NCBI GenBank assembly: GCA_900317585.1
Contig: ONHG01000005.1
Span: 110,214 to 174,213, forward strand
Direction of reading: 5' to 3'
DNA: 64,000 nucleotides
Origin: an uncultured Lachnospiraceae bacterium
GTDB taxonomy: Bacteria > Bacillota > Clostridia > Lachnospirales > Lachnospiraceae
In this document: positions 1-64,000 of the stretch, one piece after another
How positions within the stretch are numbered: position 1 is the first letter of the stretch
Layout: each line of letters starts with the position of its first letter
Made by a program: the position numbers and the translations under genes
Notes under the pieces: generated by a model
The model's input: only the letters and a program-made list of their open reading frames with translations
The model's database searches: none
What the model was told of the DNA's origin: nothing

Positions 1-657
1 ACACAGGTTTCAGTAGAGTACGATGAGGCAGGAAAGCCGGTAAGACTTGAGGCAGTTGTACTTTCAACACAGCACGACGAGGATGTTACCCAGGAGCAGA
101 TCCATGAGGACATCAAGAAATATGTATTTGATCCAATTCTTCCAAAGGAAATGATTGACGATAAGACAAAGTTCTTTATCAATCCTACAGGACGTTTCGT
201 AATAGGTGGACCACACGGAGATGCAGGTCTCACCGGTCGTAAGATTATCGTAGACACCTACGGTGGATATGCACGTCACGGCGGCGGAGCTTTCTCAGGA
301 AAGGACTGTACAAAGGTAGACCGTTCAGCAGCATACGCAGCACGTTACGTAGCAAAGAACCTTGTAGCAGCAGGACTTGCTGACAGATGTGAGATTCAGC
401 TTTCATATGCTATCGGTGTTGCACAGCCAACATCTATCATGGTTGATACATTCGGCACAGGAAAGCTTGCAGATGACAGAATTGTTGAAATCGTAAGAGA
501 GAATTTCGACCTTCGTCCGGCAGGAATCATCAAGATGCTTGATCTCAGAAGACCTATTTACCGCCAGACAGCAGCATACGGACACTTCGGACGTACAGAT
601 ATCAAGCTGCCTTGGGAGGCACTTGATAAGGTTGAGGACCTCAAGAAATATCTCTAA
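1..657 (+). CDS. metK: S-adenosylmethionine synthase, C-terminal part (5' end outside window)
   Basis: Makes S-adenosylmethionine from ATP and methionine in the cytoplasm. The frame is open from the first base, so the N-terminal part lies outside the window. The visible 218 residues carry the family's signature [13 protein letters not shown] followed by [16 protein letters not shown], which binds the phosphates of ATP, and end in the usual C-terminal region ([11 protein letters not shown] near the end). Codon use is strongly biased, as in other highly expressed genes here such as pflB and proS. Identity is certain from sequence; only the length is incomplete. Confidence 0.97.
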
Positions 658-993
658 ACAATATGTGGGGCTTCGCGCTTTTTAGGTTGTGAGTGCCGGA
701 TAGTATACATTATATTTCTTAGAAAGAATTTAGAGAAAATTTAGACAGAAGTTATCGGATATATGATATAATTAAGTCATGGGACTGACATTGAGTCGGT
801 TTTCATGGCTTTTTTATATATGGTTTAGTCGTAAGAGATTAATCAAATGAGGATTATAATGATTTATAATAATCTGAGATTATCAGGTAACATATCGAAG
901 GTATAAGTGATACGCGAATAATAAAATTTTAAATGTAACTATAAACATATCTATAGGCAGACGATAACGAATAAATTTTGAGGAGGAACGGAT
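658..993. other. Intergenic region between metK and the two-component system
   Basis: 336 bases without a gene. It holds a terminator-like hairpin (774-815) and a TATAAT hexamer at 767-772 without a convincing -35 box. The last 150 bases are AT-rich leader for the response regulator, ending in a GAGGAGG ribosome site at about 979. No open frame with coding character was seen. Confidence 0.6.
774..815 (+). terminator. Rho-independent terminator downstream of metK
   Basis: AAGTCATGGGACTGAC can pair with GTCGGTTTTCATGGCTT (several G-U pairs, one bulged T) around a short loop, and six Ts follow. It lies about 115 bases after the metK stop, so it either ends a long 3' UTR or terminates read-through before the regulator gene. 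Confidence 0.6.
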
Positions 994-1683
994 ATGAGCA
1001 GAATTTTGATAGTAGAGGATGAGGTTGCAATTGCTGATCTTGAGAAGGATTACCTGGAGCTGAGTGGCTTTGAGGTAGATGTGGAGAATGATGGCACAAG
1101 CGGTCTCGCAAGGGCATTGGCGGAGGATTTTGATTTGTTTATTCTTGACCTTATGCTGCCTGGAATTGATGGATTTGAGATTTGCAAACAGATTCGTGAG
1201 AAAAAGAACACACCGATACTCATGGTTTCAGCCAAGAAGGATGACATCGACAAGATAAGAGGACTCGGACTCGGCGCAGATGATTATGTCACAAAGCCAT
1301 TTTCACCATCAGAGCTTGTTGCCAGGGTAAAGGCTCATCTGGCCAGATATGAGCGTCTCATTGGAAGCGCTGCACCTGAAAATGATATCGTTGAGATTCG
1401 TGGTATCAAGATTGACAAAACTGCTCGCCGTGTGTGGGTAAACGGAGAGGAAAAGCAGTTTACCACAAAGGAATTTGACCTGCTCACATTTCTTGCGGAG
1501 AATCCAAACCATGTGTTTACCAAGGAGGAGCTCTTCAAGGAAATCTGGAATATGGATTCGGTAGGAGATATCGCGACAGTCACTGTACATATCAAGAAGA
1601 TTCGTGAGAAAATCGAGATGAACACTGCAAAGCCACAGTACATTGAGACTATTTGGGGTGTGGGATACCGCTTTAAGTTGTAG
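994..1683 (+). CDS. OmpR/PhoB-family response regulator
   Basis: Transcription factor of a two-component system, 229 aa. The N-terminal receiver domain (about 1-118) shows the acidic pocket E8-D9, the phospho-acceptor D52 in FILDLMLPG, and the conserved Lys in DDYVTKPF. The C-terminal winged helix (about 130-229) has the typical FTTKEFDLLTFLAENP and VTVHIKKIREKIE stretches and ends with IWGVGYRF. GAGGAGG stands 7 bases before the ATG. The histidine kinase follows after about 120 bases and is its likely partner. The signal sensed and the target genes cannot be told from the sequence. Confidence 0.93.
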   Translation: MSRILIVEDEVAIADLEKDYLELSGFEVDVENDGTSGLARALAEDFDLFILDLMLPGIDGFEICKQIREKKNTPILMVSAKKDDIDKIRGLGLGADDYVTKPFSPSELVARVKAHLARYERLIGSAAPENDIVEIRGIKIDKTARRVWVNGEEKQFTTKEFDLLTFLAENPNHVFTKEELFKEIWNMDSVGDIATVTVHIKKIREKIEMNTAKPQYIETIWGVGYRFKL

Positions 1684-1806
1684 TGATTTTTAAAAAATAT
1701 AGTAGATATTGTAGTATTAATAGGACATATCAAATTCAAATGAGAAAGGATATGTCCTTGTTGTATATATAAAGTGGCTTATTAATTTATTCAAATGGAG
1801 AATACT

Positions 1807-3306
1807 ATGAAGATAAAAACAAAACTTGCTATATCATTTTGCATAATTATTTTTGTGCCTGTTGTGCTCACCAGTATAGTGCTTGTGGGTTTCAATAATA
1901 TTCAGCTAAAGGCCATAAACAAGACATATGGCATGGAGGATGCGGGCATGCTCGCACTCACTGACACGGTGCAGTTTCTGAACAAGGTGACAGGGCACAC
2001 ATATGATGAGCTCGAGAAGACATCGCTCATAGAACCATCCAAGCTTCTTGATAGTGATTATCTGACTAAGATAAATAAGAAGCTGGAGAAGAATTATTCA
2101 TATCTCATAGTGAAAAGTGAAGGAGAGCTCATTTTCAATGGTGGAATTGACAATGATGATATTTTGAGAAAGCTTCCGCGAATATCCAATAAGCATAGCA
2201 GCTCTGATGTGAGCAGCTATATGGACAGTGATGACAAGGTGCTTATAAAGCAGCTCAATTTTCGTGACAGTGATGGTGACGAGGCATGTCTTTACATAGT
2301 GACATCAACTGCGTGCGTGATTCCCGAGGTCAGGACTGTTTTGATAGAGGGAGCATTTGCACTTGTATTTATACTTCTTACCACGGCTGCCATGCTTATA
2401 GTGTGGATATACAGGAGTATCATCACACCGATAGAGAGGCTGCGTATTGCCGCTGAAAATATCAAGGATGGCAATCTGGACTTTGAGCTTGAGACGAGTC
2501 CGAGCGACGGAGAGATTGGCGAGCTGTGTACTGCGTTTGAGCAGATGCGTGCCCGCCTCAAGAAAAATGCCGAGGAAAAGGTGACGAATGAGTCTGAAAA
2601 CAGAGTGTTAATCAGCAATATCGCGCATGATTTAAAGACTCCTATTACTGCGGTAAAGGGCTATGCCGAGGGCATACTTGACGGAGTGGCAAACACCCCT
2701 GAAAAGGTCGATAAATACGTCAGAACCATTTACAATAAGGCAAACGATATGGATAAGCTCATTAATGAGCTGACACTTTACTCGAAGATTGATACGAACA
2801 GGATTCCATACAATTTTGCGAAGATAAATGTCACAGATTATTTTAACGACTGTGTTGAGGAAATAGGACTCGATCTTGAGGCAAAAAATATCAGGCTTTC
2901 ATATGAGAATCATGTGGATGGCAACGTGCTTATCATTGCTGATCCGGAGCAGCTTCGCCGTGTGATTAATAATATAGTCGGCAATTCGGTGAAGTATATG
3001 AACAAGACACAAAGCTATATAGATATCAGGATAAATGATGTTGGTGACTTCATACAGGTTGAAATTGAGGACAATGGACGAGGAATCGACCAGAGAGATA
3101 TGCCATATATTTTTGACAGGTTTTACAGAGCGGATGCGTCGAGAAATTCGGCCACGGGAGGCAGTGGCATAGGACTTTCCATCGTAAAGAAGATTATAGA
3201 GGATCACGGCGGCAAGATATGGGCTACCAGCAAAGAGGGTGATGGAACTACCATGTTTTTCGTAATCAGAAAGTATCAGGAAACACAGGATATGAACCGG
3301 CAGTAA
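1807..3306 (+). CDS. Membrane sensor histidine kinase
   Basis: Partner of the upstream response regulator, about 499 aa. One membrane segment follows the start, then comes an extracytoplasmic sensor region of about 150 residues and a second membrane segment (about 178-200). A HAMP linker, the HisKA motif ISNIAHDLKTPITAVKGY with the phospho-accepting His, and a HATPase domain follow, with N box (INNIVGNSVKY), G1 (DNGRGID) and G2 (GGSGIGLSI). I chose ATG 1807 because GGAG at 1797-1800 is 6 bases upstream; the in-frame ATG at 1795 overlaps that ribosome site. Confidence 0.92.
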   Translation: MKIKTKLAISFCIIIFVPVVLTSIVLVGFNNIQLKAINKTYGMEDAGMLALTDTVQFLNKVTGHTYDELEKTSLIEPSKLLDSDYLTKINKKLEKNYSYLIVKSEGELIFNGGIDNDDILRKLPRISNKHSSSDVSSYMDSDDKVLIKQLNFRDSDGDEACLYIVTSTACVIPEVRTVLIEGAFALVFILLTTAAMLIVWIYRSIITPIERLRIAAENIKDGNLDFELETSPSDGEIGELCTAFEQMRARLKKNAEEKVTNESENRVLISNIAHDLKTPITAVKGYAEGILDGVANTPEKVDKYVRTIYNKANDMDKLINELTLYSKIDTNRIPYNFAKINVTDYFNDCVEEIGLDLEAKNIRLSYENHVDGNVLIIADPEQLRRVINNIVGNSVKYMNKTQSYIDIRINDVGDFIQVEIEDNGRGIDQRDMPYIFDRFYRADASRNSATGGSGIGLSIVKKIIEDHGGKIWATSKEGDGTTMFFVIRKYQETQDMNRQ

Positions 3307-3384
3307 ACAAATAAACAGGATATTGACATAAAAAGTAAAACTATAATTAAGAATAACAGTTAGATATTAAAATTTAAAATTAAG

Positions 3385-3427
3385 AGCTCCCGAGTGACAG
3401 CACAAATAGTGTTGTCAGTTGGGAGCT
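3385..3427. terminator. Bidirectional terminator between convergent genes
   Basis: AGCTCCC at 3385 pairs with GGGAGCT ending at 3427, with an inner TGACA.CAC/GTGTTGTCA stem. T-rich or A-rich flanks lie on both sides. It sits between the kinase gene (plus) and the nitroreductase gene (minus), whose ends face each other. Confidence 0.65.
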
Positions 3428-3458
3428 TTAATGTTTGGTCACAAGAATTCAATATTTT

Positions 3459-3995
3459 TTAAAAGAACTTCACAATATCATCAGGAGTCTTTCGCTTTGG
3501 TTTAGAAGGCTCAATTGTTCCGTATCCCACAGCAATAACAGCGACAACAGTCTCAGTATCGGGAATGCTTAATTCCTTGCGGATGGCCTCACCGTCACGT
3601 ATGCCCATGATAAGTGTATCGAGTCCAAGCTCTTTTGCTTTAAGTACGAAGTTTTCATTGTGCAGACCGAGGTCATAGTAGCCCCATCCGTTTCCGCACT
3701 CGTTGTCAGGATTACCCTCGCGGTCAAAGCCGGAACGGTTAGAGACAAATGTGGTAACTACAAGAGCAGCACCATGAGAGCTTTTGGCGTTAAATTCAGG
3801 CAGACAGTCTGCAGAAAATTTGGCTCTTGCCTCACCACTCAGTAAACAGTAGTATCTGGCAGTCTGCGAATTTTTCCAGGAAGGAGCCTGAATACCTGCT
3901 TCTATTAAAGTTTTTATCTGTTCCTTAGTTACGGCCTTTGTGTCATCAAAAGCACGTACACTTCTTCTTGCTTCAAGTAATGCATTAAATTCCAT
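3459..3995 (-). CDS. Nitroreductase-family flavoprotein
   Basis: FMN-dependent NAD(P)H oxidoreductase of the nitroreductase fold, 178 aa, cytoplasmic. It opens with the family's FMN-phosphate motif (LLEARRSVRAFDD), has the PSWKNSQ stretch, and contains the later LGLDTLIMG and AVGYG segments. The physiological substrate is unknown; relatives reduce nitroaromatics, quinones or flavins. AGGAGG lies 7 bases before the ATG on the minus strand. It is monocistronic, ending at the bidirectional terminator at 3385-3427. Confidence 0.85.
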   Translation of the reverse strand: MEFNALLEARRSVRAFDDTKAVTKEQIKTLIEAGIQAPSWKNSQTARYYCLLSGEARAKFSADCLPEFNAKSSHGAALVVTTFVSNRSGFDREGNPDNECGNGWGYYDLGLHNENFVLKAKELGLDTLIMGIRDGEAIRKELSIPDTETVVAVIAVGYGTIEPSKPKRKTPDDIVKFF

Positions 3996-4129
3996 GATAA
4001 TTCCTCCTGAGATTATGTAAAATTAATCGTTCTCAATATGAAGTTAGAAACTACTAACAAGCTACATCATACTTATATTACAAAAAAACAGGTGTGTCAA
4101 TATTTACATAAAAATTAAAACCAACCACA

Positions 4130-4414
4130 ACGTAGGGGGCGCAAGTCACAGAGTCCGGGTGGGCACGCCACACCCTCGCGGACGCGGATAGCGGAGCAGC
4201 TTAGAAGCTGTAGAATTATGCCCATGAAACCCAGAAATGTCCAGCCATGGACGGCTGGGCAAGGCGTTATGCGCCATGGACGGCGCATAAAAGCCGGTTT
4301 CGTCAAGCATAGAAAAACCCAAAGGCATAATTCGTACAGAATCTTAGCTGCGAAGCGTAGCAGAAGCGAGAGTGTGGCGTGCCCACCCGGACTTTGTGAC
4401 TTACGCCACGCCCC
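4130..4414. repeat. Structured palindromic element E1 (candidate noncoding RNA or mobile element)
   Basis: About 285 bases of nested inverted repeats. The outer arm 4136-4179 is nearly complementary to 4366-4413. A middle arm (CTTAG.AGCTGTAGAATTATGCC) matches GGCATAATTCGTACAG.TCTTAG further in. The core has two hairpins in a row: CCAGCC-ATGGAC-GGCTGG (4241-4258) and ATGCGCC-ATGGAC-GGCGCAT (4269-4288). These are followed by AAAGCCGG and CGTCAAGCATAGAAAA. The core recurs in E2 at 9955-10213. G+C is higher than in neighbouring intergenic DNA. Open frames inside it are by-products of the palindrome. I do not recognise a named family with confidence. Confidence 0.75.
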
Positions 4415-4554
4415 ATGGCCATAATGATACAAAAATTCTGAATCCTAAAATAAGTTAAGGAAAAATACATAAAATATTTGAAAAATAAAGTCTGACGTAG
4501 TAGAATAGTAACATTGCACGAAAGAACCATGGAGAAATCGAAAGGGGGACAAAC
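4415..4554 (+). other. AT-rich leader of the MATE gene
   Basis: About 140 AT-rich bases between E1 and the MATE start. A strong GGGGG ribosome site (about 4544) precedes the ATG at 4555. No clear -35/-10 pair was found, so the promoter could lie in or before E1. Confidence 0.4.
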
Positions 4555-5940
4555 ATGCATAAATTCAGACAAAAATATATAGGAGACAAAGCATTTTATA
4601 AGCGCTATCTCATGCTGGCCATACCAATGATAATCCAGAATGCAATCACAAATCTGGTAAGCTTTCTGGACAACATTATGGTAGGACAGCTTGGTACAGA
4701 GCAGATGTCAGGAGTAGCAATCGTAAACCAGCTCATATTTGTGTACAATCTGGCTGTATTTGGGGCGGTGTCAGCGGCAAGTATATTCGGAGCACAGTAT
4801 TTTGGCAAGGGAAATCATAAGGGGCATATGTATTCCTTCAGATTCAAGCTGTATGCAGCGCTGCTTGTTACAGCAATAGCGATGACACTGTTTATCACGA
4901 ACGGAACAGGTTTAATATCACTTTATCTGACAGATACGGCAGGAAACGGTGCCACGGAGGTAGCACTGGCATATGGAAAGGAATATCTGGAAATTGTTAT
5001 GATAGGTCTCATACCGTTTGCGGTGACACAGGCCTATGCGACAAACATAAAGGAAACAGGACAGACTTTTGTACCGATGGTTGCAAGCTTTGCATCAGTT
5101 GGAAGCAATGCGGTGCTTGATTTTCTGCTTATCTTCGGAATAGGACCGATACCAAAGCTGGGTGTGGCGGGAGCCGCTATTGCCACGGTGATGTCGCGAT
5201 ATATTGAGACAATAATAGTTGTGCTGTGGGCGCATAAAAACAGGGATAGGAACAGATATCTCGAGGGCGCTTACAGAGGAATAGGAATGCCGTTTGGTGA
5301 GTTTAAGACTATATTCATCAAGGGACTTCCACTCATGCTCAATGAGCTTTTTTGGGCAGCAGGCATGACAACGGTTACACAGTGCTATTCAGTACGTGGG
5401 CTCTCGGTAATCGCAGGTTTAAACATTGCGACAACGATAACAAACCTTTTCAATATCGTGTTTATACAGCTTGGTGCATGCATCAGCATAGTTGTGGGGC
5501 AGTATCTTGGAGCCGGTGAGCTTGAAAAGGCAAAGGATGCGGATAACAAGATGATAGTGTTCAGTGTGTTCTGCTGTTCTATAATGGCGGCGGTCATGCT
5601 TCTGGTAGGAGGATTTTTCCCTCAGATATATAACACAACAGATGAAATCAAGTCACTCGCAACAAGCTTCATAGCGGTATCAGCGATAATTATGCCGTTT
5701 TGTGCATTTACACATTCGTCGTATTTCACACTCCGCTCAGGCGGCAAGACACTGGTTACATTTCTGTTTGACTCCGTATTTACGTGGGTGATAGTGGTGC
5801 CGGTGGCATTTGTGCTCGCCAAATACACAGCACTTGGCATAGTAGCGGTGTACTTCCTCGTGCAGGCCACAGAGCTGATAAAGGTAGTCATCGGATACTT
5901 CATGGTGAAAAGCGACGTGTGGCTCGTGCAGATGGTATAG
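4555..5940 (+). CDS. MATE-family efflux transporter
   Basis: Cation-coupled multidrug/toxin exporter of the inner membrane, 461 aa with about 12 membrane helices. The two pseudo-symmetric halves each open with the family pattern: IPMIIQNAITNLVSFLDNIMVGQLG near residue 22, and LPLMLNELFWAAGMT near residue 259. GAQYFGKG and GQYLGAGE mark the conserved loop in each half. Three MATE pumps occur in this window and are not tandem copies. The substrate cannot be told from the sequence. Confidence 0.92.
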   Translation: MHKFRQKYIGDKAFYKRYLMLAIPMIIQNAITNLVSFLDNIMVGQLGTEQMSGVAIVNQLIFVYNLAVFGAVSAASIFGAQYFGKGNHKGHMYSFRFKLYAALLVTAIAMTLFITNGTGLISLYLTDTAGNGATEVALAYGKEYLEIVMIGLIPFAVTQAYATNIKETGQTFVPMVASFASVGSNAVLDFLLIFGIGPIPKLGVAGAAIATVMSRYIETIIVVLWAHKNRDRNRYLEGAYRGIGMPFGEFKTIFIKGLPLMLNELFWAAGMTTVTQCYSVRGLSVIAGLNIATTITNLFNIVFIQLGACISIVVGQYLGAGELEKAKDADNKMIVFSVFCCSIMAAVMLLVGGFFPQIYNTTDEIKSLATSFIAVSAIIMPFCAFTHSSYFTLRSGGKTLVTFLFDSVFTWVIVVPVAFVLAKYTALGIVAVYFLVQATELIKVVIGYFMVKSDVWLVQMV

Positions 5941-6037
5941 GAATGTAAGTCATTATCTTGCGGAAAAATGAAATAAAAGTTATACTGTAGCAAAAGTCAG
6001 CATAATAGTTCTAACCCAGAATGAAACGGAGCATAAA

Positions 6038-7087
6038 ATGAGCGAAGAAAAACAGCACAAGCGCCGCGTACATTATAGCGGAAAATATCCCAAAAAATTT
6101 GAGGAAAAATACAAGGAGTTAAATCCGGAGAAATACAAGGATACAATTGAGCATGTCATCAGCAAAGGAAATACCCCTGCGGGCATGCACATATCTATAA
6201 TGGTAAAAGAAATCATAGATTTTCTGGACATAAAGCCGGGACAGACAGGCTTTGATGCCACACTCGGATACGGTGGCCACACAAGGGCAATGCTTGAAAA
6301 GCTTGAAGGACAGGGACATATGTTTGCTACAGATGTTGACCCAATCGAGTCTGAAAAGACAAAAAAGCGTCTCGCTGAAGCCGGCTTTGGAGAGGATATT
6401 CTCACCATAAAGCTTCAGAACTTCTGCACAATAGATGAGATTGCAAAGGAAGTAGGAGGCTTTGATTTCATACTTGCCGATCTGGGAGTTTCATCAATGC
6501 AGATAGATAATCCTGAGCGTGGATTTTCGTTTAAGGTGGATGGACCGTTGGATCTGCGTCTTAATCCAAATGCCGGTATCAGTGCGGCAGAGCGTCTTGA
6601 CAATATATCCCGTGAGGAGCTTTCGGGTATGCTCTATGAGAACTCAGATGAGCCGTATTGCGAGGAGCTTGCAAAGGCAATCACAGACGAAATCAGGAAG
6701 GGCAACCGCATAGATACGACCACAAAGCTTCGTCACATTATAGAACAGACACTTGATTTTCTGCCTGAAAAGGATAAGAAGGACATCATCAAAAAGACCT
6801 GTCAGCGCACATTCCAGGCGCTTCGCATAGACGTAAACCATGAGTTTGAGGTACTATATGAATTTATGGAAAAGCTTCCGGGAGCATTAAAGCCCGGCGG
6901 AAGAGCTGCCATCCTTACCTTTCATTCAGGAGAGGACAAGCTGGTCAAAAAGGCACTCAAGGCAGGATATAAAGCAGGAATATACAGCGACTATTCCAAG
7001 GATGTGATTCGCCCATCAGCACAGGAATGTGCTCAGAACGGACGTGCCAGGTCCACGAAGATGCGCTGGGCGGTTCGTGCGGAATAG
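6038..7087 (+). CDS. RsmH/MraW-like 16S rRNA methyltransferase paralogue
   Basis: S-adenosylmethionine-dependent methyltransferase of the RsmH family (N4-methylation of C1402 in 16S rRNA), 349 aa. Motif I reads FDATLGYGGHT, and ADLGVSSMQID followed by RGFSFK and GPLDLR is diagnostic. The insert domain and the C-terminal ILTFHSGEDKLVK are present. It differs from the housekeeping enzyme by a basic N-terminal extension of about 50 residues before the usual start, and it is not in a division/cell-wall (dcw) cluster. It may therefore be a second paralogue with its own target. GGAG about 8 bases upstream supports the start. Confidence 0.85.
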   Translation: MSEEKQHKRRVHYSGKYPKKFEEKYKELNPEKYKDTIEHVISKGNTPAGMHISIMVKEIIDFLDIKPGQTGFDATLGYGGHTRAMLEKLEGQGHMFATDVDPIESEKTKKRLAEAGFGEDILTIKLQNFCTIDEIAKEVGGFDFILADLGVSSMQIDNPERGFSFKVDGPLDLRLNPNAGISAAERLDNISREELSGMLYENSDEPYCEELAKAITDEIRKGNRIDTTTKLRHIIEQTLDFLPEKDKKDIIKKTCQRTFQALRIDVNHEFEVLYEFMEKLPGALKPGGRAAILTFHSGEDKLVKKALKAGYKAGIYSDYSKDVIRPSAQECAQNGRARSTKMRWAVRAE

Positions 7088-7200
7088 AAAAGAATAAAAA
7101 TAGTTCTAAAACACTATTGCTTTATTGAGAAAAATAGTCTACTATGAATGTGTTATATGACTGACGGATAAGTGGAATAACCACATGAAATATAACAAAT

Positions 7201-7246
7201 AAGAGCCGACCGTCTGGGCGATAAACCCGGACAGTTGGCTCTTTTT
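7201..7246 (+). terminator. Rho-independent terminator after the RsmH paralogue
   Basis: AAGAGCCGACCGTCTGGG pairs with CCCGGACAGTTGGCTCTT around a GATAAA-type loop, followed by a T run. A strong stem that isolates pflB from upstream transcription. Confidence 0.88.
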
Positions 7247-7313
7247 GATTATAAAATCAGCCATAGTCGTATAAATAACCAGGGAATGTATCTCAAAAGA
7301 AACAACATGGATA

Positions 7314-7343
7314 TTGACAAAAATGCTGTAGTGAGTATATACT
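7314..7343 (+). promoter_or_regulatory. Sigma-70-type promoter of pflB
   Basis: TTGACA at 7314-7319 and TATACT at 7338-7343, spacing 18. The predicted start is near 7350, giving a leader of about 58 bases. It lies just after the terminator and just before the highly biased pflB frame. Confidence 0.75.
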
Positions 7344-7407
7344 AACCACAGTTAAACAAAACTAATCAAACGAAGTAACATTCACACATTTTAAGGAGGA
7401 TATTACA

Positions 7408-9660
7408 ATGATAGAAATGAAAGAGTGGGATGGATTTGAAGGACGTCTTTGGAAAGAGGAAATCAACGTCCGTCAGTTTATTCAGGACAACTACACTCCA
7501 TACGACGGAGACGAGAGCTTTTTAGCTGATCCGACAGATGCTACAAACAAGCTGTGGGACGCACTCCAGAAATTACAGAAAGAAGAGCGTGCCAAGGGCG
7601 GAGTTCTTGACATGGAGACAGAGGTTGTAACAGGAATCACAGCTTACGGCCCTGGATATATAGATGAGTCATTAAAGGACCTCGAGCAGATTGTAGGTCT
7701 TCAGACAGATAAGCCGTTAAAGAGAGCATTCATGCCTTACGGTGGAATCAAGATGGCGGTACAGGCTGCTGAGACATATGGTTACGATGTAAGCGACAAG
7801 CTTAAGGAGATTTTCACAAAATATCATAAGACACATAACACAGCAGTATTCGATGCATACACACCTGAGATGATGAAGGTTCGTCATGCAAAGATCCTTA
7901 CAGGTCTTCCTGACACATACGGCCGTGGACGTATCGTGGGCGATTACCGTCGAGTAGCATTATACGGAATTGATTACCTCATCGAGGAGAAAAAGAAGGA
8001 TAAGGCAAACTGTGGCTGTGGACAGATGACAGATGATGTTATCCGTTTAAGAGAGGAAATCGCAGAGCAGATTAAATGTCTTGAGGAGATGAAGAAGCTT
8101 GCAGAGATTTACGGATACGATATCTCAAGACCTGCGACAAACGCAAAAGAGGCAGTTCAGTGGTTATACTTCGGATACCTTGCAGCAATCAAGACACAGA
8201 ATGGTGCAGCAATGTCAGTAGGACGTGTATCTACATTCCTTGATATCTACATCAAGAGAGATATGGACAAGGGCATCCTCACAGAGCAGGAAGCACAGGA
8301 GCTCATCGACCATTTTACAATGAAGCTTCGTATGGTTAAATTTGCACGTATCCCTTCATACAATCAGTTATTCTCAGGTGATCCTGTATGGGCAACACTT
8401 GACGTGGCAGGAACAGGTGTGGATGGACGTTCAATGGTTACAAAGACAGACTTCCGTTTCCTCCATACATTAGAGAACATGGGACCTGCACCGGAGCCAA
8501 ACCTCACAGTATTCTACTCATCAAAGCTTCCTCAGACCTTCAAGGATTATGCAGCCCGCATCTCAATTGAGACAAGCTCAATCCAGTATGAGAACGATGA
8601 CGCAATGAAGCCGGTATGGGGCGATGATTATGCAATCTGCTGCTGTGTATCTGCAACACAGACAGGTAAAGAGATGCAGTTCTTCGGAGCACGTGCAAAC
8701 CTTGCAAAATGTCTCCTCTACGCTATCAATGGTGGTGTTGATGAGAAATCAGGTGAGCAGGTAGGACCAAACTACGCACCTATCACAGCAGAGTACCTTG
8801 ACTATGACGAGGTAATGGCGAAATACGACAAGATGATGGACTGGTTAGTAGATATCTATGTAAATACATTAAACCTTATCCAGTACATGCATGACAAATA
8901 CTACTATGAGGCAGCAGAGCTTGCACTCATGGATACAGACTTAAAGAGAACATTCGCAACAGGAATCGCAGGATTCTCACACGTAATCGATTCTCTTTCA
9001 GCAATCAAATATGCAAAGGTTAAAGTAGTACGTGACGAGAGCGGACTGGCAAAGGATTTCGAAATTGAGGGAGAGTTCCCTAAATACGGAAACGATGATG
9101 ACCGCGCGGACGAAATCGGTGTATGGCTTCTTAAGACATTCATGGACAAGTTAAAGAAGCATCACACATACCGTGATTCAGAGCCTACAACATCAATCCT
9201 TACAATTACATCAAACGTAGTATACGGAAAAGCTACAGGAGCAATGCCTGATGGACGTAAAGCCGGAGAGCCACTCTCACCGGGAGCAAACCCATCATAC
9301 GGCGCAGAGCAGAATGGACTTCTCGCATCCTTAAACTCACTCACAAAGCTTCCATATGAGTGGGCACTTGATGGAATCTCAAATACACAGACCATCAACC
9401 CGGGAGCACTCGGAAACAACGAGAGAGAGAGAATAGACAACCTTGTAAACGTAATGGACGGATACTTCGATCAGGGTGCACATCACCTCAATGTAAATGT
9501 ATTCGGTAAAGAGAAACTCATCGATGCAATGGAGCATCCTGAGAAGGAGGAGTACGCAAACTTCACAATCCGAGTATCAGGATACGCAGTTAAGTTCATC
9601 GACCTCACAAGAGAGCAGCAGCTCGATGTAATCTCACGTACATGCCATGAGAGAATGTAA
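7408..9660 (+). CDS. pflB: Pyruvate formate-lyase (formate C-acetyltransferase)
   Basis: Glycyl-radical enzyme that cleaves pyruvate with coenzyme A to acetyl-CoA and formate, central to anaerobic fermentation; 750 aa, the usual length. The catalytic cysteines lie in CCCVSA at residues 411-413. The glycyl-radical loop RVSGYAV places the radical at G725. The C-terminus [18 protein letters not shown] is typical. AGGAGG is 8 bases before the ATG. Codon use is strongly biased, indicating high expression. Its activase is the next gene, about 600 bases on, separated by two structured elements. Confidence 0.97.
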
Positions 9661-9836
9661 TATGATCTAAGGTGTCACAGAGTGTACTACGATTCTGCTT
9701 GCAGAAAGAGTAGTATGCTCTTGTGACCCGAACAAACATGAGCAAGAAGCGATTTTCGTAAGAAAAGAAGCGGATTGCGAATGGTTGTAGAATTGCGTAA
9801 GTTGCAGGGCAACGGAGCAATTCGTAGATCATATTA
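9658..9836 (+). repeat. Inverted-repeat-bounded structured segment in the pflB 3' region
   Basis: TAATATGATCTA at 9658-9669 (its first three bases are the pflB stop codon) is the exact reverse complement of TAGATCATATTA at 9825-9836. In between lie a long hairpin (GTCACAGAGTGTACTAC against GTAGTATGCTCTTGTGAC, 9674-9727) and a smaller ATTTTC/GAAAA hairpin near 9750. A third has GAATTGC..GCAATTC with inner GTTGC/CAAC (about 9789-9823). It could be a multi-stem 3' UTR or a small non-autonomous mobile element. Confidence 0.65.
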
Positions 9837-9902
9837 GGATATGCCATATATTATGTATGTGGTATAAATTTACAGAGTTAATATACAATTATAGATATTC
9901 CG

Positions 9903-9940
9903 GAATGTGCAGGCCAAGTGCCTGCATATTCTGATTTTCT
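9903..9940 (+). terminator. Terminator-like hairpin after pflB
   Basis: GAATGTGCAGGC (9903-9914) pairs over 12 positions with GCCTGCATATTC (9920-9931) around CAAGT. TGATTTTCT follows, so the T run is interrupted. It probably ends most pflB transcripts before the activase gene. Confidence 0.65.
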
Positions 9941-9954
9941 AAATAACACCACAG

Positions 9955-10213
9955 CGTAAGGAATTTTCGGCAACCCGCCGACCGGGACTTGGCAATGCGA
10001 ATTTCGCAGGGCTTAGAGGCTGTTAGAATTATGAACACAGCCAGCGATGCCCATGCATGGACGCATGGGCAAGGCGTTATGCGCCATGGAAGGCGCGTAA
10101 AAGCCGGTCGCGTCAAGCATAGAAAACCTAAATCATAATTCATACAGCCTCTTAGCCCGAAGAACCTGAGCATTGAAAAATCCCGGTCGGCGGGGTGCCG
10201 AAAATTCCGTACC
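9955..10213. repeat. Structured palindromic element E2, related to E1
   Basis: About 260 bases between pflB and pflA. The outer arm 9960-9990 is complementary to 10179-10208. A middle arm (GGCTTAGAGGCTGTTAGAATTATGA) pairs with 10133-10157. The core matches E1: hairpin GCCCATGC-ATGGAC-GCATGGGC (10049-10070), hairpin ATGCGCC-ATGGAA-GGCGCGT (10079-10098), then AAAAGCCGG and CGTCAAGCATAGAAAA. The outer arms share no sequence with E1 but keep the pairing, and the first core stem differs by compensatory changes. Confidence 0.75.
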
Positions 10214-10258
10214 ATAAAAATAAAAGTAGCAGCAACAACAACCTGAAGGAGGTAAAAC

Positions 10259-11008
10259 ATGGGAGAAACACTAGGAAGAGTACACTCGGTAGAAAGCTTT
10301 GGCTCAGCAGACGGCCCGGGAGTGAGATATATAGTATTTTTGAAGGGCTGCAATATGCGCTGTAAATACTGCCACAACCCGGATACATGGGCCAAATGCG
10401 GCGAAAATGACGGTGCAAAGCTGATGACACCGCAGGAGGTGCTAAAGACCGCCATGCGCTATAAAGCGTACTGGAAGCAAACAGGCGGCATCACAGTAAG
10501 CGGAGGTGAAGCACTTTTGCAGATAGACTTTGTCACAGAGCTATTTAAGCTTGCAAAGGAAAAAGGTGTAAACACATGCCTTGACACATCAGGAAATCCG
10601 TTTACCGTGGAAGAACCGTTTTTCGGTAAATTTAATGAGCTGATGAAATATACAGATCTCTTCATGCTGGACATCAAGCATATAGATGACGAGGAGCACA
10701 AAAAGCTTACGGGACAGACAAATAAGAATATCCTTGATATGGCACAATATCTCTCAAAAAACGGTAAAAAAATGTGGATACGTCATGTGCTTGTGCCTGG
10801 AATCACCACGGATGAGAGATATTTAAAGCAGCTTAGAGAATTTATCGACACACTTAAAACGGTGGACAGGGTTGAGGTGCTGCCGTACCACACACTTGGG
10901 GTGTTCAAGTGGAATGAGCTTGGTATACCATACCAGCTTGAGGGGGTGAAACCTCCTACAGAGGAACAGATAGAATGTGCAAAAAGAATATTAAATTGTC
11001 AGAATTAG
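10259..11008 (+). CDS. pflA: Pyruvate formate-lyase activating enzyme
   Basis: Radical-SAM enzyme that installs the glycyl radical on PflB, using S-adenosylmethionine and a 4Fe-4S cluster; 249 aa, normal length. The cluster cysteines are C31, C35 and C38 in GCNMRCKYCHNPDTW. The glycyl-radical activase signature GSADGPGVR precedes them, and the SAM-contact segment TVSGGEALLQ follows. AAGGAGG stands 7 bases upstream of the ATG, only about 50 bases after E2 ends. Confidence 0.95.
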   Translation: MGETLGRVHSVESFGSADGPGVRYIVFLKGCNMRCKYCHNPDTWAKCGENDGAKLMTPQEVLKTAMRYKAYWKQTGGITVSGGEALLQIDFVTELFKLAKEKGVNTCLDTSGNPFTVEEPFFGKFNELMKYTDLFMLDIKHIDDEEHKKLTGQTNKNILDMAQYLSKNGKKMWIRHVLVPGITTDERYLKQLREFIDTLKTVDRVEVLPYHTLGVFKWNELGIPYQLEGVKPPTEEQIECAKRILNCQN

Positions 11009-11124
11009 TTTTTAAATACCATTGCTAATAACTCATTAAGTTGATAAAATATAATAAGGAACTATTCAGGGTGGTTATGAATAGCTGCACCAGGAGAAAG
11101 ATAAGGCAGAACGAGGAGAGTATA

Positions 11125-13995
11125 ATGAGCAGTATAGTAATAGGAACCCTGTATGGGCAGATGAGCTTTATGTGTCTGCTGATACTGGGAGTAATATGTT
11201 TCAGATTTTTGAAATCTGATGATAAAACATACAGCAACCATCAATTTCTGGCAGTAGGTATGCTTACAGCGGCAGCAGTTGTGGTGGATTATATTATAGC
11301 TATCATAGTATATGGCCTGTGGGCGCCGGAAAGGCTGGTACTGGACACATTTACGGTCATTTACTTTATATTGATAGCGTTGCTGTCCTATCACTGGTTT
11401 TTGTATTGCGAGGCAGAGCAGCAATCTGTATTTATCCGGCTTAAATCCGGAAGAATCGTGCGCATAGCAGCGCAGGCAGCCATATTTATCATGATGATTA
11501 CGGTCATGTATCTGAAGTGGACAGGCTTCAGGAATGAGATGATTACAGAAGCTGTTATAGCATTTATACCGGCTATATATAGCTGCATCAGGACATTTTA
11601 CAAGTCATTTCTGCCGGAAAATTATGTGAACCGCGACAAATACAGGCGCATGGCTTCGTTTGCAGTGCTGCCTGTTATTATGTTATTTATCCAGTATTTT
11701 ACACCGATGCTGCCTTCGTTTGTATGTGGGGTGACACTTGGCTACATGCTTGTGTACAGTAACAGCCAGAAATCACTCATTTCCACAGATTTACTGACCG
11801 GTATCAACAACAGGAGTGCTTTTGATAAATATATCAGTGCAAAGGTAAGGGCAGGGTCAGGCCATAGCAAGCTGTATCTTTATGTGATAGATGTTGATAA
11901 TTTAAAATCAATAAATAAGGAATACGGTCCACTCGAAGGAGACAAGGTGCTTGTGGCGACAGCTTTTGCGTTGAAGGAGCTTGCGGCAGAGTATGATTTT
12001 TATATAGCCAGATTTGATGCAGATGAGTTTGTAGTTGTCTTTGATACGACAAGCGGGAATATGATGCAGCTCATTCGCAAAAGGATAGAAGAGCGGGTTC
12101 CTGAGACTGCGCAAAATATGCAGCTTGAGGCACCGGTGACTGTCACAATCGGAGTGGCAAAATACACAGGTCAGAGTTTGCCGGCATGGATAGCTGAGGC
12201 ACATATGGCGCTTGAGAACGCACGTACCTTAAAAGAGGGAAAAGGAAAGTCGGAAAATGAACTTCAAAAAGAATTGTTTGACGCGACAGACATGCTGTTA
12301 TCGCAAGCCGAGGTACGTCATGAGAGCTCTTATGAGCTTGACATAGATGGTCTTGATGAGAAGCTTTTTCCGGTGTTATCAGAGGCATCGCAAAGAATAT
12401 ATATGTTTGTCACAAATATGGAGACCAATGTGACCAGATGGTCCAAAAATGCATTTGGTTTTATGGGAATTGACAGTGAATATGACTTAAACACAGAGGA
12501 CAGATGGAAAAGTAAAATACATCCGGATGATATAATGATGTACCAGAAGGAAGTGGATGCGGTATATTCGGGGAAAAAGGATGCATTTAATCTCACCTAC
12601 CGTGTAAGGGATGAGGACGGAGTGTTTGTGAGCTGTACAGGTCATGGCCGTATAATAAAGGGTGTGGATGGAAGTCCTGATATTTTTGCAGGCTCAATAC
12701 TGAATCATGGCATATCGGATTCGGTTGATTCTGTTACCAACCTCTGGAATATGAAGATGCTTGGAAGCTGCCTGAATGACTATATTTTCAGATATGAGTC
12801 GGCAGCAGTGCTTATCATTGGAATAACAAAGTATGGACATATTAATGATACCTACGGATATGAGATGGGCAATGAGGTATTGAAGAATTATGGCGATGAG
12901 CTTTTAAAGGTAGTGAACGGAGACCTTTACGTATTCAGAATGGATGGAACAAAGTTTGCATTCATCAAGCCATACGCAGAGCATGATGAGCTCAGTGAGC
13001 TGTATCTTAAGGTGAAAAAAGTAGCTGAGGCCGGGGTGAAGCTTGGCGATGGAATGGTTCAGCTTAGGCTTGCTGGTGGAGCAGTGACAGCAAAAAATTA
13101 CTCCGGCACACCGTACAATCTGTTAAACAGCGCCACATATGCACTCAGCATATCGAAGCATGAAAAGCACGGAGATCTGGTGTTTTTTGACAGTACCCTA
13201 ATTCATGACAATATGAAAAATATGGAGCAGATTGCGGAAATCCATAAGAGCGTCATGGACGGCTGTAAGGGATTTTTCCTATGCTATCAGCCAATAGTCA
13301 GCGCCACGGACGGAAGAATAGTCGGAGCTGAGGCTCTTATCAGGTGGAAAAATGAGAAGTACGGACTTGTGCCACCGGATTCATTTATTCCATGGCTTGA
13401 GGAGGACCCTTGTATTTACATACTCGGAAACTGGATTATTGAGACAGCGCTTGTGGCGGCAAAGAGATTCAAGAAGGTCATACCTGATTTCTTCATAAAT
13501 GTAAATATAGCGGCCACACAGCTTGAAAATACAGCATTCCGTACAGATGTGCTAAATATGGTTGAGAGACTTGATTTTCCAAAAGAGGATCTTTGGATAG
13601 AGCTTACCGAAAGATGCAAGGATTTAGACCACGATTTTTTAAAGAGGGAGGTATCCTTTTTCAAGGAGCATGGCATACAGGTAGCGTTAGATGATTATGG
13701 AACAGGCTCGGCATCACTGAGTCTAGCACTGGAGCTTCCGGTGGGCGAGATAAAGATAGACCGATCATTTACGAAGGATGTCATGGAAGATGAGTTAAAG
13801 CAGGCGATTGTCGAGTCCATTCTTGTTTTCACCGGACGTATCAGGATGCGTTCGTGTATAGAGGGTATTGAGACTCATGAGATGGCGGAGTATCTAAAGC
13901 AGTTTGGACCTATGTATTATCAGGGGTATGCATACTCCAAGCCTGTCGAGGAGGAGGCATTTATGTCTCTCATAAAGGAACAGTCGGGCAAATAA
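11125..13995 (+). CDS. Membrane GGDEF-PAS-GGDEF-EAL c-di-GMP signalling protein
   Basis: About 956 aa. An N-terminal membrane block with about six to seven helices is followed by a first GGDEF domain with RFDADEF in place of the catalytic GGDEF. A PAS domain (YMFVTNMETNVTRWSKNA onward) and a second GGDEF-like domain reading RMDGTKF come next. The EAL phosphodiesterase domain keeps EALIRW, NVNIAATQL, ELTER, DDYGTGSASL, KIDRSF, EGIET and QGYAYSKP, so c-di-GMP hydrolysis is plausible while both cyclase domains look inactive. ATG 11125 is chosen because GAGGAG lies 8 bases upstream; the longer TTG-initiated frame from 11041 has no ribosome site. Confidence 0.9.
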   Translation: MSSIVIGTLYGQMSFMCLLILGVICFRFLKSDDKTYSNHQFLAVGMLTAAAVVVDYIIAIIVYGLWAPERLVLDTFTVIYFILIALLSYHWFLYCEAEQQSVFIRLKSGRIVRIAAQAAIFIMMITVMYLKWTGFRNEMITEAVIAFIPAIYSCIRTFYKSFLPENYVNRDKYRRMASFAVLPVIMLFIQYFTPMLPSFVCGVTLGYMLVYSNSQKSLISTDLLTGINNRSAFDKYISAKVRAGSGHSKLYLYVIDVDNLKSINKEYGPLEGDKVLVATAFALKELAAEYDFYIARFDADEFVVVFDTTSGNMMQLIRKRIEERVPETAQNMQLEAPVTVTIGVAKYTGQSLPAWIAEAHMALENARTLKEGKGKSENELQKELFDATDMLLSQAEVRHESSYELDIDGLDEKLFPVLSEASQRIYMFVTNMETNVTRWSKNAFGFMGIDSEYDLNTEDRWKSKIHPDDIMMYQKEVDAVYSGKKDAFNLTYRVRDEDGVFVSCTGHGRIIKGVDGSPDIFAGSILNHGISDSVDSVTNLWNMKMLGSCLNDYIFRYESAAVLIIGITKYGHINDTYGYEMGNEVLKNYGDELLKVVNGDLYVFRMDGTKFAFIKPYAEHDELSELYLKVKKVAEAGVKLGDGMVQLRLAGGAVTAKNYSGTPYNLLNSATYALSISKHEKHGDLVFFDSTLIHDNMKNMEQIAEIHKSVMDGCKGFFLCYQPIVSATDGRIVGAEALIRWKNEKYGLVPPDSFIPWLEEDPCIYILGNWIIETALVAAKRFKKVIPDFFINVNIAATQLENTAFRTDVLNMVERLDFPKEDLWIELTERCKDLDHDFLKREVSFFKEHGIQVALDDYGTGSASLSLALELPVGEIKIDRSFTKDVMEDELKQAIVESILVFTGRIRMRSCIEGIETHEMAEYLKQFGPMYYQGYAYSKPVEEEAFMSLIKEQSGK

Positions 13996-14073
13996 ACGAA
14001 TATGCTTGCGTATCGCAACTGTAAATGTGCTGAACAGTTAAAATTTACAATAACAATTTGCGGGAGTTACAAC

Positions 14074-14826
14074 ATGGGAAAACCAGATATCATTTACGAA
14101 GACAACGACATTATCGTCTGCTACAAGCCGGCGGGAATTGCTACACAGACCAGGCGTATAGGGCAGCAGGATATGGAGAGCTTCATAAGAAATTACAGGG
14201 CGGCTAAAAATGAGCCGCCTTATGTCGGTATAGTGCATAGACTCGACCAGCCGGTAGAGGGTGTGATGGTATTTGCCAAGAATCAGAAAGCCGCAGCTTC
14301 TTTAAGCAGACAAATAAAGGAGCATACAACCGAGAAATATTATCGTGCGGCAAGCAGAGGACAGGGAGTGTCAGGAGCAGCAGTGGAAGATGAAGAAGAG
14401 TCATTTCAAGACAAGTCTGCCTATGCGAGTAAGGTGCCGGTGGATGATAAGAAAGAAGATACTCATGACCCGGCATGGCATACTCTCACAGATTATATCT
14501 CATTCGACAAGCGTACCAATACATCAAAAATTACAAGCGAAAAAGACAGGCTGGCCAAAAAAGCTGTGCTTCAGTACAGGGTGATATCAGTGACACCGGA
14601 TAGGGACAGCTCCCAAAATGAATGCATTAGAACAGAATTTGACATAAAGCTGCTCACAGGAAGGCATCATCAGATACGTTTACAGCTTGCACATATCGGC
14701 TATCCTCTGATTGGAGATACCAAGTATGGTGGAGACACTGCAAGGGAACAGCTTGCACTTTGCTCCTACAAGATTGTTTTTGACCATCCTGCTACAGGGG
14801 AGAGAATGACATTTGAACTACCATAG
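14074..14826 (+). CDS. RluA-family pseudouridine synthase
   Basis: Converts uridine to pseudouridine in rRNA or tRNA; 250 aa. The catalytic Asp lies in HRLDQPVEGVMVFAK, and the C-terminal LLTGRHHQIRLQLAHIGYPLIGDTKYGG is diagnostic. An acidic insert of about 35 residues with low conservation (EDEEESFQDK region) interrupts the fold. No S4 domain is present at the N-terminus. ATG 14074 has GGGAG about 8 bases upstream and starts at the usual IIYEDNDIIVCYKPAG stretch. The exact target site is not deducible. Confidence 0.88.
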   Translation: MGKPDIIYEDNDIIVCYKPAGIATQTRRIGQQDMESFIRNYRAAKNEPPYVGIVHRLDQPVEGVMVFAKNQKAAASLSRQIKEHTTEKYYRAASRGQGVSGAAVEDEEESFQDKSAYASKVPVDDKKEDTHDPAWHTLTDYISFDKRTNTSKITSEKDRLAKKAVLQYRVISVTPDRDSSQNECIRTEFDIKLLTGRHHQIRLQLAHIGYPLIGDTKYGGDTAREQLALCSYKIVFDHPATGERMTFELP

Positions 14827-14849
14827 TGCTGTTGGGAATAAGATGAATT

Positions 14850-14895
14850 AAAAGACCATACATTCAAGAAACAACTGAGTGTATGGTCTTTTTTA
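14850..14895 (+). terminator. Rho-independent terminator
   Basis: AAAGACCATACA pairs with TGTATGGTCTTT, followed by a T run, about 25 bases after the pseudouridine synthase stop codon. Confidence 0.88.
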
Positions 14896-14912
14896 TATGG
14901 AGAAAAATACTG

Positions 14913-14974
14913 TTGACAATATTGTTTATATCATTTATTATAAGTTCATAGGTTAGTTACTTGAGTAATTAACC
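14913..14974 (+). promoter_or_regulatory. Promoter and palindromic operator of the GntR/ABC operon
   Basis: TTGACA (14913-14918) and TATTAT (14936-14941) are 17 bases apart. Immediately downstream, at about +4 to +27, GGTTAGTTACT (14951-14961) faces AGTAATTAACC (14964-14974), an almost perfect 24-bp palindrome. Its position across the initial transcribed region fits autorepression by the GntR regulator encoded next. Confidence 0.65.
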
Positions 14975-14978
14975 ATAT

Positions 14979-15085
14979 AACCATACCGCAAATATGAGCG
15001 AAATTAGCTGCGTAGCAGCGATGCTAAACAGAGTGTAGATAAAGCACAAGTATCGTGCGCTTTTGCGGATGAGTGTGGTGGTTCT
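14979..15085 (+). other. Structured leader before the GntR gene
   Basis: Within the roughly 195-base leader, ACCGCAAA (about 14983) can pair with TTTTGCGG (about 15061). Inside are a TTAGC-TGCGTAGCAGCG-ATGCTAA hairpin and a GCAC..GTGC hairpin. The TTAGCTGCG/GTAGCAG and GAGTGTG words also occur in the right arm of E1, so a distant relation is possible. The evidence is weak. Confidence 0.35.
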
Positions 15086-15142
15086 GTATAGTTACGAAAA
15101 TAAAAAGTACAACAAGCATAGCATAGAGAGGAGGCGGAGCAT

Positions 15143-15511
15143 GTGAACGAAATTCTGAATCAGGAGAAATCAATCTATATTCAGATAAGCGAAATGATAG
15201 AAAACGACATACTGCGGGATGTGCTTTTGGAGGATGAGCGCGTGCCGAGCACAAATGAGCTTGCAAAGCTGTATGCAATAAATCCGGCTACAGCGGCAAA
15301 GGGCATAAATATACTTGTGGATGCAGGAATTTTGTATAAGAAAAGGGGGATTGGAATGTTTGTGAGTGACGGAGCAAAGGAAGTAATAAGGACAAAGCGG
15401 AAAGCCCAGTTTTATGAGAATTATGTCAGTGAGATTGTGAATGAGGCAAAGACACTTGGTATTACAAAGGCTGAATTAATAGCAGGAATCGAGAAGAATT
15501 TTGAAGATTAA
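15143..15511 (+). CDS. GntR-family regulator, YtrA type
   Basis: Short repressor of 122 aa. It has an N-terminal winged helix of GntR type (YIQISEMIENDILRDVLLEDERVPSTNELAKLYAINPATAAKGI, then GILYKKRGIGMFV) and a short dimerisation tail with no effector domain, as in the YtrA subfamily that controls adjacent ABC transporters. It starts at GTG 15143 behind a long purine site (GAGGAGGCGGAG). The ABC ATPase begins 11 bases after its stop. The palindrome at 14951-14974 is its likely operator. Confidence 0.9.
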   Translation: MNEILNQEKSIYIQISEMIENDILRDVLLEDERVPSTNELAKLYAINPATAAKGINILVDAGILYKKRGIGMFVSDGAKEVIRTKRKAQFYENYVSEIVNEAKTLGITKAELIAGIEKNFED

Positions 15512-15522
15512 AGGAGAATAAT

Positions 15523-16404
15523 ATGGGAACAATAAAATGCACTGATTTATGTAAAAATTACAGGCAAAAGAAGGTTTTGGACAATGTAAATCTCACAATA
15601 GAGGAGGGAAAGATTTATGGTCTGATAGGACGAAATGGCGCCGGCAAGACAACACTGCTTTCCATCATTTCGGCGCAAAATCCGGCTAGCTCAGGAGACG
15701 TTACCCTCGATGGGGAGCAAATCTGGGAAAATGAGAAAGCGCTCTCTGATATATTTTTTTCGAGAGAACTTTCTGCTAATACAATGAGCGGAGCAAACAA
15801 CTTAAAGGTAAAGGAATATTTGAGATATGCGCAGTGTTTTTTAAAGAATTGGGATAATGATTACGCAAACGAGCTGCTGGCACGTTTTGGCCTGGATAAA
15901 AATCAGAGTATAAATAAGCTCTCAAAGGGAATGATGTCAATGGTTACAATAGTTGTGGCACTTGCGAGCAAGGCAAAATTCACATTTTTGGATGAACCGG
16001 CAGCAGGTCTTGATGTGGTGGCACGCAATGATTTTTACAGGCTTTTAATAGAGGAGTATACGCAAAGTGGCAGAACCTTTGTCATTTCTACACATATCAT
16101 TGATGAAGCATCAGATATTTTCGAGGAGGTAATCATCGTAAATAATCAAAAAATTGCCTTAAAAGAAAACACAGCAGAGCTTTTGGAGCGGGCATACCAC
16201 ATAAGCGGAAATAAGGAAGATGTGGATAAAATGCTTACACAAAATTCTGATATCGAAGTGCTTGATACACAAAACTTAGGACGAAGCAAGGGTATATCAA
16301 TTCTCACAGCAAAAAACAAATGTTTAACAGCCACGGAGAAATTGTCAGTACAGCCAATGACACTTCAAAACCTGTTTGTTGCCATATGTGAGGAGGGCAG
16401 ATGA
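15523..16404 (+). CDS. ABC transporter ATP-binding protein
   Basis: Cytoplasmic ATPase of a YtrA-controlled exporter-type ABC system, 293 aa. Walker A is GRNGAGKTT, the signature is degenerate (LSKGMMSM), and Walker B is FTFLDEPAAGLD; the switch His lies in ISTHIIDEA. The C-terminal 80 residues are outside the ATPase fold. It overlaps the next gene by four bases, indicating translational coupling. The substrate is unknown; relatives act in cell-envelope or antimicrobial-peptide stress. Confidence 0.9.
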   Translation: MGTIKCTDLCKNYRQKKVLDNVNLTIEEGKIYGLIGRNGAGKTTLLSIISAQNPASSGDVTLDGEQIWENEKALSDIFFSRELSANTMSGANNLKVKEYLRYAQCFLKNWDNDYANELLARFGLDKNQSINKLSKGMMSMVTIVVALASKAKFTFLDEPAAGLDVVARNDFYRLLIEEYTQSGRTFVISTHIIDEASDIFEEVIIVNNQKIALKENTAELLERAYHISGNKEDVDKMLTQNSDIEVLDTQNLGRSKGISILTAKNKCLTATEKLSVQPMTLQNLFVAICEEGR

Positions 16405-16997
16405 TGAAAAACAGCATAATATTCTGGGAAAAGATGACATTAAAAAGTGTATTATCGGCTGTACTCTCTTTAATAGTTTATTTTCTGATTTTTAATTTTT
16501 TAATGGGCGGAAGTGTTTTCAATGATAAGGGGTGTATGGCCAGTATCTGGTTTTTAGCAGTAATACTGGTTGGCTTTGAGATTAATAGGAAGACAGGGGG
16601 AATTTCGCTTGCAATTGCTTTTGGGTCCACAAGAAAAAATGCATTTATTGGATATATCATATCGGACATTGCCATGATAGTCATTTTTAGTGGATTTCAG
16701 ATGCTTATAGCAGCTTATACTGGTGATAAAAATATTCCGGTTTATATTTCTATTATAATTATATGTGCAGCAACCGGACAGGCAATCGCCGGGAGTATGA
16801 ATAAAGATAAATATATGGTTTTATATATAATTGTTTCAATTATTTCCGTTGTGGTGGCTGTTGCATGGTTGGTATTTAACTATATAGCTGAAAGTAACAG
16901 CTTAAATATTCCGGTAATGATATTCGCAGTTGTATACTATGCCTGGATGGCGGCCTGTACAGAAAGAAGCACAAGAAGGCTTGAAGTAAGGGTATAG
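16401..16997 (+). CDS. Integral membrane protein of the GntR/ABC operon
   Basis: 198 aa with about six hydrophobic segments and no recognisable soluble domain. Its start overlaps the ATPase stop (ATGATGA). ATG 16401 and 16404 are both possible behind GAGGAGGG. It is probably one permease half of the exporter, judged from operon position and topology only. Confidence 0.7.
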   Translation: MMKNSIIFWEKMTLKSVLSAVLSLIVYFLIFNFLMGGSVFNDKGCMASIWFLAVILVGFEINRKTGGISLAIAFGSTRKNAFIGYIISDIAMIVIFSGFQMLIAAYTGDKNIPVYISIIIICAATGQAIAGSMNKDKYMVLYIIVSIISVVVAVAWLVFNYIAESNSLNIPVMIFAVVYYAWMAACTERSTRRLEVRV

Positions 16998-17013
16998 ACA
17001 GAGGGAGAGTATT

Positions 17014-17709
17014 ATGAGAAAAACAATAAATAACTTTATATATATAAAAAGGAAAGAGATAGCGATAATGATGATAGCAGTCGCTATAGCAATAATCGCG
17101 AGCATGGTATATGGCTTCCTTGTATCAATGGGGGATGATGAAACTGTGCAGATTGGAATGGTAATGGCGCTGATTGCATATGTGATTTTTGATATAATAT
17201 TTGAAGGCTTTACATTTGGGCAGAATTTCACTCTTTGTCTGCAGATGGGAGTGACCAGAAAGAACTTTCTTTCATCATATGTTGTTTTTAAAGTTATAAA
17301 AAATATGCTTGCACTGTCAATTATTGCAATTCTTGGTGCTGTGGAGCGTTTTGTAAGCAAAAATCTGGTCAGTAAGTTACTAAGAGTCAGATTTGTGGAT
17401 GCTTACTCACAGGTATTTTCGGGCAGGGCATTGGTAGTGACTATATCTCTGGCGGTTTTATTGGCATTTTTGACTGTATTTTTGGGCGCTGCATTGCTGC
17501 GGTTTGGCAGAATTGCTTTCTGGGTATTATGGGCATTGTGGATGATAGTTTTTCTTAAGTCACCTGATAATATAAGTGTGCCTGCCTTCTTTCATGCGGA
17601 TATATGGGTGTTTGTACCGGTATGGCTTGCAATTTCTGCTGCGATAGGCATACTGCTGTATCTGATAACCTATCATTGTTTTATAAAGGACCAGAGCGTT
17701 AAAGCGTAG
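17014..17709 (+). CDS. Second integral membrane protein of the GntR/ABC operon
   Basis: 231 aa with about six hydrophobic segments. It contains FGQNFTLCLQMGVTRKNFLSSYV, a short polar segment between helices like that in ABC-2-type permeases (the upstream gene has FGSTRKNAFIGYI at the equivalent place). The two proteins thus look like paralogous permease halves. The AraC gene converges on it 18 bases later. Confidence 0.7.
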   Translation: MRKTINNFIYIKRKEIAIMMIAVAIAIIASMVYGFLVSMGDDETVQIGMVMALIAYVIFDIIFEGFTFGQNFTLCLQMGVTRKNFLSSYVVFKVIKNMLALSIIAILGAVERFVSKNLVSKLLRVRFVDAYSQVFSGRALVVTISLAVLLAFLTVFLGAALLRFGRIAFWVLWALWMIVFLKSPDNISVPAFFHADIWVFVPVWLAISAAIGILLYLITYHCFIKDQSVKA

Positions 17710-17727
17710 ATATCATAGAAAATGAGC

Positions 17728-18579
17728 TTATTTATGCTCGTTCCTCCACTCCCTCGGAGCCACTCCGTAGATATTTTTAAAGGCGCGTGAGAAATGAAGC
17801 TGATTTTCGTATCCAACGGCAGAACCAACATCTGCGATGGATAAGGAGGTCAGCTTTAAAAGCTCTGTGGCCTTTATCATACGATAATTCATGAGAAATT
17901 CCTGAGGTGAATGTCCAACGGAATTTTTGAAAATTTTGCCCAGATAGCTTCGGTTTATGCCGCAGACTCCGGCAATATCTTCGATTGAGATATCATTCTG
18001 AAAATTCTGCTCGATATAATTCATCGCTTCTTTTATATAAAAATCACTCATTTTCCCACTTGGAACGAGTTTTGATGATTTGGCTGACTGCATCAGATAA
18101 TCCAGAAAAAGGTACATATGCCCAATCAGGTGATATGGTGATTCTGAGGGGTGCCTTGTGATGTAGAGCATTTCCTCAACAAGCTTTTCGCGGATATCCT
18201 TTGAGTGTGTGTGATATACAGGATTATTTTTGGTAAGCTCTGTTATGGTGAGAGCCTCCTTGACGCGCAGACCGTCAAACTCAATCCATATGTATTCCCA
18301 GGGAAGCTTGTCATCTGCGATATAGGTATTTATCTGGCCGGGAAAAATCAGAAAGCCCTGCCCGCTTTTTATGTTGTAGGTTTGTGTAATGCCCTTTGCA
18401 TTATCGGCCATCAGAGTGCCGGTGCCGGACAGTACATAGTGGAATAGATAGTGGTTTCTTGTGGCAGGACCAAATGAGTGTCCCGGTTCGCACTGCTCGT
18501 GGCCGAACTGGTACATACACAAATCTATGAAATTTACATTTGGAAAAATATTGAAGGAAAGCTTGTCCATGTGAGTCAC
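17728..18579 (-). CDS. AraC-family regulator of the raffinose-type locus
   Basis: 283 aa. An N-terminal cupin-like sugar-binding domain (YLFHYVLSGTGTLMADN, then GQGFLIFPGQINTYIAD) is followed by two C-terminal helix-turn-helix motifs (ISIEDIAGVCGINRSYLGKIFKNSVGHSPQEFLMNYRM and SIADVGSAVGYENQLHFSRAFKNIYGVAPREWR). It is divergent from the sugar transporter operon, as is usual for MsmR/RafR regulators, and probably activates it when alpha-galactosides are present. AAGGAG lies before the minus-strand ATG. Confidence 0.92.
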   Translation of the reverse strand: MTHMDKLSFNIFPNVNFIDLCMYQFGHEQCEPGHSFGPATRNHYLFHYVLSGTGTLMADNAKGITQTYNIKSGQGFLIFPGQINTYIADDKLPWEYIWIEFDGLRVKEALTITELTKNNPVYHTHSKDIREKLVEEMLYITRHPSESPYHLIGHMYLFLDYLMQSAKSSKLVPSGKMSDFYIKEAMNYIEQNFQNDISIEDIAGVCGINRSYLGKIFKNSVGHSPQEFLMNYRMIKATELLKLTSLSIADVGSAVGYENQLHFSRAFKNIYGVAPREWRNEHK

Positions 18580-18648
18580 TCCTTATTGATTAATACTATA
18601 AATATACCCTTATGCGACATTATATGTAATTATAGCATATTTTATAGC

Positions 18649-18709
18649 ATATTGGTATAAAAATGCAAAAATAATGGTATTTATTGTATGCATAATGGTA
18701 TGTTATAAT
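18649..18709 (+). promoter_or_regulatory. Promoter of the raffinose operon with three direct repeats
   Basis: TTATTG (18681-18686) and TATAAT (18704-18709) are 17 bases apart. ATAATGGTAT occurs at 18671-18680 and 18692-18701 (21 bases start to start), and a one-mismatch copy, ATATTGGTAT, at 18649-18658. Direct repeats at two-turn spacing beside a weak -35 box are typical of AraC activators, so these are the likely sites of the adjacent regulator. Confidence 0.65.
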
Positions 18710-18758
18710 CGACTTATCAGGAAAAAGAGCAAATAAAACAGAAAAGGAGTGAAAAAAT

Positions 18759-20060
18759 ATGGCAAAAAGAAAGATTTGTCAGGCTATGGCGGTTGTGCTG
18801 GCACTCGGAATGTGCACTACAGGACTGACCGGATGTGGAAATGAAAAGCGGGCGGACGGAAAAACTGAGATTGAGGTGGTTTCTTATAAGCCGGAGGCTG
18901 TTAAGGCTTTCGAGAAGATTGAGAAGCGATTTAATGAGACTCACGATGATATTCACCTGACTATCTCATCTCCTAATGAGGCTATGACTATTTTAAAGAC
19001 ACGCTTCATCCGTGAGGATTATCCGGACATCATTGCAATCGGTGGAGATAGCAATTACTCAAACTTCCTGGATGCGGATTTGTTTGAGGATATCTCAGAT
19101 CTGGATGAAGTGGACACTGTGAAAGAGGCATATCTGGATATGGACAAGGAGCTTGAGTTCATTCCAAAGGACGGCATCTATGCACTTCCTTACGCCGCAA
19201 ATGCAGCAGGAGTGCTTTACAACAAGGATATGTTTGCGGAGAATGGCTGGGAGGTGCCTACAACCTGGAGTGAGTTTACAGCACTGTGTGATGAGATAAA
19301 GGAAAGCGGAACACTTCCTTTGTATCTGGGCTTTAAGGATACCTGGACCTGTCTGGCACCGTGGAATGCACTTGCAGTAGGTCTTTGTGATTCAGACACC
19401 TGCAATCAGGTAAATATGGGAAATATGACATTTGAGGAGGCATATTCGCCGGTTGCCGACAAGATACGCACATTGCTTGATTATGCAGAGGACAATCCAT
19501 ATGCTTACAGCTACAATGACGCATGTACAGCCTTTGCCAGAGGAGAATCTGCCATGTACACGATAGGAAGCTATGCTATCCCTCAGATTAAGTCGGTTAA
19601 TCCTGATATGAATATCGGTTCATTTACTTTCCCGGCAAATGATAATGAGGCTGACAATGTGTTAAATTCAGGAATAGATTTACAGTTTTCAGTTATGAAG
19701 GCCTGCAAAAATAAGGAAGCAGCATACGAGGTGCTTGAATATCTGTACAGCGATGAGACAATTCAGACATATCTGGATGATCAGGGCGGAATTGCCTGCA
19801 AGGATGGAGATTTCGCAATACCGGATACACTGGAGGATATGCAGGAGTACATAAAGGACAACCGTATGTCGGATTATCAGGATCACCATTATCCAAGCGA
19901 GATGAGCGTGGATGCCATGATTCAGACATATCTGCTTGATACAGGTGACAATGCAAAGGAGAAGTTCTTAAAGAAATTTGATTCAGACTGGAAGCGTTAT
20001 AACAGAGATCTGATTCGTGAAAAACAGGATTACCAGAAGGAACAGGAGGATGCAAAATGA
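18759..20060 (+). CDS. ABC sugar transporter, solute-binding lipoprotein (MsmE/RafE type)
   Basis: Family 1 extracellular binding protein, 433 aa. It has a lipoprotein signal peptide with lipobox LTGC (C26). Typical features are NEKR..EIEVVSYKPEA at the mature start and the PALPYAANAAGVLYNKDMF-like hinge stretch (YALPYAANAAGVLYNKDMFAENGWEVPTT region). Context (AraC, GH36/sucrose kinase, phosphorylase) points to raffinose-family oligosaccharides. The stop overlaps the first permease start by four bases. Confidence 0.92.
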   Translation: MAKRKICQAMAVVLALGMCTTGLTGCGNEKRADGKTEIEVVSYKPEAVKAFEKIEKRFNETHDDIHLTISSPNEAMTILKTRFIREDYPDIIAIGGDSNYSNFLDADLFEDISDLDEVDTVKEAYLDMDKELEFIPKDGIYALPYAANAAGVLYNKDMFAENGWEVPTTWSEFTALCDEIKESGTLPLYLGFKDTWTCLAPWNALAVGLCDSDTCNQVNMGNMTFEEAYSPVADKIRTLLDYAEDNPYAYSYNDACTAFARGESAMYTIGSYAIPQIKSVNPDMNIGSFTFPANDNEADNVLNSGIDLQFSVMKACKNKEAAYEVLEYLYSDETIQTYLDDQGGIACKDGDFAIPDTLEDMQEYIKDNRMSDYQDHHYPSEMSVDAMIQTYLLDTGDNAKEKFLKKFDSDWKRYNRDLIREKQDYQKEQEDAK

Positions 20061-20932
20061 AAAAGAAAATGTCAAATAGGGACAAAACATTCTGGGCAGT
20101 TGTGATACCTGTTGTGGTTTTATTTTTCGCATTCAACACACTGCCGATGATAAAGGGTGTGATTTACAGCTTTACAAACTACAAGGGCTATGGCTCATAT
20201 GATTATGTCGGACTTAGAAACTATACAGACCTGTTTACCGACGCCAGAGTCGGAAAGAGCTATCTGTTTACCTTTAAATATGCGATTGCAGGAACCGTAC
20301 TTGTAAATGTATTAAGCCTTGTAATGGCAGTTGCGTTAAACAGCAATATCCGCGGCAAGAGTGCATTAAGAGGTATTTATTTCGTACCGAATATCCTTGG
20401 CGGACTGGTTATTGGTTACATTTTCAGCTTTATTTTTACATATATTCTTCCGGCAGTAGGAAATACCTTCAACATCGGTTTCTTACAAAACAGTATTCTG
20501 GCGAGTGAAAAATATGCATGGATTGGTGTGCTGATCGTCGGGGTATGGCAGGCGGTTGCCATGAATACCATCATTTATATATCCGGACTGCAGACAGTGC
20601 CTGAGGATGTTTACGAAGCCAGCATGCTCGACGGAGCAGGCAAATGGAAACAGTTCTGGAAGGTTACATTTCCACTCGTTATGCCATTTGTTACAATCAA
20701 TCTGGTGCTCAGCACAAAGAACTTCCTCATGGTATTTGACCAGATTATGTCATTGACAAAGGGCGGCCCGGCGCAGAGCACTGAGTCAATCTCATACCTG
20801 ATTTACAGAAATGGTATGGATGGAGGACAGTTTGGCTTCCAGAGCGCAAACGCAGTAATTTTCTTTGTTGTAATTGTGGCTATTTCACTATTCCAGATGG
20901 GCGTTATGAATAAGAAGGAGGAACAGTTATAA
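20057..20932 (+). CDS. ABC sugar transporter permease (MsmF/RafF type)
   Basis: 291 aa with six membrane helices of the MalF type. The EAA loop reads YEASMLDGAGKWKQFWKVTFPLVMP, which docks to the shared ATPase. No ATPase gene lies in this operon, so an MsmK-type ATPase encoded elsewhere is expected. It starts by overlapping the binding-protein stop and ends one base into the next permease start. Confidence 0.93.
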   Translation: MKKKMSNRDKTFWAVVIPVVVLFFAFNTLPMIKGVIYSFTNYKGYGSYDYVGLRNYTDLFTDARVGKSYLFTFKYAIAGTVLVNVLSLVMAVALNSNIRGKSALRGIYFVPNILGGLVIGYIFSFIFTYILPAVGNTFNIGFLQNSILASEKYAWIGVLIVGVWQAVAMNTIIYISGLQTVPEDVYEASMLDGAGKWKQFWKVTFPLVMPFVTINLVLSTKNFLMVFDQIMSLTKGGPAQSTESISYLIYRNGMDGGQFGFQSANAVIFFVVIVAISLFQMGVMNKKEEQL

Positions 20933-21768
20933 TGAAAAAACAAAAAACAAACTTGGTACTAACCATCGTTTTAATATTGGGAACATTAACCGTATTTTTC
21001 CCGCTGTATATGGCTGTTATAATTGCCTTCAAGAAACCGAGTGAGATGACAAATGATGTCGCAGGAGCTCTTTCATTCCCTTCAAAGTGGAGCTTTTCAA
21101 ACTTCACAGAGGCTATGAAGGTGACTGATTTCTGGCATTCTCTCGGAAACAGCTTACTTATCACTATTGTGACCATTGTTCTCGCAATCCTTATCCATTC
21201 GATTGCAGGATATGTTATCGGACGAGGAATGGCAAGGAAAAAGAGCTTCCGTTTCATATATCTTTACATTGTAAGCGGTATGTTTGTGCCATTCTCAATT
21301 CTCATGATGCCTCTTGTAAAGCAGACTGCGCAGATGGGACTTGGAAACAGGGCAGGAGTTATCCTTTTATATCTTGTATTTTACATGCCAATGAATGTAT
21401 TATTATATAGTGGATACTTGAAAAATATCCCTATGGCACTTGAGGAGGCTGCAGACATCGATGGCGCAAGCACATGGACAACATACTGGAGAGTTGTATT
21501 TCCTATGATGAAGCCTATGCATGCGACAGTAGCCATCCTGACAGCACTCGGTACCTGGAATGATGTCATGACACCTCTTGTCATCATGTCAGGAACAGGA
21601 CAGAATACACTGCCGTTGGCACAGCTGAATTTCCAGACACAGTTTGGAACCAACTACAATCTGGCATTTGCATCATATATTCTGGCTTTGATACCGATAC
21701 TTATATTCTATATAATCTGCCAGAAGCAGATATTAAACGGTGTTGCAAACGGTGCAATCAAGGGATAA
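20932..21768 (+). CDS. ABC sugar transporter permease (MsmG/RafG type)
   Basis: 278 aa, six helices of the MalG type. The EAA loop reads LEEAADIDGASTWTTYWRVVFPMMKP, and the C-terminus ends QKQILNGVANGAIKG, as is typical for this subunit. It is translationally coupled to the preceding permease through the TAATG overlap. Confidence 0.93.
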   Translation: MKKQKTNLVLTIVLILGTLTVFFPLYMAVIIAFKKPSEMTNDVAGALSFPSKWSFSNFTEAMKVTDFWHSLGNSLLITIVTIVLAILIHSIAGYVIGRGMARKKSFRFIYLYIVSGMFVPFSILMMPLVKQTAQMGLGNRAGVILLYLVFYMPMNVLLYSGYLKNIPMALEEAADIDGASTWTTYWRVVFPMMKPMHATVAILTALGTWNDVMTPLVIMSGTGQNTLPLAQLNFQTQFGTNYNLAFASYILALIPILIFYIICQKQILNGVANGAIKG

Positions 21769-21807
21769 TTTTTAAACACTATTTTAACAATAATATGGGG
21801 TGATTTT

Positions 21808-24648
21808 ATGGCAATTATATTTAATCCAAACAAGAAAATTTTTACTTTACAGACAGCTCACACCACATATCAGATGCAAATAGACAGACTTGGCTATCTG
21901 CTGCATCTGTACTACGGAGCAAAAAGCATATGTGATATGGACTATGTGCTGACATATGCTGACAGAGGCTTTTCAGGCAATCCTTACGCAGCAGGCATGA
22001 ACCGTACATATTCGCTTGATACGCTACCACAGGAGTATCCGACTCTTGGCACAGGCGATTTCAGAAATATTGCGCTTGATATTAAAAACGAACAGGGTAC
22101 TGAGAGTGTTGAGCTTCTTTATAAGAGTCATGAAATCAGAGACGGAAAATACGCTCTAAAGGGACTTCCGGCAGTGTGGGCATCTGATGATGAAGCGCAG
22201 ACTCTTGAAATAGTTCTTGGCGATGATATCGCAGGCATTGAGGTGCATCTGCTCTATGGTGTGCTCGAGGCTTGTGATGTCATCACAAGAAGTGTGCTCA
22301 TTAAAAATACAGGCAGTGGGAATATTACAATTGAGAAGGCTCATGCTGCATGTCTGGATATGGTTTACGGAGACTATGATGTGCTCAGGTTCTACGGAAA
22401 GCATGCCATGGAGCGCAATCTTGAGCGCACACACTTAGGACACGGCACACTTTCATTCGGAAGCCGCAGAGGAACATCGAGCCACCAGTACAATCCGGCG
22501 GTTATTCTCGCACAGCGCGATACTACAGAAAATGCAGGAGACTGCTATGGTATGCTTTTTGTATACAGTGGCAACTTCTCATGTGAGGCAGAGAAGGATC
22601 AGATTAACCAGACCCGCCTTTTAATGGGGCTTTCCGATGAGCTGTTTTCATATCCGCTTGCGGCAGGAGAGACCTTTACAGTACCTGAGGTGATTATGTC
22701 ATACTCGGCAGACGGTTTCTCACAGCTTTCCCATCAGTACCACACCTGCATCAGTGAGCATGTGTGCAGGAGCAGATTTGCACATGAGGTAAGACCGGTG
22801 CCCATCAATAGCTGGGAGGCTGCTTACTTTGACTTTACCGGTGATACGATAGTAGACCTTGCAAAGGAGGCCGCATCACTGGGCATAGATATGGTGGTCA
22901 TGGATGACGGCTGGTTTGGAAAGAGAGATGATGATAATTCATCACTCGGAGACTGGTTTGTGAATGAGAAAAAGCTTGGCGGAACGCTTTCAGAGCTCAT
23001 TGACAGAGTGCATGCACAGGGAGTGAAGTTTGGAATATGGATTGAGCCTGAGATGGTAAATGAGGACAGTAATCTGTACAGAGAGCATCCTGACTGGGCT
23101 ATCCGGATTCCTGGAAAGCTTCCTGTACGCTCAAGAAACCAGCTTCTCTTGGACTTTTCGAGAAAAGAAGTAAGGGACAATATTTTCGATCAGATCTGTG
23201 CAGTGTTTGACCAGGGAAAAATCGACTATGTGAAGTGGGACATGAACAGAAGCATGGCTGATGTGTATGCAGGAAATCTTGCATACGACTACGTGCTTGG
23301 AGTGTATGATTTTATGGAGCGTCTGGTGACAAGATATCCGGATATACTTCTTGAGGGCTGCAGCGGTGGCGGTGGACGATTTGATGCAGGCATGCTCTAC
23401 TACAGTCCACAGATATGGTGCAGTGACAATACAGATGCCATAAACCGTACAAGAATACAGTATGGCACATCGTTCTTCTATCCGGTATCATCCATGGGAG
23501 CGCATGTATCGGCAGTGCCAAATCATCAGACCGGCAGAGTGACAAGCCTTAAAACAAGAGGCATTACAGCCATGGCAGGAACCTTTGGCTATGAGCTGAA
23601 TCCGGCACTTCTGTCAGATGAGGAAAAGGAAGAAATCAGAGAGCAGATCAAGACCTTTAAGAAGTTTGAGATGATTATAAATGAGGGCACCTACTGGCGC
23701 CTTACAAGTCCGTTTGAGGATGAGGTGGCTGCGTGGATGTCTGTCTCAAGGGCAAAGGACAGGGCACTTGTGAGCGTGGTTCGTCTGTATGCGGAGGCAA
23801 ATGCGCCAGCATGCTATGTGAAGCTTAAGGGCTTGGAGTCTGATGCAGTATATATTGAGGAAAATACCGGCAGGCAGTACACAGGTGCAGCACTGATGAA
23901 TGCAGGAATACCGCTTCCGTTTGCCGTAAAGGAGTATGAGGCATATCAGTTTTCATTTATCAGGCTTGATGAGGCAAAGAAGCTGTATGATGAGATAAAG
24001 AAGGTGTGTGGCAATCTAAAATTAAGTGAGGCTGACAATGCAGATAGTTCTTCTGATAAACGTATTGTAATAAGCATCTACGGCGGCTCAGGCTCAGGAA
24101 AGACAACGATTGCAGCAGCCCTGCAGCAGTATTTTTTGAAGGATAATACAGCCTGCTATGTGCTGACCGGGGACAATTATCCACACCGTATCCCGATGAG
24201 AAACGACGAGGAACGCCTTAATGTGTATAACGAGTCCGGCGAGGAGGGCTTACGTGGATATCTTGGAACACCTAAGGAGATTGACTTTGACAGGATTAAC
24301 AAGGAGCTTTCAGAGTTTAAGGCAGGAAAAGATATAATTGAGATAAAGCATATGGGCCGCGAGGACGGTGATATCTCATATGACGAAACTGATTTTACAG
24401 GAATTAAAGTGCTCATCCTGGAGTGGACCCACGGAGGAAGCGAATACCTTAAGGGTGTTGATATACCTGTATTTTTGGAGAGTTCGCCTGAGGAAACTAA
24501 GGCGCGCCGCATTAAGAGAGGACGTGACGAAAACTCCGCAAGCCCTTTCATATGCCGCGTGGTAGAATTGGAGCAGGAAAAACTTGATTTACAGGGTAAA
24601 AATGCGCGTATCGTAGTTGGAAAGGATGGCAAAGTCTATGAACAATAA
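21808..24648 (+). CDS. agaSK: Alpha-galactosidase / sucrose kinase fusion (AgaSK type)
   Basis: 946 aa, two enzymes in one chain. Residues about 1-735 are a GH36 alpha-galactosidase: nucleophile D478 in KWDMNR, acid/base D540 in WCSDNTDA, and CSGGGGRFD between them. Residues about 750-946 are a uridine-kinase-like P-loop domain (GGSGSGKTT near 759-767). The same architecture is known from Ruminococcus gnavus AgaSK, which hydrolyses raffinose and phosphorylates the released sucrose to sucrose-6-phosphate. It follows the transporter by 40 bases and overlaps the phosphorylase gene by about 11. No signal peptide, so it is cytoplasmic. Confidence 0.93.
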   Translation: MAIIFNPNKKIFTLQTAHTTYQMQIDRLGYLLHLYYGAKSICDMDYVLTYADRGFSGNPYAAGMNRTYSLDTLPQEYPTLGTGDFRNIALDIKNEQGTESVELLYKSHEIRDGKYALKGLPAVWASDDEAQTLEIVLGDDIAGIEVHLLYGVLEACDVITRSVLIKNTGSGNITIEKAHAACLDMVYGDYDVLRFYGKHAMERNLERTHLGHGTLSFGSRRGTSSHQYNPAVILAQRDTTENAGDCYGMLFVYSGNFSCEAEKDQINQTRLLMGLSDELFSYPLAAGETFTVPEVIMSYSADGFSQLSHQYHTCISEHVCRSRFAHEVRPVPINSWEAAYFDFTGDTIVDLAKEAASLGIDMVVMDDGWFGKRDDDNSSLGDWFVNEKKLGGTLSELIDRVHAQGVKFGIWIEPEMVNEDSNLYREHPDWAIRIPGKLPVRSRNQLLLDFSRKEVRDNIFDQICAVFDQGKIDYVKWDMNRSMADVYAGNLAYDYVLGVYDFMERLVTRYPDILLEGCSGGGGRFDAGMLYYSPQIWCSDNTDAINRTRIQYGTSFFYPVSSMGAHVSAVPNHQTGRVTSLKTRGITAMAGTFGYELNPALLSDEEKEEIREQIKTFKKFEMIINEGTYWRLTSPFEDEVAAWMSVSRAKDRALVSVVRLYAEANAPACYVKLKGLESDAVYIEENTGRQYTGAALMNAGIPLPFAVKEYEAYQFSFIRLDEAKKLYDEIKKVCGNLKLSEADNADSSSDKRIVISIYGGSGSGKTTIAAALQQYFLKDNTACYVLTGDNYPHRIPMRNDEERLNVYNESGEEGLRGYLGTPKEIDFDRINKELSEFKAGKDIIEIKHMGREDGDISYDETDFTGIKVLILEWTHGGSEYLKGVDIPVFLESSPEETKARRIKRGRDENSASPFICRVVELEQEKLDLQGKNARIVVGKDGKVYEQ

Positions 24649-26113
24649 ACCTATGCTTAATGCATATCCTGACAGTCTGGGCGGTAAGCTTTCCGATATC
24701 GCAGCGCTGCTAAAAAAGAAGGAAATGCAGGACACATTTTCATCATTTTATATCCTGCCAAGCCTGTATCATTCGGATTTGGACCGCGGATTTTCGGTCG
24801 TGGACTACAATCTGAATGAGGAGCTTGCGACAATAGAGGATTTATCGCAATTGAAGGAGCTGGGGATTGACTTAAAGCTTGATTTTATTTTAAACCATGC
24901 TTCGGCACAGTCACCACAGTTCAAGGATCTTGTTGAAAAGGGCGATGAGTCTGAGTACCGGGATTTTTTCATAGACTGGAACAAGTTCTGGGAAGGTCAT
25001 GGAGTCATGACGGACGAGGGCTACATACAGCCTGATGAGTCATGCTTAAAGCAGATGTTTTTCAGAAAGCCGGGGCTTCCGATTCTCATGGTTGAGTTTC
25101 CGGATGGACGAAGGGTGCCATACTGGAACACATTTTACCAGGAGGTGCATGGCAGAGATTATCTGGGACAGATGGATTTAAATATAAAGTCCGAAAAGGT
25201 GTGGGATTTCTATCGTGAAACACTTAAAAAAATAGCATCCTACGGTGCGGCTATTGTACGGCTTGATGCATTTGCCTATGCGCCTAAAGCACCGGGGAAA
25301 AAGAATTTCATGAATGATCCTGAGACCTGGGAATTTCTACAGCAGATTCATGAGCTTGCAGCTCCGCTTGGGCTGACTCTGCTGCCTGAAATACATGCGG
25401 CATATGAGGAGAAAATATACAAAACCCTTGCAGATAAGGGCTATGCCACATATGATTTCTTTTTACCGGGACTGGTAATTGATGCGATTGAGAACAGGAG
25501 AGCAGATTACCTTGCAAAATGGGCGCGTGAGGTTGTGGATGATAAAATCTCCACTGTCAATATGCTTGGCTGCCATGACGGCATACCTCTTCTGGACTTA
25601 AAGGGTCTGCTTCCGGAGGACGATATTCGCTCGCTTATAGATTTGATTGTATCTCGTGGCGGCATGGTCAAAAATCTTCATGGACAGAAGAATATATATT
25701 ATCAGGTCAATGCCACATATTACAGTGCGCTTGGTGAGTCTGACAGCAAAATGCTTCTGGCCCGTGCTATTCAGATGTTCATGCCGGGCAAGCCGCAGGT
25801 ATGGTATCTGGATCTCTTTGCAGGCAAAAATGACCATGAGGCGGTAAGACGTGCAGGAGAATCAGGACACAAGGAAATCAACAGAACAAACCTTAGTGCC
25901 TCCGATATAAGGGAGGCACTAAAAAAGAATGTTGTCACGAAGCAGCTTGAGCTGCTTCGCATGAGAAATACCCATAAGGCATTTGAGAAGGGGACTGTCA
26001 TAACAGTAGCAGGAGAAGGACCAAAGCTCTCAATCCGCTATGATAACGGTGAAGCATATGCGCTTCTAACGGTGGATTTTGAAGCCGGAGCGTATGAGAT
26101 AGAGCTGAGCTGA
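24638..26113 (+). CDS. GH13_18 sucrose-6F-phosphate phosphorylase or sucrose phosphorylase
   Basis: About 491 aa of the sucrose phosphorylase family. The nucleophile Asp lies in RLDAFAYAPKAPGKKN, the general acid Glu in LLPEIHAAYEEK, and the third acidic residue in GCHDGIPLLDLKG. After AgaSK makes sucrose-6-phosphate, this enzyme would yield glucose-1-phosphate and fructose-6-phosphate; a 6F-phosphate-specific member is known from the R. gnavus agaSK locus. The specificity is inferred from context. I chose ATG 24638; 24626 and 24653 are alternatives. Confidence 0.88.
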   Translation: MNNKPMLNAYPDSLGGKLSDIAALLKKKEMQDTFSSFYILPSLYHSDLDRGFSVVDYNLNEELATIEDLSQLKELGIDLKLDFILNHASAQSPQFKDLVEKGDESEYRDFFIDWNKFWEGHGVMTDEGYIQPDESCLKQMFFRKPGLPILMVEFPDGRRVPYWNTFYQEVHGRDYLGQMDLNIKSEKVWDFYRETLKKIASYGAAIVRLDAFAYAPKAPGKKNFMNDPETWEFLQQIHELAAPLGLTLLPEIHAAYEEKIYKTLADKGYATYDFFLPGLVIDAIENRRADYLAKWAREVVDDKISTVNMLGCHDGIPLLDLKGLLPEDDIRSLIDLIVSRGGMVKNLHGQKNIYYQVNATYYSALGESDSKMLLARAIQMFMPGKPQVWYLDLFAGKNDHEAVRRAGESGHKEINRTNLSASDIREALKKNVVTKQLELLRMRNTHKAFEKGTVITVAGEGPKLSIRYDNGEAYALLTVDFEAGAYEIELS

Positions 26114-26203
26114 TGAAATCAGATTACTCATACATAATGTGTTTAGCAGATGGACAGAGCTTGTATTGAGTAATTGCATAAATGAAAAGTATAAAATCAA
26201 GCA

Positions 26204-26231
26204 GGGAACCGGATTTTCCGGTTCCTTTTTT
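26204..26231 (+). terminator. Rho-independent terminator of the raffinose operon
   Basis: GGAACCGGA (26205-26213) pairs perfectly with TCCGGTTCC (26217-26225) and is followed by six or more Ts. Confidence 0.92.
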
Positions 26232-26278
26232 GATGCAAAAAATTATAAACATCCAGTATTTATCAGTGGTTAAGTAAG

Positions 26279-26292
26279 TGTAAACGATTTCA
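26279..26292 (+). promoter_or_regulatory. Cre-like/LacI-family operator, copy 1
   Basis: TGTAAACGATTTCA fits the catabolite-response consensus TGWNANCGNTNWCA at every fixed position. An identical site lies 102 bases downstream. It could be bound by CcpA or by the LacI protein at the far end of this operon (31745-32821). Confidence 0.65.
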
Positions 26293-26380
26293 TAAAATTC
26301 TTTGATTTGATGAAAAAAGGCGGTTTATGCTAAGAAATCATACCAAAACAGTATGAAAAACAGATAAAAGAGAAATGTTT

Positions 26381-26434
26381 TGTAAACGATTTCATGAATT
26401 ATCTTTGAAAATGTATACCTCCGGTGTTTATAAT
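26381..26434 (+). promoter_or_regulatory. Cre-like operator copy 2 and promoter of the thioredoxin/ABC/ASST operon
   Basis: TGTAAACGATTTCA at 26381-26394 ends 10 bases before the -35 box TTGAAA (26405-26410). The -10 box TATAAT is at 26429-26434, spacing 18. A site directly upstream of -35, paired with a second 102 bases away, would suit looping repression or activation. Confidence 0.68.
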
Positions 26435-26483
26435 GCACTCAAGCAAACGAGCTACAGCCGTTGCGGGAAGGAGAACGACAAGG

Positions 26484-26804
26484 ATGAAAGAATTAACTAA
26501 CAGAAATTATTTTGAACACATTAATGATAAATCGGGCATAAGTATATTGGAATTTTATTCTCCATCCTGTACACATTGCAAAAAGATGGAAGGAGCACTT
26601 ACTAAGTTAGAGGAAGCAAAAGAAGTGGATGCCGCCTTTATTAAATGTAATACAGCGGATGAAGTGGCACTGGCACTCAGATATGATATCAGCTCAGTTC
26701 CTACAATTGTCATATTAAATGGTGATAAAGAGGTAAACAGATTTATCGGTTTTACACATCCTCTGATACTTAAGGATGCGGTCTTAAAATTACAAAAACA
26801 GTGA
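26484..26804 (+). CDS. Thioredoxin-like protein
   Basis: 106 aa, a single thioredoxin fold. The active site is CTHC in FYSPSCTHCKKME rather than the classical CGPC, and the cis-Pro lies in SVPTIVIL. Cytoplasmic, with no signal peptide. ATG 26484 has AAGGAG 10 bases upstream; the longer frame from 26424 runs through the -10 box and is rejected. It is the first gene of an operon with a sulfonate/sulfate-type importer and an arylsulfotransferase, so a reducing role in sulfur metabolism is possible, but this is inference. Confidence 0.85.
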   Translation: MKELTNRNYFEHINDKSGISILEFYSPSCTHCKKMEGALTKLEEAKEVDAAFIKCNTADEVALALRYDISSVPTIVILNGDKEVNRFIGFTHPLILKDAVLKLQKQ

Positions 26805-26853
26805 TTGTTCATATGAAATAATTACATGCAATATTTTAATTCAGGAGGCAGCG

Positions 26854-28008
26854 ATGTATATCGAGTTAGAACATATATCAAAATATTTCGGAACCTTTAA
26901 AGCATCCGATGATGTGAGCTTTGGAATAGAAAAAGGAAAGCTTGTTGGTCTGCTCGGACCAAGCGGAAGCGGAAAGACAACGATACTTCGGATGCTTGCA
27001 GGGCTTGAAAAGCAGGATGAGGGCGATGTGATAATAGACGGTAAAAACGTAAATGCACTTACACCTGATCAGAGGAAAATAGGATTTGTTTTTCAAAGCT
27101 ATGCGCTTTTTCCTTATATGACAGTTTATGACAATATAGCGTACGGTTTGAAAGTACAAAAGAGGGATAAGAAGTTTATAAAAAACAGGGTTCACGAGTT
27201 ATTAGATCTGGTTGGTCTGCCTGGAGTGGAAAAAAGATATCCAAATCAGTTAAGCGGTGGACAACGGCAAAGAATAGCGCTTGCAAGGGCACTGGCGCCA
27301 CAGCCGGAAGTACTATTGCTGGATGAACCGTTTGCGGCAATCGATGCAAAGGTCCGAAAAGAATTAAGAACGTGGCTTCGTGAAACTATCGACAAGGTCG
27401 GTATCACAAGCATATTTGTGACACACGATCAGGATGAGGCAATAGAGATTGCAGACGAGATAATCATTACAAATAAGGGGCGCATAGAGCAGGTTGGAAA
27501 CCCGGTAGATATATATGAAAATCCGAGAACTCCGTTTGTGGCACAGTTTATCGGACAGTCCGCAGTCATAAAAGACTTCGGAAAATTAAAAGGCTTTGAG
27601 AAAGAAAATGACAGCCAGTACGGGGTGATAAGACCGGAGTTTGTGGAGATATCTGATAGTACAGATCAAATCAGAAGAAACGAAAATTTCACAAATAAAG
27701 ATGAATTTTCCCAGGCTTCAGTGGATAAAAGTAATGCATTAGAAAATGAAATTATTGCGAATACCGCTGCAGACTCAGCCTACGAGGATGGCATCATAGA
27801 GGAAGTACTTTTCAGAGGAAATACCTATGAGATAAAGGTTAGGATAGGCGACATCACAGTAACCGGAAAAACCTCTGTAAGTACCGGAAAACGAACTCGC
27901 GGAGAACATATAAAGGTGCTCATAAAACAGCTTTATATCATAGAAGGAGAGCATACGCAGATAGTAAAGAACAAGGCATTTGATGACAGTCAGATATATT
28001 ATATTTGA
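26854..28008 (+). CDS. ABC transporter ATP-binding protein, sulfate/sulfonate type
   Basis: 384 aa. Walker A is GPSGSGKTT, Q-loop FVFQSYALFP, signature LSGGQRQR, Walker B VLLLDEPFAA and switch VTHDQDEA. The C-terminal part (about 240-384) is a TOBE-like regulatory domain as in CysA/PotA-type ATPases, with a low-complexity acidic insert. It pairs with the SsuC-like permease and NMT1/SsuA-like binding protein that follow. Confidence 0.9.
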   Translation: MYIELEHISKYFGTFKASDDVSFGIEKGKLVGLLGPSGSGKTTILRMLAGLEKQDEGDVIIDGKNVNALTPDQRKIGFVFQSYALFPYMTVYDNIAYGLKVQKRDKKFIKNRVHELLDLVGLPGVEKRYPNQLSGGQRQRIALARALAPQPEVLLLDEPFAAIDAKVRKELRTWLRETIDKVGITSIFVTHDQDEAIEIADEIIITNKGRIEQVGNPVDIYENPRTPFVAQFIGQSAVIKDFGKLKGFEKENDSQYGVIRPEFVEISDSTDQIRRNENFTNKDEFSQASVDKSNALENEIIANTAADSAYEDGIIEEVLFRGNTYEIKVRIGDITVTGKTSVSTGKRTRGEHIKVLIKQLYIIEGEHTQIVKNKAFDDSQIYYI

Positions 28009-28049
28009 TGAAATATTTACCATTAAAAATCAGAAGGGAGCGATGAACT

Positions 28050-28799
28050 GTGAAACAAAAAATATTGAAATGCGGAGTGATTTCATGGGTGATTTTAATA
28101 GCAATATGGGGACTCGGCTCGTTAGGATATGATGAGTATTTTCTTCCAAGTCCTGCAGAGACCATAGCTGGTGTAAAAGAGCTCATATTAAATGGAGCAT
28201 TGTGGATAGATATAATTGCAAGTATTTCGAGAGTTTTAAGAGGCTGGCTGCTTGCGGTGGTACTCGGAGTACCGTTAGGGCTTCTGGTAGGAAACTTTAA
28301 AGCTGTAAGATTCATAATCGAGCCGATTTTAAGCTTCTTTAGATTTGTTCCTGCGATAGCACTGACAACACTTTTTCTCATGTGGTTTGGAGTGGGTGAT
28401 GAGTCAAAAATAGCACTTATATTTTATGCATCATTTTTCCCGATATTTATCAACACAATTGCAGGTGTTGTATCAACGGATCACTCATACATAGAGGCTG
28501 CATCCTGCATGGGCGCGAACAGAATAAGAGTATTTTTTACAGTGGTAGTACCATCAGCAGTGTCGCATATTTACACAGGAATAAGGCTGGGACTTGGCTC
28601 ATCATTCGTGTGCGTTGTGGCAGCCGAGATGCTTGTTGGAAGCGACGGACTCGGTTATCTGATAAACAGCTCAAAGCTTTATTACAAGACCGGATGGGCA
28701 TTTGCGGGAATACTGACACTTGCAGTGATAGGATTTCTGTCAGACAGACTGGTGCAGTTTATAGGAATAAAAAAACTGGCGCATTTCGGAGTGAAGTAA
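28050..28799 (+). CDS. ABC transporter permease, SsuC/TauC type
   Basis: 249 aa with about six membrane helices. The EAA loop is YIEAASCMGANRIRVFFTVVVPSAV, and EYFLPSPAETI near the N-terminus and GLGSSFVCVVAAEMLVGSDGLGYLI are typical of nitrate/sulfonate/taurine permeases. It probably begins at the annotated GTG behind GAAGGGAG. It lies between its ATPase (41-base gap) and binding protein. Confidence 0.9.
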   Translation: MKQKILKCGVISWVILIAIWGLGSLGYDEYFLPSPAETIAGVKELILNGALWIDIIASISRVLRGWLLAVVLGVPLGLLVGNFKAVRFIIEPILSFFRFVPAIALTTLFLMWFGVGDESKIALIFYASFFPIFINTIAGVVSTDHSYIEAASCMGANRIRVFFTVVVPSAVSHIYTGIRLGLGSSFVCVVAAEMLVGSDGLGYLINSSKLYYKTGWAFAGILTLAVIGFLSDRLVQFIGIKKLAHFGVK

Positions 28800-28890
28800 T
28801 AAGTGTTTGAAAGAAATTAAAGCAGTGTATACAACATATGCTGATGTGAAACCGGAAGGATGAAAAACAATAGAAAGAGAGGAAAATATC

Positions 28891-29949
28891 ATGAAAAGAA
28901 TGGTTAAAAACAGTTTGAGTAAAATAAGGACAATTACACTTGCAGCAGCGCTTGGAGTATCGGTTCTGGCAGGCTGCGGCTCAAATACAGAAGCTGCCAA
29001 TAAAACAGGAGCAGCAGGCAATGCGGATAAAAATAACACAATACGTGTAGCAGTTATGACAGGACAGCCGGATCAGTATCAGATTTTCATTGGACAGCAA
29101 CAGGGCTTTTTCAAGAAAAACGGTGTAAATGTAGAGACAACAGAGTACGCGTATGGCATAAACACAATAGATGCGGTGACAAACAAAACTGCGGATACAG
29201 GAGAGATGGCTGATTTTGCAGCTGTAAACAGGATTGGAAATTCGCAGGATAAAACAAATCTTGTCTTTTTCTCAGAATCAGCGGCATCAGAGATGAACAC
29301 AGGCGGCTTGTATGTGGCACCCGAATATGCGGATAATCTCAGTGCGCTGACAGACAGCAAAGGAATAATCACAAGCATCGGTACAGTGTCCGAGTATTAC
29401 AACTGGATTGCACTCAATCACATTGGAGTAGATCCTGATAAGGTAAATAATGTAAATGCCGATTCATCGCAGACAAAGATAGCACTTGTACAGCAGAATA
29501 ATGCATCAGCCGTAGTCGGTTCAGGCTCAGTTACATCTTATTATGAGGATGCGGGCTGGAAACTGGTGGCTAAGGCAAAGAATCTTGGAATAATCACAGG
29601 AAGCTATCTGCTTACCACAAAAGAGTTTAACGATAACAATTCACAGCTTCTTGCAAACTATCTGAAATCATTGCAGGAGAGTACGGATTACATAAATGCT
29701 CACCTAGATGAGGTTGCAGCAGATGTCGCAAAGAAGTTTGGAGTGGAAGAGGAAAACTTCAAGGTAGACTGGCAGTCACAGACACTTAGAGTCGGGTTTA
29801 CAGAGGACGGGGCAAAGCATCTCGAGGAAGTGGCAGATTGGGCTAACACTCACGGCAAATATGACAAGAAATTTAATGTGAGGGATTATATAGATACGAC
29901 AGCGGCAAAGCAGTATGATCCGGCATCCGTAACTATCTCAGAAAAATAA
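28891..29949 (+). CDS. ABC transporter solute-binding lipoprotein, SsuA/NMT1-like
   Basis: 352 aa. The lipoprotein signal peptide ends in LAGC (C29). The mature domain resembles sulfonate/nitrate binding proteins: GQPDQYQIFIGQQQGFFKKNGVNVE at the start, where relatives read a similar GYFKEEGL. The ligand is unknown; the arylsulfotransferase immediately downstream suggests an aryl sulfate, sulfonate or phenolic compound. GAGAGG stands about 8 bases before the ATG. Confidence 0.88.
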   Translation: MKRMVKNSLSKIRTITLAAALGVSVLAGCGSNTEAANKTGAAGNADKNNTIRVAVMTGQPDQYQIFIGQQQGFFKKNGVNVETTEYAYGINTIDAVTNKTADTGEMADFAAVNRIGNSQDKTNLVFFSESAASEMNTGGLYVAPEYADNLSALTDSKGIITSIGTVSEYYNWIALNHIGVDPDKVNNVNADSSQTKIALVQQNNASAVVGSGSVTSYYEDAGWKLVAKAKNLGIITGSYLLTTKEFNDNNSQLLANYLKSLQESTDYINAHLDEVAADVAKKFGVEEENFKVDWQSQTLRVGFTEDGAKHLEEVADWANTHGKYDKKFNVRDYIDTTAAKQYDPASVTISEK

Positions 29950-30016
29950 ATGAGGCTGGATTTTGCAGATTTACAAAAAATAACATATGAATTTAGAAAT
30001 CAAGGAGGACAACAGC

Positions 30017-31501
30017 ATGGGATATCCGGGAATTTTTCCAACAGGAACAACAGTATACAATAAGGACAAGGCATGGAACGGATACACCGTTTTTCCGACA
30101 AAAAAGGGCGCACTTCTCATTGATATGAATGGAAATGAAGTAAAGCTATGGGCAGGACTTGAGGGCTTTCCGAATAAGATACTTCCGGGAGGATATGTGC
30201 TTGGCTCAACAGGTTCGATAAAGAGTAAATACTCATATCAGGACGAAAAAGATCTGGTGCAGGTAGACTGGGACGGAAATATAGTATGGAAATTTGACAA
30301 AACACAACTGTATGCAGATCCGGGGCAGGAGCCTCATTATTTTGCCAGACAGCATCACGATTATCAGCGTGAGGGCTCGACAGTGGGATACTATTATCCG
30401 GGAGGCGAGCCGAAAACAGACAGCGGAAATACGTTTATACTCACACATGAAAATCTTTACAACCATGATATTTCTGACAAGAGGCTCATTGATGATAAGA
30501 TAATTGAGGTGGACTGGGAAGGAAATATTGTGTGGAGCTGGCGCGCAAGTGATCATTTTGATGAGTTGGGCTTTGATGAAGCTGCCAAAAACATTCTCTA
30601 CAGAAATCCGGGGCTTCACGGCGAAGCCGGAGGTGATTGGATGCATATAAACAATTTTTCTACTCTGGGAGAAAATAAATGGTATGATGCCGGAGATGAG
30701 AGATTTCATCCGGACAATATAATTTTTGATGCAAGAAACACAAACATTCTTGCGATAATAAGCAAGGAGACCGGGAAGATAGTCTGGAGAGTAGGCCCTG
30801 ATTTTAACGAGAATGAGGCGACAAAAAAGCTTGGCTGGATAATAGGACAGCACCACTTACATATGATTCCGAAAGGACTTCCGGGAGAGGGAGACCTGCT
30901 CGTATTTGACAATGGAGGACAGGGGGGCTATGGTACACCAAATCCGGGCTCTGTTGATGGTACCAATAATGCAAGGCGTGATTATTCAAGAGTGCTTCAG
31001 TTTAATCCTGTCACACTCGAAATTACCTGGCAGTATACACCGCTTGAAGCAGGCTGGTTGCTTTTTACGGATCCGTCCAATTTTTACAGCTCATATATCA
31101 GCTCTGCACAGAGACTTCCAAACGGAAATACACTTATCACGGAAGGTTCGGACGGACACCTTATAGAGGTTACCCCGGAGCATGAGATTGTGTGGGAATA
31201 CATAAATCCGTACTTCAAATCAATCGGAGGAAAATTCAAAAGCAACATGATATATCGCGCTTACAGAGTGCCATATGAGTGGATTCCACAGCTTGAAAAG
31301 CCGACAGAGACATCAATTGAGCCGTTAGACGTATCGACATTCAGAGTGCCTGGCGCAGGAAATAAAAAAGCCGATGCGACAGCAGTTGACGGAATAGATC
31401 CTACACAAGAGATTGGGCTTACAGGAACGAGCGAGGAGGATGAGGAAAATACCAGAATAGATTTCTGCGTTGCATCAATCAACAAAGATGCGTTGAAGTA
31501 G
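30017..31501 (+). CDS. Arylsulfotransferase (ASST family), cytoplasmic form
   Basis: 494 aa. ASST enzymes move sulfate from one phenolic sulfate ester to another phenol without PAPS, through a sulfohistidine. Visible family features are DLVQVDWDGNIVWKFD, ARQHHDYQREG, IEVDWEGNIVWSW, DWMHINNFSTLG, GQHHLHMIPKG and VFDNGGQGGYG, that is, the propeller repeats and catalytic histidine stretches. Unlike the periplasmic proteobacterial enzyme it has no signal peptide, so its substrate must enter the cell, presumably through the preceding ABC importer. AAGGAGG 7 bases upstream fixes ATG 30017. Gut Eubacterium strains are known for this activity. Confidence 0.88.
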   Translation: MGYPGIFPTGTTVYNKDKAWNGYTVFPTKKGALLIDMNGNEVKLWAGLEGFPNKILPGGYVLGSTGSIKSKYSYQDEKDLVQVDWDGNIVWKFDKTQLYADPGQEPHYFARQHHDYQREGSTVGYYYPGGEPKTDSGNTFILTHENLYNHDISDKRLIDDKIIEVDWEGNIVWSWRASDHFDELGFDEAAKNILYRNPGLHGEAGGDWMHINNFSTLGENKWYDAGDERFHPDNIIFDARNTNILAIISKETGKIVWRVGPDFNENEATKKLGWIIGQHHLHMIPKGLPGEGDLLVFDNGGQGGYGTPNPGSVDGTNNARRDYSRVLQFNPVTLEITWQYTPLEAGWLLFTDPSNFYSSYISSAQRLPNGNTLITEGSDGHLIEVTPEHEIVWEYINPYFKSIGGKFKSNMIYRAYRVPYEWIPQLEKPTETSIEPLDVSTFRVPGAGNKKADATAVDGIDPTQEIGLTGTSEEDEENTRIDFCVASINKDALK

Positions 31502-31583
31502 GGTTGTCTAAAAATATCAGATATTAAACAGACCTGGTAAAAGCATTCCTGCATATTGGTGTATTTTGTATAGATAAAAACAC

Positions 31584-31618
31584 TTGACTTTAAAACATAG
31601 TAATCATACTATTATAAT
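31584..31618 (+). promoter_or_regulatory. Promoter and palindrome upstream of the LacI gene
   Basis: TTGACT at 31584-31589 and TACTAT at 31607-31612, spacing 17. The -10 is the right half of a perfect inverted repeat ATAGTA-ATCA-TACTAT (31597-31612). It may be an operator covering the -10 box or chance in AT-rich DNA. It shows the LacI gene is probably transcribed separately from the ASST operon. Confidence 0.45.
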
Positions 31619-31744
31619 ATGATATATATAACGAGCCAAAAAATTAGGCTTATAGAGAATATATAGCTAGCTATATGGAAATATATGCAAATATCATATG
31701 CTACACAATAATGCGATTGCATCGTAAATTTAGGAGATGGTCAA

Positions 31745-32821
31745 ATGTCAATAAAGAAAATTGCAGAAGAGGTTGGTGTCTCAATCGCCACAGTATCGAG
31801 AGTACTCAATAATCCAAATTACAAATGTTCATCTCCAGAGGTGCGGGATAAGATATGGAAGACGGCGATAGCACTAAACTACACTCCGAATCATGCTGCA
31901 AGAGCTCTAAAGCTGGGAAATGAAGCTCAGAGACAAAAGCCGTATTATATAGGTGTTCTGATGACAAGGATGGAAAAAGCGACAACGGATCCATTTTTCA
32001 ATGAGCTGCTGCGTGTTGTGGAGAGTGAGATACACAAGCAGGTTGCTATACTCACAAAGGTGTGGTACATGCCACTTTTTTCCAACGATAAAAGATGCCG
32101 CAGAGAGAATCTGAACCGTGTGATTGAGGAAATGTATGATGAAACAGAGCAGAAATGTGATGGCCTAATAATTATTGGAAAGTGTAATAAAGATGCCATA
32201 CAAATTTTAAATCGCAGGTACAAAAGCGTGGTTTCCGTAAATCGAAATTCCACAAATTATGAGGTGGACGAAGTACTTTGCGATGGACAAAAGGTTGCAA
32301 CAATTGCAGTTGATTATCTCGTCTCGCTGGGGCATAAAAACATAGCCTATGTCGGCGATTGCTATAACGAGGCCCGTTATCGTGGATACCTCGAAGCACT
32401 TCATAGACATGATATAGAGCCGGAAGCTGATTATATATTACAGACCGGACAGACAGAGGCGGAAGGCTATGCTGCTATACAGAAGTTTATGGAGCTTGAT
32501 GACAGACCGACAGGAATCTACTGCGCAAATGACATCACAGCAATCGGAATGTTAAAGTATCTCGGTTCCGGCAAAAGCCGTTACTACACTCCATCCATCA
32601 TTTCGAGTGATGATATTGAGGAGGCACAGTACACGCAGCCGATGCTCACCACAGTCAGCCTGCCAAAGGATGAAATGGGAAAATTCGCCATATATCTTCT
32701 CATGGATCGCATGCGCGGAGGTCACAAAAGTGTTGTAAGAACTGAGCTTGAGGGCAGGCTCATGATACGAAACAGCTGTTCAAATGTGGATGACAGCGAG
32801 TGGAGTGATTACTGTATCTGA
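31745..32821 (+). CDS. LacI-family regulator
   Basis: 358 aa. The N-terminal helix-turn-helix and hinge read IKKIAEEVGVSIATVSRVLNNPNYKCSSPEVRDKI then YTPNHAARAL. A periplasmic-binding-like effector domain follows (LGHKNIAYVGD, PTGIYCANDITAIGML). It lies directly after the arylsulfotransferase gene and is the best candidate to bind the two TGTAAACGATTTCA sites in front of that operon, though CcpA is an alternative. The start has GGAGATGG upstream. Confidence 0.93.
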   Translation: MSIKKIAEEVGVSIATVSRVLNNPNYKCSSPEVRDKIWKTAIALNYTPNHAARALKLGNEAQRQKPYYIGVLMTRMEKATTDPFFNELLRVVESEIHKQVAILTKVWYMPLFSNDKRCRRENLNRVIEEMYDETEQKCDGLIIIGKCNKDAIQILNRRYKSVVSVNRNSTNYEVDEVLCDGQKVATIAVDYLVSLGHKNIAYVGDCYNEARYRGYLEALHRHDIEPEADYILQTGQTEAEGYAAIQKFMELDDRPTGIYCANDITAIGMLKYLGSGKSRYYTPSIISSDDIEEAQYTQPMLTTVSLPKDEMGKFAIYLLMDRMRGGHKSVVRTELEGRLMIRNSCSNVDDSEWSDYCI

Positions 32822-32831
32822 AATTATAAAG

Positions 32832-32867
32832 AACTCACAGTCGAAAAAACGATTGTGAGTTTTTTTA
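32832..32867 (+). terminator. Rho-independent terminator after the LacI gene
   Basis: AACTCACA.TCG pairs with CGA.TGTGAGTT around six As, followed by seven Ts. Confidence 0.9.
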
Positions 32868-32959
32868 TGAGAAAAATCATTTAATTGACTCGTAAAAGTA
32901 TCAGCTATAAGGTATAATAAAGCTATAGAAAAGACAGGTATCGAAAAGGAGCAGACACT

Positions 32960-34585
32960 ATGGGAACATATCTGAACAGCATAACACCATATACATTGTA
33001 TAAAAGCGAGAGCTTAAGTCCGTATTTTGTGGATAAAACACTTATGCTTAGGGAATTGTTTCCGTATGTAAGCGCAGGAAATCGTCATATTTGTATTACC
33101 AGACCTCGTAGATTCGGCAAAACAATTATGGCAAATATGATTAGCTCCTTTTTTCAGAAAGCATCGGATTCGAGTGATGTTTTTGATGGTCTCGCAATAT
33201 CACAGGTGGATGACTATAGAAGATATAAAAATCAATATAATGTCATTCGCATAGATTTCAGTAAAATGCCAAGAAACTGTGATTCATATACACAATATAT
33301 CGAGCGCATAGAAGCACTTTTGATTGAAGATGTAAAGGAAGCATATCCACAGGTTAAAATAAATGAGGCAGATGCAGTCGGAGACATTCTTGAGAGTGTA
33401 TTTGTGCAGTGTGGTGAGAAATTTATATTTGTATTGGATGAATGGGATTTTATATTCCACAGAGATTTTATAAATGAGATTGATAAAGAAAAATATGTGG
33501 CATTTTTAAGTAATCTTTTGAAGGATCGCCCATATGTGGTTCTTTCATATATGACAGGCATTTTACCTATTGCAAAATATTCAAGTGGTTCTGAGCTTAA
33601 TATGTTTGCAGAGTTTACAATGGTAAATTCACCGATGTTTGGAGAGTATTTTGGATTTACCGATGATGAAGTGGATGATCTGTACAGACGCTATATTGTA
33701 GAGTGTGACAGGCAGCATAAGGAAAAGAGCGTTACGAGGAAAGGACTCCGTGACTGGTATAATGGTTACTATACAAAGTCGGGGGAACGTGTTTACAATC
33801 CACGTTCAGTAGTATTTGCATTGCAGTTTAATAATCTGGCAAATTACTGGACAAGTTCGGGACCATATGATGAGATATATTATTATATCAGAAATAATAT
33901 TTCTGATGTCAGGGATGATCTGGCACTTATGATATCAGGCGAGTCCGTGACTGCAAAAATACAAGAGTATGCGGCAACATCAATGAATCTTTCAACAAGA
34001 GACGAGATATATTCTGCGATGGTAGTGTATGGATTTTTAAGCTATCTTAATGGAAAAGTGTGCATTCCAAACAGAGAACTGATGGAGAAATTTGATGAGC
34101 TTCTTGTAAAAAATGAGTCATTGGGATATGTATACCGTCTAGCAAAAGAGTCCGAGAAAATGCTTAAAGCAACCTTGGCAGGGGACACGCTGACCATGGA
34201 AAGAATACTGGAATTTGCGCATAACACGGAGGTGCCTCTGCTATCGTATAATCATGAGACAGAGTTATCTGCAATAGTTAATCTGGTATATCTTGCAGCA
34301 AGGGACAGTTATCGTGTTGAGCGTGAGGATAAGGCCGGAACAGGATATGTAGATTTTATTTTTTATCCATATGATACAACTGCAGATTGTATAATCCTTG
34401 AATTAAAAGTAGATCACACTCCGGATGAAGCAATTGCACAAATCATAGATAAAAAGTATGCACTTAAATTTATGCCTAAACTTGCAGGGCAAAAGATATA
34501 CACAGGAAGGATACTTGCGGTTGGAATTGGTTATTGGAAGGAAAGTAAAAAACATAGCTGTAAAGTGGAAGAAATATTGAAATAA
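32960..34585 (+). CDS. AAA-ATPase-like / PD-(D/E)XK nuclease-like protein
   Basis: 541 aa of the AAA-ATPase_like plus C-terminal PDDEXK_9 family that is abundant in gut Clostridia and Bacteroidetes. Walker A is in ITRPRRFGKT (48-55) and Walker B in FIFVLDEWDF. The conserved YNPRSV stretch near residue 279 is present, and a C-terminal nuclease-like core reads GYVDFIFYP..IILELKV. The biological role is not established; relatives are suspected of mobile-element or defence functions. A broken relative lies at 44415-44715. AAAGGAG precedes the ATG. Confidence 0.88.
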   Translation: MGTYLNSITPYTLYKSESLSPYFVDKTLMLRELFPYVSAGNRHICITRPRRFGKTIMANMISSFFQKASDSSDVFDGLAISQVDDYRRYKNQYNVIRIDFSKMPRNCDSYTQYIERIEALLIEDVKEAYPQVKINEADAVGDILESVFVQCGEKFIFVLDEWDFIFHRDFINEIDKEKYVAFLSNLLKDRPYVVLSYMTGILPIAKYSSGSELNMFAEFTMVNSPMFGEYFGFTDDEVDDLYRRYIVECDRQHKEKSVTRKGLRDWYNGYYTKSGERVYNPRSVVFALQFNNLANYWTSSGPYDEIYYYIRNNISDVRDDLALMISGESVTAKIQEYAATSMNLSTRDEIYSAMVVYGFLSYLNGKVCIPNRELMEKFDELLVKNESLGYVYRLAKESEKMLKATLAGDTLTMERILEFAHNTEVPLLSYNHETELSAIVNLVYLAARDSYRVEREDKAGTGYVDFIFYPYDTTADCIILELKVDHTPDEAIAQIIDKKYALKFMPKLAGQKIYTGRILAVGIGYWKESKKHSCKVEEILK

Positions 34586-34628
34586 CAAATGAGAACGTTT
34601 AAAGATGATAAGAGGTGATAAAGGGCTA

Positions 34629-35123
34629 ATGGAATACGAGCACATAACCCACTCCTTTAAGCCTGTCTATGACGAAAACAGCCGAATCCTCATCCTCGGA
34701 ACGCTTCCATCCGTAAAATCCAGGGAAAACAATTTCTATTACGGACACAAGCAGAACCGTTTCTGGAAGCTGCTAGCGTATCTCTTGGATGAACCGGTGC
34801 CGGAGACGATAGATGAGAAAAAATATATGCTGTTTAAAAACCACATAGCCATATGGGATGTGATACAAAGCTGTGACATCAAGGGTTCGAGCGACAGCAG
34901 CATCAGGAACGTCAAACCGACAGATATAAGGAAAATCCTTGAAACAGTCGATATAAAACAGGTATATGCAAACGGAAATAAAGCAGGGGCGCTTTATAAG
35001 AAATATCAGCTTCCTCTGACAGGAATGGAGGCGGTTACATTGCCGTCCACAAGCCCTGCAAATGCGGCATGGTCATTTGAAAGGCTATGCGAAGCATGGA
35101 CACAGATACTTGTAAATCTTTAG
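34629..35123 (+). CDS. DNA-deoxyinosine glycosylase (uracil-DNA glycosylase superfamily)
   Basis: About 164 aa. A base-excision repair enzyme of the small mug-like family that removes deaminated adenine. Motifs are ILILGTLPSVKSRENNFYYGHKQNRFW at the N-terminus, AIWDVIQSC in the middle and LPSTSPANA at the C-terminal loop. ATG 34629 lies behind AAAGGGC; an upstream in-frame ATG at 34605 is less likely. It is followed by a MATE pump in the same direction. Confidence 0.87.
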   Translation: MEYEHITHSFKPVYDENSRILILGTLPSVKSRENNFYYGHKQNRFWKLLAYLLDEPVPETIDEKKYMLFKNHIAIWDVIQSCDIKGSSDSSIRNVKPTDIRKILETVDIKQVYANGNKAGALYKKYQLPLTGMEAVTLPSTSPANAAWSFERLCEAWTQILVNL

Positions 35124-35152
35124 AGATTTATATATAGAGGTAAAATTTACTT

Positions 35153-36502
35153 ATGAAAACAATAGAATTTGATATACATTTTTACAAAAAGCTGTGGATA
35201 CTCATGGTTCCGATAATGGTGCAGAATCTGATGCTGGCGCTAGTGGCGGTGGCAGATGCTTTCATGCTTGGAGGACTGGACCAGAACTATATGTCAGCTG
35301 TTTCGCTCGCCACACAGATACAGTTCATCCAGAACATGTTTCTTTCAGCAGCTACAGCAGGGCTTGCAATACTCGGAGCACAGTATTGGGGCAAGCAGGA
35401 CATAAAGGCGCTCGATGACATATTCGCTCTTGCAATCAGGATATGTGGCATAGTATCGGTGCTGTTTTTCGTGGCATGTGCTTTTTTTCCACGATATCTG
35501 ATGCTTATTTTCACAAACGAGCCGGTGCTTATAGATTATGGCGTAAGCTATCTTAAAATAGCTTCTTTTTCATATTTATTGACAGGTTTTTCGCAGTGTT
35601 ATATAGTCATGATGAAGATATCAGAGCATGCGGGTACTGCGGCGGCAGTCAGCTCAATTACAGTGCTTATAAACATAATGCTCAATGCCATATTTATCTA
35701 TGGTGCATTTGGCATCGAGAGCATGAATGTGAGGGGAGCGGCACTTGCCACACTCATATCAAGAGTAGTGGAGCTTATGCTTTCAATCACATTTTCGTAC
35801 AGACCGGGATATATCAGGCTTAAAATCAGGGAGCTTTTTGCAAGGAACAAGGAGCTGTCAGCAGATTTTATGAGGTGCTCCGGACCGATTCTCGGAGCAA
35901 GCCTTGTATGGGGCATAGGTTTTACATCGTATTCTACATTTATGGGACACATGGGAACAGATGCGGCAGCGGCCAACTCCGTTGCAGCGGTTGTGCGTGA
36001 TATCATTTGCTGTCTCAGTGCAGGTATATCAAGTGCAGCAGGCATTATGATAGGAAATGAGCTTGGCGCAGGAAATTTAAAGCGTGGAAAAGCATATGGC
36101 ATCAGAATGGCAAAGCTGTCATTTTTGTGTGGCGCTGTTATGACAGTGCTTATGGCGGTTTCAGCACCGGTGATTTTACATTTTGTAAAGCTCACACCGC
36201 AGGCTGCAGAGTATCTGAAGCAGTTATTCGGTGTACTTGCCTTCTACATGATTGGACGATCGGTAAATGAAATCATCATAAACGGTGTCTTTGGTTCGGG
36301 AGGAGATACGATGTTTGATATGTACTCTCTTGCTGTGACGATGTGGGGCATAGCAATACCGCTTGCAGTTGCAGGCACATATTTTTTGAACTGGCCGGTG
36401 GTTGTGGTGTATGCGTGTACCTGCGTGGATGAGGTTGGAAAGATACCGTGGACACTTATACATTTTAAAAAATACAAGTGGGTAAAGGATTTGACCAGAT
36501 AA
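35153..36502 (+). CDS. MATE-family efflux transporter
   Basis: 449 aa, about 12 membrane helices. The first half has VPIMVQNLMLALVAVADAFMLGGL and GAQYWGKQD; the second half has SAAGIMIGNELGAGNLKRGK. The substrate is unknown. AGAGG stands about 10 bases upstream of the ATG. The diguanylate cyclase gene follows after 9 bases and may be cotranscribed. Confidence 0.9.
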   Translation: MKTIEFDIHFYKKLWILMVPIMVQNLMLALVAVADAFMLGGLDQNYMSAVSLATQIQFIQNMFLSAATAGLAILGAQYWGKQDIKALDDIFALAIRICGIVSVLFFVACAFFPRYLMLIFTNEPVLIDYGVSYLKIASFSYLLTGFSQCYIVMMKISEHAGTAAAVSSITVLINIMLNAIFIYGAFGIESMNVRGAALATLISRVVELMLSITFSYRPGYIRLKIRELFARNKELSADFMRCSGPILGASLVWGIGFTSYSTFMGHMGTDAAAANSVAAVVRDIICCLSAGISSAAGIMIGNELGAGNLKRGKAYGIRMAKLSFLCGAVMTVLMAVSAPVILHFVKLTPQAAEYLKQLFGVLAFYMIGRSVNEIIINGVFGSGGDTMFDMYSLAVTMWGIAIPLAVAGTYFLNWPVVVVYACTCVDEVGKIPWTLIHFKKYKWVKDLTR

Positions 36503-36511
36503 GGAAAAAGG

Positions 36512-37657
36512 ATGAGGACAATGCAGACATTAAAGTTGCTATTTTCTAAAATTAAAGATGATGATCCTATATATGAGAAGAAGGATGTTGTGGAAAATAT
36601 ATTTGTGTTTCGCATGCTTTTGATATGGCATTTGCTATATACATTTGTATTCATACTCAACTGCATTGGTATATTTATTGTTGATAAGCATATTTTTGAT
36701 ACAGGATATATATTATCATGTGTACTTTTGCTGGTGTTTATTATACTGCTGATCATAGTTGGACCGGATCATGCCTGTGCAAAGTATCTGTGCATTTCAG
36801 ATGCCGGTTTTCTGGTGATGATAACGAGCTCATCGCTTACATATAATATGGTAATAGTTGTGATGTTACCAATTGTAATTGCAGGTGTATACTCGTCAAA
36901 GTGCCTGTCGAGATTTGCATTTGCTTTTTCGATTTTTAATATAGCGTTTAGTACATATGTGGGTTATTATTTTGGAGTGTGCGATGCAAATATGGTATTG
37001 CTTACTACAAAATCACTTAAGCATCTTCAAAAGGATGGAGTATTTTTGTTGAATGAGGTGAATAAAAATCCCGGACTTACGCTTTTTATGTATTATGTCT
37101 TTCCACGTTCGCTTATAGCAACAGGATTTTACAGTGTCAGCAATGGCGTAAACAAAATGATTCGAAGAACAATGGAAAAAGCGCACCGTATCAAGCGAGA
37201 GGCAGCAATAGACGATATGACGGGCCTTTACAATAAAAATAAGCTTCTTGATGACCTTAAAAAGCCACAGGAACCTGACAGAAGGGTTGCAGTCATATAT
37301 TGGGATGTAAATGAGCTTAAGTTTGTGAACGATACATACGGACATGAGAACGGAGACCTTCTAATAGCGAGAATAGCGGGAACTATCAGACTTATTGCAG
37401 CAAATGATAATGATAATGTAAGAACATACCGCTATGGTGGCGATGAGTTTATCATGATCATACCGGATGGGACTGAGGACGATGCACTTAGCTTTATTGA
37501 CAGATGGAATAAGCTGATGGAACCAATCCAAAAGGACAGTAAAATCCCAATTTCCGCGTCAGTAGGTTATTCCTGCGGCAGATACGCCGATATCAATGAG
37601 ATTATCTGTGAGGCGGATGAGAAAATGTATGAAAACAAGCGTGTGCGCAGGGAGTAG
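36512..37657 (+). CDS. Membrane diguanylate cyclase (GGDEF)
   Basis: 381 aa. About five to six membrane helices fill residues 30-225. A short linker and a complete GGDEF domain follow: DDMTGLYNKNKLLDDL, YWDVNELKFVNDTYGHENGD, and the intact active site YRYGGDEF. It should make c-di-GMP, in contrast to the degenerate cyclase domains of the protein at 11125-13995, which carries the EAL domain; the two could act oppositely on the same pool. Confidence 0.92.
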   Translation: MRTMQTLKLLFSKIKDDDPIYEKKDVVENIFVFRMLLIWHLLYTFVFILNCIGIFIVDKHIFDTGYILSCVLLLVFIILLIIVGPDHACAKYLCISDAGFLVMITSSSLTYNMVIVVMLPIVIAGVYSSKCLSRFAFAFSIFNIAFSTYVGYYFGVCDANMVLLTTKSLKHLQKDGVFLLNEVNKNPGLTLFMYYVFPRSLIATGFYSVSNGVNKMIRRTMEKAHRIKREAAIDDMTGLYNKNKLLDDLKKPQEPDRRVAVIYWDVNELKFVNDTYGHENGDLLIARIAGTIRLIAANDNDNVRTYRYGGDEFIMIIPDGTEDDALSFIDRWNKLMEPIQKDSKIPISASVGYSCGRYADINEIICEADEKMYENKRVRRE

Positions 37658-37748
37658 GTATTATAAATACTCAGAAGAGAGCTATATGGAGCTGATGGAT
37701 AAATTCGATGAAAAGAATATCCCATTCACGGTAGCCGTAATAGATACT
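37653..37748 (+). pseudogene. Remnant of a GH31 alpha-glucosidase/alpha-xylosidase
   Basis: A frame overlapping and following the cyclase stop encodes SRYYKYSEESYMELMDKF, then DEKNIPFTVAVIDT. This matches the stretch just before the catalytic core of a GH31 subgroup (normally continuing DWHLV). Similarity stops after VIDT, where the frame enters the terminator hairpin. Only about 32 of 650-plus residues remain. It is not derived from the intact GH31 gene at 38662, whose corresponding region reads differently (DIPCDVIHMDIDYM). Confidence 0.6.
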
Positions 37749-37762
37749 TACAGCCTGAGGCA

Positions 37763-37800
37763 GTCGCCGGTCATACTAGGTGTGACCGGTGACTTTCTTT
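37763..37800 (+). terminator. Terminator after the cyclase and GH31 remnant
   Basis: GTCGCCGGTCA (37763-37773) pairs with TGACCGGTGAC (37783-37793) around TACTAGGTG, followed by TTTCTTTGTTG. Confidence 0.75.
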
Positions 37801-37876
37801 GTTGTAAAAATTAAAAATGGATGATACTATTATAGTAAACAGAAGTATTTTTATAAGAAACATCAGGATAAATACT

Positions 37877-38533
37877 ATGAACAATTGGGACAGAATGAGA
37901 GCGGGAAAGCTCTATAATGCAGACAGCACAGACATAGCAGGCTACCATGAAAGAGGAATGGGGCTGTGTGACAAATTCAACCGCACACCGATTTGGATGA
38001 AGAAGCGCAAGCAGCATATTTTGGAGAAAATGATACCATCTGCAAAGGATGGTGGTGCATGCATCTTTGCACCATTTTACTGTGAGTATGGTGTGAATAT
38101 CCACTTTGGCAAGGGCTGCTTTGTAAACTACAAATGTACATTTCTGGATTGCGCACCGATTGAGCTAGGTGACGGAGTCTGGATTGGAGCAAATGTCACT
38201 ATTGCGACACCTTGTCATCCGTTTTTGTCAGAGGAACGCCTGCCACAGGAATATCCGGACGGCTTCCATGACCTTGAATATGCAAAGCCTATAAGGATTG
38301 GTGACGGAAGCTGGATATGCTCGAGTGCTACAATCTGTGGCGGTGTCACAATCGGAAAGAACTGCATAGTGGCAGCAGGTGCAGTCGTAAACCGCGATAT
38401 ACCCGATAACTGTATCGCAGCAGGTGTGCCGGCAAGGGTGTTGCGCAAGCTTGACGAGCAGGATCGCATGAATGTGTGGGACACTTACATGAAAAATGAG
38501 GTGCCGTTGTCGCAGAGGAAAAGAGAGAGGTAG
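37877..38533 (+). CDS. Maltose/galactoside O-acetyltransferase family protein
   Basis: About 218 aa of left-handed beta-helix hexapeptide repeats. It has the usual N-terminus (WDRMRAGKLYNA), the active-site His in IATPCHPF, and repeats such as IGDGSWICSSATICGGVTIGKNCIVAAGAVV. It transfers acetyl from acetyl-CoA to sugars, perhaps for detoxification. ATG 37877 is chosen because family members start there; a longer frame begins at 37817 without a better ribosome site. It lies just upstream of the GH31 gene. Confidence 0.88.
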   Translation: MNNWDRMRAGKLYNADSTDIAGYHERGMGLCDKFNRTPIWMKKRKQHILEKMIPSAKDGGACIFAPFYCEYGVNIHFGKGCFVNYKCTFLDCAPIELGDGVWIGANVTIATPCHPFLSEERLPQEYPDGFHDLEYAKPIRIGDGSWICSSATICGGVTIGKNCIVAAGAVVNRDIPDNCIAAGVPARVLRKLDEQDRMNVWDTYMKNEVPLSQRKRER

Positions 38534-38536
38534 TTG

Positions 38537-38565
38537 TTGACCAATATACCAATAAATGGTACTAT
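38537..38565 (+). promoter_or_regulatory. Promoter of the GH31 alpha-glucosidase gene
   Basis: TTGACC (38537-38542) and TACTAT (38560-38565) with a 17-base spacer. The spacer carries an inverted repeat TACCA-ATAAA-TGGTA, extended by outer CCA/TGG, which could be an operator overlapping the -10 box. The start of transcription is predicted near 38572. Confidence 0.55.
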
Positions 38566-38598
38566 GGTAATAACAATGAAACAACTCGAAACTATATA

Positions 38599-38638
38599 AT
38601 GATATAAGGGTCAAAAGGTATTTTGACCCTTATATCAT
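38599..38638 (+). repeat. Perfect 18-bp hairpin in the GH31 leader
   Basis: ATGATATAAGGGTCAAAA (38599-38616) is exactly complementary to TTTTGACCCTTATATCAT (38621-38638) around a GGTA loop. It lies at about +27 in the predicted leader and 23 bases before the ATG at 38662. It lacks a following T run, so a simple terminator is unlikely; mRNA stabilisation, an operator or a regulatory leader are alternatives. Confidence 0.8.
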
Positions 38639-38661
38639 ATAATTCAAGGGAGGATTATGCA

Positions 38662-40908
38662 ATGGGAAATTCATATAAGAACTGTAAAATACAGGACAAC
38701 ACAGCAGAGCTGATCTACGAGAACGGCAGTCTGTTTGTTACCATATTTGAAAACAACATAGTGCATGTTGCACAAAAAACCGGCATCGAAAGTGTTGCAA
38801 TAGAGGAGAGCTTTATTCCGAAGGCCGCCACACCGAACGTGACCTGCAAGGATACGTCTGATGCCAAGGGGAACGCAGCAGAAGCCGGTGTAAGCGATGC
38901 AGCAGTTAAAGCAGTCATCAGCGCAAGGGATATTACTGTAAATGTAAAGGATAACGAGAAACTTGATATTTATTACAAAGGGAAGCTTGTGCTTTCAGAT
39001 TATGAAAAAGCACGCAAAAAGAGTGAGAAGAATCCGTACGAGGATCTTGCCATTGCAGAGCTTGAGGGACATACTGTCGGAAAAGATGAAGAAAAAACTG
39101 ACTCTGTTACCATCATCAAAAAGCTTGGAAAGGATGATGCTATTTACGGTCTGGGAGATAAGCCGGGATGCCTCAACAAGCGTGGATATTCATATGTAAA
39201 CTGGAACACAGATGATCCTGCGCCACATGTGGACAGCTTCAAATCGCTGTACAAATCCATACCGTTTTTTATCGTGCTGGGCGATGAATATTGCTATGGA
39301 ATTTTTGCGGATAATACCTACAAGACAACTTTTGATTTCGGTTTTGAAAACACAGATTACTATTTCATCGAGCATGAGAAGGGTGAGCTGGACTACTATT
39401 TTATGCCGGGAAATGATATGGCAGAGGTGGTAGGACTTTATACATCACTGACAGGCACCACACCGCTTTATCAGAGATGGATATACGGCAGCCATCAGAG
39501 CCGCTGGGGCTATTACACACAGGATGAGGTGCTTGATATAGCTGACAAATTCCGCGAGCTTGATATCCCCTGCGATGTGATACATATGGATATCGATTAC
39601 ATGAACGGCTACAGGGTATTCACCTTTGATGACAAGAAATTCCCGGATGTAAAGGGCCTTTCAGAGAAACTTGCTGACAGGGGTGTAAAGCTCATATCCA
39701 TCATTGATCCGGGTGTGAAAAAGGATGAGGACTATTTCATGTACAAAGAGGGCATGGAGATGGATGCATTTGCACATGATACAGATGGCAGTGTATACGA
39801 AAATGCTGTCTGGCCGGGCACATCGGTATTTCCGGACTTCACAAAGCAAAGCGTCAGAAGCTGGTGGGGGGACAAGACAAAGATACTTCTCGAGCACGGT
39901 ATCAGTGGCATATGGAATGATATGAATGAGCCTGCAAGCTTCAACGGACCACTGCCGGATGATGTGCAGTTTGAGTATGGAGCACATGAAAAGGTTCACA
40001 ATATTTACGGACATTTTATGGCAAAAGCCACATATGAGGGACTTGCGAAAAATGATGGTGGAAAACGTCCGTTTGTACTTACAAGGGCTGCATATTCCGG
40101 AAGCCAGAAATACTGCGGTGGCTGGACCGGAGACAATCACAGCATCTGGGCGCATATAGCACTTTCACTCGAGCAGGTGTGCAATCTGTCAGTCAGCGGA
40201 CTTGCCATGTGCGGCAGCGATATAGGTGGTTTCGGAAGTGATACTACACCGGAGCTTCTTGTCAGATTTTATGAGGCGGCAGTATTTGTGCCGTTTTTCA
40301 GAAATCATTCAGCGATGGGAACACGCAGACAGGAGCCTTGGCAGTTTGACGAGACTACGATAGATGCAGTCAGAAAGACAGTAAAGCTCAGATATAGATT
40401 TATCCCATATATCTATGATCTGGCACATGAGTGTGAAAAGACAGGAGCACCTATCGTGCGCCCGCTCGTATACGAGTATCCTGCAGATAAGCATGTGAGA
40501 AATATTTCCGATGAATATATGCTCGGAAGCTTTGTGCTGGTTGCACCTGTGATCGCACCGGGCAAGGAGGCAAGAGAGGTTTATCTGCCTGACGGCGACT
40601 GGTATGATTACTACACAGGCGAAAAATACAGTGGCGGCAGATATATGTTAGCAGATGCACCACTTGATAAAGTACCTGTCTTCATAAAAGCAGGGGCCAT
40701 TATCCCTGTTGCAGACGGAGAAATCCGTTCTACAGAGGACATTACAGAGGATAAGATCAGTATACTGACATATCCGGGCAAGGGCAGCTTTGTGCATTAT
40801 CAGGATGACAATGAGACGTTTGCATACAGAAACGGTGCGTATAATGCTGTTGAGTATACCCTGGATGGGGAGACGCTCGAGAAGAGGGTGTTGCATAAGG
40901 GATTGTAA
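38662..40908 (+). CDS. GH31 alpha-glucosidase
   Basis: About 748 aa, cytoplasmic, hydrolyses alpha-glucosidic links in maltose- or isomaltose-type oligosaccharides. The nucleophile D420 lies in WNDMNEP and the acid/base D491 in GWTGDNHS. RWIYGSHQSRWGYY and FFRNHSAMGTRRQEPW are typical GH31 core stretches. The N-terminal domain carries a variable insert (about residues 65-80) of Ala-rich sequence. GGGAGG lies 8 bases before ATG 38662. It ends before a strong terminator. Confidence 0.93.
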   Translation: MGNSYKNCKIQDNTAELIYENGSLFVTIFENNIVHVAQKTGIESVAIEESFIPKAATPNVTCKDTSDAKGNAAEAGVSDAAVKAVISARDITVNVKDNEKLDIYYKGKLVLSDYEKARKKSEKNPYEDLAIAELEGHTVGKDEEKTDSVTIIKKLGKDDAIYGLGDKPGCLNKRGYSYVNWNTDDPAPHVDSFKSLYKSIPFFIVLGDEYCYGIFADNTYKTTFDFGFENTDYYFIEHEKGELDYYFMPGNDMAEVVGLYTSLTGTTPLYQRWIYGSHQSRWGYYTQDEVLDIADKFRELDIPCDVIHMDIDYMNGYRVFTFDDKKFPDVKGLSEKLADRGVKLISIIDPGVKKDEDYFMYKEGMEMDAFAHDTDGSVYENAVWPGTSVFPDFTKQSVRSWWGDKTKILLEHGISGIWNDMNEPASFNGPLPDDVQFEYGAHEKVHNIYGHFMAKATYEGLAKNDGGKRPFVLTRAAYSGSQKYCGGWTGDNHSIWAHIALSLEQVCNLSVSGLAMCGSDIGGFGSDTTPELLVRFYEAAVFVPFFRNHSAMGTRRQEPWQFDETTIDAVRKTVKLRYRFIPYIYDLAHECEKTGAPIVRPLVYEYPADKHVRNISDEYMLGSFVLVAPVIAPGKEAREVYLPDGDWYDYYTGEKYSGGRYMLADAPLDKVPVFIKAGAIIPVADGEIRSTEDITEDKISILTYPGKGSFVHYQDDNETFAYRNGAYNAVEYTLDGETLEKRVLHKGL

Positions 40909-40956
40909 AAAGGAATCCTATAAGGATAATAGAATAAAATTGTCTTTTATAAATCA

Positions 40957-40995
40957 ATCCGCTATACTATTATATATTTAGTGTAGCGGATTTTT
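40957..40995 (+). terminator. Rho-independent terminator after the GH31 gene
   Basis: AATCCGCTATAC pairs with GTGTAGCGGATT, followed by five Ts. The reverse strand also offers an A/T-rich flank, so it may serve the converging exonuclease gene. Confidence 0.85.
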
Positions 40996-41017
40996 CTCAA
41001 GAGCAGGATTTGCCAGT

Positions 41018-41773
41018 TTAAAATTCAATATCAACCTCTACAGGGCAGTGGTCTGAACCGAGCACATCGGTATGGATTGCTGCCTTTTGCAGTTTATCGT
41101 TGATGCGCTTTGATGTGATAAAGTAGTCGATACGCCAGCCTGCGTTCTTCTCGCGTGCCTTAAAACGATATGACCACCAGGAATATATACCCTCGGCATC
41201 CGGATAAAAATATCTGAAGGTATCGGTAAAACCGGAACCTAAAAGCTCTGTCATTTTAGCACGTTCCTCGTCTGAAAAACCTGCATTCTTGCGGTTTGTT
41301 TTTGGATTTTTCAGGTCGATCTCATTGTGTGCGACATTCAGATCACCGCACAGTACGACAGGCTTTTTGGCATCAAGAGATTTAAGGTATTCACGGAAAT
41401 CATCCTCCCACTGCATACGGTACGGCAGCCTTTTCAGCTCATTCTGTGAGTTTGGAGTATAGCAGGTTACGAGATAGAAATTGTCATATTCAAGTGTGAT
41501 GACACGTCCTTCATTATCATGCTCCTCAATGCCTATGCCGTAAGACACTGATAATGCCTTGTTTTTGGCAAAAATGGCTGTGCCGGAATAGCCTTTTTTC
41601 TCGGCGTAATTCCAGTACTGATGATAGCCCGGCAGGTCAAGGTCAATCTGTCCCGCCTGCAGCTTGGACTCCTGTATACAAAAGAAATCAGCGTCTATAC
41701 TGTTAAAAAAATCAAGGAAACCTTTCTGGACGCATGCGCGCAGTCCGTTTACATTCCACGATATAAATTTCAT
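41018..41773 (-). CDS. xth: Exodeoxyribonuclease III / AP endonuclease
   Basis: 251 aa, DNA repair enzyme acting on abasic sites. Motifs: WNVNGLRA at the start, FCIQESKLQ (metal-binding Glu), CGDLNVAHNEIDL, the TFRYF..YSWWSYR segment, WRIDYF, and the catalytic GSDHCPVEVDI at the C-terminus. The complement of TCCTCCAT provides a ribosome site about 11 bases before the ATG. Confidence 0.95.
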   Translation of the reverse strand: MKFISWNVNGLRACVQKGFLDFFNSIDADFFCIQESKLQAGQIDLDLPGYHQYWNYAEKKGYSGTAIFAKNKALSVSYGIGIEEHDNEGRVITLEYDNFYLVTCYTPNSQNELKRLPYRMQWEDDFREYLKSLDAKKPVVLCGDLNVAHNEIDLKNPKTNRKNAGFSDEERAKMTELLGSGFTDTFRYFYPDAEGIYSWWSYRFKAREKNAGWRIDYFITSKRINDKLQKAAIHTDVLGSDHCPVEVDIEF

Positions 41774-41813
41774 GTTTTAATCCTCCATATCATTGCAATC
41801 TCCTAATAAAATA

Positions 41814-41870
41814 ACAAAATCGCATTTTCTTTTTGGCAATTTTACTACAAAATCGCATTTTTTAAAAGAG
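41814..41870. repeat. Two AT-rich direct repeats upstream of the Fic gene
   Basis: ACAAAATCGCATTTT occurs at 41814-41828 and again at 41847-41861, 33 bases apart. The second copy continues TTAAAAGAG to 41870. A related third copy (ACAAAATTGTATTTTTTAAAAG) lies just after the Fic stop at 42575-42596. Confidence 0.65.
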
Positions 41871-41885
41871 TTTTGTATCTGCAGA

Positions 41886-41914
41886 TTGCACTTTTTACAT
41901 AAAATACGTATAAT
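41886..41914 (+). promoter_or_regulatory. Promoter upstream of the Fic frame
   Basis: TTGCAC (41886-41891) and TATAAT (41909-41914) with a 17-base spacer. The predicted transcript would start near 41921, inside the Fic reading frame, leaving almost no leader. Confidence 0.5.
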
Positions 41915-41949
41915 AGAGGAAGAAAATACGCAAGATTGAAGCAAATTCT

Positions 41950-42567
41950 TTGACTCTGGGACAGGTTCGGGATGTCATAAATGGCAGGACGGTGCTTGGA
42001 AAGCAAAAGGAAATTCAGGAAGTAAAGAATGCATATGAAGCATATGAACATCTTTCGGAGATCAATCCGTATGATATTGAGCATTTGAAAAGGTTTCATG
42101 GAGTAATGACAAAGTATCTCGTAGAAGAGTCAGGAAAATTTCGTTCAGGTGAGGAAGGTGTGTTCAAGGGTGAACAATGTATCTTTATGGCACCACCTGT
42201 GCAGTTTGTACCACACCTTATGGATGAATTATTTGCATGGATGAAGAAAGCAAAGGAAGATGTTCATCCGTTGATACTGAGCAGTGTATTTCATTATGAA
42301 TTTGTGTTTATCCATCCTTTTTCTGATGGTAACGGAAGAATGGCGAGATTATGGCATACAGCTATTCTTGCAAAATGGAAGCCCGTGTTTGAATATATCC
42401 CTATTGAGAGCCAGATTGAAAAATTTCAGGATGAATACTATGAGGCTATTTCACAATGTCATGTTGTAGGAGAATCCACAGGTTTTATCGAATTTATGTT
42501 AGCTCAGATTGATAAGATTTTAGATGATATTTCAAGTCAGCTCAGTGGTGAATATGTGAAAATATGA
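41950..42567 (+). CDS. Fic-domain protein, 5'-truncated
   Basis: The frame is open from 41917 (after an in-frame TAG) to 42567. The core is complete: HPFSDGNGRMARLW carries the catalytic His and the ATP-binding loop, so AMP transfer is possible. The N-terminus is not: the frame opens at KIEANSLTLGQVRDVINGR, which in full-length relatives follows about 40-60 residues including the inhibitory helix. The frame has no ATG with a ribosome site; TTG 41950 and near-cognate ATA/ATT codons are the only candidates. It may be a decayed gene or one using an unusual start. Confidence 0.7.
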   Translation: MTLGQVRDVINGRTVLGKQKEIQEVKNAYEAYEHLSEINPYDIEHLKRFHGVMTKYLVEESGKFRSGEEGVFKGEQCIFMAPPVQFVPHLMDELFAWMKKAKEDVHPLILSSVFHYEFVFIHPFSDGNGRMARLWHTAILAKWKPVFEYIPIESQIEKFQDEYYEAISQCHVVGESTGFIEFMLAQIDKILDDISSQLSGEYVKI

Positions 42568-42574
42568 CATTATA

Positions 42575-42596
42575 ACAAAATTGTATTTTTTAAAAG
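42575..42596. repeat. Third copy of the AT-rich repeat, after the Fic gene
   Basis: ACAAAATTGTATTTTTTAAAAG differs from the copy at 41847 by two substitutions over the aligned part. Together the copies flank the Fic frame about 0.73 kb apart. Confidence 0.6.
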
Positions 42597-42615
42597 TACC
42601 ATATAAATAACGGGA

Positions 42616-42642
42616 TTAAAAAAGGGGCACATAAATGCCCCT
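42616..42642 (-). terminator. Terminator of the minus-strand MATE gene
   Basis: On the minus strand GGGGCA-TTTATG-TGCCCC is followed by TTTTTTAAT, about 50 bases after the MATE stop. Confidence 0.88.
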
Positions 42643-42690
42643 GTACAAATTATTAAATCTCTGTAACTGTTCTGAATAGTCACAAATTTC

Positions 42691-44088
42691 TTACAACACA
42701 TCACTTCCATCAGGAATCTTTGAGATAATAGTTCTGTTGATCCTGATTAAGAATAATGTCGAAACAGTAAAGGATATCACCTCTGCTATCGGGAAAGCCC
42801 ACCATACAGCGTGAAGTCCATCAAGCTTTGAAAGGATGTACGCTGCCGGAATTAAAACCACAAGCTGACGCATGATTGATACGATCATGGAAAAGACAGC
42901 CTTTCCCAAAGCCTGGAATACTGTGCCGACGATAATACAAAACCATGCGATGAGGAAATGCACACCGATTATTCTGAGCGCCGGAACACCGATTTTGAGC
43001 ATATCGTCAGAGGCGCTGAACATTCCAAGAAGCACCTTTGGTATGAACTCAAAGCAGGCAAAGCCAAAGAAGAGCAGACAGAATGCTGTTATCAGGCTGA
43101 CCTTTATTGTCTTAACCATACGCTTCCTGTTCTGGGCACCGTAGTTGAAGGCGATGATAGGTGTGATTCCGTTGTTCAGTCCGAATACAGGCATAAAGAA
43201 GAAGCTCTGCAGCTTGAAATAAACACCGAAAACAGCAGCCGCAGTCGATGAAAAGCCGATAAGTATTCTGTTCATGGCATATGTCATTAAAGAGCCTATA
43301 GACTGCATGATGATTGACGGAATACCAATAGCATAAATGGTTCCCATGATTTTGAAATCCGGGCTATAGCCCTTGAAGCTCAGATTGATATCATGATTGA
43401 ATTTGTGATTGCAGGCAAAAGCAACAACGGCGGCCACGCACTGTCCCACAACGGTTGCCACAGCAGCACCGGTAGCACCGAGCTTAGGGAAACCAAGCAG
43501 TCCAAAGATCATGATAGGATCCAGAATAATATTTGTGATGGCACCGCAAAGCTGTGAGGTCATGCTGAAAATAGTTCTTCCTGTCGAGGTAAGCACCCTC
43601 TCAAAAAAGATTTCCGCAAAAATACCAAATGAAAAAATCATAACAGTACTCAGGTAGCTCACACCCATATCCATGATTTCGACATCAGCATTTCCAATCT
43701 GACTCATGTAAAAAGGCTTTACGATTGTAAGTCCGAGAATCAGAAATATTACGTAGCTGAATGCATATAGTACGGCACCGTTGATGCCGATTTTGTTGGC
43801 ATCGTCGTATTTATGGGCACCGAGAGACTTTGACAGCAGCGCGTTTACACCTACACCTGTACCGGTTGCGACAGCGATGATGAGTGTCTGCAAAGGGAAG
43901 GCAAGTGAAACTGCCGTGAGTGCGTTTTCGGACAGCTTTGCAACGAAAATACTGTCCACGATGTTGTATAGAGCCTGTACGAGCATGGAAATCATCATAG
44001 GCAAAGACATGTTAAATACAAGCTTGCCGATAGGCATGGTTCCCATCTTGTTCTCTGTTACAGGGGCTGAATTTGTTTCCTGACTCAT
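42691..44088 (-). CDS. MATE-family efflux transporter
   Basis: 465 aa, about 12 membrane helices. First half: MSLPMMISMLVQALYNIVDSIFVAKLSE, then SLGAHKYDDA. Second half: GIPSIIMQSIGSLMTYAMNRIL and AFNYGAQNRKRMVKT. Closest in style to the NorM/MepA-like group of Firmicutes. The substrate is unknown. A minus-strand AGGAGG stands about 6 bases before the ATG. A well-formed terminator follows. Confidence 0.92.
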   Translation of the reverse strand: MSQETNSAPVTENKMGTMPIGKLVFNMSLPMMISMLVQALYNIVDSIFVAKLSENALTAVSLAFPLQTLIIAVATGTGVGVNALLSKSLGAHKYDDANKIGINGAVLYAFSYVIFLILGLTIVKPFYMSQIGNADVEIMDMGVSYLSTVMIFSFGIFAEIFFERVLTSTGRTIFSMTSQLCGAITNIILDPIMIFGLLGFPKLGATGAAVATVVGQCVAAVVAFACNHKFNHDINLSFKGYSPDFKIMGTIYAIGIPSIIMQSIGSLMTYAMNRILIGFSSTAAAVFGVYFKLQSFFFMPVFGLNNGITPIIAFNYGAQNRKRMVKTIKVSLITAFCLLFFGFACFEFIPKVLLGMFSASDDMLKIGVPALRIIGVHFLIAWFCIIVGTVFQALGKAVFSMIVSIMRQLVVLIPAAYILSKLDGLHAVWWAFPIAEVISFTVSTLFLIRINRTIISKIPDGSDVL

Positions 44089-44331
44089 AATTCCTCCTAT
44101 TGTAAATGATTGTTAATTTAAAACTCCTACATTATATATGTACGAAGCTTTAGTTATTAAAATTAAAATCACCGGTAGATTAGCCGGTGTTTAAAATGTG
44201 CAACAAAGCGCCAATTACATATAATACCATGACTGCAGGATACTTTCAAGATATTCAATAGTAATTATAGATGGTATATTTAATAGCGTTTATATATGGT
44301 AGTTCTCAAAAAATAGGTAAAGAATAGCTGA
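44089..44331. other. Intergenic AT-rich region
   Basis: No gene seen. A small hairpin CACCGG-TAGATTAG-CCGGTG (44170-44189) followed by TTTAAAA could be a relic terminator. The remainder is AT-rich upstream sequence of the MATE gene (minus) and of the phased array (plus). Confidence 0.5.
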
Positions 44332-44401
44332 TTTCCGAAAAAATTGATATTATTTCCGAAGAATGCTATAATATTTCCGATAAATAGCTGAGCGTTTCCG
44401 A
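44332..44401 (+). promoter_or_regulatory. Four TTTCCGA boxes at exact 21-bp spacing with embedded promoter
   Basis: TTTCCGA occurs at 44332, 44353, 44374 and 44395, each exactly 21 bases after the last; the 14 bases between differ. TTGATA (44344-44349) and TATAAT (44367-44372), 17 apart, form a promoter interleaved with boxes two and three. The boxes thus lie on one face of the helix near -47, -26, -5 and +17. This is the pattern expected of a cooperatively binding regulator. Confidence 0.75.
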
Positions 44402-44414
44402 ACGAAGGGAGAAA

Positions 44415-44715
44415 ATGACCGAAACCAAGTATATTTCAAGTAAGATGGCTGCTGCACACTGTTTACCAGACCAAGAAGGTTTGGTAAAACGCTTGCGATG
44501 GCTATATGTTTGGAAATACGGACATATACAATCCATGGTCGGTGGCAAACTACTTTAATAATGATTGTACGCCCAAACCATTCTGGACAAATACAAGTTA
44601 TGGAGTTGCATTCTGTGGCAAAAATGTGGAGATAGCTCTATAGTTGTATTAAATAAGCAGCTGACGATTGTTATGGAACAGCTTGAGAATAATATGGATG
44701 AAATAATCAGGAGGA
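44415..44715 (+). pseudogene. Broken AAA-ATPase-like / PD-(D/E)XK gene
   Basis: Fragments of the same family as 32960-34585 in three frames. From ATG 44415 the first frame gives MTETKYISSKMAAAHC. A second frame gives FTRPRRFGKTLAMAI (Walker A). A third gives DIYNPWSVANYFNNDC, then PKPFWTNTSYGVAFCGKN and a stop. The roughly 200 residues that normally separate Walker A from YNPWSV are missing. A short tail (LNKQLTIVMEQLENNMDEIIRR) may also belong. The gene is dead, but its upstream phased promoter array is intact. Confidence 0.7.
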
Positions 44716-44725
44716 AATCACACTA

Positions 44726-45502
44726 ATGAACACATTAATAACTATAATAGTAACATTTTTTGCCGGTATGGGCGCAGGCCTTGGAACCGGCTTTGCGGGA
44801 CTAAGCGCAGCAGCAGTAATAAGCCCTATGCTCATTACCTTTTTGGGAATGGACCCGTATATGGCAGTGGGAATAGCCCTGTCGTCTGATGTGCTTGCCA
44901 GCGCAGTGTCAGCCTATACATATGGAAAGAACAAGAACCTTGATGTAAAAAACGGGCTCATAATGATGGTCACGGTTTTATGCTTCACGGTTGTCGGAAG
45001 CTATGTATCAAGCCTTGTGCCGTCAGCAACAATGGGCAGCTTTTCGGTATTTATGACATTTTTACTCGGAATCAAGTTTATAGTCCGTCCTGTCATGACA
45101 ACAAAGGAGGCCATGCAGGGAGTTTCAGCTAAAAAGAGAGCTATCCAGTCAATCATCTGCGGTGTGCTTATCGGATTTATCTGTGGCTTCATAGGTGCGG
45201 GAGGCGGTATGATGATGCTCCTCATCCTCACATCAGTGCTTGGCTATGAGCTTAAGACTGCAGTCGGAACGAGCGTATTTATCATGGCATTTACAGCCTT
45301 TACAGGAGCTGCCTCGCACTTTGCCATCGGTGGAAAACCAGACTGGTTTGTGCTGATTTTATGTATTGCATTTACACTCCTTTGGGCGAGAATTGCAGCG
45401 GTCTTTGCAAACAAGGCATCCGCAAAAACCTTAAACCGTGCCACAGGTATTGTACTTGTAATACTTGGCATCGTGGTATTTGCATTTTCACTTCTGAGCT
45501 GA
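44726..45502 (+). CDS. TauE/SafE-family membrane permease
   Basis: 258 aa with about eight membrane helices in two homologous halves: GAGLGTGFAGLSAAAVISPML near residue 16 and GFICGFIGAGGGMMMLLIL near residue 148. The family exports or imports anions such as sulfite, sulfoacetate or other organic acids; the substrate here is unknown. AGGAGG stands 10 bases before the ATG, at the end of the broken AAA gene. Confidence 0.88.
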   Translation: MNTLITIIVTFFAGMGAGLGTGFAGLSAAAVISPMLITFLGMDPYMAVGIALSSDVLASAVSAYTYGKNKNLDVKNGLIMMVTVLCFTVVGSYVSSLVPSATMGSFSVFMTFLLGIKFIVRPVMTTKEAMQGVSAKKRAIQSIICGVLIGFICGFIGAGGGMMMLLILTSVLGYELKTAVGTSVFIMAFTAFTGAASHFAIGGKPDWFVLILCIAFTLLWARIAAVFANKASAKTLNRATGIVLVILGIVVFAFSLLS

Positions 45503-45605
45503 TTTATCCTTTCGGTAATTATAAAATATTTATTAAAAAAATATAAACGCGCAGTTCAAAATTCTATCACTTTAGTTATGGCTTTTCAAGTGGGAAAATA
45601 AATAA

Positions 45606-45914
45606 TTAGTGAAACAGCTCTACAATAAATACCGCCACACAGGAAGCCACGGCCACGGTTGTAAGCCCCTTGCCCTTTAATGCAAATATCACTGCTGCGA
45701 TAAGTCCTGCTGCTGCACCAACCCACCAGTTAGTAGCATAAAACACTGCCGGAATAGTCATGGCGGTTAAAACTGCATACGGAATATAGTATAGAAAAGA
45801 TCGCACGAAGCTGTTGTTGATCTTTTCTTTTATTGCGATAAAAGGAATAACTCGGATCAGATATGTGGAGCCCGCGAGTATGAGTAAATATATAAAAAAT
45901 ACACTGTTTTTCAT
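45606..45914 (-). CDS. azlD: AzlD-family branched-chain amino acid export subunit
   Basis: About 102 aa, four membrane helices (YLLILAGSTYLIRVIPF onward), small partner of AzlC. I place the start at 45914, where a minus-strand AAGGAG lies about 9 bases upstream; the longer frame to 45962 would overlap azlC. It forms with AzlC an exporter for leucine-like amino acids or their analogues. Confidence 0.85.
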   Translation of the reverse strand: MKNSVFFIYLLILAGSTYLIRVIPFIAIKEKINNSFVRSFLYYIPYAVLTAMTIPAVFYATNWWVGAAAGLIAAVIFALKGKGLTTVAVASCVAVFIVELFH

Positions 45915-45958
45915 TATGTAAAATCTCCTTATACGCTTATTATCAAATATTGAATAAA

Positions 45959-46660
45959 TCATTCCTTATCAGTATCATCTACAACCGGAAACAGCAGCGA
46001 ACCGATAACTGCAGCCACAATGGCTACAACAGTGATGGTGATACCGCTTGAAATCTTTGACAAAAACGGTATGTAGTAAAACATGCAGCTAAGCACGAGT
46101 GCAAGTACCACAACAAACACGACCGCCCGTGATTTCTTCATCTCAGGAACCACGATAGCCACGAACATGCCATAAATAGCAAGACTCAGCGCACTCATAA
46201 GCCTATCCGGCAGAATGCTTCCCAGTATAGCACCTATCAGCGTACCTACAGCCCAGCCGATGTATGGAAGAGTTGAGAGTCCTGCAAAAAAGCTTCTGCT
46301 CACAGAATCCTCCTGGCTTGCCACGGCAAAAATTTCATCAGTCATCATAAAGCCGAGTATCCATCTGGAAATTCCGCTAAATCTGGAATCAGCCTTCTGG
46401 CCAACCGAAATCGACATAAAGGAATATCTTATATTAATAGTAATCTGCGAAATAAGCATCTGGAAATACTGTCCCGGATGCATCATAATTCCAATGCCTG
46501 CAAACTGTCCGGCAGATGTGACAGTGGTCATCGAAATGAGCACAGCCTGCCACCAGGATAGTCCATATGACACCGCCATAATTCCAAAAGTAAATGAAAC
46601 TGACAAATATCCCAGCGCAATCGGGATTCCTGCTGTCAGTCCTCGTTTATAGTTTTCCAT
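45959..46660 (-). CDS. azlC: AzlC-family branched-chain amino acid export protein
   Basis: 233 aa with about six membrane helices. Family stretches: GIPIALGYLSVSFTFGIMAVSYGLSWWQAVLIS at the start, TSAGQFAGIGIM, and MTDEIFAVA in the middle. It is the large subunit of the AzlCD exporter, upstream of azlD in the same minus-strand operon. AAGGAG precedes the ATG. Confidence 0.9.
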   Translation of the reverse strand: MENYKRGLTAGIPIALGYLSVSFTFGIMAVSYGLSWWQAVLISMTTVTSAGQFAGIGIMMHPGQYFQMLISQITINIRYSFMSISVGQKADSRFSGISRWILGFMMTDEIFAVASQEDSVSRSFFAGLSTLPYIGWAVGTLIGAILGSILPDRLMSALSLAIYGMFVAIVVPEMKKSRAVVFVVVLALVLSCMFYYIPFLSKISSGITITVVAIVAAVIGSLLFPVVDDTDKE

Positions 46661-46865
46661 TCTAAATTCTCCTTAGCATATTACAACAACATGTTATTCT
46701 AGCACAAATTTTATGAAAATGCATTTTCAAATTGTTTTTGGAAACTACACCTGACTTTAAAATTATGATAAAATAATACAATTAGAGGAAAAGGTGTTAT
46801 CGATGCATGCAATTCGTTGTATACCTTACTGAACCATATATAAACAAAAATAGAGGAATGGTAAA

Positions 46866-47081
46866 ATGAAGGTTGTAGTAGCAATTGATTCATTTAAAGG
46901 AAGCATGACAAGCATGCAGGCAGGGATGGCCTTTAAAGAAGGCATAGATGCGTTTTTCCCTATTATAAGAGGGGCAACAACGCTTAATGAGGCTATGGAT
47001 ATCAAAAATGCTCAAAAAAATATGAAAAACACTGCAGAACAAGTTTTCAGGCTTATTGACATCAGCTCGCTTATGGAATAA
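46866..47081 (+). pseudogene. Internally deleted glycerate kinase remnant
   Basis: A 71-codon frame starts with the true N-terminus of glycerate kinase (MKVVVAIDSFKGSMTS, then AGMAFKEGI). After only about 28 residues it continues as the family's C-terminus (FFPIIRGATTLNEAMD, then NTAEQVFRLI). Roughly 300 codons of the usual 370-400 are missing, joined in frame. GAGG lies before the ATG and a promoter-like region is retained, so a short peptide may still be made, but it lacks the catalytic core. Confidence 0.75.
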
Positions 47082-47175
47082 TATATGTTAGTAAAATTGT
47101 GCGTGGTGCAGGGGCCGGATGAGATATAAAAGCCCCATATATCATAGAATATTTAAATAAAAAAGGAGAAAAGCA

Positions 47176-48615
47176 ATGGCTAAGGAGAAAAAATTAGTAG
47201 AGGCCATCACTTCCATGGAGGAAGATTTCACACAATGGTATACAGACGTTGTGAAGAAAGCAGAGTTGATGGATTATTCATCTGTAAAGGGATGTATGAT
47301 CTTTAAGCCCAATGGTTATGCCATCTGGGAGAATATACAGAAAAATCTCGATGCAATGTTTAAAGAGACAGGTGTAGAGAATGTATACATGCCAATGTTC
47401 ATTCCGGAGAGCCTGCTCCAGAAAGAAAAGGATCACGTAGAGGGCTTTGCACCTGAGGTTGCATGGGTCACACAGGGCGGACTTGAGACACTTCAGGAGA
47501 GACTCGCAGTAAGACCTACATCAGAGACACTTTTCTGCGAGCTTTTCAGCAAAACAGTACAGTCACACAGAGACCTTCCAAAGGTATATAACCAGTGGTG
47601 CTCAGTAGTGCGCTGGGAGAAGACAACACGTCCATTCCTCCGTTCATCAGAGTTCTTATGGCAGGAGGGACATACTGTTCATGCAACAGCCGAGGAGGCA
47701 GAGGCACGTACAGTACAGATGTTAAACATCTATGCGGATTTCTGTGAGAAATACCTTGCAATCCCTATGGTAAAGGGAAGAAAGACAGACAAGGAGAAGT
47801 TCGCCGGAGCAGAGGCTACATACACTATAGAGGCACTCATGCATGACGGAAAGGCACTCCAGTCAGGAACCTCACACAACTTTGGTGACGGCTTTCCTAA
47901 GGCCTTCGGCATCCAGTACACAGACAAGGACAATAAATTACAGTACTGTCATGAGACATCATGGGGCGTTTCAACACGTCTTATCGGAGCTATCATCATG
48001 GTTCACGGAGATGACTCAGGACTCGTGCTTCCACCAAAGATTGCACCAACACAGGTTATGGTCATTCCAATCCAGCAGCAGAAGGACGGCGTCCTTGACA
48101 AGGCATACGACCTCAAGGACAAGCTCTCAAAGGATTTCCGCGTGAAAATCGATGCAACCGACAAGACACCTGGCTGGAAGTTCGCAGCACAGGAGGTTCA
48201 GGGAATCTCAACACGTATCGAGATTGGACCAAAGGATATCGAGAAAAACCAGTGCGTTATCGTCCGCCGAGACACAAGAGAGAAAATCGTTGTCTCACTC
48301 GATGAGGTAAATGAGAAGCTCGCAGAGGTACTTGAGACAATGCAGAATGACATGCTCGAGAAGGCAAAGGCATTCCTTGCAAGACATATAAACGATGCAC
48401 ACGACTACAATGAGTTCAAGGCAATCGCAGAGACAAAGCCGGGCTTTATTCGTGCTATGTGGTGTGGAGACGAGGCCTGCGAGAACAAAATCAAAGAGGA
48501 CACAACAGTTACAAGCCGTTGTATGCCATTTGGCGACCAGGAGCAGATTTCAGACGTATGCGTATGCTGTGGAAAGCCGGCGCATAAGCTCGTATACTGG
48601 GGCAAGGCATACTAA
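47176..48615 (+). CDS. proS: Prolyl-tRNA synthetase, archaeal/eukaryotic-type (ProS3)
   Basis: Charges tRNA-Pro; 479 aa, class II synthetase. Motif 2 region [24 protein letters not shown] and motif 3 region [18 protein letters not shown] are clear, with no bacterial editing insert, as expected of the short ProS3 form. The C-terminal extension carries four zinc-type cysteines (CGDEAC and CVCCGKPAH) and ends in Tyr. AAAGGAG stands about 8 bases upstream. The 94-base upstream gap is too short for a T-box and shows none. Confidence 0.96.
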
Positions 48616-48757
48616 ATTCGCGCCTAATAAGCTCTGCCGCAGGAGGTATTTACTCTCACCAGACTAAGGAGTTATGAGAGCATGTGTTACAGTCATATGC
48701 TGTGTCAATGTGCCCCTCCGGCGAGCGTCATTCAAAATAAAAAAGGAGAATTCAACG

Positions 48758-50098
48758 ATGCGCATAGATTTACCGCAGAATGTCAACTTCATAATAGACA
48801 CGCTCTACGAGCATGGCTTTGAGGCATATGCGGTAGGTGGATGCGTGCGTGACAGTCTCCTTGGCAGGACACCGCAGGACTGGGATATCACCACATCTGC
48901 AAAGCCTGCGCAGGTCAAAGCGATATTTGACCATACGATAGACACAGGTATCCAGCATGGCACAGTCACGGTCATGCTGGAGCATGTGGGCTATGAGGTC
49001 ACCACCTACAGGATAGACGGAGAGTACGAGGATGCACGCCATCCAAAGGAGGTTACCTTTACCTCCAATCTGAAGCTTGATCTGGAGAGACGCGACTTCA
49101 CAATCAATGCCATGGCGTATAATCATAGGGCAGGGCTTGTCGATGAATTTGACGGCATAGGAGATTTAAAAGCACATGTGATCAGATGTGTGGGCTGTGC
49201 GCACGACAGGTTCAGTGAGGATGCACTCAGGATGTTTCGTGCGGTGCGATTTGCAGCCCAGCTTGGCTTTGATATAGAGGCACAGACTAAAGCAGCCATA
49301 AAAGAGCTTGCTCCTGCCTTGTCAAAGGTCAGCGCAGAGCGAATCCAGGTGGAGCTTGTGAAGCTTCTGACATCAGACCATCCGCAGATGATGAGAGATT
49401 TGTATGAGCTTGGACTCACAGCGGTATTCATGCCGGAGTTTGATGTGATGATGCAGACACCTCAGCACAATAAGCACCATATGTACAGTGTCGGCGAGCA
49501 TACGCTTCATACCTTGGAGCATGTGCGAGCGGACAAAATCCTAAGGCTTACCATGCTGCTTCATGATGTGGCAAAGCCTGTGTGCATTACGACAGACGAG
49601 GAAGGCCAGAATCATTTCAAGAAGCATCCTGTTGTGGGAGCTGATATGACAAGAAAGATACTCAGGCGCCTTAAGTTTGATAACAGGACTACAGACTGTT
49701 GCTGTAAGCTCGTAAAAGAGCATGATGACCGTCCGGCCATCACGGAGCGCAATGTAAGGCGTGCCATGAGCCGCATAGGAACAGAGCTTTTTCCGCTGTT
49801 GTTTGAGGTGAAAAGAGCAGATACACTCGGACAGAGTATGTATAGGCGAGCAGAAAAGCTTGAATACATCGCTGAATATGAGCGTGTATACAGGAAAATC
49901 CTCGCAGACCACCAGTGTGTATCAAAAAAGGAAATGAAAATAAATGGCAGCGACCTGATTAAAATGGGAGTAGAGCCGGGACCGAAGCTTGGCGATATCC
50001 TGGACAGGCTTTATGAGCAGGTGCTTGATGACCCATCGCTCAATGAAGCACAAAAACTTAAAGAGCTTGCGAATAAAATAATAACCTCTCTCATATGA
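48758..50098 (+). CDS. cca: CCA-adding tRNA nucleotidyltransferase with HD domain
   Basis: 446 aa. Adds or repairs the 3' CCA of tRNA. Head domain motifs: YAVGGCVRDSLLG, QDWDITTSA (catalytic Asp pair), RRDFTINAMAY and RMFRAVRFAAQLGFDIE. A central HD domain (HTLHTLEHV..LLHDVAKP) is present. ATG 48758 has AAAGGAG 9 bases before it; the longer frame from 48674 has no homology. tRNA-Tyr in this window indeed lacks an encoded CCA. A large hairpin overlaps the stop codon. Confidence 0.93.
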   Translation: MRIDLPQNVNFIIDTLYEHGFEAYAVGGCVRDSLLGRTPQDWDITTSAKPAQVKAIFDHTIDTGIQHGTVTVMLEHVGYEVTTYRIDGEYEDARHPKEVTFTSNLKLDLERRDFTINAMAYNHRAGLVDEFDGIGDLKAHVIRCVGCAHDRFSEDALRMFRAVRFAAQLGFDIEAQTKAAIKELAPALSKVSAERIQVELVKLLTSDHPQMMRDLYELGLTAVFMPEFDVMMQTPQHNKHHMYSVGEHTLHTLEHVRADKILRLTMLLHDVAKPVCITTDEEGQNHFKKHPVVGADMTRKILRRLKFDNRTTDCCCKLVKEHDDRPAITERNVRRAMSRIGTELFPLLFEVKRADTLGQSMYRRAEKLEYIAEYERVYRKILADHQCVSKKEMKINGSDLIKMGVEPGPKLGDILDRLYEQVLDDPSLNEAQKLKELANKIITSLI

Positions 50099-50151
50099 TT
50101 AAAAAGCATCTGAATAGTTATGATGCATTAATCATATGAGGGGGGATTTTT
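50090..50151 (+). terminator. Hairpin overlapping the cca stop, followed by a ribosome site and T run
   Basis: CTCATATGATT (50090-50100) pairs perfectly with AATCATATGAG (50130-50140), with an inner GCATC/GATGC stem. GGGGGGA then T7 follow. The T run abuts the TTG start of the next gene (50152), and the G run is that gene's ribosome site. It may therefore be both terminator and start-site element. Confidence 0.65.
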
Positions 50152-51111
50152 TTGTATAATCAGCCGGAAGTGGCTTTGGAAAAATATGAGCTTACAGTAA
50201 GCAGGATAATAAAGGGCAGAGGAGCATATATATGTGACACAGGCATCGGGCAGAAGCTGCTCGTGCCGTACAGAGGGCATGAGCAAAGGGCATGCACCCT
50301 GCGGGATACGCTGGCATTTATCCAGAGAAACGGTATGGATGTGGAGCAGATATCACAGACAAAGGAGCAGTGTATCATATCGCGAGATAACTGTGAGGAC
50401 GCATACATATTGAAGGATTACAGAGCAGGCAGAGAGTGCAGCACGGACAGCATAGATGATATGCGTGGCGGCAGCAGGGCATTAGCGCAGCTGCACAATA
50501 TATTGGAAAAGTATCCGCTGCCTTCGGATATCGAGGTAGAAAGCCTGCACGAAAAAGCTCAGCGCAAATGTGCGCAGATAGTAAAGCTTAAAAACTACAT
50601 ACTGCGTCACAGCAAGACAAATGCCTTTGAACATCTGTTTTATGAATGCTATGAGAGATTCTTAGAGCAGGGGCAGAAATCGGCGGAAATATTGTGTGAG
50701 CTGGAAAATAGTAAAACGTCGGTTCCGATATACTGTCACGGAGCCTTCAACCAGCACAATGTCGTGTATACACAGTCCGGAAGATGGCTCCCTGTCAATT
50801 TCGAGACCATGCATCCGGGATATCCGGAAACTGATCTTGCGGAGTACATGCGCAAGATGCTCGAAAAAAATCACTGGGATACAGCGGTTGCAGATGCAAT
50901 TCTTGACAGCTATTGCAGCGTAAGAAGTCTTGATGATACATCAATGAGACTGCTTCAAGCACTGCTTTTGTTTCCTGAAAAATTTTGTAAGCTCTGCAAT
51001 CACTATAGCAGCTCGCGCAAGTCATGGGTATGCGACCGTGATGTGGATAAGCTTGCACAGCTTATACAGCTAAGTGGGGAGCGCGAGGAGTATCTGCATG
51101 CCATAGTGTAA
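50152..51111 (+). CDS. CotS-family kinase-like protein
   Basis: 319 aa with the aminoglycoside phosphotransferase fold of spore-coat CotS/YsxE proteins. Catalytic-type loop YCHGAFNQHNVVY (usually HGDFNYHN; the Asp is replaced by Ala here), PVNFETMHPGYPETDLAEYMRKMLEKN as the metal-binding segment, and a C-terminal NHYSSSRKSWVCDRDVDKLAQLI. The HGD-to-HGA change may weaken kinase activity. Starts at TTG behind GGGGGGA. The role in an organism with partial sporulation genes is unclear. Confidence 0.8.
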   Translation: MYNQPEVALEKYELTVSRIIKGRGAYICDTGIGQKLLVPYRGHEQRACTLRDTLAFIQRNGMDVEQISQTKEQCIISRDNCEDAYILKDYRAGRECSTDSIDDMRGGSRALAQLHNILEKYPLPSDIEVESLHEKAQRKCAQIVKLKNYILRHSKTNAFEHLFYECYERFLEQGQKSAEILCELENSKTSVPIYCHGAFNQHNVVYTQSGRWLPVNFETMHPGYPETDLAEYMRKMLEKNHWDTAVADAILDSYCSVRSLDDTSMRLLQALLLFPEKFCKLCNHYSSSRKSWVCDRDVDKLAQLIQLSGEREEYLHAIV

Positions 51112-51215
51112 GCAGTAATGAATATATATAGTGAATTTAATTGAAAAGTACATGACTATACGATATATTATTATTGTAGAAAAACGTTTAAAGCCAGCTA
51201 TTAAAGGAAATACAG

Positions 51216-52547
51216 ATGAAGAAATTCAAAAGATTATTTTGCACGGTATGCATGCTTGTGCTGTCACTTGCAGCATGTGGAAAACAGGACACGGATGATG
51301 GTGTAAAAAAATTCTATAACAGCATGAATGATACGACGGAGGCCGTAGGAGAAAGCACGCAGTCCGGTTTGAAAGCGGCTGCGGAGGAAAACGGAAAGTC
51401 CATTAAGAAAAGTTCAGATATTCTCATAGTATCGGACATAAACAGTGCCAATGAGACAATCAGGGTATACAATTACTCGACAGGAGTGCAGTATCAGTAT
51501 TACTATGGGCTGACCACCGGCTTTTTCGACAAATATGGCAATCACATGTCAGTTTCAGACATACATCAGGGTGATGTGGTTGACATATCAGGGACAGATT
51601 CAGACGGCAAGGCAAAGCGTATACAAAAATCCGATGAGGTGTGGACAAACGACACAGTAACCAATTTTTCTGTGGATAAGGATAAGAGAATTTTTAAAAT
51701 CGGAGGCAGCAGCTACAGGCTGGGGGAGCGCACCATGATATTTTCAGGCTCGGATGTCATAGATACTGACAGCCTCACGGCGCAGGATAAGCTGGCTGTT
51801 GTTGGAATTGACAAGGATATAGTGTCAATTTCTGTCACGACAGGGCACGGCACACTGCAGCTTAGCAACACATCGCTGTTTGAGGGCAGCTTTTTGCAGC
51901 TCGGAGACAGGATATTTGCAGAAATCACTAAGGATATGTCGCTTGATGTGCCCGAGGGCAGCTATAAGCTCGCTGTGGCCAACAACGGCTGGGGAGATAG
52001 CACAGATATTGAGATAAAAAGAGGCGAGATTACAAAGATCAATTTAAATGATTTAAAGGGTGAGGGTCCTAAAAAGAGCCGCATACTATTCGAGGTCGAT
52101 GTGCAGAGCGCGAAAATATATGTCGATGACAGTGAAATCGACTATACGAGCCCTGTTGAGATAACATATGGAAAGCATAGGCTTAAGGTAACAGCCGATG
52201 GTTATGACACCTGGACGAGGACGCTTTACGTGAACTCAAAGGAGGCCACCATACAGATTACGATAAACGACAATACGGACAGCTCAGGCAACGATTCATC
52301 AGGCACCGGAACCAGCAGCATCGGCAGCTCGCAGGCCACCGCACAGACTCCTTCAGAGACTGCCGCAGAGAGGGCAGATGAGAAGGACAATCAAAGTACA
52401 TCTCAAAGCACTACCGGCAGCTCGCAGAGCACAAATTCATCACAGCAGACAGACAATAAATCCTCTGATAGCTCGGGAAATAGTCTGACAAATAAGGAAA
52501 TATCAGACTATCTTTCAACATTAACCTCTTTATTAAGTTCAAAATAA
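51216..52547 (+). CDS. PEGA-domain lipoprotein
   Basis: 443 aa. The signal peptide ends in lipobox LAAC (C21). The middle part is beta-rich and unrecognised. A PEGA domain covers roughly residues 285-350 (ILFEVDVQSAKIYVDDSE, then TYGKHRLKVTADGYDTWTRTL). The tail (about 352-430) is Ser/Thr/Gln-rich low complexity, like a wall-spanning linker, ending in a short helical segment. Probably cell-surface; function unknown. AAAGGA precedes the ATG. Confidence 0.82.
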   Translation: MKKFKRLFCTVCMLVLSLAACGKQDTDDGVKKFYNSMNDTTEAVGESTQSGLKAAAEENGKSIKKSSDILIVSDINSANETIRVYNYSTGVQYQYYYGLTTGFFDKYGNHMSVSDIHQGDVVDISGTDSDGKAKRIQKSDEVWTNDTVTNFSVDKDKRIFKIGGSSYRLGERTMIFSGSDVIDTDSLTAQDKLAVVGIDKDIVSISVTTGHGTLQLSNTSLFEGSFLQLGDRIFAEITKDMSLDVPEGSYKLAVANNGWGDSTDIEIKRGEITKINLNDLKGEGPKKSRILFEVDVQSAKIYVDDSEIDYTSPVEITYGKHRLKVTADGYDTWTRTLYVNSKEATIQITINDNTDSSGNDSSGTGTSSIGSSQATAQTPSETAAERADEKDNQSTSQSTTGSSQSTNSSQQTDNKSSDSSGNSLTNKEISDYLSTLTSLLSSK

Positions 52548-52599
52548 GGTTTTAAGAATGGTAAAAGTACATAAAAGCCTAGGAAATAGCGCATTTTCC

Positions 52600-52628
52600 T
52601 TGACAAACCCCATAAAAACAAGTATATA
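52600..52628 (+). promoter_or_regulatory. Promoter of the HU gene
   Basis: Consensus TTGACA (52600-52605), 17-base spacer, TATATA (52623-52628). It directs a leader of about 66 bases to the HU start. Confidence 0.75.
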
Positions 52629-52700
52629 TATTCTTGTAGGTAATTTGGGAAAACAGCTCGAATTATATAAATTATGAAAATCCAGAGGAGGAATTTTATC

Positions 52701-52973
52701 ATGAACAAAGCAGATTTAGTTGCAGCTATGGCAGAGAAGGCCGGAGTATCAAAGAAGGACGCAGAGGCATCATTAAAGGCATTCACAGATGTTGTTGCAG
52801 AGGAGTTAAAGAAAGGTGAGAAGATCCAGTTAGTTGGATTCGGTACTTTCGAGGTATCTGAGAGAGCAGCAAGAACAGGAAGAAATCCACAGACTGGCGC
52901 TGAGATGACAATTGCAGCATCTAAGGCTCCTAAGTTCAAGGCTGGTAAGGCTTTAAAAGATTCCCTTAACTAA
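52701..52973 (+). CDS. hup: HU-family nucleoid DNA-binding protein
   Basis: 90 aa, the standard HU length. [28 protein letters not shown] forms the helical dimerisation part; [21 protein letters not shown] is the beta-arm signature with the intercalating NPQTG tip. GAGGAGG lies 8 bases before ATG 52701; the longer in-frame start at 52674 lies upstream of the ribosome site and is rejected. Confidence 0.96.
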
Positions 52974-52992
52974 TAAGCGGACTAGAGTAAAG

Positions 52993-53026
52993 AATGGGTG
53001 AAGTCTTTAAGGCTCCACCCATTTTT
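52993..53026 (+). terminator. Rho-independent terminator after hup
   Basis: AATGGGTG pairs with CACCCATT around AAGTCTTTAAGGCTC, followed by five Ts. Confidence 0.82.
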
Positions 53027-53092
53027 GGATATATCCGTTTTTCAGGCTAACGGTTATGAATTGGCTTATTAAAACAAGACACAGAGGTAACA

Positions 53093-53332
53093 ATGAGATT
53101 AGACAAATTTTTGAAGGTATCGCGTCTGATAAAGAGACGCACAGTGGCAAATGAGGCATGTGACGCAGGCCGTGTAACAGTAAACGGCAGACCGGCAAAG
53201 GCATCTGTAAATGTCAAGGTCGGAGACATAATAGAGATAGCATTTGGACAAAAGACGGTCAAGGTTAGGGTGTTAAATCTCCTTGACACAACAAAGAAGG
53301 AAGAAGCAAAAGATCTTTTTGAGTATATATAG
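53093..53332 (+). CDS. rqcP: RqcP (YabO), S4-domain ribosome quality-control protein
   Basis: 79 aa, a stand-alone S4 RNA-binding domain: MRLDKFLKVSRLIKRRTVANEACDAG, then VTVNGRPAKAS and VGDIIEI. In Firmicutes it works with RqcH to add alanine tails to stalled nascent chains on 50S subunits. Its position before yabP and divIC is the conserved Firmicute order. GAGG before the ATG. Confidence 0.93.
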   Translation: MRLDKFLKVSRLIKRRTVANEACDAGRVTVNGRPAKASVNVKVGDIIEIAFGQKTVKVRVLNLLDTTKKEEAKDLFEYI

Positions 53333-53382
53333 GTTATATTTTCATGAATCCAGGCATATATTTACATATGTGATTCCACAGA

Positions 53383-53409
53383 TGGCAGCCATATGAGAGG
53401 CTGTTTTTG
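53383..53409 (+). terminator. Weak terminator between rqcP and yabP
   Basis: GGCAGCC pairs with GGCTGTT (two G-U pairs) followed by TTTT. It may let the upstream and downstream parts of the cluster be expressed separately. Confidence 0.45.
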
Positions 53410-53440
53410 GGACATATAAAAAATATGTGAGGGACAGGAA

Positions 53441-53725
53441 ATGGAAGAAATATCAGGCACAAAGAGTCATAAGCTTATATTGAACAACCGCAGAACAGGC
53501 AGCTTTACAGGCATTTTGGATGTGCTCTCCTTTGATGTGGGGGAGATACTTTTGGAGACGGAGCTTGGCATGCTTGACCTAAAGGGCAAGGATCTTCACG
53601 TGAACAGGCTAAACCTTGAGAAGGGAGAAGCCGATATAGAAGGTGAAATAGACATGATTACGTATTCGAAGGTACCTGAGGTGACCGGAAAGAAAGAAAA
53701 AATGTTTGGCAGGATATTCAGATAA
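53441..53725 (+). CDS. yabP: Sporulation protein YabP
   Basis: 94 aa, the usual length. It opens with SHKLILNNRRTGSFTGILDVLSFD and has VGEILLETELGMLDLKGKDLHV, both typical of YabP, a SigE-controlled protein needed for spore cortex formation in Bacillus. The partner gene yabQ that normally follows is absent here. Confidence 0.9.
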   Translation: MEEISGTKSHKLILNNRRTGSFTGILDVLSFDVGEILLETELGMLDLKGKDLHVNRLNLEKGEADIEGEIDMITYSKVPEVTGKKEKMFGRIFR

Positions 53726-53742
53726 GCACCTAAGGAGGAATA

Positions 53743-54039
53743 ATGAGCAGACGTCGTGCAAAGAAAAAAAGCGGAACGTTAAGCATTTCTATCATAGTTA
53801 TTGCTTTTCTTGTGATTATGACAATTCAGGTAGTGCAGCTAAAGCAGAAGGAATCTGCATATGCCGCACAAAAGGCAGAGCTCGAAAAGCAGTATGAAAA
53901 TGAGACAGAGCGCGCCGAAGAGATAGAAGGGCTGCAGCAGTACATGCAAAGTGACAAATACATAGAGGATATTGCCAAGAGCAAGCTTGGGCTCGCTTAT
54001 GACAATGAGATAATTTTTAAGGAAAAGGATAAGAACTGA
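53743..54039 (+). CDS. divIC: DivIC/FtsL-like septum formation initiator
   Basis: 98 aa, bitopic cell-division protein. A basic N-terminus, one membrane helix (SISIIVIAFLVIMTIQVVQL) and a coiled coil (KAELEKQYENETERAEEIEGLQQY region) precede the conserved SDKYIEDIAKSKLGLAYDNEIIF. AAGGAGG lies before the ATG. It is followed by spoIIE as in many Clostridia. Confidence 0.88.
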   Translation: MSRRRAKKKSGTLSISIIVIAFLVIMTIQVVQLKQKESAYAAQKAELEKQYENETERAEEIEGLQQYMQSDKYIEDIAKSKLGLAYDNEIIFKEKDKN

Positions 54040-54127
54040 TTTTAAAAGATAATTTTCTTTTTTCGTCAAATCATGCAATTTTGTCCACATATAATCGTGG
54101 AAAAAACATGAAGGCGGGGAATGAAAA

Positions 54128-55969
54128 ATGCAATTTTTGAATCTGAAAAAAATTATGTGGGGCTGTCTGGCATTTGTCTCCACGGTATTGTCGGTGATGG
54201 GGTATTATCCTCTGATACCGGCAGTGTATGGAGTGTATTGTCTTGACAGTGAGCATACGGTTTTGTTTTACATAGGATTATTTGCAGGAATGGGATACTT
54301 TATATCGATACCGTCGATGTGTAAGTATCTCTTTATTATTGCTGTAATTAGCTTTGTGAGCAGGCTTTATAAGTGGAAAAATGAAAAAAATATATGCCTC
54401 ATGACATCAATCACGGCGGCCGTCAGCACCTCTGCGATGAATATGTCTGTGGCAGCTTTTACATCCTTTGAAAGTGCGAAATGTGTGCTGGCGGTATCAG
54501 AAGGCCTGATTGTGTTTTCGGTAGCTTTTGTATTTTGCAGGGGCTATGAATATATATCGGCATTTCGTTTTAAGGTCCGTGAGGAGACAGGTGGTCTGCT
54601 GCCGGACAGGGAGGAAGCGTTCAAGTCGGCTGTTTTTGGCCTTTCAGGCATCATCACAAGAGCAAATGCCATGACAGCAGCGGAAAATGAAAGCAAATTA
54701 CCGGATGCCGGCGAAAAAATCAGTCGTGAGGTGACGGGCAGGCTTTGTGCCTGCTGTGAGGGCTGCAGCGTCTGCTGGACAAGCGATGCCTCGGTTTCAG
54801 ATAGCATAAAAATGCTCGTTGAAGCAGTATGCAAACGTATGAAAACCGAGGAAATTGTGCAAAACAGATATGTAAAAGGCTGTCCGCACTACACGAGAAT
54901 GGTTGAGGCTGCAACTGAGGCGTTTGCCCGCGTTGAACTGAATGAAGCTTGGTACAGGCGACTCACAGAGAACAGGCGCATAATAGCGTCACAGCTTGAT
55001 GCCATGGCAAAGCTCATGGATGACTGGGGCAAAGCGGAAAAATGTATAGATAAAAGGCGCCGTCTCAGACTGTCAAGAATATATGTTGCTGCAAGGGAAA
55101 AAGGCTTGATAGTCGAAAATGCACATATTTATGAGACGGCAGGACACAGATTATGTGTAAAGGCAGATGTATACACGAAAGAGGATGGAGGAATCGAAGC
55201 TGTAAAGTATGTGCAGTCAGTATCGCGGGCTATGGGAGTCCAAATGAGACAGGCGCATGAAACGGTTTCCATTATTACAGATGAGCTGTCAACAGTTGTG
55301 CTGTACGAGGAAAATCAGTTCTATGCACTATCCGGAGTGGCAACCAAGAAGAAGACAGGCTCTCAGGCAAATGGCGACAGCTGCAGCATGTTTCAGCTGG
55401 ATGATGGCATGTATCATGTGTGTGTATCCGATGGCATGGGCTCGGGCAAGCAGGCTCAGGCGGAGAGCACACTGGTGGTGGATTTGCTTGAAAAGCTTTT
55501 GGAGGCCGGTTTTAGCAGGGAAAGCGCCCTAAAGCTGATGAACTCTGCCATGGTCATATCGGCGGGCGAGGAGTCATATTCCACGGTTGATTTTGCCACA
55601 ATAGACATGTACACAGGTGAGCTTGAGCTGACCAAAACAGGTGCTGCACCATCATTTATCAAATCAGGGAAAACGGTAAGTGCTATAGAAAATGAATCCC
55701 TCCCGGCGGGAGTCGATGACGCGCAGGAGAGCATGCACTCAAAAAATACGCTTCAAAGTGGCGATTTTCTTGTCATGGTGACGGATGGTGTGCTAGAATA
55801 TCTGCATGCGAAGGACAGGCAGGGAAAGCTTATGGATATTATTACCGGCGTCAAAAGTGACAATGCAGGCGTGATGGCGCAGGAAATTCTGGACAGGGTG
55901 CTGCTTGACACAGGCGGATACGCCATGGATGATATGACTGTAGTTGCAATAGGAATCTGGGAAAAATAA
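54128..55969 (+). CDS. spoIIE: SpoIIE-like serine phosphatase, short form
   Basis: 613 aa, against about 800 in Bacillus. The membrane part is reduced to about four or five helices (residues 10-150). A linker follows with a cysteine cluster (CACCEGCSVC). The C-terminal PP2C phosphatase is complete: GVATKKKTGSQANGDSCS, CVSDGMGSG (metal-binding Asp), ATIDMYTGELELTKTGAAPSF and MVTDGVLEY, MDDMTVVAI. In Bacillus it dephosphorylates SpoIIAA to activate SigF. It shares a base with tilS. Confidence 0.88.
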   Translation: MQFLNLKKIMWGCLAFVSTVLSVMGYYPLIPAVYGVYCLDSEHTVLFYIGLFAGMGYFISIPSMCKYLFIIAVISFVSRLYKWKNEKNICLMTSITAAVSTSAMNMSVAAFTSFESAKCVLAVSEGLIVFSVAFVFCRGYEYISAFRFKVREETGGLLPDREEAFKSAVFGLSGIITRANAMTAAENESKLPDAGEKISREVTGRLCACCEGCSVCWTSDASVSDSIKMLVEAVCKRMKTEEIVQNRYVKGCPHYTRMVEAATEAFARVELNEAWYRRLTENRRIIASQLDAMAKLMDDWGKAEKCIDKRRRLRLSRIYVAAREKGLIVENAHIYETAGHRLCVKADVYTKEDGGIEAVKYVQSVSRAMGVQMRQAHETVSIITDELSTVVLYEENQFYALSGVATKKKTGSQANGDSCSMFQLDDGMYHVCVSDGMGSGKQAQAESTLVVDLLEKLLEAGFSRESALKLMNSAMVISAGEESYSTVDFATIDMYTGELELTKTGAAPSFIKSGKTVSAIENESLPAGVDDAQESMHSKNTLQSGDFLVMVTDGVLEYLHAKDRQGKLMDIITGVKSDNAGVMAQEILDRVLLDTGGYAMDDMTVVAIGIWEK

Positions 55970-57513
55970 TGATTAGACGGACGAAAGATTATATTCTGGA
56001 AAACAAGATGATAAACAATCACAGCACGGTGCTTGTTGCGCTGTCGGGCGGTGCGGATTCGGTCTGCCTTCTGCTGCTTTTAAATGAGATAAAAAGACAG
56101 TGCGCAAATGAGCTTGATTTTGCGCTGGAGGCAGTACATGTGGAGCACGGCATCAGAGGTGCCGAGAGCAGGGCGGATGCCGGATTTGCATCAGACCTTT
56201 GCGAAAGGCTTCACATACCGTGCCGTGTACACTCTGTGGATGTGCCGCAATATGCAAAAAGTCATGGACTCGGGCTGGAGGAGGCCGCCAGGATATTGCG
56301 CTATGAAGCGTTTGAAAAGGAAGTCGCCAGGATATTGCGCTATGAGGCGTTTGAAGAGGAGGCAGGCAGGTATCCTTGCGAAACTGCCTATGCAGCAGAC
56401 CCAAATCAGGATAACAGGAGGCAGGCAGTCGTTGCGGTTGCGCACCATATGGAGGACAACGCAGAGACAGTTCTTTTTCAGATGCTTCGCGGAAGCGGAG
56501 CGAAGGGACTCGCCGGCATGCATCCGGTTTCCGTGAAGAATGGTGTCACATATATCAGGCCGCTTTTATCAGCAACACGCGCACAGATAGAGGAATATCT
56601 AATGGAAAACGGACAGGCTTTTGTCACCGATGCCACAAACACTGACACAGCCTACTCCAGAAACAAGCTGCGCCATGATGTGTTTCCACTGCTTTTGCAG
56701 ATTAATGACAGGGCGATAGAGCATATCAATGAGAGCGCAGGACAGCTTGCGGTGATGAATGATTTTTACGAGCAGCAGCTTAAAGAGGCGTGTGACAGCA
56801 TGGTTTCAAAAAAAGAAGGCAGGGTGATACTTGAAATCAGCCGCTTTGAGAGTCTGCATCCGGCATTAAAAAGCGGAGTGGCGCGCGAGTGTATACATTT
56901 GGCGTCAGGGCGGCTCAAGGACATTACGAGCACGCATATCGGTGCACTTGTGAAGCTTGCAGGGCAGCAGTCGGGCAGAAAAATCAATCTGCCGTATGGA
57001 ATTATTGCGGAAAAATCATTTGGCGAGGTGATACTCTGCACCGGAAGGTGTGACGATGAAAAAGAAGAAATTCACATTACGCAAAAAGAGCTTGAGGCAC
57101 TGAGTGCCACGGGAGAGCAAAAAAACATCAGGCTTTCGGCAGATGGCTCATATGTCACACTTTGTATACACGATTTTAATGGTAAAATGGACGAAATTCC
57201 AAAAAAACCATATACGAAATGGTTTGATTATGATAAGATGAAGAAAGGCTTTGAAATAAGAACAAGAAAAGCCGGTGACTATATAATTGTGGATGACGAG
57301 GGTCATCATAAGAAGCTGAAGCAGGTATTTACAGGTGATAAAATTCCTGCACAGCAGAGAGCGGGGCTGTGGCTTATAGCCCATGAATCACTGGTGCATG
57401 CCATTATCGGATACAGATCCGGCTGTGGCGCACTTGTCACGCCACAGACAGGAAAAGTACTTAAGATCACATTTTACGGAGGAAAACAAAATGGATTTTT
57501 CAAAAAAATATGA
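55969..57513 (+). CDS. tilS: tRNA(Ile) lysidine synthetase
   Basis: 514 aa. Adds lysine to C34 of tRNA-Ile so it reads AUA; essential. The PP-loop reads VALSGGADSVCLL (normally SGGxDS), and the body has VEHGIRG, VAHHMEDNAETVLFQMLRGSGAKGL and ITRPLL-like YIRPLL. The C-terminal TilS domain is present (FEIRTRKAGDYI, KKLKQVFTGDKIP). Odd feature: a 39-base in-frame tandem duplication (56287-56325 and 56326-56364) repeats ARILRYEAFE. ATG 55969 overlaps the spoIIE stop. Confidence 0.94.
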   Translation: MIRRTKDYILENKMINNHSTVLVALSGGADSVCLLLLLNEIKRQCANELDFALEAVHVEHGIRGAESRADAGFASDLCERLHIPCRVHSVDVPQYAKSHGLGLEEAARILRYEAFEKEVARILRYEAFEEEAGRYPCETAYAADPNQDNRRQAVVAVAHHMEDNAETVLFQMLRGSGAKGLAGMHPVSVKNGVTYIRPLLSATRAQIEEYLMENGQAFVTDATNTDTAYSRNKLRHDVFPLLLQINDRAIEHINESAGQLAVMNDFYEQQLKEACDSMVSKKEGRVILEISRFESLHPALKSGVARECIHLASGRLKDITSTHIGALVKLAGQQSGRKINLPYGIIAEKSFGEVILCTGRCDDEKEEIHITQKELEALSATGEQKNIRLSADGSYVTLCIHDFNGKMDEIPKKPYTKWFDYDKMKKGFEIRTRKAGDYIIVDDEGHHKKLKQVFTGDKIPAQQRAGLWLIAHESLVHAIIGYRSGCGALVTPQTGKVLKITFYGGKQNGFFKKI

Positions 57514-58036
57514 TATTTCGGTTTACCTGACAGAGGAGCAGCTCAATAAGCGTATTGCAGAGATTGGAGCGCAAATCACAGAAAAATACAGGGGACAGTC
57601 AGTATATCTCATTTGCATACTCAAGGGCTCAATATTCTTTACCACTGAGCTTGCAAAGAGAATTGATTTGCCTATGACTATGGATTTCATGTCGGTATCC
57701 AGCTATGGCTCGGGCACAGAGTCATCAGGCGATGTCAAGATTAAAAAGGACCTTGAGCATTCTATCGAGGGAGAGAATGTCATCATCATAGAAGACATCA
57801 TTGATTCGGGAAATACTCTTAGCAGGCTTTCAAAGCTCCTTGCCAAAAGAAACCCGAAGAGTCTCACAATCTGTACACTTTTGGACAAGCCTGAGCGCCG
57901 TGTGGTTGATGATGTAAATGTAGACTACGTGGGCTTTGTGATTCCTGATAAGTTTGTGGTAGGCTATGGCCTTGACTATGATCAGAGGTTCAGAAATCTG
58001 CCTTACATCGGCTTCGTCGAGGGCGAAATAAAATAA
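57491..58036 (+). CDS. hpt: Hypoxanthine phosphoribosyltransferase
   Basis: 181 aa, purine salvage. PRPP-binding motif VIIIEDIIDSGNT is clear, along with VYLICILKGSIFF and FMSVSSYGSGT at the active-site loop, and FVVGYGLDYDQRFRNLPYIG at the C-terminus. ATG 57491 has GGAGG 8 bases upstream and lies within the 3' end of tilS (23-base overlap); the longer frame from 57383 is a shadow of tilS. The tilS-hpt-ftsH order is conserved in Firmicutes. Confidence 0.95.
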   Translation: MDFSKKYDISVYLTEEQLNKRIAEIGAQITEKYRGQSVYLICILKGSIFFTTELAKRIDLPMTMDFMSVSSYGSGTESSGDVKIKKDLEHSIEGENVIIIEDIIDSGNTLSRLSKLLAKRNPKSLTICTLLDKPERRVVDDVNVDYVGFVIPDKFVVGYGLDYDQRFRNLPYIGFVEGEIK

Positions 58037-58050
58037 AAAGGAGAAGTAAA

Positions 58051-59901
58051 TTGAATAAACAAAAAAGCGGTATGCGCGGAATTGGCGTATACATTATCAT
58101 TGTATTTGCAGTAATCTGCATCTGGTACTGGCTGAGCGCCGGGGCTACATCAAACTCTTACACACAGAGTCAGTTCGAGAAGGATCTTGACAAGAATCAG
58201 GTGAAGAGCGTAAAGGTAGTGCAAAACAGGGAGATACCGACAGGAAGTCTGGAGGTGAAGTTCAAGGATGGCACATCAAAGGTGCTTTATGTATCAGATG
58301 TAAACAATATCGAAAAGACCATGACAAAAGCAGGGTACACCGACTATACAGTTGCGGATGTTCCGGCTGAGAGCTGGATTATGACACTGCTTCCGTATCT
58401 TTTGGTATTCGGAGCCATGTTCATACTCTTTGCAGTGATGAATAACAACGCAGCAGCACAGGGCGGCGGTGGCAAGATGATGAACTTCGGCAAGAATCGT
58501 GCGAAGCTCACCACACAGGAGGAAAACCATATCAAGTTTTCCGATGTAGCAGGCTTAAAGGAGGAAAAGGAGGAGATTGCAGAGATAGTTGATTTCCTTC
58601 GTGATCCGGGAAAATACACCAGACTTGGAGCAAGAATCCCAAAGGGTGTCCTTCTTGTAGGACCTCCGGGAACAGGTAAGACTCTCCTTGCCAAGGCAGT
58701 AGCCGGAGAGGCAGGGGTACCGTTTTTCACCATTTCAGGATCTGATTTCGTGGAGATGTTCGTCGGAGTCGGAGCCTCACGAGTGAGAGATTTGTTTGAG
58801 GATGCCAAGAAAAATGCGCCTTGTATCGTATTTATCGATGAGATTGATGCAGTAGCCAGACGCCGTGGCACAGGAATGGGCGGCGGACACGACGAGCGTG
58901 AGCAGACATTGAACCAGATGCTTGTCGAGATGGATGGCTTTGGTGTCAATGAGGGCATTATCGTCATGGCAGCCACAAACCGTGTGGATATACTTGACCC
59001 TGCTATCATGCGTCCGGGACGTTTCGACAGAAAGGTTGTAGTAGGCAGACCGGATGTGGGCGGCAGAGAAGAAATTTTAGGTGTCCATGCCAAGAAAAAA
59101 CCTCTTGCAGAGGATGTAGACTTAAAGCAGATTGCACAGACTACAGCAGGCTTCACAGGTGCAGACCTTGAGAATCTGATGAATGAGGCAGCAATCCGTG
59201 CAGCGGGCGAAAACAGAGAATATATCACACAGGAGGATATCAGAAAATCCTTCGTCAAGGTTGGTATCGGAGCTGAGAAGAAGAGCCGTATAATCTCTGA
59301 CAAGGAAAAGCGCATCACAGCCTACCACGAGGCAGGACATGCAATCCTTTTCCATCTGCTTCCGGATGTGGGACCTGTATACACAGTTTCAATCATCCCT
59401 ACAGGAGCAGGCGCAGCAGGCTACACCATGCCTCTGCCTGAGAAGGATGAGATGTTCAATACAAAGGGACGTATGCTTCAGGAAATCGTAGTAGACTTAG
59501 GAGGTCGTGTCGCAGAGGAACTTGTGTTTGACGATATCACCACAGGTGCATCACAGGACATCAAGCAGGCTACAAAGCTTGCGCGCGAGATGGTTACCAA
59601 ATACGGTATGTCAGACAATATCGGCCTTATCTGCTATGCCGATGATGAGGAGGAGGTCTTCATCGGACGAGACCTCGCCCATGCAAAGAACTACAGCGAG
59701 GGCATAGCATCGGCAATCGATGTCGAGGTAAAGCGCATCATCGACGAGTCGTACGACAAGGCAAAGAGCATGATAGCAGAGTACCGCGATGTGCTTGACA
59801 GATGTGCAGCACTTCTTCTTGAGAAGGAGAAAATCACAAGAGATGAGTTTGAAGCACTGTTTGACGAGGACAGCAAAACAGCAGTTGGACATGATATTTA
59901 A
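58051..59901 (+). CDS. ftsH: ATP-dependent zinc metalloprotease FtsH
   Basis: 616 aa, membrane-bound quality-control protease. Two membrane helices (about 10-27 and 110-127) flank an external domain. The AAA module has Walker A GPPGTGKT, Walker [10 protein letters not shown], and the SRH region ([22 protein letters not shown]). The protease domain has HEAGH as zinc ligands. It starts at TTG 58051 behind AAGGAG. Confidence 0.97.
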
Positions 59902-59965
59902 AAAACAGCTATACTTTTGTGCACAATCACTATATGAAAAATATCAAATATGACTAAAGTACTAT

Positions 59966-60007
59966 ACAAATTGCATAAAAACAAACCGTGATTTTTATGC
60001 AATTTGT
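59966..60007 (+). repeat. Perfect 16-bp inverted repeat downstream of ftsH
   Basis: ACAAATTGCATAAAAA (59966-59981) is exactly complementary to TTTTTATGCAATTTGT (59992-60007) across a 10-base spacer. It contains a T5 run only within the arm, so it is not a classical terminator. It could stabilise the ftsH mRNA end or be an operator. Confidence 0.7.
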
Positions 60008-60046
60008 GAACACTTATCGTCGCAATCATGATACTATAATAACCGT

Positions 60047-60139
60047 AAAAACCCCCCAATACATTATATAGTTTTTGCTATACCCCATAGTAAAAATACC
60101 TTCTCCTAAAAGGCAGCCGATCGTAGGCTGTCTTTTTTA
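60047..60139 (+). ncRNA. Candidate C-rich small RNA
   Basis: TATAAT at 60035-60040 could place a transcript start near 60047, and the terminator ends at 60139, giving about 93 nt. The region has a C6 run (60052-60057), a CTAT-ACCCC-ATAG hairpin with a C-rich loop, and CTTCTCCT, which is complementary to ribosome binding sites. There is no clear -35 box, so this is tentative. Confidence 0.35.
60108..60139 (+). terminator. Rho-independent terminator
   Basis: GGCAGCC (60112-60118) pairs with GGCTGTC (60126-60132) around GATCGTA, followed by six Ts and preceded by As. It ends either ftsH read-through or the candidate small RNA. Confidence 0.82.
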
Positions 60140-60277
60140 ATTTCTATATTATAGCTATAAAGCACCGTCCCGGGCGCACAATCCCCGTATTAAAGAAAAT
60201 AATTTGGTTACGATAAAATATGCTTGCATAATCACATTTGTTGTGATAAACTATGCAAGTATCGTAATTGAATACAT

Positions 60278-60359
60278 GGGCAGATTCCCGAGTGGCCAAA
60301 GGGGACAGACTGTAAATCTGCTGCAACTTGCTTCGATGGTTCGAATCCATCTCTGCCCA
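60278..60359 (+). tRNA. tRNA-Tyr (anticodon GTA)
   Basis: Acceptor GGGCAGA pairs with TCTGCCC, discriminator A at 60359. The anticodon loop CTGTAAA places GTA at 60312-60314. A long variable arm (about CTGCAACTTGCTTC) makes it a class II tRNA as expected for bacterial Tyr. The T arm is GATGG-TTCGAATC-CATC. CCA is not encoded, in line with the cca gene in this window. Confidence 0.95.
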
Positions 60360-60361
60360 TT

Positions 60362-60396
60362 AAAAAACCTCAAGTCGTATGACTTGAGGTTTTTGC
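60362..60396. terminator. Bidirectional terminator after tRNA-Tyr
   Basis: AAAAACCTCAAGTC-GTAT-GACTTGAGGTTTTT is a perfect stem with T run on the plus strand and matching A/T run on the other. It serves the tRNA and probably the converging lipoprotein gene. Confidence 0.9.
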
Positions 60397-60425
60397 ATGT
60401 TGTCAGGTTTTTACCACCCTACCGT

Positions 60426-62585
60426 TTAATCGGCCTGAGCATTCGGTGCCGTAAGTACAGTCTCCCACGCCATCGTATCAGGCCAGCCCTTTGTGTTAAA
60501 GCCATCGCGGATACATCTGCTGTAGTAGTCGAGCTTGTTTCGTATCGGCGAATCATCTGTGAATCTTGCATCATCATAGATGCCGTTAATATAATCATCT
60601 ATAGCGGTTCCGAAAATTTCAGAGCGGTCCTCTGTCGCAAAGGTCATGCCGTAGGAATCAATGAAATACCCTGATATGTGGTTCGATGAATCATCCGGAT
60701 TGTAGTTCGCGTAGGTGTCATCATAGGAGAAGCTGTCAGGATTAAAGCTGTTCCATTTCTCCTCGGAAAACTCGCTCTTGTCATTATAGGTATGTATGAA
60801 AGCAAGCCTCTGGTCAATCAGATGGGAAATCTCATGACCTACGGTGTAGCTGAAATCCCAGCTGTAGCTGCAGTTTAAAACCATCACATTGTAGTTATTG
60901 ATTATATTTACAAAGCCGCTTGGGTCATTAATCATGTCAGAATTTTCGGCAGTAATATTTCCGGAAAGATAGATTCTCAGCCCTTTAGTGCCACCATAAT
61001 CAAGCTGCTTGAAAAAATCATCAGGAAAGCATGCCAGAACCTGCTCAAGAGCATTAAGAGCATCTGAAAGAGTTTGGACCTTGAGGGTCTGCTTTATCTT
61101 ATAGTAATCAATTTTCTTTGGAACCTCCGGGCCCAGATAAATTGATATACCATATTTCTGCTCGAGTCTTGTGGCATGAGCATTGATTTCTGATAAATCA
61201 CCCCAGTCATAAGCTGATACATCTGGTATCAGGGTTATTTCATCACCATATCTGTCCGAGTCGGAATCCATCCCGGCCTCTTTCAGGGCTTCCTCGTTTT
61301 CATCTGTGCCTTCACCAATGTTTGCGGTGTCATAAGGTGAGACATATGTACCGGCATCGCGTAAAGCCTGAAACAGGGAATCACTGTCACTGTATGACGT
61401 GATTGAAGCCTGGGTGTCATTATGGCCTTTATCAAGAGACCATACAAGGATTTCAGGATTGCACTGCGCTGTGTACAAAAGTATCATCATACAGCCGGCA
61501 TCGGCAAGATACACAGAGTTTGCAGAGTAGTAGGTCTGTGTGTCTGCATCAGACGGACTGACTGTGCTCTGGGCATCTGCATATCGTGCATCAGGATTGA
61601 ATGAAAATGATGAGGTGACACCGGTGCCCGGTGAATATTTATAGCAGCTTATGGTATCACTGCCTGCTGCCTCACCGTCAGTGTCATTGGTGTCATTGCC
61701 GGAGGAAAGTTTCTGACAGCGTATCAGCATGTCGCCGTCTTTTGCAAGGCTCATATCAACCACATTGGACAAGGTAAAAAAGGTATCCTTTCCATCTGAT
61801 GAATGATAGCTCCAGACATTGTTAGAGGCATCTGTCTCAACCACAAAGCCATGCGAATCGACACGCGAGAGGGAATAGCTCTGCCCTTCGAAGGTTGAAA
61901 CCACTGAGTTATCCTTCAGCTTCACATTGGAGACCACATATTTGTACGTGTCTGGAGTGACACCGGATACAAGAGCATATTTTCCGTCATCTGAGGTGGC
62001 AATCTGCATGGCATCATAGTAATTGCCGGGATTAGGCACATTGTCATCATCTGAATCTCCATTGTCCTCATAGTCCTCAGGATTATATTTACAGGTCTTG
62101 ATTTCCTTTAAATCCTTATCGTAGATGGTTGCTCTTTTGGCGGATGAATTGATGAGCCATAGCTTATCACCTTTAATAAGATAATCATCGCAGTCAGTTT
62201 TGTCATGGGCAAGGCTTGCGGTGATTTTGTTTGACCAGGGATTATAAACATCAAATGAGTATTCGACGGATTGTCCCTCGGCCTCAATAATGGAATTGTT
62301 GTAGCTGCCCTGTCCGACCATCAGAATGTTGTCGCCAAACTGCCTTATGTCATTGTAAGGGTGACCCTCGAAGGCTACATTGTGCAGAATAGACAGATTA
62401 CTGCTGTCCTCCACTTTAGCTGTGTCATCCCAGAAAGCCGGCGATTTATGCAGAATAGCCTGCTTTTCCGCAGGACTTTTGAAAAAATAAGAAATATCCC
62501 GGGGAGAGCAGGCTGTCAGGGAAAGCGCACTGCAAAGCACCAGCGAATATGTAATTAATATAGTTGCAGGCTTACGTTTAAACAT
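60426..62585 (-). CDS. Large lipoprotein with HExxH metallopeptidase-like domain
   Basis: 719 aa. The signal peptide ends in lipobox LTAC. Residues about 40-420 are beta-rich repeats with the look of a propeller (IMLVGQGSYNNSI..., KYALVSGVTPDTYKYVVS...). A linker with acidic low complexity follows. The C-terminal part holds VGHEISHLIDQRLAF, a zinc-type HExxH, and about 70 residues later EDRSEIFGTAI, whose Glu could be the third ligand. It is reminiscent of lethal-factor-like or other gluzincins. I do not recognise a named family; a surface peptidase is the working guess. Confidence 0.75.
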   Translation of the reverse strand: MFKRKPATILITYSLVLCSALSLTACSPRDISYFFKSPAEKQAILHKSPAFWDDTAKVEDSSNLSILHNVAFEGHPYNDIRQFGDNILMVGQGSYNNSIIEAEGQSVEYSFDVYNPWSNKITASLAHDKTDCDDYLIKGDKLWLINSSAKRATIYDKDLKEIKTCKYNPEDYEDNGDSDDDNVPNPGNYYDAMQIATSDDGKYALVSGVTPDTYKYVVSNVKLKDNSVVSTFEGQSYSLSRVDSHGFVVETDASNNVWSYHSSDGKDTFFTLSNVVDMSLAKDGDMLIRCQKLSSGNDTNDTDGEAAGSDTISCYKYSPGTGVTSSFSFNPDARYADAQSTVSPSDADTQTYYSANSVYLADAGCMMILLYTAQCNPEILVWSLDKGHNDTQASITSYSDSDSLFQALRDAGTYVSPYDTANIGEGTDENEEALKEAGMDSDSDRYGDEITLIPDVSAYDWGDLSEINAHATRLEQKYGISIYLGPEVPKKIDYYKIKQTLKVQTLSDALNALEQVLACFPDDFFKQLDYGGTKGLRIYLSGNITAENSDMINDPSGFVNIINNYNVMVLNCSYSWDFSYTVGHEISHLIDQRLAFIHTYNDKSEFSEEKWNSFNPDSFSYDDTYANYNPDDSSNHISGYFIDSYGMTFATEDRSEIFGTAIDDYINGIYDDARFTDDSPIRNKLDYYSRCIRDGFNTKGWPDTMAWETVLTAPNAQAD

Positions 62586-62610
62586 TTAGTCTCCTTTGAC
62601 GGTGGTAACA

Positions 62611-63624
62611 CTATTTCTGGCTCTGGTGTGCGGTTGATACACGGGCGGTTGACTCACGCTCGATAAGCTTAGGACGAAGCTGGGTGCGGCTGATAGGAAT
62701 GTGGTGCACGAGCGAGTTCAGTATAATATATGCACAGCGGCCAAGATCGTTACTCTCCTGTCGGATAGTCGTGAGAGGAGGAGTGAGAGAGGCAGCCATC
62801 TTTACATCATCGAAGCCTACCACACTGATGTCATTTGGCACATTAAAGCCGTGCAGAGTACACTCGCTGATAACACCCTTTGCGATTGCATCACTTCCGC
62901 ATACAATGGCTGTTGCGCCGGCAGCAATGAAATTGGAAACATAGTATTGGGCTGTCTCAGGAATGTAGTATCCGTGTCCCATGAGCTCCGGATAAACCTC
63001 AAGACCTGAATCATGCATTGAGTTCTCAAATGCCTCCTGACGCTGGTCGGAAACCAGTGAGAAAAGAGAACCGTTGATAAATGCAATCTTTTTGTGGCCG
63101 AGGTTGTGCAGATGCTTAATTGCCAGGTCGATACCTTCATAGCTGTCAGTGCCGACATACGCCACATTTGGGTTGTGCTCTATGTAGTTGTCAAATAAAA
63201 CAGTAGGCATTGTGGTTGTCTTAAGCTGGTTCATCCACTCATCATGCAGAGCAAAGCCCATGAGAAAAGCGCCACAGTAACCATTCTTTAAAATGAAAGT
63301 GTCATACTTTTCATCTGCCTGAAGCTGTGGTGTGACAGGAATGACATCTACGTCCCATTTGTGCTTGAAAGCATTCTGCTTGAAGCCGAGCACGATATCA
63401 TATCCGAATTCATCTATTGATTCGTAGTTCATATTTTCTATCAGAAGGCAGAGCTTTCTGTTTTCAATCTTTCTGGAGCGTTTTGTGCTGTAGCCCATTT
63501 CGACAGCGGTATCCAAAACAGTCTGCCGCAGCTCCTCACTGATATCACTGGCACCGTTTAGTCCCTTTGAAACTGTACTTATTGAAACACCCAGTCTGGC
63601 GGCTATATCTTTTATTGTTGCCAT
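62611..63624 (-). CDS. LacI-family regulator (MalR-like)
   Basis: 337 aa. Helix-turn-helix ATIKDIAARLGVSISTVSKGLNGASDISEELRQTV, then the effector domain with LGHKKIAFINGS, ATAIVCGSDAIAKGVISE and VPNDISVVGFDDVKMAASLTPPLTTIRQ. It is divergent from an outgoing plus-strand promoter at 63835-63863 and so probably controls a sugar operon beyond the window; maltose is a guess from regulator type only. A minus-strand GGAA stretch precedes the ATG. Confidence 0.93.
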   Translation of the reverse strand: MATIKDIAARLGVSISTVSKGLNGASDISEELRQTVLDTAVEMGYSTKRSRKIENRKLCLLIENMNYESIDEFGYDIVLGFKQNAFKHKWDVDVIPVTPQLQADEKYDTFILKNGYCGAFLMGFALHDEWMNQLKTTTMPTVLFDNYIEHNPNVAYVGTDSYEGIDLAIKHLHNLGHKKIAFINGSLFSLVSDQRQEAFENSMHDSGLEVYPELMGHGYYIPETAQYYVSNFIAAGATAIVCGSDAIAKGVISECTLHGFNVPNDISVVGFDDVKMAASLTPPLTTIRQESNDLGRCAYIILNSLVHHIPISRTQLRPKLIERESTARVSTAHQSQK

Positions 63625-63720
63625 AATAATATTCCTTTCTATATATGAAAAAAATAATGTGTGAAAATGGTTGTAGTCAGTATATATGGATTATACATTC
63701 AGATAAAGAAATAGGCAATA

Positions 63721-63825
63721 TTTTCGAAACTAATTTTTTCGAAAAATAACCATGAAATCGTAGGCAATTGTACCAAAAATCAATAGCGTTTTACGTGAAA
63801 AGTGGCAAAAATATGTTTCGAAGCA
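63721..63825. promoter_or_regulatory. Three TTCGAA-centred palindromes upstream of the LacI gene
   Basis: TTTTCGAAAC (63721-63730), TTTTTCGAAAAA centred at 63740-63741, and TGTTTCGAAGCA (about 63814-63825). A central CG in a short palindrome is the hallmark of LacI-family operators. They lie between the LacI gene and the outgoing promoter, so they could control both. Confidence 0.5.
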
Positions 63826-63834
63826 TGAAAACAA

Positions 63835-63863
63835 TTGACAAATCGTGTGCTAGAACATAAAAT
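63835..63863 (+). promoter_or_regulatory. Outgoing plus-strand promoter
   Basis: TTGACA (63835-63840) and TAAAAT (63858-63863), spacing 17. It points to a gene beyond the right edge, with at least 130 bases of leader in the window, including a CCCAC..GTGG pairing near 63922-63942. No start codon with a ribosome site is seen before the edge. Confidence 0.6.
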
Positions 63864-64000
63864 TAACTCAGATACGAAAAAAACAGAAAATTTTTAGAAG
63901 AGAATAGATAATATGAAGTGACCCCACATTTGTAGCAACGTGGATTTACCTGTATACTAGAGTTTGATAAGAACAAAGGTAACAGGGATTACCGCATACA

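What the first reader, a model, noticed from the sequence alone, without database searches (positions are those of the whole stretch)
4130..10213. Two copies of a palindromic element with covarying AUGGAC-loop hairpins: candidate new structured RNA family
E1 (4130-4414) and E2 (9955-10213) share a core of two adjacent hairpins. First: CCAGCC-ATGGAC-GGCTGG in E1 against GCCCATGC-ATGGAC-GCATGGGC in E2. Second: ATGCGCC-ATGGAC-GGCGCAT against ATGCGCC-ATGGAA-GGCGCGT. Both continue with AAAGCCGG..CGTCAAGCATAGAAAA. The first stem changes at several places with pairing kept, the second by G-U substitution. The outer arms (about 30-45 bp) have unrelated sequence in the two copies but remain palindromic. 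Selection thus acts on fold, not on sequence. Known large RNA families or transposon-associated RNAs (for example HEARO/omega RNA) are not excluded.
Basis: partly seen in the sequence, partly recalled or inferred. Interest (0 to 1): 0.82.

Follow-up and report, generated by a model that had tools for sequence, protein, structure and literature searches.

The report
Known TwoAYGGAY RNA in invertible repeats
The two elements belong to a known but unexplained bacterial RNA family (TwoAYGGAY); here they are two of 33 copies scattered mostly between genes, each a long palindrome whose middle has flipped in place at some sites between close relatives, and whose two hairpin loops look like docking sites for the regulator protein CsrA.

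Summary
A 2014 paper already predicted, from motif matches alone, that it binds CsrA.

What I add:
(1) It is a dispersed repeat: 33 copies in this draft genome, 49 in a close relative.
(2) The outer arms pair within every copy though mostly unrelated between copies. Their mismatches show no G-U excess (45 G-U, 37 A-C), so DNA-level homogenisation fits better than selection on an RNA fold.
(3) Between the two genomes the core is inverted in place at 6 of 22 loci with both flanks aligned.
(4) Loops read exactly CA-N-GGA-N-G, the published CsrA/RsmE contact motif, in 99 and 92 of 117 copies. At orthologous loci the fixed letters changed 3/288 times, the two free letters 9/96.
(5) csrA is in 44 of 45 genomes with the RNA and 110 of 254 without, confounded with flagella.

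Best reading: invertible CsrA-binding repeats. CsrA binding, transcription and any effect of flipping are inferred, not shown.

The parts
4130..4414 (+). E1, whole element: TwoAYGGAY core inside inverted-repeat arms
   Evidence: same orientation in G313 and in A. rectalis DFI.5.28
4130..4188 (+). E1 5' outer arm (outside the Rfam model)
   Evidence: 39 of 42 aligned arm positions Watson-Crick with the 3' arm (locus L004)
4189..4358 (+). E1 core, RF01731, 150.2 bits
4238..4261 (+). E1 hairpin 1, 9 pairs, loop AUGGAC closed by C-G (4247-4252)
4267..4290 (+). E1 hairpin 2, 9 pairs, loop AUGGAC closed by C-G (4276-4281)
4359..4414 (+). E1 3' outer arm
9955..10213 (+). E2, whole element, between pflB and pflA
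   Evidence: half-deleted in G313 and in A. rectalis DFI.5.28
9955..10001 (+). E2 5' outer arm
   Evidence: 38 of 43 aligned arm positions Watson-Crick (locus L026)
10002..10165 (+). E2 core, RF01731, 133.4 bits
10048..10071 (+). E2 hairpin 1, 9 pairs, loop AUGGAC (10057-10062)
10077..10100 (+). E2 hairpin 2, 9 pairs, loop AUGGAA (10086-10091)
10166..10213 (+). E2 3' outer arm

Best explanation
E1 and E2 are members of the known RNA family TwoAYGGAY (RF01731). In this Agathobacter genome the family is a dispersed, mostly intergenic repeat: a conserved core of about 170 bp inside long inverted-repeat arms. Read from one strand, the core presents two hairpin loops of the form C-A-N-G-G-A-N-G, and most likely each element captures one CsrA dimer (two RNA sites per dimer), so that transcribed copies titrate CsrA and/or give neighbouring transcripts a CsrA site. 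The arms are kept matched, and the core is flipped in place, by DNA exchange between the arms, most simply polymerase template switching; flipping moves the loops to the other strand. SHOWN: family membership, copy number, arm pairing, core inversions between close genomes, conservation of exactly the CsrA-contact letters at orthologous loci, presence of csrA in the genome. INFERRED: transcription, CsrA binding, titration or cis control, any regulatory effect of flipping, and the template-switching step.
For: Rfam match. 33 copies in the own genome, 49 in G313. Inversion at 6 of 22 orthologous loci whose two flanks both align; at one of them (L014) the named strain A. rectalis DFI.5.28 shares the G313 orientation. 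Arms: no wobble excess outside the model, 45 G-U to 37 A-C; 21 Watson-Crick-to-Watson-Crick double changes between the two genomes against 6.6 double changes of any kind expected. Template switching is described as causing both arm homogenisation and spacer inversion (PMC8604942, passages). Loops: exact CA-N-GGA-N-G in 99 and 92 of 117 rows, equal to the RsmE optimum A/UCANGGANGU/A (PMC5864733, passages). Orthologous loci: fixed letters 3/288 changed, free letters 9/96, p = 3e-4; for loops intact in G000, 0/252 against 9/84, flanks 416/12,784. csrA: 44 of 45 RNA-positive, 110 of 254 RNA-negative genomes, p = 1.7e-13. A standard csrA follows fliW in this genome.
Against: No expression or binding data. 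csrA and flagella cannot be separated: FlhA is in 45 of 45 and 110 of 254, and relatedness of the genomes is not corrected for. 26 loops of 1 kind or the other fail the exact motif more often in relatives than here: loop 1 in 18 and loop 2 in 25 of 117 rows, mostly one letter short, 7 rows failing in both. No strand preference relative to neighbouring genes (++ 12, +- 8, -- 8, -+ 5). No conserved promoter was found; a terminator-like hairpin at 9901-9933 lies between pflB and E2, which speaks against simple read-through into E2. Individual copies are dispensable: E2 and the L030 locus are half-deleted in G313. The core as a whole is not significantly slower than flanks (45/1,833 against 416/12,784, p = 0.07). 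No within-culture flipping has been seen.
Confidence: 0.55

Rival explanations
1. A DNA-level mobile or REP/MITE-like repeat: the folded single strand of DNA, not an RNA, is what matters, and the conserved loops are read by a transposase or similar enzyme. CsrA has nothing to do with it.
For: Dispersed copies; recent subfamily bursts in G143; a repeated ~1 kb divergent-pair unit with terminal inverted repeats in G349; neighbours under 1 kb apart are 12 divergent, 3 tandem, 0 convergent in five genomes, though several pairs are copies of one unit and so not independent.
Against: Conservation follows the CsrA motif letter by letter, both N positions free. csrA co-occurrence. Most copies are at the same place in the two close genomes (26 of 33 paired). 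No transposase was tied to the element. The two non-shared loci examined (E2, L030) are half-deletions, not empty sites.
Confidence: 0.22
2. A structured RNA with another role or ligand (mRNA stability, an unknown RNA-binding protein); the resemblance to CsrA sites is a coincidence of a conserved hexaloop.
For: Family function is unknown in print; E1 sits between divergent genes and E2 within an operon-like pair; one strand shows a wobble excess in the inner stem.
Against: The fixed and free letters coincide with the CsrA/RsmE motif, and there are two such loops per element, as in paired sites for a dimer.
Confidence: 0.13
3. The inversion is made by a dedicated site-specific recombinase acting at a conserved site, an inverton in the strict sense, rather than by arm-to-arm template switching or recombination.
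For: Inversions at 6 of 22 loci; a tyrosine recombinase gene (Phage_integrase, 92.7 bits) lies near the second csrA-like gene and a flagellin-like gene; the inner stem is conserved and could hold a site.
Against: The arms have no common sequence. At inverted loci no arm mismatch closer than 41 nt to the model is shared unflipped, while 5 of 14 non-inverted loci share mismatches within 6-10 nt, which points to exchange within the arms.
Confidence: 0.12
4. One reading: the outer arms stay palindromic because selection preserves the fold of a long RNA stem.
For: Single changes between G000 and G313 lean weakly to G-U (38 against 23 A-C).
Against: No wobble excess over 1,586 arm positions; 8 of the 21 double changes are of transversion type, which cannot pass through a single G-U step (counted by hand); core inversion shows the arms exchange as DNA.
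Confidence: 0.12

Closest known systems
TwoAYGGAY RNA (Rfam RF01731, clan CL00106)
   Same: E1 and E2 match the full 168-position model far above its cut-off; two hairpins with AYGGAY-type loops.
   Different: The family is described in the passages seen as an RNA of unknown function and predicted CsrA-binding sRNA. Its arrangement as dozens of inverted-repeat copies and its in-place inversion were not found in the papers searched.
CsrA-sequestering sRNAs (CsrB, CsrC, RsmX, RsmY, RsmZ)
   Same: Hairpin loops with the GGA motif, usually in pairs for the CsrA dimer (PMC4333381, passages); host has csrA.
   Different: Those are, from recall, one or a few dedicated genes with many sites each; here there are many dispersed copies with two sites each, no conserved promoter was found, and binding is untested. 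Works like, not member.
Invertons and quasi-palindromes with template switching
   Same: Inverted repeats flank a segment that inverts; arm homogenisation and reversible spacer inversion are described for template switching in yeast (PMC8604942, passages).
   Different: The spacer is a ~170 bp conserved RNA-like core; no recombinase is assigned; inversion seen only between genomes.
REP/BIME and MITE repeats (from recall)
   Same: Dispersed intergenic palindromes, paired copies, subfamily bursts.
   Different: Larger, with a two-hairpin core under letter-specific conservation; no associated transposase found.

Membership tests
TwoAYGGAY (RF01731) | Score above the curated Rfam cut-off over the whole model | tested here: met
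   150.2 and 133.4 bits against 43, positions 1-168 of 168
TwoAYGGAY (RF01731) | Two hairpins with AYGGAY-type loops and covarying stems | tested here: met
CsrA-binding RNA | Two or more hairpin loops fitting CA-N-GGA-N-G | tested here: met
   All four loops of E1 and E2; exact in 99 and 92 of 117 rows, 81 with both
CsrA-binding RNA | csrA in the same genome | tested here: met
   Two PF02599 genes in the own genome; 44 of 45 RNA-positive genomes of the family sample
CsrA-binding RNA | Binds CsrA and relieves its action | not testable with these tools
   Needs a binding assay and genetics
CsrA-binding RNA | Transcribed as an RNA | not testable with these tools
   No RNA-seq at hand; promoter scans unconvincing
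Inverton | Segment between inverted repeats found in both orientations at one locus | tested here: met
   6 of 22 loci between G000 and G313; L014 also in a named strain
Inverton | Both orientations within one clonal population, with an assigned recombinase | not testable with these tools
   No reads available
MITE/REP mobile element | Occupied and empty sites with target duplication | tested here: inconclusive
   The two loci examined as non-shared are half-deletions; units with terminal inverted repeats in G349
HEARO / raiA / ROOL | Rfam model match | tested here: not met
   Not among the five matches of the whole-window scan

The most novel reading that the evidence does not exclude
A genome-wide, phase-variable CsrA switch: dozens of dispersed CsrA-binding cassettes flip in place by exchange between their inverted-repeat arms. 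Each flip puts the GGA loops onto, or takes them off, the transcribed strand of a neighbouring operon (for E2, the pflB-pflA region), and together the flips tune the cell's free CsrA pool and with it motility and central metabolism.
Probability: 0.2. Interest if true: 0.88.

Novelty: new variant of a known kind. Interest (0 to 1): 0.6.

Why it matters
TwoAYGGAY was listed in 2010 as a probable RNA without a function, and the 2014 proposal that it binds CsrA rested on motif matches. Letter-by-letter conservation at orthologous loci, the csrA co-occurrence and the presence of dozens of copies make that proposal sharper and directly testable; CsrA-sequestering sRNAs had been identified only in Gammaproteobacteria when that paper was written. 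In-place inversion of an RNA-like cassette, with arms that stay matched while their sequence turns over, also warns that covariation in long palindromic arms can come from DNA template switching rather than from selection on an RNA fold, which bears on how new structured RNAs are called from sequence.

Tried and rejected
Rejected: a new RNA family (RF01731 matches). Rejected: HEARO, raiA, ROOL. Led nowhere: 80 named loci fetched by the rsmH-like protein (80 kept of 158 found). Model R1 found no element in any of the 80 at E up to 0.01, and only one, L080 (Agathobacter sp. SUG778), keeps pflB and pflA beside the query; there the two genes abut with no element. The rest are not syntenic over this region and say nothing about E1 or E2. 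Phages: no match of the E1 core and no exact match of two core patterns in viral contigs. Plasmids: one record matched; it carries ribosomal-protein and RNA polymerase genes and so looks chromosomal.

An orientation-blind divergence table was discarded because inverted loci inflate it; replace it. In one search, 26 pairs were entered and 24 gave counts (L003 and L115 gave none); five of the 21 double changes come from L007, whose core is only 70% identical in G313 and may be a replacement, and four from L010, aligned on one flank only. In one search, four of 26 pairs (L003, L007, L010, L115) were dropped for a one-sided flank. Of 33 own copies, 26 were paired in this way; E2 (L026), half-deleted in G313, and six others (L011, L019, L020, L025, L027, L030) were not. 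One search looked at the 6 inverted and at 14 of the 16 same-orientation loci (L021 and L114 left out); one arm mismatch at a same-orientation locus (L022) appears flipped. The wobble test in the core hairpins is weak: 6 G-U against 1 A-C, and 8 against 4. The tally 3/288 against 9/96 was counted by hand, leaving out L007 and the two loops degenerate in both genomes; two of the three losses are in one decaying copy (L115). The 44-of-45 overlap was made by comparing the printed tables (matches at E up to 0.001; 43 of the 45 and 152 of 154 pass the curated cut-offs). The exception, G168, has FlhA and is 93% complete, so its csrA may be missing from the assembly. Copy numbers are capped at 9 per genome; at most 75 candidates per genome were scored, so its counts are lower bounds for some.

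The same check showed that 'all 33 intergenic' was too strong.

Literature: TwoAYGGAY; TwoAYGGAY with CsrA; invertible with Eubacterium rectale; CsrA with Lachnospiraceae; invertons with Lachnospiraceae; CsrA with sponge, Firmicutes, sRNA and FliW; TwoAYGGAY with Eubacterium, Roseburia and others were searched. In the listings and passages seen I found no report of inverted-repeat multicopy organisation or inversion of TwoAYGGAY. The library is open access only; of 7 papers holding the word, 5 were listed and 4 read in passages (PMC11661157 was not opened).
Full report
Observation. E1 lies between divergent ORFs (178 aa on minus, 461 aa on plus), E2 between ORFs that correspond to pflB and pflA (gene names from the annotated homologues in A. 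rectalis DFI.5.28). Each core holds two adjacent hairpins of 9 pairs.

Identity. A scan of the whole window against 4,227 Rfam families gives TwoAYGGAY (RF01731) at 4189-4358 (150.2 bits) and 10002-10165 (133.4 bits), cut-off 43. It is therefore a known family. It was listed in 2010 as probably an RNA and probably not cis-regulatory (PMC2864571, one passage). A 2014 paper proposed, from matches to a CsrA-binding motif model, that it is a CsrA-binding sRNA of Clostridia, as a testable hypothesis (PMC4333381, passages). Later work added covarying pairs to its structure (PMC7657543 and PMC11701678, one or two passages each).

Copy number and placement. The window's own genome (2.57 Mb draft, 86.6% complete) has 33 copies, all over the cut-off. 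A close relative, G313, one contig of 3,449,685 bp, has 49; that length is, from recall, the one published for Eubacterium rectale ATCC 33656. Of 299 genomes drawn from the family, 45 have a match; 24 of the 45, rescored more fully, carry 1 to 50 copies (lower bounds for some). With the element masked, all 33 own copies have ORFs on both sides, with no strand preference: ++ 12, +- 8, -- 8, -+ 5. Unmasked, ORFs of 183 and 140 codons run into two cores (L114, L115), and ORFs of 200 codons or more end or begin within an arm at three loci (L012, L013, L027). Intergenic placement is thus firm for 28 of 33.

Arms. In all 33 copies the outer arms are complementary, whereas arms of different copies are mostly unrelated, apart from a subset including L003, L008, L009, L011 and L115 that share arms. 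Over 1,586 aligned arm positions outside the Rfam model 1,426 are Watson-Crick; among mismatches G-U (45) is no commoner than A-C (37), p = 0.44. In the inner stem, inside the model, G-U exceeds A-C 15 to 3, p = 0.0075. The inner stem thus shows the strand-specific wobble expected of a functional folded strand; the outer arms do not. Between G000 and G313, 1,132 arm pairs differ at 7.6% of sites and show 32 double changes where 6.6 are expected; 21 go from one Watson-Crick pair to another, 8 of them of transversion type (counted by hand). Single changes lean weakly to G-U (38 against 23 A-C).

Inversion. For each of 26 locus pairs between G000 and G313 I asked whether the core has the same orientation relative to the flanks. 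In 22, both flanks align over at least 300 bp. In 16 the core has the same orientation; in 6 (L002, L005, L014, L016, L018, L113) it is inverted, with 116/124 to 129/130 identical letters over the aligned stretch. A named third strain, A. rectalis DFI.5.28, is inverted relative to G000 at the L014 locus, as is G313, and unchanged at E1. At the six inverted loci the arm mismatches shared unflipped all lie 41 nt or more outside the model, and none closer in is shared, while 5 of 14 non-inverted loci share mismatches within 6-10 nt. The simplest reading is exchange within the arms. Template switching between inverted repeats is described, in yeast, as causing both arm homogenisation and reversible spacer inversion (PMC8604942, passages). 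It is inferred; no flipping within a culture has been seen.

Decay. E2 is half-deleted in G313 and in DFI.5.28, where an IS607-family transposase and a TnpB gene are annotated between pflB and pflA. The L030 locus has lost one arm and part of its core in G313. Copies are thus individually dispensable, and neither of these two loci is an empty insertion site.

Mobility elsewhere. In G143, subfamilies with their own arms are near-identical across copies, several at contig ends. In G349 five loci share a unit of about 1 kb with two divergent copies and terminal inverted repeats (ends by eye). Of 143 copies in five genomes, neighbours under 1 kb apart are 12 divergent, 3 tandem, 0 convergent; several are copies of one unit and so not independent. 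No transposase was tied to the element.

Hairpins and loops. In 117 rows (115 distinct) from the own genome and relatives, the covariation score of the 15 hairpin pairs is 0.713 against 0.162 shuffled; the alignment was fitted to a model made from 33 of these copies and leans towards the stems. Where a letter is present, loop 1 reads C 116/116, A 113/114, N, G 108/110, G 115/116, A 115/115, N, G 116/116, and loop 2 is alike; both N positions vary. Counting gaps as failures, the exact motif CA-N-GGA-N-G is in 99 of 117 first loops and 92 of 117 second loops, 81 rows having both and 7 neither; most failures are one letter short. The published optimum for RsmE, a CsrA homologue, is A/UCANGGANGU/A (PMC5864733, passages). 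At orthologous loci, for loops intact in G000, the six fixed letters changed 0 of 252 times and the two free letters 9 of 84, against 416 of 12,784 in flanks. Counting loops intact in either genome gives 3 of 288 against 9 of 96, p = 3e-4. Conservation therefore holds the CsrA-contact letters and leaves the others free, also in inverted copies. As a whole the core is not significantly slower than the flanks (45/1,833, p = 0.07).

CsrA. The genome encodes a standard CsrA directly after FliW, matching solved CsrA/RsmE chains, among them entry 2jpp, which PMC5864733 names as the RsmE-RNA complex, and a CsrA-like paralogue (57.9 bits) beside a flagellin-like ORF (flagellin by eye). In the family sample csrA is found in 44 of 45 RNA-positive and 110 of 254 RNA-negative genomes, p = 1.7e-13. 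FlhA is in 45 of 45 and 110 of 254, so csrA and flagella cannot be told apart, and relatedness among genera is not corrected for. In a sample of 60 genomes of the window's genus, 24 have the RNA and 23 of these csrA; csrA is in 56 of 60, so this set says little.

Mechanism. Most likely each transcribed element folds into a rod capped by two CsrA hairpins and holds one CsrA dimer. Dozens of copies could act as a distributed sponge, and copies inside operons could place a CsrA site in the message. Flipping would move the loops to the other strand. Transcription, binding and regulation are not shown. The lack of strand preference argues against a uniform cis role, and a terminator-like hairpin at 9901-9933, between pflB and E2, argues against simple read-through into E2.

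Verdict. Observation confirmed; 'new family' refuted by RF01731. The invertible, multicopy inverted-repeat setting and the locus-level conservation of the CsrA letters were not found in the searches made (open-access library only) and make the CsrA hypothesis testable.

Noticed in passing
window 9663-9831 (+): A Clostridiales-1 RNA (RF01699, 102.9 bits) lies directly after pflB and before E2; it is present in G313, while in A. rectalis DFI.5.28 the sequence after the pflB stop runs on without it (by eye).
   Followed up: partly
window 7147-7226 (+): ZMP/ZTP riboswitch (RF01750, 59.3 bits) upstream of pflB.
   Followed up: no
window 9901-9933 (+): Terminator-like hairpin (14 pairs, T-rich tail) between the Clostridiales-1 RNA and E2.
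   Followed up: no
window 3459-3995 (-): The 178-aa ORF upstream of E1 has no counterpart at this place in G313: about 670 bp of the window are replaced by about 75 bp there.
   Followed up: no
L118 3434-6107: A second csrA-like gene (57.9 bits) lies between a flagellin-like ORF and a tyrosine recombinase ORF (Phage_integrase, 92.7 bits) in the window's genome. Several genomes of the genus sample have extra csrA-like genes of this lower-scoring kind.
   Followed up: partly
L277 38256-43536 (NZ_CP143948.1): In A. rectalis DFI.5.28 an IS607-family transposase gene and a TnpB gene are annotated between pflB and pflA, beside the half-deleted E2.
   Followed up: partly
L278, L279 (NZ_CP143948.1): The 251,725-bp record labelled a plasmid carries ribosomal-protein, rpoB/rpoC and fusA/tuf genes and looks like a piece of chromosome.
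   Followed up: no
L140 2920-3200 (G000:C30): Between the divergent pair of copies lie two short tandem stretches that resemble solo arms without a core, perhaps remnants of deleted elements (by eye).
   Followed up: no
L141 and L119-L138 (G143); L245-L274 (G349, G302): In these genomes divergent pairs of copies are embedded in larger repeated units with their own ends.
   Followed up: partly
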